From Eubacterium sp. (GTDB lineage: Bacteria > Bacillota > Clostridia > Lachnospirales > Lachnospiraceae): DNA of 41,320 nucleotides. A program made the position numbers and the translations under genes. Below are positions 1-41,320 of this stretch, piece by piece. The notes below the pieces were generated by a model, which was not told the origin of the DNA, ran no database searches, and worked only from the letters and a program-made list of their open reading frames with translations. Location of the stretch: assembly GCA_024697845.1 (NCBI GenBank), contig JAILRZ010000055.1, forward strand, positions 1 to 41,320, written 5' to 3'. Every line of letters begins with the position of its first letter. The first letter of the stretch is position 1.

Positions 1-32
1 TATTAGAGACAACGTGTAGGATTGCACGATCA

Positions 33-66
33 TTTACGCCTTGTTTTGCAAGGCGTAAAATTTTTA
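33..66 (+). terminator. Intrinsic terminator or attenuator-like hairpin upstream of proA
   Basis: TTTACGCCTTG-TTTTG-CAAGGCGTAAA perfect 11-bp stem followed by TTTTT. Confidence 0.75.
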
Positions 67-84
67 TAAAGAGAGGTTATCCAT

Positions 85-1362
85 ATGAATATAAGAGAAG
101 AAGCACATCAGATGAAATTGGTTTCTCCAAAGCTTGCAGCTACAAGCAATGAGGAAAGAAATAAAGCATTAGAGATGGTGGCAAAGGCGTTGGAGGCACA
201 CCGTGATGAAATTTTTGAAGCGAATCAGATTGATTTAAAGAATGCAAAGGAAAATGGAATTTCCGATGCAGTATATAAGCGTTTGAAGTTCGATGAAGGA
301 AAATTAAAATCCGTGATTGAAGGACTTCATCAGTTGATGGGATTAGAAGATCCTGTCGGAAAAGTTATCTTTGAAAGAGAATTGGATGAAGGATTGGTAT
401 TAAAGAGAATTTCCTGCCCAATCGGTGTGATTGGTGTGATTTTTGAAGCACGTCCGGACGCTTTGGTTCAGATTTCTTCCCTTTGTATTAAGAGCGGAAA
501 TTGTGCAATTTTGAAAGGTGGAAAAGAAACGGTTACAACAAACAAAGTATTGTTCCGGATTATTAATGAAAGTGTAATTGAAGCAGGACTTCCTAAGGGA
601 TGTCTCCTTCAGGCAGAATTACATAATGAAATTGATGAATTATTACAATGCGAGAAGGATGTGGATTTGTTAATTCCTCGTGGTTCCAATGCTTTTGTTC
701 AGTATATTATGAACAATACAAAGATTCCGGTAATGGGACATGCTGATGGAATCTGCCATGTCTATGTTGATGCAGATGCAGATTTTGAAAAGGCGGTACC
801 AATTGTTGTAGATGCAAAGATTCAGTATACCGCAGCATGTAATGCAGTTGAAACTTTGTTGGTAAACAGAAAAATTGCCGGTGAATTTTTACCAAAGGTT
901 GCAAAAGCTTTGGAAGAAGCCGGAGTGAAACTTCGTGGAACAAAAGAAGTGACCGGATTCATTTCTGCAGAAGAAATGGGTGAAGAAGAATTCAACACAG
1001 AATATCTGGAATTAGTTCTTTCCGTAAAATTGGTAGATGATGTAGCGGAAGCCGTAGACCATATCAATCGATTTGGTTCTCATCACACCGATGCCATTGT
1101 GACGGAAAATCAGGAAACCGCGGAATACTTCATGCAGATGGTAGATTCTGCTGGGGTATATCAGAATTGTTCTACCCGATTTGCAGATGGATTCCGTTAT
1201 GGATTCGGTGCAGAGGTAGGAATCAGCACCAGTAAAATTCATGCCAGAGGACCAGTAGGTTTGGAAGGTCTAATGACTTATAAGTATAAATTATATGGAA
1301 GCGGTCAGATTGTGGATGACTATGCAACCGGAAGGAAAAGTTTTCATTTTAAAGACAGATAA
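85..1362 (+). CDS. proA: Gamma-glutamyl phosphate reductase
   Basis: 425 aa ORF; ProA-type motifs such as CPIGVIGVIFEARPDALVQISSLCIKSGN and GHADGICHVYVD; RBS gagaggttat upstream. Confidence 0.95.
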   Translation: MNIREEAHQMKLVSPKLAATSNEERNKALEMVAKALEAHRDEIFEANQIDLKNAKENGISDAVYKRLKFDEGKLKSVIEGLHQLMGLEDPVGKVIFERELDEGLVLKRISCPIGVIGVIFEARPDALVQISSLCIKSGNCAILKGGKETVTTNKVLFRIINESVIEAGLPKGCLLQAELHNEIDELLQCEKDVDLLIPRGSNAFVQYIMNNTKIPVMGHADGICHVYVDADADFEKAVPIVVDAKIQYTAACNAVETLLVNRKIAGEFLPKVAKALEEAGVKLRGTKEVTGFISAEEMGEEEFNTEYLELVLSVKLVDDVAEAVDHINRFGSHHTDAIVTENQETAEYFMQMVDSAGVYQNCSTRFADGFRYGFGAEVGISTSKIHARGPVGLEGLMTYKYKLYGSGQIVDDYATGRKSFHFKDR

Positions 1363-1378
1363 TAAGGAGATGTGACTT

Positions 1379-3688
1379 ATGGAACAGAAAAGACCGTTAA
1401 ATAGAAAGCGATTCGATTCAGGCCAAAGTGCCAAAGTTACCCGTAGAGGAGAAGGCTTGGGAACCGGTCCGGTAGGAAAGAGAAGTAATTCTTCCACTGG
1501 TGGCTTTTCCGGAAAGGGTACCGGTACAAAAGCTGGTTTGGCAGGTGGTGGCGGAATCAGTATTATTGCTATTATCTTTATATTGATGCAGTTGTTCGGA
1601 AATTCCGGCGGGGGTGATTCCATGCTGGGTGGTCTTGGAAATATGAGTTCCATGGCAGGAAATTATAGCGGAAGTAATTCCAGTATGAATGCAGTAAACA
1701 CATCTGTTGCAAGTGGCAGCAGAGAAAAGCGTACTGTTATTAAGGGAAATGGTCAGGACGAGCACACCATTATGGTTTATTTGTGCGGTACAGATTTGGA
1801 ATCCGGAAGTGGGATGGCCAGCAATGACTTGGCAGAAATGGCTGCGGCGAATCTTTCCAATCAGATAAATGTCATTGTTTATACCGGTGGATGCAAACGC
1901 TGGAAAAATGGAATTAGCAGTAAAACCAATCAAATTTATCAGGTTCAAAAGGGTAAATTAAAATGTTTGGTAGAAAATGACGGAAACAAGTCTATGGTGG
2001 AACCGTCAACACTGACATCTTTTATTCAATGGTGTAACCAGAAATATCCGGCAAACAGAAAGAGCCTGATTCTTTGGGATCACGGTGGAGGGTCCGTTGC
2101 AGGATTCGGTTACGATGAAAAAATGGGACATGGCAAATCAATGTCTTTAGCAAAGATTCATACTGCATTGAAAAATGCTGGAACAACCTTCGACTTTATT
2201 GGATTTGATGCATGCCTGATGGCAACGGCAGAAAATGCATTGATGCTTGATAAGTATGCAGATTATCTGATTGCCTCAGAGGAAACCGAACCGGGAATCG
2301 GTTGGTACTATACAAACTGGTTGAGCCAACTGTCACAAAATCCGTCTATGGAAACAACAGAAATCGGAAAAAGGATTATTGATGATTATACCAGTCAGTG
2401 TCAGAGAAGATGTCCGGGACAGAAGACGACATTGTCATTGATTGACCTGGCAGAATTTGCAAATACAGTACCGGGAGCCTTAAAGGATTTTTCCAACTCC
2501 ATTAGTCAGAAAATATCTGACAAAAAATACAAAGAGGTTTCTGATGCCAGAAATATTACAAGGGAATTTTCCCCAAGATCTAAAATTGATCAGGTGGATT
2601 TGGCGGATATGGCAAAGAACATGGGGAATGCCGAAGGAAGAGCTTTAGATCAGGTCGTAAGAAGTGCTGTGAAGTACAACCGTACTTCTTCCAATATGAC
2701 CAACTCTTATGGCGTATCCATTTATTTCCCATATAAAAAGACATCTTATGTCGATAGTGCTTGTCAGAATTATGAAGCCATTGGAATGGGAAGTGAATAT
2801 AGTAATTGTATTAAACGTTTTGCAGCTTTGGAAACTACAGGACAGGTATCCGCTGGCGGAAGCAATTCACCGGTAGGAACCTTGTTAGGTGGTGGAGACA
2901 GTAGTGCATCCTTCGATGTAGGAACTTTGCTGACTATGTTAGCCGGTTTTTCCGGAGGAGACCGAACCATTTCTGTTGACGGACTAAATTCCGGAAATAT
3001 CAATTATTTGAAAAACAGTGGGCTAAGCAATGAAGAAATGGCAAACTTTGTTTCTCAGAACCATTTGCAGAATTCGGATTTTAGATTCCAAAATAAAGAT
3101 GGAAAGCAGATCCTTCATTTAAGTGAAAAGCAGTGGGGAATGATTCATTCCGTAGACCAAAACATATTCATCTATGATGGAAAGGGTTATTTGGATATGG
3201 GATTGGATAACGTCTTTGATTTTACGAAAGACGGAGACATGATTGCAAGCACAGAAGCAACCTGGCTTGGCATTAACGGACAGCCGGTAGCTTACTATCG
3301 AACAGATACAACTCAGCGTGGCGAGGAATATACCATTACCGGTTATGTTCCTGCTAAGCTTAACGGTGTTCGAGTCAATCTAATTCTTGTATTTGATAAC
3401 GAACACGAGCAGGGATTCATTGCAGGTGCTGAAAAAGTTTATGCCAACAATGAAACACAGCTGGTAGCAAAGAATATGATAGAACTGAAGAAAGGTGACC
3501 AGTTAGATTTCATCTGTGATTACTATAATGAAGACGGAACATACCAGGACAGCTACTTGATTGGTGAACCGATGACAGTGTCTGACCATATGGAAATTGC
3601 CAATGTAAAAATTGAAAATGAAAAGTTGGAGATTTCTTATAAGTTTACGGATATCTATAACAATGAATATTGGGCAAAGGTGAAATAG
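1379..3688 (+). CDS. Clostripain-family (C11) cysteine peptidase, membrane anchored
   Basis: 769 aa; N-terminal TM; TIMVYLCGTDLES, catalytic-type ILWDHGGG and GFDACLMA motifs. Confidence 0.88.
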   Translation: MEQKRPLNRKRFDSGQSAKVTRRGEGLGTGPVGKRSNSSTGGFSGKGTGTKAGLAGGGGISIIAIIFILMQLFGNSGGGDSMLGGLGNMSSMAGNYSGSNSSMNAVNTSVASGSREKRTVIKGNGQDEHTIMVYLCGTDLESGSGMASNDLAEMAAANLSNQINVIVYTGGCKRWKNGISSKTNQIYQVQKGKLKCLVENDGNKSMVEPSTLTSFIQWCNQKYPANRKSLILWDHGGGSVAGFGYDEKMGHGKSMSLAKIHTALKNAGTTFDFIGFDACLMATAENALMLDKYADYLIASEETEPGIGWYYTNWLSQLSQNPSMETTEIGKRIIDDYTSQCQRRCPGQKTTLSLIDLAEFANTVPGALKDFSNSISQKISDKKYKEVSDARNITREFSPRSKIDQVDLADMAKNMGNAEGRALDQVVRSAVKYNRTSSNMTNSYGVSIYFPYKKTSYVDSACQNYEAIGMGSEYSNCIKRFAALETTGQVSAGGSNSPVGTLLGGGDSSASFDVGTLLTMLAGFSGGDRTISVDGLNSGNINYLKNSGLSNEEMANFVSQNHLQNSDFRFQNKDGKQILHLSEKQWGMIHSVDQNIFIYDGKGYLDMGLDNVFDFTKDGDMIASTEATWLGINGQPVAYYRTDTTQRGEEYTITGYVPAKLNGVRVNLILVFDNEHEQGFIAGAEKVYANNETQLVAKNMIELKKGDQLDFICDYYNEDGTYQDSYLIGEPMTVSDHMEIANVKIENEKLEISYKFTDIYNNEYWAKVK

Positions 3689-3714
3689 TTTTTAATAGAC
3701 ATCGGAGGTAGTTT

Positions 3715-3882
3715 ATGGGTTCTTGGATTTCAGCAAACATAGGGAACATTGTGGTACTTACCATCCTGGTGGTTGTAGTAGTACTAATACTATCCAAAAT
3801 GATTCGGGATAAAAAGAATGGGAAGTCCTCCTGTAGCTGTGGATGCTCAGGATGTCCGATGAAGGATAAATGCCATAAATAG
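3715..3882 (+). CDS. FeoB-associated Cys-rich membrane-type small protein (55 aa)
   Basis: Own translation: MGSWISANIGNIVVLTILVVVVVLILSKMIRDKKNGKSSCSCGCSGCPMKDKCHK; one TM plus Cys-rich tail; RBS cggaggt; not in supplied ORF track. Confidence 0.75.
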   Translation: MGSWISANIGNIVVLTILVVVVVLILSKMIRDKKNGKSSCSCGCSGCPMKDKCHK

Positions 3883-3924
3883 TTCTTCAAAGAAGGAAGG
3901 ATTTAGATAGGATTGAGAATAGAT

Positions 3925-3969
3925 GCACTCACCAAATAGCAAAAAAGCTAAATTGGTGGGTGCTTTTTT
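3925..3969 (+). terminator. Intrinsic terminator
   Basis: GCACTCACCAA...TTGGTGGGTGC stem followed by TTTTTT. Confidence 0.85.
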
Positions 3970-3976
3970 ATGTCAT

Positions 3977-4453
3977 TGCACCCTGTAGGTTAAAAAGTGT
4001 TTCCAGGGTGCAGAAAAGAGGGAGCCATAAGGGGGATGCTGCACCCTGTGGCTTGAAAAACGATTCTAGGGTGCAGAAAAGGAAACACCAAGAGTTGTAT
4101 GCTGCACCCTACAGTACAAAAAGTGATTCTAGGGTGCAGAGAAGAGAGCACCAAGAGTTGTATGCTGCACCCTACAGTACAAAAAGCGATTCTAGGGTGC
4201 AGAAAAGGTAGCGCCAAGAGTTGGATGCTGCACCCTACAGGGCAAAAAGCGATTCTAGGGTGCAGAAAAGGCAGCACCAAGAGTTGTATGCTGCACCCTA
4301 CAGTACAAAAAGCGATTCTAGGGTGCAGAAAAGGTATCGCCAAGAGTTGTATACTGCACCCTACAGGCGAAAAAGTGCTTCTAGGGTGCAGAAAAGGTAG
4401 CGCCAAGAGTTGTATGCTGCACCCTACAGATGAAAAAATGAGTTCAGGGTGAA
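3977..4453. repeat. Eight tandem copies of a 63-bp palindrome-containing repeat
   Basis: TGCACCCT starts at 3977, 4040, 4103, 4166, 4229, 4292, 4355 and 4418, exactly 63 bp apart; each unit carries TGCACCCTA...TAGGGTGCA inverted repeat; last copy degenerate. Confidence 0.97.
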
Positions 4454-4553
4454 ATTTGTGGTTTGTGGAAAGAGTTTTGAATTATCAGGTTTCATTCAAA
4501 GTCGAAAAATGGTATAATGTGTAACTAGATGAGGGTTCGGGTACAGAGAAAAG

Positions 4554-4997
4554 ATGGACGAATTAGCAAGACGGTTAAAAACAGGAAATATAAAGGTGAT
4601 TTTTCAGGAGCAGACCAATGATGGAATGGTACAGTTTTTCCGCTATGTATTTGTAGGTGGATTTGCCTTTGTGGCAGACTGGTGTACCATGATGTTAGGG
4701 GTAGTGGCCGGGATGAATAAATATTGGGCAGTGGCGACGGCTTTCGTTGCGGGGTTAATTGTCAATTTTATTCTTTCTAAGTGGCTGGTGTTTCAGGAAA
4801 AATCAGAAAAAACTAATGCGACCGGTGAATTTGTTATGTATGGTGTCGTAGGTCTGTTGGGACTTTTGTTTACTGAAATCTTAATGTACATTCAGTTAGA
4901 GTGGATGGAAATTCATATCATGATTGCCAAAGTGATTGCGGCAGCCATTGTATTATTATGGAATTTTATTGCAAGAAAAGTACTATTATATCAATAG
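4554..4997 (+). CDS. GtrA-like membrane protein
   Basis: 147 aa, four predicted TM segments, FFRYVFVGGFAFVADW and NFILSKWLVF motifs typical of GtrA family. Confidence 0.85.
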   Translation: MDELARRLKTGNIKVIFQEQTNDGMVQFFRYVFVGGFAFVADWCTMMLGVVAGMNKYWAVATAFVAGLIVNFILSKWLVFQEKSEKTNATGEFVMYGVVGLLGLLFTEILMYIQLEWMEIHIMIAKVIAAAIVLLWNFIARKVLLYQ

Positions 4998-5053
4998 GGG
5001 CACTTTCAGAGCAAAAAAATATAAAAACTTAAAAGAAGAAAGGAGTTTTAATT

Positions 5054-6274
5054 ATGGGTTTAATTAAAGCAGGATTAGGTGCGTTAGGGGGCACATTGGC
5101 AGATCAGTGGAAAGAATTTTTCTACTGCGAAGCAATTGACAAAGATGTTCTTGTAGTGAAAGGTGAGAAGAGAATTGGAAATCGTTCTTCCAATAAAAGA
5201 GGAAGCGACAATGTAATTTCCAACGGATCTGGAATTGTTGTGGCAGACGGACAGTGTATGATTATTGTTGAACAGGGAAAAATCGTTGAAGTCTGTGCTG
5301 AACCGGGTGAATTTACTTATAATACAGAATTAGAACCAAGTATTTTTACAGGACCTTTAAAGAAATCAATTGTGGAAACTTTCAAACAGGTTGGAAAGCG
5401 TTTCACCTATGGTGGAGAACCTCCAAAAGATCAGAGAGTTTATTTCTTCAATACTAAAGAATTAATCGACAATAAATTTGGAACACCGAATCCGATTCCT
5501 TTCAGAATCGTAGATCATAACATCGGACTGGATTTAGACAGTGCCGTACGTTGTTCCGGTGTATATTCTTATAAGATTACCGATCCATTGTTATTCTATA
5601 CGAATGTGTGCGGTAATGTTGCGGATGAATATCGCAGAGATGAAATTGATTCCCAGTTAAAGACTGAATTTATCAGTGCTTTGCAGCCGGCATTTGCAAA
5701 ATTATCAGGATTGCAGATGCGTCCAAACGAAATTCCGGGACATGCGGAAGAATTGGCAGAAGCAATGAATGAAGCATTAAGCCAGAAATGGGGAGAACTC
5801 AGAGGTCTTGATGTAATTTCCATTGCAATGAATCCAATCACAATTCCGGAAGAAGATGCAGCAGCAATTAAGCTTGCTCAGAGAAATGCAATGCTTCGTG
5901 ATCCGAATATGGCAGGAGCAACTTTAGTAGGTGCACAGGCAGATGCAATGAAAGCAGCAGCAGAAAACTCCGGTGGAGCAATGACCGGATTTATGGGGAT
6001 GGGAATGGCTCAGAATGCAGGTGGAAATAATGCCCAGGCATTGTTTGCAATGGGACAGCAGCAACAGGCACAGCAGGCAGCAGCACAGCCACAACAGCCA
6101 CAGCAGGCAGCACCGGCATCTGATGCATGGACTTGTGTATGTGGGGCACTTGCTACCGGAAAATTCTGTTCTCAGTGTGGAGCACCAAAGCCGGCACCGG
6201 CACAGTGGACCTGTTCTTGTGGAGCAGTGAATACCGGAAACTTCTGTTCACAGTGTGGAAAACCAAGAGCATAA
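5054..6274 (+). CDS. SPFH domain protein with C-terminal double zinc ribbon (virion core protein/YdjI-like)
   Basis: 406 aa; SPFH-like body, Q/A-rich linker, then two CxC...CxxC ribbons (WTCVCGALATGKFCSQCG / WTCSCGAVNTGNFCSQCG). Confidence 0.85.
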   Translation: MGLIKAGLGALGGTLADQWKEFFYCEAIDKDVLVVKGEKRIGNRSSNKRGSDNVISNGSGIVVADGQCMIIVEQGKIVEVCAEPGEFTYNTELEPSIFTGPLKKSIVETFKQVGKRFTYGGEPPKDQRVYFFNTKELIDNKFGTPNPIPFRIVDHNIGLDLDSAVRCSGVYSYKITDPLLFYTNVCGNVADEYRRDEIDSQLKTEFISALQPAFAKLSGLQMRPNEIPGHAEELAEAMNEALSQKWGELRGLDVISIAMNPITIPEEDAAAIKLAQRNAMLRDPNMAGATLVGAQADAMKAAAENSGGAMTGFMGMGMAQNAGGNNAQALFAMGQQQQAQQAAAQPQQPQQAAPASDAWTCVCGALATGKFCSQCGAPKPAPAQWTCSCGAVNTGNFCSQCGKPRA

Positions 6275-6364
6275 GAATCTTTTGGGCGTGTAGGTTTACA
6301 CGCCCTTACTCTGCTTTCCTGAGAGGAGAGAAGAAAATAAATAGGGTTAAAGGAAGGTGAAGGA

Positions 6365-7450
6365 ATGTCATCTTTATTGGAATATAAATGCCCGTCTTGT
6401 GGTGGGGCAATTGAATTTAATAGTACTGTTCAGAAAATGAAGTGTCCTTTCTGTGATACGGAATTTGATGTGGAAACTTTGCAGGAATATGATGCAGAGC
6501 TGCAGAATGAAACATCAGATGATATTTCATGGGATACTTCCGCAGGTGGAAACTGGACAGAGGATGAAATGACAGGGATGCGACTGTATGTTTGTAAGTC
6601 CTGTGGTGGAGAAATTGTGGGAGATGAAACTACAGCGGCAACGACCTGTCCGTATTGTGATAATCCCGTTGTAATGATGGAACAGTTTACCGGCGTGTTA
6701 AAACCGAACTATGTAATCCCATTTAAGATTGATAAGAATATGGCAAAACAGAAACTGAGGGAGTTTTACAAAGGAAAGCGTTTACTGCCATCATCATTTA
6801 GGAGTGAAAATCATATTGATGAAGTGAAAGGAATCTATGTTCCGTATTGGTTGTTTGATGCAGATACCCAAGGATCCGTTCGTTACAAAGGAACAAAAGT
6901 AACGGGGCATTGGTCGGATTCAAATTATAACTATACACAGATTAGCGTATTTTCTGTTATCCGAGAAGGAACTTTGCAATTCGAAAATGTACCGGCAGAT
7001 GGCTCTTCAAAAATGGCAGATGATATGATGGAATCGGTTGAACCATATTACTTTAGTGAAGCAGTTGATTTTCAGACGGCATATCTGGCAGGATATCTGG
7101 CAGATAAATATGATGTCACTTCTGAGGAAAGTATTGAACGGGTGAATCAACGAATGAAACAAAGCACGGAAGAAGCATTCAAAAGTACGTGTACAGGTTA
7201 TGGAACATTGGAAACACAGCACAGTAGCATTCATGTTGAAAACGGAAAGGCAAAATATGCATTGTATCCGGTATGGCTTTTAAATACCAGATGGAAAGGT
7301 GAAAAATTCACCTTTGCCGTGAATGGACAGACTGGAAAAATCGTAGGAGATATGCCGGTAGACTGGACAAAATTCTGGTGCTGGTTCGCTGGAATTACTG
7401 CAGTTGCCACATCAATTGCCTATGGATTGATGTACATATTCCTACGTTAG
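6365..7450 (+). CDS. TFIIB-type zinc ribbon-containing membrane protein
   Basis: YKCPSCGGAIEFNSTVQKMKCPFCDTEFDVETL and a second CKSCGGEI...CPYCDNP ribbon; C-terminal TM. Confidence 0.8.
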   Translation: MSSLLEYKCPSCGGAIEFNSTVQKMKCPFCDTEFDVETLQEYDAELQNETSDDISWDTSAGGNWTEDEMTGMRLYVCKSCGGEIVGDETTAATTCPYCDNPVVMMEQFTGVLKPNYVIPFKIDKNMAKQKLREFYKGKRLLPSSFRSENHIDEVKGIYVPYWLFDADTQGSVRYKGTKVTGHWSDSNYNYTQISVFSVIREGTLQFENVPADGSSKMADDMMESVEPYYFSEAVDFQTAYLAGYLADKYDVTSEESIERVNQRMKQSTEEAFKSTCTGYGTLETQHSSIHVENGKAKYALYPVWLLNTRWKGEKFTFAVNGQTGKIVGDMPVDWTKFWCWFAGITAVATSIAYGLMYIFLR

Positions 7451-7468
7451 AAAACGATAGCAGAAAGG

Positions 7469-8287
7469 ATGAGAATTATGAATCAGAAATTAGTTAGATT
7501 TTGTTCCAGGCTACTTCTTGTTATCGTTTGTACCTTGTTTATAACAGGAATAGCCAATCAGAATGTTTATGGAGAAAACCGGCAGAAGCTGGTGGATGAT
7601 GCCAATCTTCTCAGTAGTTCCGACAAGGAACACGTGGAAGCATTGCTGATGAAAATAAGTGAGAAAAATCAGCATGATATTGTAATTGTAACAAAAGAAT
7701 CTTTGCGTGATGAAGCAGGATATACAACAGAACCATTGGAATATGCGAAAGATTATTATTACAGTAACGGATACGGTTATGGTCAGGACCAGGATGGAAT
7801 TATTTTGGTAATTGGAATGGAAAACCGGGATTATGCGGTATATCCTTGTGGACCGAATTTTGTTGTATATACGGATGCCGGACTTGATTATATTGAAAAT
7901 CAGGTCATTCCAAGTATGACGGACGGAGATTATGCAAAGGCTTTTACGGACTTTGCCAATTTATGTGACCAATATGTGGAAAAGGCAAAAGCAGGAGAAC
8001 CTTATGACACAGGGGATTTACCGAAGAAAGATCTGACAATAATCCATTTATTAGTTGCAATTGCAATCGGAGCCGGAGTGGCAGCTTTTGGTTGTTTCTA
8101 TATGAAATCACAGCTCAATACTATTCACCCGAAAAACAATGCCAGTGACTATGTGGTAAAAGACAGTTTGATGCTTTCTAATTCTTCAGACAGATTTTTA
8201 TACTTTATCACAAAGAAAACACCAAGACCGAAAAGTAGTAGTTCCGGAGGTCATAGTTCATCCGGAGGCCATAGCGGTCATTTCTAA
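7469..8287 (+). CDS. TPM domain-containing protein (YgcG-like)
   Basis: Signal peptide, VDDANLLSSSDKEHVEALLMKISEKNQHDIVIVTKESL, TM and Ser/Gly/His-rich tail. Confidence 0.8.
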   Translation: MRIMNQKLVRFCSRLLLVIVCTLFITGIANQNVYGENRQKLVDDANLLSSSDKEHVEALLMKISEKNQHDIVIVTKESLRDEAGYTTEPLEYAKDYYYSNGYGYGQDQDGIILVIGMENRDYAVYPCGPNFVVYTDAGLDYIENQVIPSMTDGDYAKAFTDFANLCDQYVEKAKAGEPYDTGDLPKKDLTIIHLLVAIAIGAGVAAFGCFYMKSQLNTIHPKNNASDYVVKDSLMLSNSSDRFLYFITKKTPRPKSSSSGGHSSSGGHSGHF

Positions 8288-8309
8288 AATGAAATCACAA
8301 TTACGACAT

Positions 8310-8343
8310 AAAATACACACGAATTTTTCGTGTGTATTTTTAT
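8310..8343. terminator. Intrinsic terminator (probably bidirectional)
   Basis: AAAATACACACGAA-TTT-TTCGTGTGTATTTT perfect 14-bp stem. Confidence 0.85.
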
Positions 8344-8406
8344 ATAGGAAATGCCTTGTTTGTGGTATAATGAATGGACAGAATTAAACAAAAAGAGGAA
8401 CGAGAA

Positions 8407-8994
8407 ATGGAAGGAAATACAATTTATGGAGAACACTTACCGAGATTGGAAGAGATTCGGAATGAAATAGAAGGATTAATTGAACAGTTACGTATGGAAA
8501 TTAAGGAAAAGCAGGGGATGGATCCGGTAGAGCATTGTCTTTCACGAATAAAAAGTGAAGAAAGTATGCGAGAGAAGTGCCGGAGAAGAGGCTTTGAAGA
8601 AACAACCTATAATGCGTTGTATGAGATTAAAGATGCAATAGGATTTCGAATTGTTTGTGCCTTTGTCAATGATGTCTATCGGATTCGGGATTACCTGAAA
8701 AATATTGAGTTTTTGACAGTTGTAGAAGAAAAGGATTATATAAAAAAGGCAAAGCCAAACGGTTATCGAAGTTTTCACATGATTTTACAGACAAAAGACG
8801 GTTACTATGTGGAAGTACAATTACGAACCATTTCTATGGATACTTGGGCTGCATTGGAACATCATTTAAAGTACAAGAAAACAGTGAATGCCAATGAAAA
8901 ACTGATTGTCAGTGAATTAAAGCGATGTGCAGATGAATTGGCATCTACCGATGTTTCCATGCAGATTATTAAAGATATGATTTTTCAGGAATAA
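8407..8994 (+). CDS. RelA/SpoT-domain small alarmone synthetase (GTP pyrophosphokinase)
   Basis: SRIKSEESMREKCRRRG, DAIGFRIVCAF, KPNGYRSFHMI, EVQLRTISMDTWAALEHHLKYK motifs; ATG at 8407 preferred over the track start 8374. Confidence 0.88.
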   Translation: MEGNTIYGEHLPRLEEIRNEIEGLIEQLRMEIKEKQGMDPVEHCLSRIKSEESMREKCRRRGFEETTYNALYEIKDAIGFRIVCAFVNDVYRIRDYLKNIEFLTVVEEKDYIKKAKPNGYRSFHMILQTKDGYYVEVQLRTISMDTWAALEHHLKYKKTVNANEKLIVSELKRCADELASTDVSMQIIKDMIFQE

Positions 8995-9009
8995 AAATTG
9001 GAGGCTGTT

Positions 9010-9696
9010 ATGAGATTACTATTAGCAGAAGATACAGCGGATTTAAATCGTACTGTTACAATGGTTTTGGAACACGAAGGATATGAAGTGGATTCCGCAT
9101 TGGATGGGGAACAGGCATTGGAATTAGCAATGGCCAATACTTATGATGGGGTGATATTGGATATTATGATGCCGAAAAAAAGCGGTATGGAAGTATTGAG
9201 AGAAATGAGGAAACATCAGATTCTGACACCGGTGTTATTGTTGACGGCAAAAACGGAAATTGATGACCGGGTGGCAGGATTGGATGCGGGGGCAGATGAT
9301 TATCTGGCAAAACCTTTTGCCATGAAAGAATTACTTGCCAGAATCCGTTCCATGATTCGACGTCAGGATAGTTATACGGAAAAAGAGATGCGTTATATGG
9401 ACATTTCATTAAATGCAGAGGATTTTGCATTGACCTCAGGAAATTCGATTCGACTGTCTATTAAAGAATTTGAACTGATGAAAAATCTTTTGGCCAATGT
9501 TTAGAGAGAGTTGTCTACGGATTTTTTAATCGAACATGTATGGTCAGGAGAAGAAGAGGCAGATGAAAATACGGTGTGGTTGTATATTTCCTACCTGAAA
9601 GGGAAGCTTCGGGCAGTTGGATCTGTTGTGGAAATTCAAGGAGAAAAGGGTGGAACATTTCAATTAGTTACCGGAACATCCGGTGGTGTTTTATAG
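9010..9696 (+). pseudogene. OmpR-family response regulator interrupted by in-frame TAG at 9502-9504
   Basis: Receiver domain (DIMMPKKSG, LLTAK, DAGADDYLAKPF) plus start of winged helix, TAG, then same-frame continuation RELSTDFLIEHVWSGEEEADENTVWLYISYLKGKLR; RBS ggagg before ATG 9010. Confidence 0.85.
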
Positions 9697-9705
9697 GAGG
9701 AGATT

Positions 9706-10962
9706 ATGAACACTGCAGCTATTAAGCAATTAAGAAAAAAATTTGTGTTAATTGCCATGCTCTCATTGTTTTTGGCAATGCTGTTTATTGGTTTGATGAT
9801 CAATGTGGCCAATTATAATACCACCAAGATTATGTTAAAGCAGGTGATGACTCATATCATTGAAAATGATGGAGAATTAAACGAAGAAGAAGTTCATTAT
9901 GAGCACTCCTTTAAGCGGGGAACAGGAATTCTGGATGCTTTCACACCTCACTATGGTCGATATCAGTTTTATTCCTGCATTTTTGATAAAGAAAAAAATC
10001 TAATTAAAGGAATTAATGAAATAGAATATAAGGAGATTGATGATTCCACGTACCAACAATATGCCGTTAATGCATTGGAAGAAGAAAAATCTTTTGTACG
10101 TTACGGGACACATTACCTGATGAAGGGGAAAACTTCCGATGGCAATGATATTGTAGTGATTCTGGATGCAACCAATGAAATCACCATCATCGCAAGACTA
10201 TTCTACTGGACCGTGGTAATCTGCTTTATCGGATTACTGATTACGTTTATTCTCGTTTGGATATTTTCGAAGAAACTGATTCAGCCTGAAATTGAAAATG
10301 CTAAAAGACAAAAGCAGTTTATTACCAATGCAAGTCATGAACTCAAAACACCCCTGGCAGTAATTCGTGCCAATGTGGAAATGGAAGAAATCATGAATGG
10401 GGAGACAGAGTTATCAAAATCTACCATCAAGCAGATTGACCATATGAATGGTCTGATCCAAAATCTGGTAATGATTGCCAAAGCTGATGAGAAGGAAGAT
10501 AAGCGTGTAATGACCAAAGAGAACGTATCTATTCTTGTAATGGAATCGGTAGAACCGTTTAAAACCGTTGCCAAGCAGGAACATCTGAGTATGTTTGTCG
10601 AGGTGGAGGAAGATGTTGTGGCGTTGGTGGATGGAAGTAAAATTCGTCAGTTAACAACGATTTTAGTTGACAACGCAATCAAATATTGTGATGATGAAGG
10701 GGTCGTTCGAGTAAAGCTCACTTCCATCAAAAAAGGAAAAGGAATGATTTTAAGAATATCCAATACTTATGCGGAGGGAGAATCCGTGGATTATCGGAGA
10801 TTTTTTGACCGGTTTTACAGGCAGGACAAAGCACATAATATTGATCGTGGAGGCTATGGAATCGGACTGTCCATTGCCGAGAGCATATGTAAGCAGCATT
10901 TAGGCAGTATTAAGGTGGAATGGAGCAGTGGAGAAATTTCTTTTATCTGTAAAATATTATAG
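9706..10962 (+). CDS. Sensor histidine kinase
   Basis: Two TM segments, H-box ITNASHELKTPLAVIRANVEM, N-box LVDNAIKYC, G-box RGGYGIGLSIAESI. Confidence 0.92.
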   Translation: MNTAAIKQLRKKFVLIAMLSLFLAMLFIGLMINVANYNTTKIMLKQVMTHIIENDGELNEEEVHYEHSFKRGTGILDAFTPHYGRYQFYSCIFDKEKNLIKGINEIEYKEIDDSTYQQYAVNALEEEKSFVRYGTHYLMKGKTSDGNDIVVILDATNEITIIARLFYWTVVICFIGLLITFILVWIFSKKLIQPEIENAKRQKQFITNASHELKTPLAVIRANVEMEEIMNGETELSKSTIKQIDHMNGLIQNLVMIAKADEKEDKRVMTKENVSILVMESVEPFKTVAKQEHLSMFVEVEEDVVALVDGSKIRQLTTILVDNAIKYCDDEGVVRVKLTSIKKGKGMILRISNTYAEGESVDYRRFFDRFYRQDKAHNIDRGGYGIGLSIAESICKQHLGSIKVEWSSGEISFICKIL

Positions 10963-10986
10963 GAAAAATATGTTGGAGGTATCATT

Positions 10987-11580
10987 GTGAATATAATTTT
11001 AGCTTCAAAATCTCCTAGACGTAAAGAACTATTGGAACGTTTGGGGCTGGATTTTGAAATTGTTGTTTCGGATGTGGATGAGAATATTGAAGAAAACCAG
11101 CCGGAAAACTATGCAGAAGAACTGGCTTTTCGAAAGGCAATGGCTGTGATGGATCAGATGATTGAACAGGATCGGGAAAAAGATTATCTGGTAATTGGCG
11201 CTGATACCATCGTAGTGTCTCAGGAGCAGATTCTTGGAAAACCAAAGACAAAGGAAGAAGCGGTGGCAATGATTACAATGCTTCAGGGAAACAGTCATTT
11301 TGTGTTTACCGGAGTGTCGGTAGGTGTTTATAAGAAACAGACGAAACGAATCATGCAGACATCTTTTGTGGAAGGAACACAGGTGACAATTTTCCCAATG
11401 AGTCCTGAGGAAATTCAAGCCTATGTGGATACCGGAGATTGTATGGATAAGGCTGGAGCCTATGGAATTCAGGGTGTTTTTGGAAAATACGTGGAAATGA
11501 TTCACGGAGATTATAATAATGTGGTAGGACTTCCAATCGGAAGACTGAACCAGGTACTGAAGGGATTGGCAAAATTATGA
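10987..11580 (+). CDS. maf: Maf-like nucleoside triphosphate pyrophosphatase
   Basis: MNIILASKSPRRKELLERLGLDFEIVVSDVDE; KAGAYGIQG; GDYNNVVGLP. Confidence 0.93.
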   Translation: MNIILASKSPRRKELLERLGLDFEIVVSDVDENIEENQPENYAEELAFRKAMAVMDQMIEQDREKDYLVIGADTIVVSQEQILGKPKTKEEAVAMITMLQGNSHFVFTGVSVGVYKKQTKRIMQTSFVEGTQVTIFPMSPEEIQAYVDTGDCMDKAGAYGIQGVFGKYVEMIHGDYNNVVGLPIGRLNQVLKGLAKL

Positions 11581-12053
11581 AAAAACAGGAAAAAACAAAT
11601 GTAATGAGAGTATTAGACAGTAAGAAAATATCTTACAAGGAATACTATTACGGGGATACTGAAGCCATTAGTGGAGTGGAAGTTACAGAAGCTTTGGGAC
11701 AAAACCCGGAAAAAGTCTATAAGACGCTGGTAACTACAGGAAAGAGCAAAACACATTATGTGTTTATGATTCCGGTAGCAGAAGAACTGGATTTGAAAAA
11801 AGCAGCAAAAGCGGTAGGAGAGAAGTCTATTGAGATGCTGAAGTCCAAAGAACTGCTGGGACTTACCGGATATATTCATGGGGGATGTTCTCCCATTGGA
11901 ATGAAAAAGTTGTTCAAGACAACGATTCAGGAGGGCGCAGATCAATTTGAAACAATTATGTTTAGCGGAGGCAAAATCGGGTTTCAGGTAGAACTGCCTT
12001 TTGAAGATTTAAGGAAAGTAATTCCGGTGGAAACAGCGGATTTATGCAAATAA
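11577..12053 (+). CDS. ybaK: YbaK/EbsC-type Cys-tRNA(Pro) deacylase
   Basis: VYKTLVTTGKSKTHYVFMIPVAEELDLKKAAKAVGEKSIEML, GYIHGGCSPIGMKK. Confidence 0.88.
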   Translation: MKKQEKTNVMRVLDSKKISYKEYYYGDTEAISGVEVTEALGQNPEKVYKTLVTTGKSKTHYVFMIPVAEELDLKKAAKAVGEKSIEMLKSKELLGLTGYIHGGCSPIGMKKLFKTTIQEGADQFETIMFSGGKIGFQVELPFEDLRKVIPVETADLCK

Positions 12054-12075
12054 AAAAAACATAAGGAGAAAAGAA

Positions 12076-12918
12076 ATGTATTGTAACAATTGTGGAAATG
12101 AAATATCAGAAGGAGCAAAGTTTTGTAGAAACTGTGGGGCACCGGTAGAACAACCGCAGGATCAATATTATGGTGAGAGTCAGAATGCAGGATATACCGA
12201 TTCCTATGAGGAAAAAAAGCCGGCCAAGAATCAGGGACTGGTAATTGGACTAATATTGATGTTTGTGGCTTGTATTGGAGCAGGTTTGTATTTTAGTGGA
12301 ACATTTGAAAAGAAAAATGATCAAAATAATTCCGGAGTGATTGCTGAATTTACAACAGAAGAAGAAACAACTGAAATCGCGGAAACAACGGAAGAAGAAA
12401 CGGAAGTTGTTGAAACTACAACAGAAAAGAAGGAAACTCAGGAAGACAAAGATATTAAAAAAGGTCGTGAGAAAGAAGGAAAAGGAACGATTAAAGGAAA
12501 TACTTATACCAATCTGCTTTTTGGATTTAAGTTTACTGCGCCTTCAGGATTTCAGATTCAGGAGAGAAGTGGAAATATCGATATGATGGCAATTTCTTCA
12601 GAGGGAAGCAATGTAAATGTTATTGTAACCCCAAAAGGAAATAGTTTTTCAATTTCAACATTGATAGAGCAGGCCAAAGGACAATTGGAAAGTCAATTGA
12701 AAAACCAGGGATTCGATGTTAAAGTTGGAGAAACCGGTTCAGACAAGCTGGCTGGTGAAAAATATGTTACGTTGGATTATGATATGGAAATGAGCGGCGT
12801 AAAAATGAAAGTAAAACAATATTACAGAGAATATTGTGGATATGTTATTATCATTACTTTTACAGACACTAATGGTAACATAAAAGAAATGAAGAACGGA
12901 TTTAAGGGATTATATTAA
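12076..12918 (+). CDS. Zinc-ribbon, single-TM protein with extracytoplasmic domain
   Basis: MYCNNCGNEISEGAKFCRNCGAPVE ribbon, TM, acidic T/E linker, C-terminal GNTYTNLLFGFKFTAPSGF domain. Confidence 0.75.
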   Translation: MYCNNCGNEISEGAKFCRNCGAPVEQPQDQYYGESQNAGYTDSYEEKKPAKNQGLVIGLILMFVACIGAGLYFSGTFEKKNDQNNSGVIAEFTTEEETTEIAETTEEETEVVETTTEKKETQEDKDIKKGREKEGKGTIKGNTYTNLLFGFKFTAPSGFQIQERSGNIDMMAISSEGSNVNVIVTPKGNSFSISTLIEQAKGQLESQLKNQGFDVKVGETGSDKLAGEKYVTLDYDMEMSGVKMKVKQYYREYCGYVIIITFTDTNGNIKEMKNGFKGLY

Positions 12919-12920
12919 GA

Positions 12921-13589
12921 ATGAAAAAGATAGCAACAATCCGTACAGATTTTCCAACGAAGTTCGGAATTCCCAGACAAGGAAATCTGATTGAGGAATT
13001 AAAAGGAACGATTCTATTTGAAGAAGAATATCAAAACCGGGAAGCTTTTCGGGGACTGGAGGATTTTTCCCACATCTGGATTTTGTGGGAATTTTCAGAG
13101 AACAAAAGAGAAGAATGGTTTCCAACGGTTCGGCCACCAAAGCTGGGAGGAAATATACGCAAGGGCGTCTTTGCGACTCGTTCGCCGTTTCGACCCAATC
13201 CCATTGGCCTTTCCTGTGTGAAATTGGAGGGAATTGAATTTACGAAGAATCAAGGGCCGGTGCTGCATGTGGCCGGTGCGGATCTTATGGATGGAACTCC
13301 GATTTATGATATTAAGCCATATCTTCCGTATGTGGATTCCATTCCGGAGGCGACCAATGGATTTACGGAACAAACGAAAAATCGAAAACTTTCTGTGGAG
13401 TTTCCGGAAGAACTTCAGAAAAAAGTGCCGGAAGGAAAGGTAGAGTCATTGATAAAGATATTAGAACTAGATCCGAGACCGGGATATCAAAGTGATGAAA
13501 ATCGAGTTTATGGTTTTTCTTTTGCGGGAATTGAAGTACGGTTTGTTGTGGAAGAGGATACGCGAATCCGAGTGATAGAGATAGAATAA
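12921..13589 (+). CDS. trmO: tRNA (t6A37) methyltransferase TrmO-like (TsaA family)
   Basis: FPTKFGIPRQ, FSHIWILWEF, VRPPKLGG, GVFATRSPFRPNPIGLSCVKLEGI, DLMDGTPIYDIKPYLPY. Confidence 0.9.
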   Translation: MKKIATIRTDFPTKFGIPRQGNLIEELKGTILFEEEYQNREAFRGLEDFSHIWILWEFSENKREEWFPTVRPPKLGGNIRKGVFATRSPFRPNPIGLSCVKLEGIEFTKNQGPVLHVAGADLMDGTPIYDIKPYLPYVDSIPEATNGFTEQTKNRKLSVEFPEELQKKVPEGKVESLIKILELDPRPGYQSDENRVYGFSFAGIEVRFVVEEDTRIRVIEIE

Positions 13590-13628
13590 AAAGAAACCTG
13601 CCCATCAGAGGAATGGGCAGGTTTCTTT
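13590..13628 (+). terminator. Intrinsic terminator
   Basis: AAAGAAACCTGCCCAT...ATGGGCAGGTTTCTTT 16-bp stem. Confidence 0.85.
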
Positions 13629-13689
13629 GACAGTAATAGGGAACCTATGGCATAATGGTACTGCAAATTTGAACGAAAGGAATAATTAG

Positions 13690-15117
13690 ATGAAATTCAA
13701 AATGCATGTGATGAAGTTGTGGAATTATCTGACAAGCAAACTTTCGGTGTTTTTTCCGATAATGGATCAGGTATTGGCATGGCTAAGAAAATATAAAAAC
13801 TTCTATTTTCTTCTGGGATTTTTTGCACCAGAGAAAAAGTATCCGGAAACTGAAAAGAAGTACCGCTATGGAATTATCATTTGTGCCAGAAATGAACATT
13901 TAGTGATTGGGAATCTGATTGATTCCATTTATGCACAAACGTATGATCAAGACAAGATGGATATCTTTGTTGTGGCAGATAATTGTACAGATGATACAGC
14001 ACAAATATGCCGAGATAAGGGATGTATTGTTTATGAACGATTTGACCAGGTACATGCCCGAAAAGGTTATGCCATGGAATTTTTATTTGATCGAATTATA
14101 GAAGATTACGGAATTGATAGCTATGATGGGTATATTGTTTTTGATGCGGATAACTTATTGAACCCGACTTTTGTTGAGGAATTGAACAAGGCTTTTGATA
14201 CCGGCGCTGGAGTTGCGGTAGGTTATCGAAATACAAAAAACTTTGACAGAAATGTTATTAGTGCCGGATATGGAATTCATTTTTACCAAAGTGTGGTAGC
14301 ATATCATCGTCCGAGAGCATGGTTGGGAATCAGCACCCATATCGCCGGAACGGGATTTGTAATTGCCTCCAGATTGCTAAAGGATGGCTGGCATTATACC
14401 TGTCTGACAGAGGATTCCCAGCTTACACTGAATTGTGCTGCACAAGGAGAACGAATTGCATATTGTGAAGCGGCAGAATTTTTTGATGAGCAGCCTTATG
14501 AAATCAAGGTGATGATGCGACAGAGAATTCGATGGATTCGTGGGCGATTATATTCCTTTTTTTCAACATTGCCTAAAACAACCAAGGGACTTTTTTCTAT
14601 TTTTGGAAAACAGTCTTTAATTGTGGAGGAAGAGGAAGGAAAACGGAAAAATATTTTCTTAAGAGGATGGAGAAAAACATTATCCTGTTATGACATGATT
14701 GTGTATGCATTTCCAAATAGTACATACTATGGATTGCGTATTATTCTTTTTCCAATTCTTGCAAAGATAATTGGTGTGATTTTGGCATTGTTTGTCGGAG
14801 AAAAAATGGGCGTAGGGGATGGAGCAGGTGCGTCAAAACCGGTATGGATGACTGCATGGGTAATGTTGACAACCCATTGGTTTACCATTGTAAAAACAGA
14901 ACTTAGTGGTTTTTTGATTATTTTGAGAGAAAGAAAAAGAATCCGCTGTTCGAAGTTGAAACTATTTTTTTATACGTTAGTATTTCCTTGGTTTGATGCG
15001 ATTGGTGCCCCGCTTGCAATCATTGCACTATTTTCTAAATCTCAGTGGAAACCCATTAAGCATGATGAAGCATTGACATTAGAAGATTTAGATATACATA
15101 CGAAAAAGGAAAATTAA
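13690..15117 (+). CDS. Membrane glycosyltransferase family 2
   Basis: IIICARNEHLVIGNLIDSIYAQTY, VFDADN, TEDSQLTLNC, QRIRWIRGR; C-terminal TM segments. Confidence 0.85.
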   Translation: MKFKMHVMKLWNYLTSKLSVFFPIMDQVLAWLRKYKNFYFLLGFFAPEKKYPETEKKYRYGIIICARNEHLVIGNLIDSIYAQTYDQDKMDIFVVADNCTDDTAQICRDKGCIVYERFDQVHARKGYAMEFLFDRIIEDYGIDSYDGYIVFDADNLLNPTFVEELNKAFDTGAGVAVGYRNTKNFDRNVISAGYGIHFYQSVVAYHRPRAWLGISTHIAGTGFVIASRLLKDGWHYTCLTEDSQLTLNCAAQGERIAYCEAAEFFDEQPYEIKVMMRQRIRWIRGRLYSFFSTLPKTTKGLFSIFGKQSLIVEEEEGKRKNIFLRGWRKTLSCYDMIVYAFPNSTYYGLRIILFPILAKIIGVILALFVGEKMGVGDGAGASKPVWMTAWVMLTTHWFTIVKTELSGFLIILRERKRIRCSKLKLFFYTLVFPWFDAIGAPLAIIALFSKSQWKPIKHDEALTLEDLDIHTKKEN

Positions 15118-15119
15118 AA

Positions 15120-15785
15120 ATGAATGAAGGAAAAAAGAGAATTATTTTGATGATTCTTCCAATAGCCATGTTTGCATTGTCAGTATCTAATATCGGAATG
15201 AAAAAAATGAGGAAGGACATGGAGAAGACAAGCATTGAACAGCAAAAGTCTAGAGAAGCTCATTCGAAAGCAGAAAAACAGATGCAACAGGGAATGGATA
15301 TAGTAGATAAAGCATTGGAGAACAGTGACACAGAAAGAGCATCAATTGACGGGAACACCTATAAAAATCCTTACTTTGATGTAGTATTTACTGCACCGGA
15401 AGGATTGGAACTATCAGGACAAGCAGACATCGAAGTAACGTTATACGATGAAAAGAATGGAAGAGGTGTACAGATTTCCGTAGAGACTGTGCCGGAGAAT
15501 ACTTCCTCAGAGATGGCATTGGAGGCTTATAAAAAAGTAATTAGACAAACAATGGAAAGTCAGTCTAATAGTGAGAATGATTATAAAATTTCAGAGAACG
15601 GTACCTGCACTTTGGCTGAGGCAGAATGTGCATACTTTGATTATGAGATGGTTTATCAGGGAAATGGTGGATTTCTTTCAAGACAACTTTTGAGAGTAAA
15701 GGGAACGAAAGCAATTCTTATAACAATTTATGGAAGCAATGAGAATGAAATCAAGGAGTTGATGAAGTGCTTTACTGCCGGATAA
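15120..15785 (+). CDS. Membrane-anchored hypothetical protein sharing a domain with the 12076 product
   Basis: N-terminal TM, then GNTYKNPYFDVVFTAPEGLELSG (compare GNTYTNLLFGFKFTAPSGFQIQE). Confidence 0.65.
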   Translation: MNEGKKRIILMILPIAMFALSVSNIGMKKMRKDMEKTSIEQQKSREAHSKAEKQMQQGMDIVDKALENSDTERASIDGNTYKNPYFDVVFTAPEGLELSGQADIEVTLYDEKNGRGVQISVETVPENTSSEMALEAYKKVIRQTMESQSNSENDYKISENGTCTLAEAECAYFDYEMVYQGNGGFLSRQLLRVKGTKAILITIYGSNENEIKELMKCFTAG

Positions 15786-15864
15786 TTATTTAAAAAAATG
15801 GAATACTGTTATTAGCAAAAGAAAAATCCTAAATGGGTTTTTCTTTTTTCTTTCAAAAAAGTAC

Positions 15865-15893
15865 TTGAAAAATAAAAACAAGTTTGATATGAT
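15865..15893 (+). promoter_or_regulatory. Sigma70-type promoter of eno
   Basis: TTGAAA, 17-bp spacer, TATGAT. Confidence 0.75.
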
Positions 15894-15901
15894 TAACTAC
15901 G

Positions 15902-15973
15902 GTTAGTAGAGACTAACTGAAATGTGAATAATCATCTGAATGACCTTTCGGAGGGGTAGCGAACCTCCGAAAG
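15902..15973 (+). other. Structured 5' leader of eno
   Basis: Hairpin GTTAG-TAGAGA-CTAAC at 15902-15917 and 10-bp hairpin CTTTCGGAGG-GGTAGCGAA-CCTCCGAAAG at 15945-15973. Confidence 0.55.
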
Positions 15974-16001
15974 CGTTGTTGAGAAAGTTAGGAGGAAATG
16001 A

Positions 16002-17312
<1,311 letters not shown>

Positions 17313-17324
17313 AATGAGGTTGAT

Positions 17325-17912
17325 ATGCCAATTAGTGAAATGAAAAAAGTGATTGAAGGGAAAAATATTGAGCAGCAGGTGGCTTTAATGCTTGCATTAC
17401 ATGGTGCACCGATTTTGAAAGGAATCAAATTGGCAAATCTTTTGACCGTTTCTAAGGATGAAGTTTCGGTTTTAATTCAAATGCTGGAAGGAACAGGAAT
17501 TTCCTATCGATTGGTTTTATTGAAAAATAATCGTGTAATGGTCTATTTATTCCGTCAGGATAAATTACAGCAGTATCTGTCTGTACCACAAGTTCAGAGT
17601 TTTTTGAAGGAGTATGGCTATGGGAACTTGCCCTTGAAAGAAATGCTTGAATTATTGATGATTCGTATAATGCACTACAAAGAAGGGATAGAAGAATTCC
17701 CACATGAAATTGGCATATTTCTTGGATATCCATTGGAAGACGTTTTGGGTTTTTTACAGAACAATGGAGAAAAATTCTCTTATGTCGGTTATTGGAAAGT
17801 ATATTACAATGTGCAGGAAAAAATGAAACTGTTTCATTGTTACGACAGAGAACGGGATGTTGTAATTAGGGAAGTGCTTTCCGGAAAGAAAATTCGGGAA
17901 ATTGCAGTTTAG
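17325..17912 (+). CDS. DUF3793-like protein
   Basis: LALHGAPILKGIKLANLL... MIRIMHYKEGIEEFPHEIGIFLGYPLEDVLGFL; often next to flavodoxin. Confidence 0.75.
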   Translation: MPISEMKKVIEGKNIEQQVALMLALHGAPILKGIKLANLLTVSKDEVSVLIQMLEGTGISYRLVLLKNNRVMVYLFRQDKLQQYLSVPQVQSFLKEYGYGNLPLKEMLELLMIRIMHYKEGIEEFPHEIGIFLGYPLEDVLGFLQNNGEKFSYVGYWKVYYNVQEKMKLFHCYDRERDVVIREVLSGKKIREIAV

Positions 17913-17972
17913 AAAAGAATGTGTTTTCACAATACAGGAAACACAGATTACATAGAAAGAAAGGAAGAAAAA

Positions 17973-18407
17973 ATGAGTAAAGTAAGTATTGTATTTTGGA
18001 GTGGAACTGGAAATACTGCAATGATGGCAAATGCAATTGCAGAAGGTGTCACAGCAGCTGGCGGAGAAGCAGTAGTTCTTCCGGTAAGTGAAGCTAATGT
18101 TGGTGATTTGAAAAATGAAAAAGCTTTTGCATTGGGCTGTCCTTCTATGGGTAGCGAAGTGTTAGAAGAAATGGAAATGGAACCATTTATGGAAGCATTA
18201 GAAGATGGCATTGCTGGAAAGCAGATTGTGCTCTTTGGATCCTATGGATGGGGAAATCAGGAATGGATGCGTGATTGGGAAAGTCGTATTACAGAAGCCG
18301 GGGCAACAGTAGTAGATGGTGAAGGAATCACGGCAAATTATGTTCCGGGAGAGGATACATTAGAAGCATTGAAGGATGCGGGACGATCATTGGTTTCGCT
18401 AGTTTAA
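17973..18407 (+). CDS. Flavodoxin
   Basis: MSKVSIVFWSGTGNTAMMANAIAEG FMN-binding loop; FGSYGWGNQEWM; ATG 17973 preferred over 17919. Confidence 0.92.
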   Translation: MSKVSIVFWSGTGNTAMMANAIAEGVTAAGGEAVVLPVSEANVGDLKNEKAFALGCPSMGSEVLEEMEMEPFMEALEDGIAGKQIVLFGSYGWGNQEWMRDWESRITEAGATVVDGEGITANYVPGEDTLEALKDAGRSLVSLV

Positions 18408-18482
18408 TATTTTTTTATAAGCCAAAAGGAGACTTTAAAAGTCTCGAAGGGTTCCAATCCATGTGAACCGACTTTTTTATAG

Positions 18483-18518
18483 AAAGGTAATTCCAGATAG
18501 TGGAGTTACCTTTTTTTT
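18483..18518 (+). terminator. Intrinsic terminator
   Basis: AAGGTAATTCCA-GATAG-TGGAGTTACCTT with T-run. Confidence 0.8.
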
Positions 18519-18551
18519 CATTCTTTTAGGCCTTAAATTCAATGAAAAATG

Positions 18552-18580
18552 TTGACAGAAAAGAAGTAAAATGATATTTA
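18552..18580 (+). promoter_or_regulatory. Promoter of cysK
   Basis: TTGACA, 17-bp spacer, TATTTA. Confidence 0.6.
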
Positions 18581-18653
18581 TTTAATTACGACAAATAACA
18601 TAGAACGCCTATATGAAAAATAGGAAAATAAATATATAATGAGGTGATTGATA

Positions 18654-19598
18654 GTGAAAGTGGCACAGAATTTAGCGGAATTGATTGGAAGAACACCACT
18701 ATTAAAAGCAAATAATTTCCTAAAGGAACTTCAGTTGGAAGCAGAGGTTTATTTCAAACTGGAAGATTTTAATCCGGCGGGCTCGGTAAAAGACCGGATT
18801 GCCTATGCAATGATTACAGATGCAGAAGAAAAAGGGTTGATTTGGGAAGGGGCGACAATTATTGAACCGACTTCCGGAAATACAGGTGTGGGACTGGCAT
18901 TTGTGGGAGCCGTAAAAGGATACCGGGTCATTTTAACAATGCCTGAAACTATGAGTATTGAGCGAAGAACTTTGCTGAGTGCATTAGGTGCACGGGTTGT
19001 TTTAACACCAAGAAAAGATGGAATGGCAGGAGCGATTAAAAAAGCAGAAGAATTAAATGCCCAAATTGAGAATAGCATTATTCTGCAACAGTTTGAAAAT
19101 CCTGCAAATGCAAAAGCACATGTGAATACGACAGCAGAAGAAATTTGGGATGACACCGATGGAAAGGTAGACATTTTTGTGGCTGGCGCAGGCACCGGTG
19201 GTACAGTAACCGGCGTGGGACATGGGCTGAAAGCAAAAAAAGAAGATGTCTATGTTGCTGCAGTAGAACCAATGGAATCTCCGGTATTAACAGGTGGTAA
19301 AGCTGGACCACATACTATTCAGGGAATCGGTCCGGGATTTGTACCGAAAGTATTGGATCGAACAATTATAGATGAAGTCATTCAGGTACGAGGAAAGGAA
19401 GCCGTTTGCATGTCAAGATTATTAGGAAGAAGTGAAGGACTTCTGGTAGGCTTTTCTTCCGGTGCAGCAGCGTATGCGGCAGTGCAGTTAGCAAAGCGGC
19501 CTGAAAACAAAGGGAAGACAATTGTAGCCCTGTTACCTGATACGGGAGAACGTTATTTATCTACTTCCTTATATCCATCTCCGGAAGAAACCCTTTAA
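18654..19598 (+). CDS. cysK: Cysteine synthase A (O-acetylserine sulfhydrylase)
   Basis: [51 protein letters not shown] start with GAGGTG SD preferred over the TTG in the track. Confidence 0.93.
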   Translation: MKVAQNLAELIGRTPLLKANNFLKELQLEAEVYFKLEDFNPAGSVKDRIAYAMITDAEEKGLIWEGATIIEPTSGNTGVGLAFVGAVKGYRVILTMPETMSIERRTLLSALGARVVLTPRKDGMAGAIKKAEELNAQIENSIILQQFENPANAKAHVNTTAEEIWDDTDGKVDIFVAGAGTGGTVTGVGHGLKAKKEDVYVAAVEPMESPVLTGGKAGPHTIQGIGPGFVPKVLDRTIIDEVIQVRGKEAVCMSRLLGRSEGLLVGFSSGAAAYAAVQLAKRPENKGKTIVALLPDTGERYLSTSLYPSPEETL

Positions 19599-19687
19599 AC
19601 GAAAAGGGGGTTGTCCTATTGCTGGGATGTGCTACAATATTGACTGAGCAATGAAATGTTTAAGATAAAAATTATTGGGAGATAATT

Positions 19688-20440
19688 ATGCAAAATCAAT
19701 TTTCAAGAACACAGTTGTTGTTAGGGAAGAAAAATATGGATCTATTGGCTGGTGCCAGAGTCGCAGTTTTTGGTATTGGCGGTGTTGGAGGATATACTGT
19801 AGAGGCATTGGCTCGAAGCGGAGTAGGTACATTGGATTTAATTGATGATGATCAGGTGTGTCTTACAAATATTAATCGTCAGATTATTGCCACAATGGAT
19901 ACGGTAGGAAGGCATAAGGTAGATGTGGCGAAAGAGAGAGTTTTATCTATTAATCCGAAGGCTACAGTTAATACTTATCGCACATTTTATCTACCTGAAA
20001 CGGCAGAACAGTTTGATTTTTCCCAATATGATTATGTGGTGGATGCGATTGATACAGTAACCGGAAAAATTCAGTTGGTGATGGCTGCTCAGGAGGCAGG
20101 GGTTCCGATTATCAGCTCTATGGGAGCAGGAAATAAAGTGGATCCGACTGCTTTTGAAGTGGCAGATATTTATAAAACCTCAGTTTGTCCATTGGCAAAA
20201 GTTATGCGCCGGGAACTGAAAAAGCGTGGAGTGAAAAAATTGAAGGTTGTTTATTCTAAAGAAAAATCATTGACGCCAATTGATGATGATACAATCAGTT
20301 GTCGTTCGAATTGTGTATGCCCTCCCGGAGCAGAAAAGAAATGTCTGCAACGCAGACAAATTCCGGGAAGTATTTCTTTTGTTCCGTCAGTAGTCGGTTT
20401 AATCATTGGAGGAGAAGTTATCAAGGACTTAATCAAATAG
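19688..20440 (+). CDS. tcdA: tRNA threonylcarbamoyladenosine dehydratase (ThiF/HesA family)
   Basis: VAVFGIGGVGGYTVEALARSGVG, LIDDDQVCLTNINRQI, DAIDTVTGK, PSVVGLIIGGEVIKDL. Confidence 0.9.
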   Translation: MQNQFSRTQLLLGKKNMDLLAGARVAVFGIGGVGGYTVEALARSGVGTLDLIDDDQVCLTNINRQIIATMDTVGRHKVDVAKERVLSINPKATVNTYRTFYLPETAEQFDFSQYDYVVDAIDTVTGKIQLVMAAQEAGVPIISSMGAGNKVDPTAFEVADIYKTSVCPLAKVMRRELKKRGVKKLKVVYSKEKSLTPIDDDTISCRSNCVCPPGAEKKCLQRRQIPGSISFVPSVVGLIIGGEVIKDLIK

Positions 20441-20471
20441 AACGAAGATGCAATTAGTATCGGTATGATGA

Positions 20472-20505
20472 AAAGAAATTCCATAATAATGGAGTTTCTT
20501 TTTTG
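20472..20505 (+). terminator. Intrinsic terminator
   Basis: AAAGAAATTCCA-TAATAA-TGGAGTTTCTTTTTT. Confidence 0.8.
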
Positions 20506-20673
20506 TTTACACGAGGAGGAAAATGCAGAAATCTGAATTTTCCGCGAAAATATCTAGACTTTATCAATATATAATGTTATAACAGAAAAAGACACACTAA
20601 CCCTATAGGAATGATATGAATTAGAACGTCAAATATTCAGGAGTGTCAAATTCTATAGAAAGAGAACGAAAAT

Positions 20674-21579
20674 ATGACCATTTTACAGCTTAAATATGTG
20701 ATTACGATTGCAAGTTCAACGTCCATCCGGGAAGCTGCAGGGAAACTTTTTGTTTCACAACCTGCACTTTCCTCAACAATTCGAGAACTGGAAGAAGAGT
20801 TGGGAATCAAATTATTTAAAAGAAATAATAAAGGAATTTCTCTTACTGAACAGGGAAGTGAATTTTTAGTTTATGCCAAGCAGGCGGTAAGCCAATATGA
20901 ATTAATTGAAGATCGTTATATCCAGAAAGAGGGAGAAAAGAAACACTTTTCTGTTTCAATGCAGCATTATGTTTTTGCAGTACATGCATTTGTACAAACG
21001 GTAAAAAAATGTGATGCCGGAAAATATATTTATTCGGTTCATGAAACACGAACTGCAGAAGTGCTTACGAATGTGAGAGATATCAAAAGCGAGATAGGGG
21101 TAATCTCTTATTCAAAGAGCAATGAAAAAATTATGAGAAAACTGTTTCGAGAATATCAGTTGGAGTTTCATCCTTTAATGGTTCGCGAGACATTTGCATA
21201 TGTCTGGAAAGGACATCCGCTTGCAGAAAAAAAGGAAATATCTCTGGAGGAATTAAAAGACTATCCGTGTGTCAGTTTTGATCAAAGTAGTGACAACGAT
21301 TTTTATCTGTCTGAGGAAGCTTTGGGGGATTATGAATTTGATAAACTGATTAAGTCAAATGACCGTGCCACTTCGGCAGAAATGATGGCAGTACTAAATG
21401 GCTATTCCATCGGGACGGGAATCATGACAGATAGTGTTACTTTAAAGGATGAATTTGTGTCCGTAAAATTAAAAGAAGAAGATCCATTGACAATCGGGTA
21501 TATTATCCGAAAAAACCATAAGTTAAGTGAATTTGGAGATACATATATCGAAGAACTGAAAAAATATCAGGATCAATAG
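20674..21579 (+). CDS. LysR-family transcriptional regulator (island regulator 1)
   Basis: MTILQLKYVITIASSTSIREAAGKLFVSQPALSSTIRELEEELGIKLFKR HTH; paralogous to the 39890 product. Confidence 0.92.
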   Translation: MTILQLKYVITIASSTSIREAAGKLFVSQPALSSTIRELEEELGIKLFKRNNKGISLTEQGSEFLVYAKQAVSQYELIEDRYIQKEGEKKHFSVSMQHYVFAVHAFVQTVKKCDAGKYIYSVHETRTAEVLTNVRDIKSEIGVISYSKSNEKIMRKLFREYQLEFHPLMVRETFAYVWKGHPLAEKKEISLEELKDYPCVSFDQSSDNDFYLSEEALGDYEFDKLIKSNDRATSAEMMAVLNGYSIGTGIMTDSVTLKDEFVSVKLKEEDPLTIGYIIRKNHKLSEFGDTYIEELKKYQDQ

Positions 21580-21590
21580 GAGGAGCAACT

Positions 21591-23036
21591 ATGGCAGGAG
21601 TACAGTATTCTGGCGTGCGGGAAAGCAGGCCGGGACGATTTAATGATTTAGGAACTACAGGAAAGGAAGCGGAAGAACAGTTTCGAAAAGGATGTCTAAA
21701 GAGGGCAGACAGAAGTTTTGCACAGGGACTTCAGTGTCAGCAGATTAATAGTATGGCAGCTTTAATGTCATTGGAAGATTCGGTTTTTATCTCCCATTCT
21801 CCACAGGGATGTGTGGGCTGTGCCATTATGGCTGTTGACATGTATCGTGTTGGCCAGATTCATCGCGGAATTAAGCACGTGAAAAATCCACGATTATTTG
21901 TCACGAACATTGACCAGAAAAGTGTGGTGTTTGGTGGCGAACAGAAACTGAGAGATACCGTAAAGAAGGCAGTGGACCGATATCATCCAAAGCTGGCATT
22001 TATTTACGCTTCTTGTGCTTCAGGAATTATCGGGGATGATATTGATGCTATAGCAGCAGATTTACAGATGGAATATCCGGATACGGTTTTGGTGCCGATT
22101 CATTGTGAAGGATTTAAATCCAAAATATGTGCATCAGGTTTTGATGCGGCATTTATTTCCATTAATAAATATATTCTGAAAAAGGAAAATATTCCAAAGG
22201 AAAAAGGGTTGGTAAATCTTTTTGCACCAACAACGGTAAGCTTCGCAGATCAGAAAGAAATGGAGCGAATGCTGAATCAGTTAGGGGTTCAGGTAAACTA
22301 TATTCCGTTTTATAGTTCGCTGGAAAAAATCAAGAGAATTCCGGCAGCGGAAGCATCCACATCGATATGTAAGGTATTTGCCGATGAATTCATGAAAACA
22401 TTATGGGAGGATTACCAGATTCCGTATTCTCATACTGTGATGCCAATTGGAATCCGAAATACAGACAAATGGTATCGGGGAATTGCAAAAGTTCTTGGAA
22501 AAGAAAAAGAAGTAGAAGAAATCATTGCAAAAGAGCATGAACGAATTGAACCTCTGGTTGCAGCATTAAGGGAAAGACTTCAAGGAACAAGAGTATTTAT
22601 CTGTGGTGGAACGGGACGTTCCTTTGCAGCCGCAGCATTGATTGATGATTTTGGAATGGAACTGGTAGGTCTCGAAACACCAACCTATGATGAAGATGCC
22701 CAAGTGGATATTGAATATCTCAATGGGATTCATAAAGATTATGTGGTGGATATTGCGAATATGCAACCGTTCGAACAGGTAAATCTGGTAAACAAACTGA
22801 AGCCGGATGCATTTATTGGAGTGCCGGAGTGGGCTGCAAAATTAGGAGTTCCGACGACCCATGTATTGGATGGGAAACGACCAACCATGGGCTATGACGG
22901 ATTGTTGTTTTTAGGAAATAAAATTGCGGATCAGTTACAAAATCCAGGATTTAACAAGAAATTGGCAAAGCATGTGAAATTGCCATACAGAGATTCCTGG
23001 TATGAAGAAGATGCATTTAAATATATTCAAGAATAG
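21591..23036 (+). CDS. Nitrogenase-like alpha subunit (NifD/NifE superfamily), pair 1
   Basis: HSPQGCVGC, YASCASGIIGDDI, IHCEGFKSKI, STSICKVFADEFMKTLWEDYQIPY, TMGYDGLLFLGNKI; SD aggaggagc. Confidence 0.88.
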   Translation: MAGVQYSGVRESRPGRFNDLGTTGKEAEEQFRKGCLKRADRSFAQGLQCQQINSMAALMSLEDSVFISHSPQGCVGCAIMAVDMYRVGQIHRGIKHVKNPRLFVTNIDQKSVVFGGEQKLRDTVKKAVDRYHPKLAFIYASCASGIIGDDIDAIAADLQMEYPDTVLVPIHCEGFKSKICASGFDAAFISINKYILKKENIPKEKGLVNLFAPTTVSFADQKEMERMLNQLGVQVNYIPFYSSLEKIKRIPAAEASTSICKVFADEFMKTLWEDYQIPYSHTVMPIGIRNTDKWYRGIAKVLGKEKEVEEIIAKEHERIEPLVAALRERLQGTRVFICGGTGRSFAAAALIDDFGMELVGLETPTYDEDAQVDIEYLNGIHKDYVVDIANMQPFEQVNLVNKLKPDAFIGVPEWAAKLGVPTTHVLDGKRPTMGYDGLLFLGNKIADQLQNPGFNKKLAKHVKLPYRDSWYEEDAFKYIQE

Positions 23037-23087
23037 AAAACGAATAAAAAATTTCAAAATTTGAAGAAGAAAGGATGGAAGATAGAG

Positions 23088-24377
23088 ATGTCACAGATTA
23101 TGGAAAATCCAAAGGGTGGTTGCGTATTGGCAGGCATTAATTCGGTATTAGGTGCTATTGACAAAGTATGTCCCATTTATCATTCAGGACCGGGATGCTG
23201 TATGCAGACCACAGCAGCGGACCAGGGACAATCAGGACACAAGAGTTCTTGTTTTGTAAGCAGTGTATCTATGCCCTCCAGCAATATGCTTGAAAAAGAA
23301 GTTGTATTTGGTGGAACAGATAAACTTAGAACAACAATTCAGGGAGCGATTGATATTATTGATGCAGAAGCGTATTTTGTATTGACCGGGTGTACGGCAG
23401 GTATTATTGGGGATGATATTGTCAGTGTAACAGAGGAGTTTAATAACAAAGGACATCATGTTTATCCAATTGAAACACCGGGATTTGCAGGAGATAGTAA
23501 TCTGGGATATGAAGTCGTGTGGAATACCATGATTGATCAAGTGATTGAAAAGGATGTACCAAAGGATGAAAAGCTTGTTAATATTTTCGGAATTGTTCCA
23601 TATCATGACCCGTTCTGGAGTGGAACCTTGGAGGAAATCGACAGGATTCTTTCCCAATTGGGATTAAAGGTAAATACATTTTTCACAAAACATCAGGGAA
23701 TGGAGACGATTCGAAAATGTTCCGGAGCTGCATTAAATATTATAGTTAATCCATGGCTGTTTCAAGGGCCGGCTAAGAAATTTGAAAAGAAATTTGGTGT
23801 TCCAAGTCTTCGCATTCCGGGACTATTTACCGGTGCAACGGATACAACGAAATTTGTCAGGGCAGTGGGTGAAGCTTTAGACCTGGATCAGAAATTGATA
23901 GAGAGTGTGATTGATTCCGAGGAAGATTATGTTTATCAGTATTTGGCACAGGCGATTGGCGTTGTGAGTTGGAAGCGATTCGCAGTAGTAGCAGATGCAA
24001 ATAACGCAGTGGGCTTTACAAGATATTTGGCAAATGATTTCAGCTTTACCCCTGTACTGGTGATTGTTTCAGAACCAATTTTCCGAGAGGAAGACAAGGA
24101 GCGGATTATTGCGGAAATACAGGATTTGGAATATGCTGTGCCACCAAAGGTGCTGTTTTTAACAGATCAGTATGAAATTAATCAGGCTATTCGAAATGAA
24201 AAAAAGGAAATAACACTTTTAGTGGGAAGCAGCAATGAGAGAGAGATTGCTCTTGAGAAAGATATACAGTTTATCCTTGGAGCATTTCCGATGAATGAGC
24301 GTTTAGTCTTTAATCGAACCTATGCAGGATACCGGGGAAGTCTCACCTTCACGGAAGATATTTATGATAATAATTAA
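23088..24377 (+). CDS. Nitrogenase-like beta subunit (NifK/NifN superfamily), pair 1
   Basis: PKGGCVLAGI, IYHSGPGCCMQ, VLTGCTAGIIGDDI; ATG 23088 suggested (track starts at 23061). Confidence 0.87.
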   Translation: MSQIMENPKGGCVLAGINSVLGAIDKVCPIYHSGPGCCMQTTAADQGQSGHKSSCFVSSVSMPSSNMLEKEVVFGGTDKLRTTIQGAIDIIDAEAYFVLTGCTAGIIGDDIVSVTEEFNNKGHHVYPIETPGFAGDSNLGYEVVWNTMIDQVIEKDVPKDEKLVNIFGIVPYHDPFWSGTLEEIDRILSQLGLKVNTFFTKHQGMETIRKCSGAALNIIVNPWLFQGPAKKFEKKFGVPSLRIPGLFTGATDTTKFVRAVGEALDLDQKLIESVIDSEEDYVYQYLAQAIGVVSWKRFAVVADANNAVGFTRYLANDFSFTPVLVIVSEPIFREEDKERIIAEIQDLEYAVPPKVLFLTDQYEINQAIRNEKKEITLLVGSSNEREIALEKDIQFILGAFPMNERLVFNRTYAGYRGSLTFTEDIYDNN

Positions 24378-24390
24378 AAATAAAATTTTG

Positions 24391-24417
24391 AAAAGCCGGA
24401 GTAATCCGGCTTTTTTT
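24391..24417 (+). terminator. Intrinsic terminator after the pair 1 genes
   Basis: AAAGCCGGA-GTAA-TCCGGCTTTTTTT. Confidence 0.9.
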
Positions 24418-24429
24418 AGGAGGTAACCA

Positions 24430-24927
24430 ATGGCAATTAATTTTAGTACATCGAAGGAAAATGTTCCTTGGAATGAAGTCGCAGAGATTTTGCGAAATGC
24501 AGGTCTTTCAGATTTGGATAGTAGGATGCAGGAGAAGGTATTTCGAAACAGTTATGCCGTTGTATTTGTATATGATGGTGAAAAGGTGATTGGATGTGGT
24601 CGGGCAATTTCCGACGGAGTTTGTCAGGGCGCTATTTATAATATTGCTTTCAGGGAAGAATATAGACATATGGGGCTTGGGACTCAGCTGATTAAGAGGC
24701 TTCTGGATTTGCTAAAGGGACAAAGCGTAATTCTTTATACCAATCCACCGGGGGTATCTTATTATGAGAGATTTGGATTTAAAAGGGCAAAAACATCTAT
24801 GTGTATTTATGAAGGAAGCGAGGAAAAACTTCAGATGATGCAAGAACATGGATTTTTGTTACCGGAGGGATATCGTTTTGAAGATGAAGGTGTAGAACCT
24901 TTTGAACGTATTCCTGACCGTGATTAG
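24430..24927 (+). CDS. GNAT-family N-acetyltransferase
   Basis: IYNIAFREEYRHMGLGTQLIKRLLD acetyl-CoA binding motif; YYERFGFKR. Confidence 0.9.
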   Translation: MAINFSTSKENVPWNEVAEILRNAGLSDLDSRMQEKVFRNSYAVVFVYDGEKVIGCGRAISDGVCQGAIYNIAFREEYRHMGLGTQLIKRLLDLLKGQSVILYTNPPGVSYYERFGFKRAKTSMCIYEGSEEKLQMMQEHGFLLPEGYRFEDEGVEPFERIPDRD

Positions 24928-24954
24928 TGAAAGTAATCGCAGATGATAATTTTT
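24920..24954. promoter_or_regulatory. Putative LysR-type activator site, copy A (upstream of 25028 operon)
   Basis: GTGATTAGTGAAAGTAATCGCAGATGATAATTTTT; 28/35 identical to copy B at 32170; dyad centred about 67 bp upstream of predicted start site. Confidence 0.55.
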
Positions 24955-25027
24955 GTGAACTAACACCTTTTGCTCAGATGGTGCTACTATCTGTTTATGA
25001 AATTTCTGAGCAAAGGGAGGGAAAGAA

Positions 25028-26044
25028 ATGGCAAAGATTTACAATTCAGTAACTGAGCTTGTTGGACATACACCGCTGGTTGAATTTAAAAGATTAGCAA
25101 AAGAATTAGGGTTAAAAGGAAGAGTTGTTGGAAAACTTGAGTACTTCAATCCGGCAGGATCTCACAAGGATCGTATCGCACTGGAAATTATTGAACAGGC
25201 AGAAGCGAGAGGAGAAATCAGTCCTGATAAAACAACATTAGTAGAATTTACAAGTGGAAACACAGGAATCGCTCTTGCAGCATTTGCAGCAGCAAAGGGT
25301 TATCCGTTTAGGATAGGAATTCAACCGGGAGTTTCCGTTGAACGATTAAAACTGATTGAAGCATACAATGCTGAAATTATTTCTGTGGAACCGGAACTTT
25401 TAGCTCCTGTGTACGAAAAAGGAATTGAGGCATTTGGACCGATTGTTGAAAAATTCGTAGAGGAGACACCAAACGGATATGCCACACTTCAGTTATCAAA
25501 TCCGGACAATGTAAATGCACATTATAAACATACCGGTCCTGAAATCTGGGAGGATACAGACGGAAATGTAGATGTATTTATAGGGGGAGTTGGTACCGGT
25601 GGTTCCACACACGGGGTAAGTAAATATCTTAAGGAACAAAATCAGGAAATCAAGACCATTGTCGTTCAGCCAGATCCAAAATCTGTTGAAAACTCAGCAG
25701 TAGAAGGAGCTACAGACGGAGGCTTCCATGGAATTCATCAGGTTCGTGATGAAAACGGACTGACCGCAATGACTCCGGATAACTTCAATGAAAATGTCAT
25801 TGATGAATATGAATATATCACTTATGCAGAAACTTTAAAAGCAATTCATCTTCTTGCAAAGTATGAAGGAATTTTTGTTGGTGCATCCGCAGGAGCTTCT
25901 CTGGCAATTGCGATTAAGGAAGCACGCAAGGAAGAAAATACAGGAAAGATTATCGTTCCACTTCTTCCGGATAATGGAGAACGTTATCTTTCAGAAGATA
26001 TTCAGAAAGTTAACCATGAGCTTGAAGACGGAGTTGAATTATAG
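25028..26044 (+). CDS. CysK-fold PLP enzyme (divergent cysteine synthase-like)
   Basis: VGKLEYFNPAGSHKDRIA (SHKDR instead of SVKDR), EFTSGNTGIALA, GGVGTGGSTHGVS, GASAGASLA. Confidence 0.85.
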   Translation: MAKIYNSVTELVGHTPLVEFKRLAKELGLKGRVVGKLEYFNPAGSHKDRIALEIIEQAEARGEISPDKTTLVEFTSGNTGIALAAFAAAKGYPFRIGIQPGVSVERLKLIEAYNAEIISVEPELLAPVYEKGIEAFGPIVEKFVEETPNGYATLQLSNPDNVNAHYKHTGPEIWEDTDGNVDVFIGGVGTGGSTHGVSKYLKEQNQEIKTIVVQPDPKSVENSAVEGATDGGFHGIHQVRDENGLTAMTPDNFNENVIDEYEYITYAETLKAIHLLAKYEGIFVGASAGASLAIAIKEARKEENTGKIIVPLLPDNGERYLSEDIQKVNHELEDGVEL

Positions 26045-26070
26045 AATCGATATCATTTAGGAGAATATTC

Positions 26071-27084
26071 ATGTCAAAGTTAAATTTAGAAAATGTAAAT
26101 AGGTTAAGTCTTGCAAATCTTCCGACACCGATTCAACGACTTGATAGATTATCTGAAGAATGGGGTGTTGATCTGTGGATTAAGAGAGATGATTATACCG
26201 GAATTGAAACATCGGGAAATAAAGTTCGAAAATTAGAATATACAATTGCAAAGGCATTGGAAGAAAAGGCAGAAGTTGTAATTACCTGCGGAGGAATTCA
26301 GTCAAATCATTGTAGGTCTACTGCAGCGGTTGCTGCAAGAGTAGGAATCAAATCTCATCTTGTACTTCGAATTGATGAAGAGCCACCGCTGGAAGGAAAT
26401 TACCTGCTAGATAAGATTTTAGGTGCTGAAATAACATTTATCACCAGAAAAGATTATTCGAACAGAAGAAATGAGATTATGAAGGAAATCGCAGATGCCT
26501 ATGAAGCAAAAGGAATTAAGGCCTATGTGATTCCGGAAGGAGCTTCCGATGGCGTAGGAAACCTGGGATATATTGAAGCGGTTCGAGAAATCAAGGCACA
26601 GGAAGAACAGCTTGGAGTCGACTTTGACACCATTGTATGTGCCGTGGGCTCGGGAGGAACCTACAGTGGATTATTCCTGGGGGCTAAACTTCTTGCTCCG
26701 GAAAAGGAAGTATACGCATTTAACGTATGTGATGATGAAGCGTATTTTCTGGATGTATGTACAAGAATTGCAAAGGATACAGTGCAGTCTTTAAATGCAG
26801 GAATTGAAGTGAGAGAAGAAGACATGCATATCATTGACGGATATAAGGGCATTGGATATGCAATTTCAAGAGATGAGGAACTTGAGTTTATTGTTGACAT
26901 AGCAAGAAAGGAAGGTATCATATTGGACCCGGTCTATACCGGAAAAGCATTTTACGGATTATATCATGAAATAAAAAAAGGCAACTTTAACAAGTCCAAG
27001 AGGATTTTGTTTATACACACCGGAGGACATTTTGGAGTATTTCCGAAACAGGAACAATTTGCGAAGTTGCTTCAGGAGGTGTAA
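26071..27084 (+). CDS. D-cysteine desulfhydrase / ACC deaminase-family PLP enzyme
   Basis: LPTPIQRLDRLSEEWGVDLWIKRDDYTGIETSGNKVRKLEY, CGGIQSNHCRSTAAVAARVG, VGSGGTYSGL. Confidence 0.88.
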   Translation: MSKLNLENVNRLSLANLPTPIQRLDRLSEEWGVDLWIKRDDYTGIETSGNKVRKLEYTIAKALEEKAEVVITCGGIQSNHCRSTAAVAARVGIKSHLVLRIDEEPPLEGNYLLDKILGAEITFITRKDYSNRRNEIMKEIADAYEAKGIKAYVIPEGASDGVGNLGYIEAVREIKAQEEQLGVDFDTIVCAVGSGGTYSGLFLGAKLLAPEKEVYAFNVCDDEAYFLDVCTRIAKDTVQSLNAGIEVREEDMHIIDGYKGIGYAISRDEELEFIVDIARKEGIILDPVYTGKAFYGLYHEIKKGNFNKSKRILFIHTGGHFGVFPKQEQFAKLLQEV

Positions 27085-28040
27085 TGATGCTCAAGAGACA
27101 TTTGAAAAAACTAGTTGGTATCCTTTCGGTTTTATTGGCAATTTTTGTTGATTTATGGATTCCGGATTCTGTAAAACAGCCGAAGGCAGCGGAACCGTAT
27201 TTTTTATACTTTTTATTTATTATTGGAACAATCTTTATTCTGTTCTATCTTGTATCACTGTTCCATAAAAAGACCTCAAAAAAACTGGAGGAATTGGGAC
27301 CATTGCTGGCAGGGGGCGTACTTGTTCTTAACCTGATCAATGTAGTTTGTAGCAAATACGCATTGCTTCCGGTATTGTTTTTCCCATCGCTGGATCGAGT
27401 CTTTGGGGTTTTCGTAAATGACAGGGAACTAATGATTCAATGTATTTTATCATCAGGAAAGCTTTTAATCATTGGATTTTTGGTAGGTGCAACCCTTGGC
27501 TTTATTACCGGTGTGCTGATTGGGTTTAACAAAAAGATTGCGTACTGGATGAATCCGTTTACAAAAATTATCGGACCGATACCCGCTACATCCTGGTCGC
27601 CGTTAGTCCTTTCATTGTTTAGTACATCCTATCAGGCAGCGGTATTTATGATTGCCCTTTCCGTATGGTTCCCGATTACGGTTATGACCAGTAGTGGAAT
27701 TCAAAATGTAGCGCAGACTTATTTTGAAGTGGCAGATACCTTGGGAGCAGGAAAGTTATATAAGGTATTTAAGGTAGGAATTCCGGCTGCATTACCTAGT
27801 GTATTCTTAGGATTCTTTTACGCAACAACAGCTTCCTTTGTAACTCTTGTTACAGCGGAAATGTTCGGCTGTAAGTCTGGAATCGGTTGGTATTTGAACT
27901 GGCAAAAGAGCATGATGCTCTATGCAAACGTTTATGCCGGATTAATATTGTTGGCAGTCTTATGTAATTTGATTTTGAAGCTGGTATTCAAAGTTAGAGA
28001 TAAAGCACTGAGCTGGCAGAAGGGAGTAATTAAATGGTAG
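27084..28040 (+). CDS. ABC transporter permease (SsuC/TauC type)
   Basis: Multiple TM; GFLVGATLGFITGVLIGFNKKIAYWMNPFTKIIGPIPATSWSPLVL, EVADTLGAGKLYKVFKVGIPAALPSVFLGF EAA loop. Confidence 0.9.
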   Translation: MMLKRHLKKLVGILSVLLAIFVDLWIPDSVKQPKAAEPYFLYFLFIIGTIFILFYLVSLFHKKTSKKLEELGPLLAGGVLVLNLINVVCSKYALLPVLFFPSLDRVFGVFVNDRELMIQCILSSGKLLIIGFLVGATLGFITGVLIGFNKKIAYWMNPFTKIIGPIPATSWSPLVLSLFSTSYQAAVFMIALSVWFPITVMTSSGIQNVAQTYFEVADTLGAGKLYKVFKVGIPAALPSVFLGFFYATTASFVTLVTAEMFGCKSGIGWYLNWQKSMMLYANVYAGLILLAVLCNLILKLVFKVRDKALSWQKGVIKW

Positions 28041-28813
28041 GAGAAATCAAAATCGAGCATGTGTCAAAATCTTTTGACAATCCGGATGGAACCGTGCTTA
28101 AGGCATTAAATGATGTAAACCTTACAATCAAACCGGGTTCCTTTGTATCATTGATTGGTCCTTCGGGCTGTGGGAAAACCACACTTTTAAGAGCAATCTC
28201 CGGACTGAATCTGGCAGACGAAGGAGTCATTAAGGTAGATGATGAACCGGTTACAAAGCCGGGGCATGAGAGAGGCTTTGCATTCCAACAAGCCAATCTT
28301 TACCCTTGGTTAACAATAGAAAAAAATATTTCTTTTGGATTAAAAGCCAGAGGAATCTATAAAGCAAAGAAAGAAGATGTAGACACCTACATAGATATGG
28401 TGGGGCTGAAGGGATTTGAAAATGCTTATCCACATCAGCTTTCGGGAGGAATGAATCAGCGTGCCTCTCTGGCAAGAGCATTGGTAGGTCACCCGAAAGT
28501 TTTATTGTTGGATGAACCTTTGGGAGCACTGGATGCCTTCACAAGAATGAATATGCAGGATGAAATATTGAGAATCTGGAAAGAACAGCAGATGACAATG
28601 ATTATGGTAACTCATGATGTGGATGAGGCAGTTTATTTGTCAGATCAGGTCGTGATTATGACCCCGCGTCCTGCAAAAATAGAACAGGTCATTGATATTG
28701 AATTAGCAAGACCAAGAGCGAGAGGTAATGCTGATTTCCTGAAGTATAGAACGAAAATACTGGAAATCTTAAATTACGCAGGTGAAGAAAGAGAACCTGA
28801 ATATTATCTATAA
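28034..28813 (+). CDS. ABC transporter ATP-binding protein (SsuB/TauB type)
   Basis: Walker A GPSGCGKTT, signature LSGGMNQR, Walker B VLLLDEPLGALD, VTHDVDEAVYL. Confidence 0.95.
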   Translation: MVGEIKIEHVSKSFDNPDGTVLKALNDVNLTIKPGSFVSLIGPSGCGKTTLLRAISGLNLADEGVIKVDDEPVTKPGHERGFAFQQANLYPWLTIEKNISFGLKARGIYKAKKEDVDTYIDMVGLKGFENAYPHQLSGGMNQRASLARALVGHPKVLLLDEPLGALDAFTRMNMQDEILRIWKEQQMTMIMVTHDVDEAVYLSDQVVIMTPRPAKIEQVIDIELARPRARGNADFLKYRTKILEILNYAGEEREPEYYL

Positions 28814-28825
28814 AGGAGAAAAATT

Positions 28826-29911
28826 ATGAAGAAGAAAATTTTAGCATTATTATTAGTAACTGTTTTAACCATGACAGCAGTTACAGGATGTGGAAATGAA
28901 GAAAAAGGGGGAAGTGCTGAAAAAGGAAAAGATGGTAAGCAGGTAGTGAAAATTTTGAACAACAAGGAAAGCTTATGTTTGGCACCGGTTCATATCGCAA
29001 TTATTAACGGATACTTTGACGAAGAATTTAAGAGCATTGGACAGGAATATAAAGTTGTAACATCAAACATTGATACAATCACAGAGCAGATTACCAGTGG
29101 GGAAATCAATGCAGGTTATGGATTGACAGGTACTTTAATGCAGCCAATTTCAAATGGACTTGCAATCTCCTTTGTAACTGGATTACACAGAGGATGTACA
29201 AAATTCTATTCCAAGAAGGGTACCGGAGTAGATCGCTTAGAAGACTTAAAAGGAAAAACAATTGGTGTGGCATCTCTTTCCGATTCAGCACCGATTCAGT
29301 TAAAGAGAAAGCTTTACAGCCTTGGGTTTAAAGTCAATGGTAGTGATGCAGATGTCCAGTTTGTCACCTATGCGATGACAGATCTTCCTGCAGCATTAGA
29401 CAACGGTGGTGTTGATGCCATTGGTATTCATGATCCGGTAGCTTACAATGCAGAAAAGAACTATGACTTTAATAAAATTTTGGATATTGGTGAAGACGAG
29501 GTATTCTCAAAAGAATATTGCTGCCAGGCATATGTTTCACAGGAATTAATTGCAAATAATCCGGAAGGGGCAGCAGCATATGCAAGAGCAATTCAGAAAG
29601 CAGCCGCTTTTGTTCAGGCGCAGCCGGAAGAAGCAGCAAGACTTCAGGTGGAACATGGATATATGCCGTCAGAAAGTGATGAAGATATTAAGAGTTATGG
29701 TGAAATCCTGGGAAGCTTAAACTATGAACCATCCGTAACTTTAGGTAGAGAAACTTTTGTGTCATCCTTTAAGGATCTTCAAAACACAGGTGATTTAGAT
29801 GCCTCATTGAAATTGGATGATTTTACAAAGAAAGTTTATCCTGATTTAGATGGTGTACCAAATGGTTATACTTATGATGCAAAAACAGATAAATTTACAG
29901 AAGTAAAATAG
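28826..29911 (+). CDS. ABC transporter substrate-binding lipoprotein (SsuA/NMT1-like)
   Basis: Lipobox TAVTGCGN; LAPVHIAIINGYFDEEF; LKGKTIGVASLSDSAPIQLKRKL. Confidence 0.9.
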   Translation: MKKKILALLLVTVLTMTAVTGCGNEEKGGSAEKGKDGKQVVKILNNKESLCLAPVHIAIINGYFDEEFKSIGQEYKVVTSNIDTITEQITSGEINAGYGLTGTLMQPISNGLAISFVTGLHRGCTKFYSKKGTGVDRLEDLKGKTIGVASLSDSAPIQLKRKLYSLGFKVNGSDADVQFVTYAMTDLPAALDNGGVDAIGIHDPVAYNAEKNYDFNKILDIGEDEVFSKEYCCQAYVSQELIANNPEGAAAYARAIQKAAAFVQAQPEEAARLQVEHGYMPSESDEDIKSYGEILGSLNYEPSVTLGRETFVSSFKDLQNTGDLDASLKLDDFTKKVYPDLDGVPNGYTYDAKTDKFTEVK

Positions 29912-29923
29912 TGGGAGAGAATA

Positions 29924-30331
29924 ATGAAGAAAATAATTGATTTCGTATTTTTATTATTATCAGTATTGGTTGTGGTTGGAGTAAACACATTTGCGAAAGT
30001 TTGTGGAAACATGATGGGCATGGAAGCACCGTGTCACACAACCAGAACCTATGCAGTTGTTGTTGGGATTATAGTGGCGGTGATTTCCGTTATTGATCTT
30101 GTGGTGAAAATCAATTGGTTTGGAAGCCTTACAAAGGCAATTCAATTGGTGGGAAGCATTGCAATTATTCTTACACCAACAGTCATTGCTCCGGTATGTA
30201 AAATGGAAACCATGCATTGTAGCTCACATACCAAGCCATTTCTGATTCTTGTGGGAGTGGTTGGAACCATCATTGCAATTGGAAGAATTCTAGGAGAAGG
30301 ATTGAAAGCTAAAGGAGCAAGAGATGAATAA
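29924..30331 (+). CDS. DUF4418-like four-TM protein with Cys/Met/His motifs
   Basis: CGNMMGMEAPCHTTRTYA and CKMETMHCSSHTKPF. Confidence 0.8.
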   Translation: MKKIIDFVFLLLSVLVVVGVNTFAKVCGNMMGMEAPCHTTRTYAVVVGIIVAVISVIDLVVKINWFGSLTKAIQLVGSIAIILTPTVIAPVCKMETMHCSSHTKPFLILVGVVGTIIAIGRILGEGLKAKGARDE

Positions 30332-31499
30332 ATCTCATAAACTGGCATGGAAAAGTATCTTGGCCAGTCCTTATCGAAGTTTAGGGTTAATGACAATTAT
30401 GTTGCTACTTTCCTTTATTATGGTCTTCGGAAACATTCTTGTTTTGGGAATGAGAAACGGGAGCAAAAACATTGTGGATAAAATGGGAGCAGACATCGTG
30501 GTTGTTCCAAAAGATTGTGAGGAAGATTACGAGGGAATTCTTTTGACCACAAGTAAGAACTTTTTTTACATGGACACATCGGTTGCAGATAAAGTTCGTA
30601 AAATCAAAGGAATTTCCAAAGTGTCACCCCAAACATTTCTTATGACATTAGAGGCATCCTGTTGTGATCAGTCAGCACAGATTGTTGGGATTGACATTGC
30701 TTCGGATTTTACCATTACCCCATGGACTGAACAAGGAAAGCTATCTGCTTTGGAGCAGGGTGAGATTATTGTAGGAAGTGATATTGCAATCAGAGAAAAC
30801 AATACTTTTCAGATGTATGATAAAACCTATCATGTGGCAGCAGTGTTGAGGAAAAGCGGAACATCTATGGATTCCACAGTTTATGTGAGTCAGGATGAAA
30901 TCGAAGTTCTGAAACAAAGAGCAAAGAAAAAGGGACAGGGATTTATTAGGGAAGTAACTGAAAAAGATATTTCAGCCGTGTTGGTTCAGGTCGATGAAAG
31001 GGAAAGAATTGATTCAGTAGTCGCAAGACTTTCGGCGGTTGATGGAATCTCAGTGATCTCTTCCGATTCGGTAACCAATAAGTTATCCGGTGAGATGAAA
31101 GAGGTTTATCAATCCTTTCTGGGAATTGTCATCACAGTACTGTTGTTCAGTTTTCTGATTGTTTTCATTATTGAGTACATTGTAATGAATGAAAGAAAAG
31201 CAGAGATTGAAACATTCAGAGTGTTGGGATTAAAAAGAAAGGGAATCAAAAGAATTCTTTTGACGGAAGCTTTTGCAATCTCAGGAACCGGAGCATTTCT
31301 TGGAATCTTTCTTGGGATTCTCTCGTCGGAGCTGTTTACAGTATGGATTAACGACTTACTTGAAATTCCATTCTTAAGGCCTACAATAACAGAAGAACTG
31401 GGACTGATTCTTGGAGGATTTCTGATTACGGTTGTAACCAGTGCAATCAGTATATTGCTCAATTTCAGAAGAGTTTATCCGGAATATGTATTTGATTAG
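30324..31499 (+). CDS. FtsX/MacB-like ABC transporter permease
   Basis: N-terminal TM, extracytoplasmic domain, three C-terminal TM segments, FRVLGLKRKGIKRILLTEA. Confidence 0.9.
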   Translation: MNKSHKLAWKSILASPYRSLGLMTIMLLLSFIMVFGNILVLGMRNGSKNIVDKMGADIVVVPKDCEEDYEGILLTTSKNFFYMDTSVADKVRKIKGISKVSPQTFLMTLEASCCDQSAQIVGIDIASDFTITPWTEQGKLSALEQGEIIVGSDIAIRENNTFQMYDKTYHVAAVLRKSGTSMDSTVYVSQDEIEVLKQRAKKKGQGFIREVTEKDISAVLVQVDERERIDSVVARLSAVDGISVISSDSVTNKLSGEMKEVYQSFLGIVITVLLFSFLIVFIIEYIVMNERKAEIETFRVLGLKRKGIKRILLTEAFAISGTGAFLGIFLGILSSELFTVWINDLLEIPFLRPTITEELGLILGGFLITVVTSAISILLNFRRVYPEYVFD

Positions 31500-31513
31500 T
31501 TTAGGAGAAAAAC

Positions 31514-32173
31514 GTGAAAGTAAATTTGGAAGGAATCACCAAAAAATATAAACGGGGAACCCGGGAACAATTAGTTTTAAATCAAATCAAAATGGAAATT
31601 CCTGAAGGAAAGCTTTTCCTGATTGTGGGAGAAAGCGGTGCAGGAAAAAGCACATTGATTAATATTATTAGTGGACTATGTAAAGCAGATTCCGGAAAAA
31701 TTACCTATAATGCGCAGGAGATTACGGAATTGTCTGACACACAACGTGCAGTGGTAAGGAACAGATACACAGGGATTGTAACCCAGAATTGTGATTTGAT
31801 TCCTTACCTCTCCGTAATCGAAAATATGAAGCTGACTTATGAAATAGGAAATCAAGAGGGGCGCGAAGAACAGAAAAAGAGTATGGATCTTGGAGTAATG
31901 GAACGTTTGGGATTGCTTCCGTTAAAAAACGAATTTCCAAAAAACTTATCCGGAGGAGAGATTAAGAGGGCAGCCATTGCAAGAGCGCTGATTACGGAAC
32001 CACCAGTTATCATTATGGATGAGCCGACATCAAATCTGGATTCAAAAAACAGGACAAAGGTCTTACAACTTTTAAAGGAATATGCACAGAGAGGACATAC
32101 AGTAATCATTAGTTCTCACGAAAAAGAAGCAATAGAATACGCCGATACGGTGTTTGAAATTAGTCGTCTGTGA
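31514..32173 (+). CDS. ABC transporter ATP-binding protein (LolD/MacB type)
   Basis: GESGAGKST, LSGGEIKRAAIARAL, VIIMDEPTSNLD. Confidence 0.95.
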   Translation: MKVNLEGITKKYKRGTREQLVLNQIKMEIPEGKLFLIVGESGAGKSTLINIISGLCKADSGKITYNAQEITELSDTQRAVVRNRYTGIVTQNCDLIPYLSVIENMKLTYEIGNQEGREEQKKSMDLGVMERLGLLPLKNEFPKNLSGGEIKRAAIARALITEPPVIIMDEPTSNLDSKNRTKVLQLLKEYAQRGHTVIISSHEKEAIEYADTVFEISRL

Positions 32174-32204
32174 TAAGTAATACTTATCACAGACGATAAT
32201 TTTT
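32170..32204. promoter_or_regulatory. Putative LysR-type activator site, copy B (upstream of 32277 operon)
   Basis: Within perfect palindrome CGTCTGTGATAAGT-AAT-ACTTATCACAGACG (32165-32195); centred about 66 bp upstream of predicted start site; may also terminate upstream transcript. Confidence 0.55.
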
Positions 32205-32276
32205 TGAAAATTTTCAAAACTATGGAAGCGTGTTAGTATATAGCCTATCAGTCAGTGATTTAAGGAGGACGAAGAA

Positions 32277-33212
32277 ATGAGTGAAATTAAAGAAAGTGCT
32301 GTGGAGTTGATTGGACAGACTCCGATTTTGAAATTGAACAAGTACTCTGAAAAAAGAAATATTACAGAGGCTACCGTATTAGCAAAATTGGAATATTTAA
32401 ATCCGGCAGGATCTGTTAAGGATCGAATTGCTCAGGCAATGATTGAAGATGCAGAAGAACAGGGATTATTAAAGCCGGGAGCAACAATTATTGAACCAAC
32501 CAGTGGTAATACAGGAATTGGTCTTGCAGCTGTTGCAGCAGCAAAGGGCTACAAAGCAGTATTAACACTGCCGGATACGATGAGTGTTGAAAGAAGAAAT
32601 CTTTTGAAGGCGTATGGTGCAGAACTTGTTTTGACAGAAGGTGCAAAAGGAATGAAGGGGGCTATTGCCAAGGCAGAAGAATTAAATCAGGAAATTGAAG
32701 GTTCCGTAATTTTAGGACAGTTTATTAATCCGGCAAATCCAAAAGTACATAAGAAGACTACAGGTCCTGAAATTTGGAAACAGACAGAAGGAAAGGTTGA
32801 CATTTTTATTGCCGGTGTAGGAACTGGCGGAACAATCACAGGAGTTGGAGAATACCTTAAGGAACAGAATCCAAACGTGAAAGTAGTTGCTGTTGAACCT
32901 GCAAGTAGTGCAGTTCTTTCCACAGGAACTCCGGGAGCACATAAGATTCAGGGAATTGGAGCTGGATTTGTTCCGGAAGTGTTAAATACAAAAGTATACG
33001 ATGAAATCATTCCAATTGAAAATGATGATGCGTTTAAAGAAGGAAAAGAATTTGCTTTGTCTGAAGGAATTTTAGTTGGTATTTCTTCCGGAGCGGCGTT
33101 AAAGGCAGCAGAAATTCTGGCAAAGAGACCGGAAAACAAAGGGAAGACCATTGTGGCATTATTGCCGGATTCCGGAGACCGTTATCTGTCTACTCCGTTA
33201 TTTAACAATTAA
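32277..33212 (+). CDS. cysK: Cysteine synthase (canonical CysK-like, island copy)
   Basis: [54 protein letters not shown] aggagg. Confidence 0.93.
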
Positions 33213-33246
33213 AATAATACAAAGAGTTCCTTGAACTCTTTGCAAT

Positions 33247-33316
33247 GATGCCGTAGCCGCAGGAATGGCATAGGCCCGCAAAGCCGAAGTTGTTGGTTCG
33301 AGTCCAATCGGTATCA
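33247..33316 (+). tRNA. Divergent tRNA-Cys(GCA)-like gene
   Basis: Hand-folded 70-nt cloverleaf: acceptor GATGCCG/CGGTATC, D arm GCCG-CAGGAA-TGGC, anticodon arm TAGGC-CC(GCA)AA-GCCGA, T arm GTTGG-TTCGAGT-CCAAT; deviations C33, C14, A73; no encoded CCA. Confidence 0.72.
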
Positions 33317-33358
33317 TTCGTGACGAAATAAGTCACAAAAAAAGAAAGAAGGTGTCGC

Positions 33359-34223
33359 ATGAGTAATACATACAAAGATTTGCAGAATTCTCATCCGTGC
33401 TTTGGAGGACATAAGAATAATGCCGGTAGAATTCATTTGCCGGTGAGTCCCGGATGTAATATTGCATGTAAATTTTGTGATCGCACAGTAAATGATGTAG
33501 AAGAAAGACCAGGCGTTACTTCGAAGATATTGAAACCGGAAGAAAGTGTGGAAATACTACGAAAGGCTTTAGATATATGCCCGGATATCAAAGTGGCAGG
33601 AATTGCCGGACCGGGAGATACGCTGGCGTCAGATAATGCACTGAATACATTTCGGATTATTAAGGAAAACTATCCGGAACTAATTAAATGTATGAGCACC
33701 AACGGACTATTGTTAAGTGAAAGAGCCGAGGAAATAATTGAGGTAGGAATTGATTCATTGACGGTGACCGTTAATGCGGTAGACCCTGAAATTGAAAGTC
33801 AGTTAAATGATTACATTATTTATCATGGTGAAAAAATAGAGGGTGTTGAAGGTGCAAAAATATTGATAAAAAATCAGTTAGAGGGAATCCGAAAACTTGC
33901 CGCAGCCGGTATTACGGTAAAGATTAATACGGTATTAGTTCCGGAAATTAATGGAGATCATATTGAAGAAATTGCAAAAACTGTAAAGGAAGCAGGTGCA
34001 AGCATCTACAATATAATTCCGCTGATTCCACAGCATAAACTGAAGGACTGTAAGGCTCCTGTCTGTGCGGAAATTGATGCTGCCAGAACAAAAGCATCCA
34101 AGTATGTGGATGTGTTCAGACATTGCCAGCATTGTCGCGCAGATGCAGTAGGAGTACCTGGAAAGTCTGAGTTTGGAGACCAGATTTATCAGAGGAGATT
34201 GAATGTAAAGGAGACATTTTCTC

Positions 34224-34231
<8 letters not shown>
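33359..34231 (+). CDS. nifB: NifB-like radical SAM cofactor maturase (no NifX domain)
   Basis: HPCFGGHKNNAGRIHLPVSPGCNIACKFCDRTVNDVEERPGVTS; CxxxCxxC; C-terminal HCQHCRADAVG. Confidence 0.92.
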
Positions 34232-35446
<1,215 letters not shown>

Positions 35447-35460
35447 GGAGAAGAAACATT

Positions 35461-36459
35461 ATGAGTAAGGTAAATAAATCAATCACAGAACTTGTGGGAA
35501 AAACACCCCTTTTAGAATTAGTAAATTATGAAAAGAAACATAACTTAGAAGCAAAGATTTTGGTAAAACTAGAATACTTTAATCCAAACCAGAGTGTTAA
35601 GGACCGTATTGCATTGTCTATGATTGAAGATGCAGAAAAGAAGGGTCTGTTAAAGCCGGGATATACAGTTGTTGAAACAACCAGTGGAAATACAGGAATC
35701 GGCTTAGCAGCCATTGCAGCAGCAAAAGGATACAAGTTCCGAGTATATGTACAGGACAATGTAAGTAAAGAACGATTCCAGGTAATTAAAGCATTCGGTG
35801 GAGAAACAATTAAACTGTCAGAAGAACCGGCAGTTGCACGTGTATTGGCAGAAACAAACGGTGATTTTGTTGCAGCGATTGCAGCACTTCGTGAAGAAGT
35901 ATTGTCCAAAGAAACAGGAATTTTCTTTGTAGATCAGACATCGAACCCAGCCAATCCGGCTGTTCATGAATTAACAACAGGTCCGGAAATCTGGGAAGAT
36001 ACCGAAGGAAATGTAGATATTTTTGTAGCAAATGTTGGTACAGGTGGAACAGTATCCGGTACCGGTAAATATTTGAAGAGCAAAAACCCTGATGTCAAGG
36101 TTGTAGCAATTCAGCCGGGAGCAAACTCATTGCCAAGTGATACAAATCCGGAACCGGAAGAAATTACCGGAGTACATCCATTTGAAGGCGTTCCGGCAGA
36201 AAGAGTTCCTTCCACAATGAACTTAAATATTTATGATGAAAAGCTCGAAGTCGAAACCATTGAAGCCTATCGAGCTGCCAGAGAAGTTGCTAAAACAGAT
36301 GGTATTTTAATTGGTACATCATCCGGTGGTGCAATTCACGCGGCAACTGTATTGGCAAAACGTCCGGAAAACAAAGGAAAGACAATTGTTGCAGTTCTTC
36401 CGGATACAGGTCTCAGATACCTGACTACAAATTTATTTAATGAAGAATATCAAGGATAG
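35461..36459 (+). CDS. CysK-fold PLP enzyme (divergent, island copy 3)
   Basis: VKLEYFNPNQSVKDRIA (NPNQS instead of NPAGS), [34 protein letters not shown]; about 20-aa insertion after IKLSEEP. Confidence 0.87.
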   Translation: MSKVNKSITELVGKTPLLELVNYEKKHNLEAKILVKLEYFNPNQSVKDRIALSMIEDAEKKGLLKPGYTVVETTSGNTGIGLAAIAAAKGYKFRVYVQDNVSKERFQVIKAFGGETIKLSEEPAVARVLAETNGDFVAAIAALREEVLSKETGIFFVDQTSNPANPAVHELTTGPEIWEDTEGNVDIFVANVGTGGTVSGTGKYLKSKNPDVKVVAIQPGANSLPSDTNPEPEEITGVHPFEGVPAERVPSTMNLNIYDEKLEVETIEAYRAAREVAKTDGILIGTSSGGAIHAATVLAKRPENKGKTIVAVLPDTGLRYLTTNLFNEEYQG

Positions 36460-36470
36460 AGGTGGAGGAA

Positions 36471-37937
36471 ATGGCTATAAATTTAAGCAACTCAAATTTG
36501 GCTACAAGAGAAAACCGTATTGGTTCCATAACCGGATATGTAGGTTCTCTGAAAGATTTGGCAGAGCAGAGTGAGTGTGGAACTCTGAAGGGATGTTCCA
36601 GATGTTTCTCACAGTCCAGTTCCTGTCTTTCTAGTTGTGCGTTAGGTCAGCTGGCAGGAATCCGTGATGTGGCAGTGATTCATCATGGACCGGCTGGATG
36701 TTCTGTGGCAGCATCCAGTGCTTATTACATGTCCAGAGTAATGTCGAAAAAGAGAGGGGTTACTAGCGATACTGTTTATGTTGGAACAGATATGAATGAA
36801 AATGATACAATTTTCGGCTCTACAGAAACCCTTCGGAATGTCATTCTTCAGGTCAATGAACGATATTCTCCAAAGGCAATCTTCGTATCAAGCTCCTGTG
36901 CGACAGGAATTATCGGGGAAGATATCGACAGCATTGTGGATGAAGTAAGGGAGGAAGTAGATGTTCCGATTGTGGCGGTTCATTGTGAAGGATTTAAGTC
37001 TAGAATCTGGGCGACAGGATTTGATATTTCAGATCATGCTGTATTGCAGGAAATTGTTCAGCCACCAAGAGAAGGGGTTAAGACCAACAAGATTAACTTT
37101 AAGAACTTCTTTGAAAGTGCCAGACCGGAAATTATCGAAATGTTTAAGAACTTTGATTTGGAACCGGTATTCTTATACTGTAACTCTACAATCGAAGAAT
37201 TGTCTCATCTTTCAGAAAGTCTTGCAACCACATGTATCTGTGGAACGTTAGGAAACTACCTTGGAAATGCATTGGAAGAGAAATACGGTGTTCCTTACGT
37301 AAGAAGTATCAATCAGTGTGGAATCAAGGGCTTTGAGGCATGGTTACGTGAAATTGGTAAGGTGACTGGAAGAAGCGAAAGTATTGAAAAATACATCGAA
37401 GAACAAAGAGCAATTTATATTCCACAGATTGAAGAAGTAAAGAAGGAACTTCAGGGCTTGACGGCAGTTCTCGGTATGGGACCGGGCTACACCTTTGAAG
37501 TATCCCGAGTATTGGATGAATTGGGAATTAAAGTAGACTGGGCTTTGGCATGGCACTATGACAAGAAGTATGAGAATGGTGATGTGCCACCATCCATGAA
37601 ATATTTATTGGACAATGATATTGATTTCGAAACCAGCGTGGCAGATCAGCAGAATTATGAAGTGATGAATATTCTAAATAAGTATCAGCCGGATTTATAT
37701 TTATCACGTCATCCGGGTTCTACCGTTTGGGCAATCAAGAACGGAACTCCTGCAGTCTATGTTGCTGATGAGTATATGATTTTTGGATATAAACATACAT
37801 TAGAATTCGCTAAGACAATTGTTGATGCGATTAAAAACAGAAGTTTTGAAGAAAATCTTGCAAAGAGAACAAAACTTCCGTATACGGATTGGTGGTATGA
37901 TCAGGACGTAGATACATTCTTAGAGGAGGCAAAATAA
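36471..37937 (+). CDS. Nitrogenase-like alpha subunit (NifD superfamily), pair 2
   Basis: GCSRCFSQSSSCLSSCALGQ, IHHGPAGCSVAAS, SSSCATGIIGEDI, VHCEGFKSRIWATGFD, CICGTLGNYLGNALEEKYGVPY; ATG 36471 suggested. Confidence 0.92.
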   Translation: MAINLSNSNLATRENRIGSITGYVGSLKDLAEQSECGTLKGCSRCFSQSSSCLSSCALGQLAGIRDVAVIHHGPAGCSVAASSAYYMSRVMSKKRGVTSDTVYVGTDMNENDTIFGSTETLRNVILQVNERYSPKAIFVSSSCATGIIGEDIDSIVDEVREEVDVPIVAVHCEGFKSRIWATGFDISDHAVLQEIVQPPREGVKTNKINFKNFFESARPEIIEMFKNFDLEPVFLYCNSTIEELSHLSESLATTCICGTLGNYLGNALEEKYGVPYVRSINQCGIKGFEAWLREIGKVTGRSESIEKYIEEQRAIYIPQIEEVKKELQGLTAVLGMGPGYTFEVSRVLDELGIKVDWALAWHYDKKYENGDVPPSMKYLLDNDIDFETSVADQQNYEVMNILNKYQPDLYLSRHPGSTVWAIKNGTPAVYVADEYMIFGYKHTLEFAKTIVDAIKNRSFEENLAKRTKLPYTDWWYDQDVDTFLEEAK

Positions 37938-39235
37938 TGGCAAAGTTATTAGATAAACAGAGATATAAGTGTGCTCTGGGAGCGATGCAGACTGTGCAGG
38001 CAATTGACCGTGCCCTGCCGATTCTTCACTCCGGTCCTGGATGTGCACAGAAACTTTCAGATACCACAGGAAGCTCAGGATATTTTTCTCCAAACATTTT
38101 TCCATGTACCAGTATTAACGAGAAAGATGTAGTTTTCGGTGGAGTGAAAAAATTAAATTCTACAATTGAAAATTCCTTAAAAGTAATTGATGCGGATTTA
38201 TATGTAGTACTTACCGGATGTATTCCTGAAATTGTAGGGGATGACTCCGGGGAAGTTGTCTCAAGGTTTGAGGATGCGGATAAGCCGGTACTTTATGCTC
38301 CAACAGCAGGATTTAAGGGAAATAACTACAAAGGTCATGAACAGGTTGTGGATGCAATCATTGATCAGTATCTTCAGAAATCTGACAAAACAGAAAAAGG
38401 ATTGGTAAACATCTGGGCAGATGTACCTTATCAGGATTTATTCTGGTTGGGTAACATCAGAGAATTAGAAAATCTGATTCGTGAAATTGGCCTTACACCA
38501 AACACAATTTTTGGATTCAAGCGAGGCATTGACAATATCAATAAAATACCGGAAGCAGAATTCAATCTTCTTGTATCTCCATGGGTAGGTCTTGGAAATA
38601 TGAAAAAGATGGAAAGAAAATTTGGAATTCCATATCTTCATTATCCAACCCTTCCAATCGGAGCAACAGAAACAAGCAAGTTTTTAAGAGAAGTCGGTAA
38701 ATTTGCCGGTGTTGATGAAGAAAAGGTTGAAGCAGTTATAAAAGAACATGAAGATTACTATTACTATTTAATTGAAAGATATGCAGATCTGTTCTTGGAA
38801 AACCGTGTCATCAACAAGCAGTTCACAGTTGTGGCAGATGCTCAGTATACACTTGGTGTAACAAAGTTCCTTGTAAACGATTTAGGACTAATCCCTGCAA
38901 AACAGTTTGTTGTGGATGATACGCCGAAAAAATACAGAGAACAGATTTCAGAGGAATTTAAGAAACTAAATTATGGAATTCAGGCAGATGTTTCTTTTGA
39001 AACAGACGGCTTTAAAATTCATGAAGAAATCAAAGAACACGACTATCATGGATATCCATTAGTACTTGGTGGTTATTATGAAAAGGAAGTAACGGAAGAA
39101 TTAAAAGGAAACTTCTTAAATATTTCATGGCCGGTACAGGATAAGGTAGTATTTGACAGTTTCTATGTTGGATACGCAGGTGGAATTCGCCTGATTGAAG
39201 ATATCTACACGGTAGCAGTACAGAGATTTAACTAA
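37937..39235 (+). CDS. Nitrogenase-like beta subunit (NifK superfamily), pair 2
   Basis: YKCALGAMQTVQAI, LHSGPGCAQK, VLTGCIPEIVGDD; start overlaps upstream stop (TAATG). Confidence 0.92.
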   Translation: MAKLLDKQRYKCALGAMQTVQAIDRALPILHSGPGCAQKLSDTTGSSGYFSPNIFPCTSINEKDVVFGGVKKLNSTIENSLKVIDADLYVVLTGCIPEIVGDDSGEVVSRFEDADKPVLYAPTAGFKGNNYKGHEQVVDAIIDQYLQKSDKTEKGLVNIWADVPYQDLFWLGNIRELENLIREIGLTPNTIFGFKRGIDNINKIPEAEFNLLVSPWVGLGNMKKMERKFGIPYLHYPTLPIGATETSKFLREVGKFAGVDEEKVEAVIKEHEDYYYYLIERYADLFLENRVINKQFTVVADAQYTLGVTKFLVNDLGLIPAKQFVVDDTPKKYREQISEEFKKLNYGIQADVSFETDGFKIHEEIKEHDYHGYPLVLGGYYEKEVTEELKGNFLNISWPVQDKVVFDSFYVGYAGGIRLIEDIYTVAVQRFN

Positions 39236-39237
39236 AA

Positions 39238-39302
39238 AATAATAATCCTTGTGTAAATATAAGCCTGTGCTCCGACAATTGGAGCATGGGCGATTTATTA
39301 TT
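39238..39302 (+). other. Structured intergenic RNA candidate
   Basis: Inner 11-bp stem 39263-39273/39281-39291 nested in AATAATAA (39238-39245)/TTATTATT (39295-39302). Confidence 0.45.
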
Positions 39303-39328
39303 ATGCGGGGAATGGAAAGGAGTATGGC

Positions 39329-39760
39329 ATGGCATATAAAATAGCAGTTGGTTCCTCAGATGAAAAAAACGTAGATTTAAAATTTGGAGAGGTCCGTGAG
39401 TTTATTATTTATGAGGTAGAAAACGGAGAGATACATTTATTGGAAAAAAGAAAAGTAAGGGAAAATGAGGCAAACATAGAATGTAATACGTCCGGGGCAG
39501 GATGTGACAGTAGTGGATGCTCCGGAAACGGAAATGGATGCGGTGGTCCGACAAATGTGATAGGAAAGGTTGAAGCCTTGGCTGACTGCAGGTGTGTTGT
39601 TTGTAAAAAGGTAGGATTTCAGGCACAAAAACAGTTTGAAAAGAAAGCAATTTCCGTATTTGATGTGGACTGTGAAGTGAAGGAAGCATTGGAAAAAATT
39701 ACTTTCTATTATAATAAGCTTGATAAGCATGAAGCGTTTTCAAGAAGAAATCATTTGTAA
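39329..39760 (+). CDS. NifX-like protein with Cys/Gly-rich insertion
   Basis: IAVGSSDEKNVDLKFGEVREFIIYEVENGE... CNTSGAGCDSSGCSGNGNGCGG... ALADCRCVVCKKVGFQAQKQFEKKAISVFDVDC. Confidence 0.83.
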   Translation: MAYKIAVGSSDEKNVDLKFGEVREFIIYEVENGEIHLLEKRKVRENEANIECNTSGAGCDSSGCSGNGNGCGGPTNVIGKVEALADCRCVVCKKVGFQAQKQFEKKAISVFDVDCEVKEALEKITFYYNKLDKHEAFSRRNHL

Positions 39761-39889
39761 ATATTTAATTAAGGTTCCTATTATGGTAAACTGAGGACAA
39801 ATGATGACCTATGGGGAGGTTGTTCAACGATTACTGAATTGATTATGAGCAGTCAGAATGTCCGCGATAATCATAGAAAAGAGGGAAAA

Positions 39890-40786
39890 ATGACATTACA
39901 GCAGTTGAAATATATCGTAACTGTAGCGGAAACAGGGAATATTACAGAGGCGGCAAAACGCCTTTTTATTTCACAACCCAGCCTTACCAATGCTATTCGG
40001 GAACTGGAAAAGGAAATGCAGATCACTATTTTTAACAGAACGAACAAAGGGGTAATGATTTCTGATGATGGAAATCTGTTCCTGTCCTATGCCAGACAGG
40101 TACTGGAACAGGCGGATTTATTAGAAGAAAAGTTTCTCAATAAGAAAGAAACAAAACCGAGATTTTCCGTTTCCTGTCAGCATTATTCCTTTGCAGTAAA
40201 TGCCTTTGTGGATTTGATTCGAACCTTTGATGCAAATAAGTATGATTTTACGTTGCGGGAAACCCAGACCTTTGAAATCATTGAAGATGTGAGTCGAATG
40301 AAAAGTGAAATTGGGATTTTATACACTTCTTCAAAGAATGAGCAGGTGTTAATGAAATTGATGAAGCAGCATGAATTGGTCTTTGAGGAATTATTTGTGG
40401 CAAAGCCCCATGTATTTATCAATTCCAACCATCCATTGGCAAAGAAAAAATCTTTAACCTTGGAAGATTTGGAAGATTATCCATACCTTTCCTTTGAACA
40501 GGGGGAGTATAATTCCTTCTATTTTTCAGAGGAAATCTTAAGTACCTTGGACCGAAAGAAAAATATTAAAGTTCGCGATAGAGCGACATTGTTCAACTTG
40601 CTGATTGGATTAGACGGCTATACGGTGAGTTCCGGTGTGATTAGTAAAGAATTGAATGGGGAAAATATTATTGCCAAGCCACTGATGGTGGAGGAATATA
40701 TGAAGATTGGCACGATTACACAGAAGAATTCGACTTTAAGCAGATACGGAAAAGTGTATATGGAAGCGTTAAAAAAACATATCTGA
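39890..40786 (+). CDS. LysR-family transcriptional regulator (island regulator 2)
   Basis: MTLQQLKYIVTVAETGNITEAAKRLFISQPSLTNAIRELEKEMQITIFNR; ATG 39890 with GAGGG SD preferred over 39839. Confidence 0.92.
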   Translation: MTLQQLKYIVTVAETGNITEAAKRLFISQPSLTNAIRELEKEMQITIFNRTNKGVMISDDGNLFLSYARQVLEQADLLEEKFLNKKETKPRFSVSCQHYSFAVNAFVDLIRTFDANKYDFTLRETQTFEIIEDVSRMKSEIGILYTSSKNEQVLMKLMKQHELVFEELFVAKPHVFINSNHPLAKKKSLTLEDLEDYPYLSFEQGEYNSFYFSEEILSTLDRKKNIKVRDRATLFNLLIGLDGYTVSSGVISKELNGENIIAKPLMVEEYMKIGTITQKNSTLSRYGKVYMEALKKHI

Positions 40787-40842
40787 AGATTGCTTGTAAA
40801 ACCCCCTTGTTTATTTTATAATAGCGGAATAGGGGGGATGAA

Positions 40843-41320
40843 ATGAATATATTATTAGATGAAACGAAATTAGAGAATCTATTGCTAAAGAGAAAAGAAC
40901 ATATCGGAAATAATAGTATTTTATGGACTGAAATACTTGCTGTAATTTCATATACTGTTTCACTTTTTTGTTCTGATTTTCATGATACCTTTGGGTTGCA
41001 GGCTTCGACCTTGCAGACAATTGCGAACGGGATAGCAATAGTTTTTTTATTTGTGCTAGCGGTTCAGATAATAAAGCAAATTAGAAACAAATATAACTTT
41101 GAAATTCTATATGAGGACATTATGAATATGAATCAGATTAAACATTATTTTTCTTTAGTGGCTATAAAAGATGATTATGAGCAATACCCAAATCGCTTTT
41201 TGGTTTATTATGACCAATCGTGGAAGTGTTGGTTTTTTCCAAATTTTAGAACGAAAGAAGAGGATAACGAAAAATTTATTGTTAGTAAATTGTCGAATTA
41301 TCTTCATATCAAGGAAGACG
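40843..41320 (+). CDS. Partial ORF, two-TM membrane protein of unknown function, runs off window
   Basis: Own translation MNILLDETKLENLLLKRKEHIGNNSILWTEILAVISYTVSLF... to window end with no stop; SD aggggggatg. Confidence 0.65.
   Translation, partial: MNILLDETKLENLLLKRKEHIGNNSILWTEILAVISYTVSLFCSDFHDTFGLQASTLQTIANGIAIVFLFVLAVQIIKQIRNKYNFEILYEDIMNMNQIKHYFSLVAIKDDYEQYPNRFLVYYDQSWKCWFFPNFRTKEEDNEKFIVSKLSNYLHIKED

Follow-up and report, generated by a model that had tools for sequence, protein, structure and literature searches.

We identified, in the 41,320-nucleotide stretch of Eubacterium sp. DNA analysed here (hereafter the window), a divergent tRNA-Cys(GCA) gene that belongs to a strongly selected family of tRNA-Cys paralogues found in sulfur operons in general. 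In many gut and rumen bacteria, this conserved extra tRNA-Cys, from which the base most important to the cysteine-charging enzyme has been lost, lies within sulfur-scavenging and cysteine/methionine gene clusters, which suggests a special tRNA for sulfur scarcity rather than an ordinary spare.

The gene is located at 33247..33316 (+). RF00005 gives the sole Rfam match within the whole window (33247-33316, +; 45.3 bits, E 1.3e-6, full model 1-71), above the gathering cut-off of 29 bits, and ARAGORN calls a tRNA-Cys(gca) at 33246-33317. The covariance-model support and the 36 distinct homologues show that this tRNA-shaped RNA gene is real rather than a remnant, so that the original prediction was not refuted by the test it had named, a lack of such support together with a lack of conservation at orthologous loci. 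The Rfam model and direct reading of the sequence give arms of 7/5 and A73. Much of what the original prediction had described was found again on direct reading, i.e. the 7-bp acceptor stem, the GG within a short D loop, the GCA anticodon (also read by ARAGORN), C14, the A28.G42 mismatch and A73, the last three being expressions of family traits. Other peculiarities listed there proved less telling. C33 is present in the window copy but is a minority variant in the family (8/36 copies), and the lack of an encoded CCA, although correct, is not odd, as the ordinary tRNA-Cys genes of the host genome also lack it. The proposed 10-bp extension of the acceptor helix folds in the window, but the flanking bases of other copies often cannot pair and the extension is therefore window-specific.

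As predicted, the tRNA lies between cysK, which ends at 33212, and nifB, which starts at 33359 (34 nt 3' of the former and 42 nt 5' of the latter). The upstream gene encodes an O-acetylserine sulfhydrylase (32277..33212, +; NCBIfam TIGR01139, 449 bits, above cut-off). From sequence and fold, the gap between cysK and the tRNA contains a 10-bp hairpin, CAAAGAGTTC-CTT-GAACTCTTTG (33220..33242, +), which has no U-tract or T-run and occupies the place of a terminator hairpin in other loci; a 5-bp hairpin, GTGAC/GTCAC (33320..33336, +), follows the tRNA on its 3' side. Downstream and on the same strand are genes encoding a NifB-like radical SAM protein in a short form without NifX domain (33359..34231; TIGR01290, 260.7 bits, below the equivalog cut-off of 343.65), a NifX-like protein (34224..34583; PF02579), a NifH-like reductase (34598..35446; TIGR01287, 466.9 bits), a CysK-like PLP enzyme (35461..36459; TIGR01136, 325.6 bits, slightly below cut-off), nitrogenase-like alpha (NflD-like, 36462..37937; TIGR01862, 157.5 bits, below cut-off) and beta (NflK-like, 37937..39235) subunits, and a LysR-family regulator (39839..40786). 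Sulfonate-type ABC transport genes, LysR regulators and CysK-like genes are also present in the island, together with two nitrogenase-like D/K pairs of differing types (21591-24377 and 36462-39235) whose D subunits are 31% identical. A protein with a YbaK-type aminoacyl-tRNA editing domain is encoded at 11577-12053, about 21 kb upstream of the tRNA and outside the sulfur operon, and is probably unrelated to it.

The conservation of the tRNA was examined in 80 named loci (designated L), chosen because they hold a relative of the window's NflD-like protein. The same 70-nt tRNA gene was found in 27 of them, upstream of nifB and, where cysK is upstream, between cysK and nifB, so that the divergent tRNA is conserved in homologous islands, as the original prediction had proposed to check. 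These 27 copies and that of the window align without gaps. Across the 28 copies, the cloverleaf is paired in 93.8% of alignment cells, both partners have changed in five stem pairs (slid controls gave 0-1), and no copy forms the 28-42 pair. A dedicated covariance model built from this alignment gave at least 91 bits to all 28 copies, vs. 40-44 bits to the ordinary tRNA-Cys of the host genome. With the same model, 17 of 397 sampled Lachnospiraceae genomes, including that of the host, were carriers (88-99 bits); ordinary tRNAs of these genomes reached about 54 bits at most, and one sequence was intermediate (58.7 bits). In a class-wide sample of 392 genomes, only one further copy was detected, and it is decayed. 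This copy belongs to another Clostridia family (L131:1501-1570, minus strand), has a GAA anticodon, has lost the GG of the D loop and lies upstream of nifH; a broken DUF2292 reading frame precedes it. When the 36 distinct copies are compared pairwise, the tRNA has a mean identity of 0.86, whereas that of the flanking 70 nt (0.58 and 0.62) is at the level of chance (0.57 in a shuffled control). The presence of the family is nevertheless scattered on the NifB tree, with about 14 changes of which at least four are forced, and in one locus (L096) just the first bases of the tRNA are left at its place. As fewer than half of the related islands carry the gene, and these are scattered on their tree, it is dispensable. 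Its carriage by mobile elements was rejected, no match being found in viral contigs or plasmids.

The original prediction had placed the tRNA in a nitrogenase-like operon, and this tie was not borne out. Five carriers have no close NflD (none at all in G339, G150, G014 and G365, and only a 29% relative in G153), and a tie to nitrogenase-like genes was rejected on this ground. In such carriers, the tRNA is found after cysK (L106), after a Cys/Met-metabolism PLP gene (L116), before cysK with a LysR gene upstream (L115), before DUF2292(yezD)-metK (L114), or before metK and an ABC permease gene (L117). Its orientation is that of the neighbouring genes in every case. The non-standard role that had been suggested in a cysteine/sulfur setting is thus supported, but not its attachment to the nitrogenase-like operon specifically. 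In the surrounding 10 kb, we found no gene family whose presence follows that of the tRNA, which speaks against a substrate of a tRNA-dependent modification, another of the roles first proposed. In many loci, the gene for a small conserved DUF2292 (YezD-type) protein adjoins the tRNA, lying between it and cysK in L022, L024, L040, L094 and others and also occurring at L114:1321-1464, but it is not next to the tRNA of the window. Two further purine-73 tRNA-Cys genes with a different core were noticed, one after a cystine-type transporter gene and before nifS (L087:14537-14610, in L087/L172), the other before JAB and ThiS/ThiF genes and near a SulP-type transporter gene (L118:1500-1571). They may represent either an older branch or a similar case that arose independently. 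In the open-access literature, we found no paper linking tRNACys with nitrogenase-like or nifB sulfur operons.

We then compared the family with ordinary tRNA-Cys. The search pattern by which the 36 distinct copies were gathered constrained positions 26-28 and parts of the D arm and left positions 14, 15, 20, 33-38, 42 and 73 free. Position 73 is A in 19 copies, G in 17 and never a pyrimidine, whereas U73 is present in 32 out of 32 ordinary tRNA-Cys genes examined, some of them from the same genomes. Position 14 is C (27 copies) or T (9 copies), position 15 can be any base, and the U8-A14 and 15-48 core of the ordinary genes is not found in the divergent family. The 28.42 mismatch is A.G in all 36 copies. 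G18G19 and the entire TTCGA T loop are invariant, A36-A37-A38 is conserved, and the anticodon is GCA in 34 copies and ACA in two (L050:6685-6754 and L115:1501-1570). Position 20 is mostly A (27/36), otherwise U or G, and the 4:69 pair is G:U in most nifB-linked copies and G-C in more distant ones. Cys identity depends mainly on U73 and the GCA anticodon, U73 alone being sufficient for it in minihelices, with additional determinants in core contacts (PMC9976931). Set beside these elements, the invariant and lost positions indicate that the elbow and the anticodon have been kept while the acceptor end and the core read by CysRS have been altered. The host genome (G000; 2.4 Mb, 210 contigs) also has the canonical tRNA-Cys that the original prediction had advised looking for, in the form of two U73 tRNA-Cys(GCA) genes, both without encoded CCA, and U73 tRNA-Cys was found in most other carrier genomes examined. 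Exactly one CysRS above cut-off was detected in each of the 15 genomes tested; a dedicated orthogonal tRNA/aaRS pair was rejected, since a second CysRS is absent.

A hairpin followed by a T-run was found by a strict script within 33 nt upstream of the tRNA in 17 of the 36 distinct copies. The T-run abuts the tRNA in three copies, and terminator-like hairpins end 0-10 nt 5' of the tRNA in several loci. A promoter would not fit into the interval between such a T-run and the tRNA, so that these copies are probably co-transcribed by read-through. A second RNA motif, [AG]CUGACUGGAmAACCrGAGG, recurs in the same islands. This motif folds into a small hairpin, sharing bases with the 5' arm of a terminator in some cases and lying ahead of a ribosome-binding site (Shine-Dalgarno) in others, e.g. 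at L022:6558, at L087:4864/13395/14485, and in L192, L193, L202 and others. Over 1.44 Mb, the motif gave 41 matches on the coding strand, one on the other strand and one for the reversed control; in Lachnospiraceae, 29 sites were found in 22 of 299 genomes, vs. four control matches. It precedes sulfate-/cystine-type transporter, CysK-like, NifB, NflD and sulfopropanediol-dehydratase-like genes, and also the divergent tRNA, often just 5' of it. The window itself lacks the motif. A search of seven loci against Rfam at relaxed thresholds, among them L022, which holds the motif, returned nothing matching it. The motif (attenuator written CUGACUGG) is a candidate for an uncatalogued sulfur-regulon attenuator.

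The reading that we favour, although we place it somewhat below an even chance, is that of a tRNA-Cys paralogue of the sulfur regulon, sharing transcripts with sulfur genes, which we predict to receive little cysteine and to act in trans during sulfur shortage. The tRNA-Cys(GCA) paralogue would be transcribed together with genes of sulfur acquisition and of cysteine/methionine synthesis. Since CysRS recognises its substrate by U73 and the core in addition to the anticodon, the single CysRS of the cell would be expected to charge this purine-73 tRNA weakly, if it does so at all. Induction of the sulfur genes would then yield an under-charged Cys-type tRNA, which might occupy Cys codons or CysRS in trans and thereby add to the starvation signal or cut cysteine demand. 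Action in trans would fit with the fact that no linked gene family tracks the tRNA. Both weak cysteinylation and a trans role are predictions, and several points weigh against them. The family is found in a minority of the related islands, scattered on their tree, and the terminator link is not universal, the hairpin of the window having no U-tract. The CysRS of these bacteria might tolerate a purine at position 73, the identity rules being those of E. coli and yeast, and the exclusive presence of purines at this position could be partly a founder effect. With less assurance, we consider it possible that the tRNA is a starvation device, i.e. a tRNA-Cys paralogue that evolved to avoid normal cysteinylation under sulfur-gene control. 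Its induction would alter the reading or sensing of Cys codons cell-wide, either by acting uncharged as a codon-specific brake or by carrying a different amino acid and so sparing cysteine. U73 is a major and widely kept identity element of tRNA-Cys, and this family is consistently without it. If our reading is true, such a selected family, associated as it is with sulfur genes, would show in a natural setting what an inefficiently charged tRNA does, and might link sulfur supply directly to decoding. Charging and expression are directly measurable in cultured carriers (e.g. Eubacterium ruminantium ATCC 17233 and [Clostridium] polysaccharolyticum DSM 1801).

The strongest rival, which we regard as rather unlikely, is an auxiliary translational tRNA-Cys. 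The CysRS of this clade would accept purine-73 and load the RNA with cysteine, and co-expression would boost Cys decoding of the Fe-S proteins of sulfur operons. The sole CysRS is the obvious partner, and the conservation of GCA (34/36), A36-A37-A38, G18G19 and an intact T loop would agree with such a function. However, none of the 36 copies has retained the strongest CysRS determinant, which all 32 ordinary genes have, A14 and a fixed base at position 15 are lost as well, and C33 (8/36) and A34 (2/36) are poor for decoding.

We consider it improbable that the tRNA is a cis-acting processing element, at which RNase P and RNase Z would cut the cysK-nifB transcript and protect the new ends. An anticodon is not needed for this purpose, but the family has conserved its anticodon arm together with GCA and the 28.42 mismatch, and the tRNA also adjoins quite different sulfur genes; the terminator-like hairpins 0-10 nt 5' of the tRNA in several loci and the co-directionality in all loci would agree with it. 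Quite improbable, too, is deliberate charging with another amino acid, by which Cys codons would be read without spending cysteine in sulfur shortage. G4:U69 tRNAs undergo Ala mischarging, and most nifB-linked copies resemble them in this pair. Alanine mischarging by this route was rejected, the pair being G-C in the most distant copies. Bacterial Arg identity (PMC9976931) has elements in common with purine-73, C35 and the frequent A20 (27/36), but nine of the 36 copies have U or G at position 20 and no aaRS is encoded in the operon. An aminoacyl donor to a non-ribosomal enzyme, such as a tRNA-dependent CysK-like PLP step or a peptide ligase, is very improbable: although several CysK-like enzymes are encoded in the island and there are precedents for tRNAs withdrawn from translation (PMC4052509), none of the gene families within 10 kb follows the tRNA, and the five genomes without close NflD have ordinary metK, cysK or Cys/Met-PLP neighbours. 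The cysteine-status sensor first suggested is unlikely to be of the T-box type, since Rfam detects no T-box in the window and no Cys T-box was found in G000, G297 and G153, where the inspected T-boxes precede mainly aaRS, Leu and Trp genes and in no case a gene recognised as a cysteine gene. Finally, a degenerate tRNA or integration-site remnant, a state illustrated by the decayed L131 copy outside the family (GAA, D-loop GG lost), is ruled out by strong conservation and covariation between flanks at chance level, and by the invariable orientation.

Several known systems are relatives in kind of the divergent tRNA, but none has its features. It shares the cloverleaf, GCA and the GCC/GGC D stem with the canonical bacterial tRNA-Cys(GCA), and common ancestry is evident in the D and anticodon arms; it differs by purine-73 instead of U73, the loss of A14, any base at position 15, A28.G42 and its location in sulfur operons. 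The tRNAOther pseudo-tRNA of Bacillus cereus is likewise a divergent tRNA-like gene, and is thought to act outside translation in connection with stress (PMC3399842). As in that case, the divergent tRNA is a tRNA-like gene existing beside normal isoacceptors; tRNAOther, however, flanks a pathogenicity island and answers to iron, whereas the divergent tRNA lies inside sulfur operons and has kept GCA. The non-proteinogenic tRNA-Gly of Staphylococcus aureus (PMC4052509) are also extra isoacceptors, altered to leave translation through the loss of G18G19 and weak EF-Tu pairs, while G18G19 is invariant in the divergent tRNA-Cys. The selC* tRNA-Cys (PMC7609411) is another unusual extra tRNA-Cys of anaerobes, including Firmicutes, but it combines Sec-like 8/4 arms with a conserved U73, in contrast to the ordinary 7/5 arms and the A73 of the tRNA in the window.

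Follow-up and report, generated by a model that had tools for sequence, protein, structure and literature searches.

Two nitrogenase-like enzyme pairs beside one NifH and one NifB in a rumen-type Lachnospiraceae genome: a predicted MAR-type cluster pocket and a candidate nitrogenase-type ligand

Among nitrogenase-like enzymes, the closest characterised one to the proteins described here is methylthio-alkane reductase (MAR, MarBHDK) of Rhodospirillum rubrum (PDB 9fmg, 9d9u), which cuts C-S bonds and reduces methylthio-alkanes to methanethiol. Its [Fe8S9C] cluster has Cys270 and His429 as ligands, the latter standing beside Arg428 in a loop absent from nitrogenases, and the Arg428-His429 pair was regarded by the structure's authors as a possible hallmark of MAR (PMC12552129). 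In its alpha subunit MarD, Phe199 replaces the nitrogenase His195 and Trp195 lies in the pocket, and the enzyme does not reduce 15N2 (PMC12552129). The same authors were unable to infer which His ligand the ancestor shared by MAR and the nitrogenases had used (PMC12552129). A second described system with a sulfur role is isethionate reductase (Isr, IsrBHDK) of Rhodobacter capsulatus, which resembles the locus reported here in belonging to the nitrogenase-like group IV, in its connection with sulfur uptake, and in its Ssu transporter (PMC11423573). The Mo, V and Fe nitrogenases (NifDK, VnfDK, AnfDK) have in common with this locus the P-cluster Cys, the Cys275 ligand, NifH and NifB.

The window, namely the whole stretch of 41,320 nucleotides of Eubacterium sp. 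contig JAILRZ010000055.1 that was analysed, holds exactly four PF00148 genes, which are all those of the genome (94.9% complete) and form two alpha/beta pairs, D1K1 (pair 1) and D2K2 (pair 2) (Table 1). No other PF00148 gene that could encode NifE or NifN was found in this 94.9% complete genome, nor was any NifV over the cut-off, which separates the host from the nitrogenase systems, and a genome search returned a single close NifH. Each pair keeps its six P-cluster Cys, and the NifB-like protein keeps HPC, CX3CX2C, ERP, AGPG, TVTVN and CX2CRxDA; a NifB-like protein (MarB) together with NifH is also what MAR employs. These are the parts to be expected where an [Fe8S9C] cluster contains neither Mo nor homocitrate, which is the case in MAR. 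The window's NifH passes the NCBI nifH equivalog cut-off, so that automatic annotation would call the organism a nitrogen fixer. The host genome is of the rumen Lachnospiraceae type, and a same-genus relative is the rumen MAG "uncultured Lachnospiraceae bacterium RUG11188". Elsewhere in the window, overlapping ORFs on both strands at 3990-4452 consist of copies of one unit (about MLHPTVQKAILGCRKGSTKSC), in what looks like a short tandem-repeat array.

Table 1. Genes and predicted cluster-pocket residues of the window, in order of position
Feature	Positions	Strand	Basis
LysR-type regulator upstream of D1	20674..21579	+	
D1, alpha subunit of pair 1, separate clade without MAR ligand loop	21591..23036	+	481 aa, PF00148, tree, AF2
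D1 C180...F184, at Gln191 and His195 positions	22128..22142	+	alignment
D1 C260, predicted Cys ligand (NifD Cys275)	22368..22370	+	alignment
D1 G410, on NifD Gly424 (Arg428 in MarD); short nitrogenase-like Loop I	22818..22820	+	alignment
D1 H424-V-L-D427, on NifD His442-S-W-Asp445; H424 candidate second ligand	22860..22871	+	hhalign, global and local
K1, beta subunit of pair 1, three P-cluster Cys (C21, C46, C111)	23061..24377	+	Cys check
CysK-like PLP enzyme	25028..26044	+	
D-cysteine desulfhydrase / ACC-deaminase family enzyme	26071..27084	+	TIGR01275 above cut-off
SsuCBA-like ABC transporter (permease, ATPase, lipoprotein)	27084..29911	+	SsuA family E 2e-20, PF00528, NMT1
CysK, cysteine synthase A	32277..33212	+	TIGR01139 449.5 bits, above cut-off
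NifB-like radical SAM enzyme without NifX domain	33359..34231	+	TIGR01290 E 2e-77, six NifB motifs kept
NifX/NafY-like cluster-binding protein 1	34224..34583	+	PF02579
NifH-type Fe protein, cluster Cys C97 and C132	34598..35446	+	TIGR01287 466.9 bits, cut-off 394.35
CysK-like PLP enzyme, between nifH and D2, directly upstream of D2	35461..36459	+	below cysteine synthase equivalog cut-offs
D2, alpha subunit of pair 2, MAR-type nitrogenase-like catalytic subunit (predicted)	36471..37937	+	488 aa, PF00148, best structure 9fmg_A
D2 W180...F184-D185, at Gln191, His195 and His196 positions	37008..37025	+	alignment
D2 C257, predicted Cys ligand of [Fe8S9C] cluster (MarD Cys270, NifD Cys275)	37239..37241	+	alignment, conservation
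D2 H362, at MarD His375, near belt sulfide S2B	37554..37556	+	alignment, conservation
D2 R413-H414, at MAR hallmark Arg428-His429, Loop I; H414 predicted second cluster ligand	37707..37712	+	alignment, conservation, PMC12552129
D2 F438...H442 (MIFGYKH), at NifD His451 and following residues	37782..37796	+	alignment
K2, beta subunit of pair 2, three P-cluster Cys (C12, C36, C95)	37937..39235	+	Cys kept in relatives
NifX/NafY-like cluster-binding protein 2	39329..39760	+	PF02579
LysR-type regulator, end of cluster	39839..40786	+	

NifD positions were numbered on a sequence that we take to be that of A. vinelandii NifD, as its Cys62, Val70, Cys88, Cys154, Gln191, His195, Cys275 and Gly424 fall at the known numbers; it is 68% identical to an annotated Agrobacterium NifD. 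The MarD letters in the solved-structure alignment match the published numbers (Trp195, Phe199). The ORFs of D1 and D2 are intact; that of D2 has its ATG at 36471, in register with the start of MarD, and its limits and quoted motifs are as an earlier note on this DNA had given them. The alignment agrees with that note in placing Trp (W180 of D2) and Cys (C180 of D1) at Gln191, and in finding the Cys275 equivalent kept in D2 (C257) and D1 (C260). The note had further read His195 as replaced by Asp, which is off by one residue: CEGFRGVSQSLGHH over CEGFKSRIWATGFD aligns gap-free with Phe at His195 (Phe184 in both D2 and D1) and Asp at His196, so that Asp185 occupies the His196 position and is rejected as a His195 substitute. 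Neither alpha subunit has Gln191 or His195. The His of PYHGFDGF, taken in the note for His442, is in fact His451, and His442 is the His of MHSWD; since clostridial NifDs with Gln191, His195 and His442 intact have Ala at 451, the loss of His451 is uninformative.

Residues W180, F184, C257, H362 and R413-H414 of D2 are each invariant in its 87 relatives of at least 70% identity, which indicates that these substitutions are due neither to chance nor to sequencing noise, and the P-cluster Cys C52, C77 and C143 are likewise all kept among them. At the nitrogenase positions Gln191, His195 and Val70, D2 carries Trp, Phe and Gly, and it keeps neither His442 nor Gly424. From the alignment, D2 is predicted to retain a second ligand His, located on another loop than that of nitrogenase, namely H414 as in MAR. 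The earlier note had asked whether the GYKH His of pair 2 (D2 H442) could reach the cluster; no such ligand is needed, as this His is found in 85 of the 87 relatives, with Gly in its place in MarD and in most other relatives, being not conserved beyond the D2 clade, whereas H414 is, and is present in 87 of 87. The note's prediction of a differently anchored cofactor and a non-N2 substrate thus stands in outline for pair 2, whose pocket is of the MAR type by sequence, although the reasoning that led there was partly wrong (His195 to Asp, a misplaced His442).

D2 and MAR are alike in the P-cluster Cys, Cys270, His375, the Arg428-His429 loop, Trp and Phe at Gln191 and His195, and the fold, and they are unlike in that D2 belongs to a separate clade (about 33% identical), has Ile/Val for MarD His194 and Gly/Ser/Ala for Cys73 (both sites being variable within the MarD clade as well), and is wedged into a cysteine-synthase cluster. 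The closest solved structure for both D1 and D2 is R. rubrum MarD (9fmg, 9d9u), by a wide margin. D2 matches 9fmg_A at E 7e-89 and the first nitrogenase at 1e-32, and its AF2 model (pLDDT 88) finds 9fmg_A as top match with TM 0.89/0.93 and nitrogenases at about 0.7. In a tree with 63 rows, the D2 and MarD clades are sisters with joint support of 100/100, and each is separately supported; a single member across these two clades is of known activity, and all members have Arg-His except L031, which has Arg-Gly-His. A D protein of the same genus (G016, L032) groups on the MarD side.

Further alpha subunits were met beside these clades. A third class in Clostridia (L079:8973-10481, L080:9089-10651, L073:7298-8881, L075:8753-10270, L082:9301-10824, L086:3259-4803) keeps the Cys ligand, has Tyr at His195 and, at Gln191, mostly Met, Phe or Val (L080 has Trp there), and carries a lone His on nitrogenase Gly424 with neither Arg nor loop extension, possibly another cluster anchor. 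Two others (L033:4764-6128, L077:9511-10944) have lost two of the three P-cluster Cys and have Asn/Asp at Cys275, an isethionate reductase-like pattern; both fall in another clade, and the L033 genome also has a D2-side protein.

The alpha subunit of pair 1 departs from MAR in a different manner. D1 has Cys, Phe and Ala at Gln191, His195 and Val70, retains Phe alone of the MAR pocket residues Trp195, Phe199 and His375, and lacks both the His375 stretch and the Arg-His loop, which are deleted in all 23 of its relatives; C180, F184 and C260 are invariant in the same 23. By profile alignment, D1 has Gly (G410) at nitrogenase position 424 and a candidate for the His442 ligand. In the hhalign comparison of the D1 profile with the NifD profile, both global and local, T-H424-V-L-D427 falls on M-H442-S-W-D445, and counting back from the common GY/GF motif places H424 exactly at the His442 distance. 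MAFFT puts a two-residue gap behind H424 and leaves 442 empty, and equating H424 with His442 requires the gap to stand in front. H424 is invariant in the D1 relatives (23/23), and G116, a 44%-identical D1 homologue of another family, keeps it together with G410, D427, C260 and the P-cluster Cys. Cys180, Cys338 and His281 of D1 are weakened as candidates for the second ligand, as they are lost in G116, which retains H424. The equivalence of D1 H424 with NifD His442 is therefore a strong lead, not proof, and the D1 cofactor may be anchored as in nitrogenase, although Gln191 and His195 are lost. Of the two His that the earlier note had considered missing from pair 1, the profile alignment restores the one at 442 and not the one at 195. 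The AF2 model of D1 (pLDDT 88.7) also matches 9fmg_A best (TM 0.85/0.87), with nitrogenases reaching TM 0.77; it is nearer to the nitrogenases than the D2 model is, which agrees with the nitrogenase-like loops suggested for D1 by alignment. The D1 clade has its own support of 100/100 and stands beside MAR and D2 with modest support (89/77). D1 thus appears, from its residues, to be an unstudied type that seems to hold its cluster as nitrogenase does.

The neighbourhood of D2 is a sulfur-assimilation setting. Counting loci with enough flank, D2 is immediately preceded by a CysK-type gene in 45/52 Bacillota, 5/8 Bacteroidota and 8/8 Spirochaetota loci (58/68 overall), and NifH and NifB are encoded upstream in 50/51 and 44/48 of the Bacillota loci, respectively. 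Cystathionine lyase/synthase-type or PatB C-S lyase genes occur near D2 in 32 of the 47 loci with full flanks, and CymR-like regulators and serine acetyltransferases recur around D2 loci. The CysK-like enzyme that adjoins D2 in the window differs from the window's CysK in scoring below the cut-offs, and its acceptor or thiol substrate may not be the same. The stretch 29924-32173, which separates the Ssu-like transporter from the nif-like block, encodes a small membrane protein, an FtsX-like permease and an ABC ATPase; this trio comes after the Ssu genes in several relatives as well (e.g. L097, L103, L106), and would be a linked exporter.

D2 relatives of at least 81% identity were found in rumen and gut Lachnospiraceae, Butyrivibrio, Ruminococcus, Treponema and Bacteroidales, and such identity across Bacillota, Bacteroidota and Spirochaetota points to recent horizontal transfer between phyla; the rumen isolates Butyrivibrio hungatei NK4A153 and Lachnobacterium bovis DSM 14045 possess D2. 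On the Treponema saccharophilum plasmid pTS2 (L168, 324100-355551), nifB, nifX and nifH accompany two nitrogenase-like pairs, one D2-like at about 61% and one MarD-side, which adjoin a type I-C CRISPR locus, and an O-acetylhomoserine sulfhydrylase (metY-type) and cysK precede the nifB-nifX-nifH block. No sulfite/nitrite reductase domain was found in the host genome, and sulfite reductase is absent from 44 of the 50 D2 genomes; a sulfite product, which would be of little use there, is therefore disfavoured. This absence is nevertheless weak evidence that the product is sulfide or a thiol, because 0 of 22 same-genus genomes, with or without D2, have a sulfite reductase, and 44 of 60 relatives have none.

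Based on these findings, we propose with moderate confidence that the two pairs are reductases that share a single NifH and a single NifB and free usable sulfur from organic sulfur compounds, with pair 2 working like MAR. NifB would make the [Fe8S9C] cluster, which the NifX-like proteins could hand on, and D2 would hold it by Cys257 and by His414 of the MAR-type loop, with Arg413 at the belt sulfide, while NifH with ATP would send electrons through the P-cluster. The Ssu-like transporter could import a small organic sulfur compound, whose C-S bond would be reductively cut by D2K2, and the CysK-type enzymes encoded alongside could capture the released sulfide or thiol. The substrate of D2K2 may be a thioether, as with MAR, or some other small organic sulfur compound, and its likely product is sulfide or a thiol. 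D1K1, which goes with the shared NifB and NifH, would be a second, optional reductase: its cluster would most likely be held by Cys260 and the nitrogenase-type His424, and Cys180 would lie in the substrate pocket, on which grounds its substrate should differ from that of D2K2. More tentatively, and with less than even confidence, D1K1 may be an unrecognised [Fe8S9C] enzyme outside the MAR group, with a nitrogenase-type His424, no MAR loop, and Cys at Gln191.

Other roles for the two pairs have to be weighed against this proposal. D1K1 could be a non-enzyme cluster scaffold for D2K2, analogous to NifEN, because two DK pairs stand beside one NifB and NifH (and beside NifX, as does NifEN) in the manner of nif clusters, and all 3 genomes with a close D1 in a class survey of 391 also have D2. 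However, a close D1 (at least 72% identical) is present in 26 of the 50 D2 genomes and absent from the other 24, by which distribution an obligatory scaffold role is ruled out; moreover, pair 1 keeps all six P-cluster Cys, K1 having Cys/Cys/Cys where NifN has Ser/Cys/Ala, and MarBHDK alone suffices for MAR in a heterologous system (PMC12552129). We therefore hold a scaffold role of any kind to be unlikely. Somewhat less likely still is that pair 2 is an Isr-like enzyme freeing sulfite from sulfonates. Identity with Isr is ruled out by the Cys pattern, as IsrD has a single P-cluster Cys left out of three and no Cys275 ligand, and IsrB is not a NifB-type synthase (PMC11423573), whereas the window proteins, D2 among them, keep all of these; the proteins with an Isr-like pattern (L033, L077) form a different clade, and the host genome has no sulfite reductase match. 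What speaks for this reading is the Ssu-like transporter in the cluster, SsuCAB being needed for Isr growth (PMC11423573). A sulfonate as such is a possible substrate of D2K2.

That the pairs are unusual, working group IV nitrogenases, fixing N2 with an Fe-only cluster, seems to us very improbable, yet loss of residues does not by itself prove that N2 is not reduced, since a group IV homologue is described as functional and N2-fixing in Endomicrobium proavitum (PMC11257099), and the L-cluster ([Fe8S9C]) on NifEN or NifB reduces N2 (PMC13245594); D1, in addition, has nitrogenase-type Gly424 and His442 positions by hhalign. Against it, Val70, Gln191 and His195 are lost in both alpha subunits, MAR fails to reduce 15N2 with the same cluster (PMC12552129), the genome is without NifEN and without a NifV over the cut-off, the neighbours are all sulfur genes, and rumen N2 fixation is reported as negligible (PMC6776011). 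A non-N2 role is likely for both pairs. Least probable, and scarcely to be credited, are tetrapyrrole-type reductases with [4Fe-4S] clusters only (DPOR, COR, CfbD, group VI): the distant matches to the BchB and CfbD models score far below the model cut-offs, the Cys cofactor ligand and a complete NifB are kept, and no tetrapyrrole genes lie nearby.

Part of this picture was known before, namely the MAR chemistry and the clostridial nifH that are often "pseudo" (PMC8597730), and a putative nitrogenase (NifH) was scored in about 23% of 501 cultured rumen genomes (PMC6776011). Among open-licence papers, none turned up with a substantive connection between MAR and rumen bacteria, the terms co-occurring only in a study of wood-rot fungi. 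What this work adds is that many rumen nifH genes belong with the D2 clade, that this clade is linked to cysteine synthase in three phyla, and that the group has in D1 a candidate member with a nitrogenase-type ligand. If the reading of D1K1 is true, a nitrogenase-type ligand would occur in a sulfur-cycle enzyme, which would bear on the ligand of the common ancestor, the question left by the MAR structure paper (PMC12552129). In conclusion, a sulfur role of the MAR-like pairs may explain why nifH is common in the rumen despite negligible N2 fixation, and it would provide a residue test for false diazotrophs, namely the Arg-His loop present with Gln191 and His195 absent; if D2K2 cuts thioethers, methanethiol or sulfide, along with small hydrocarbons, would be produced by gut bacteria from three phyla.
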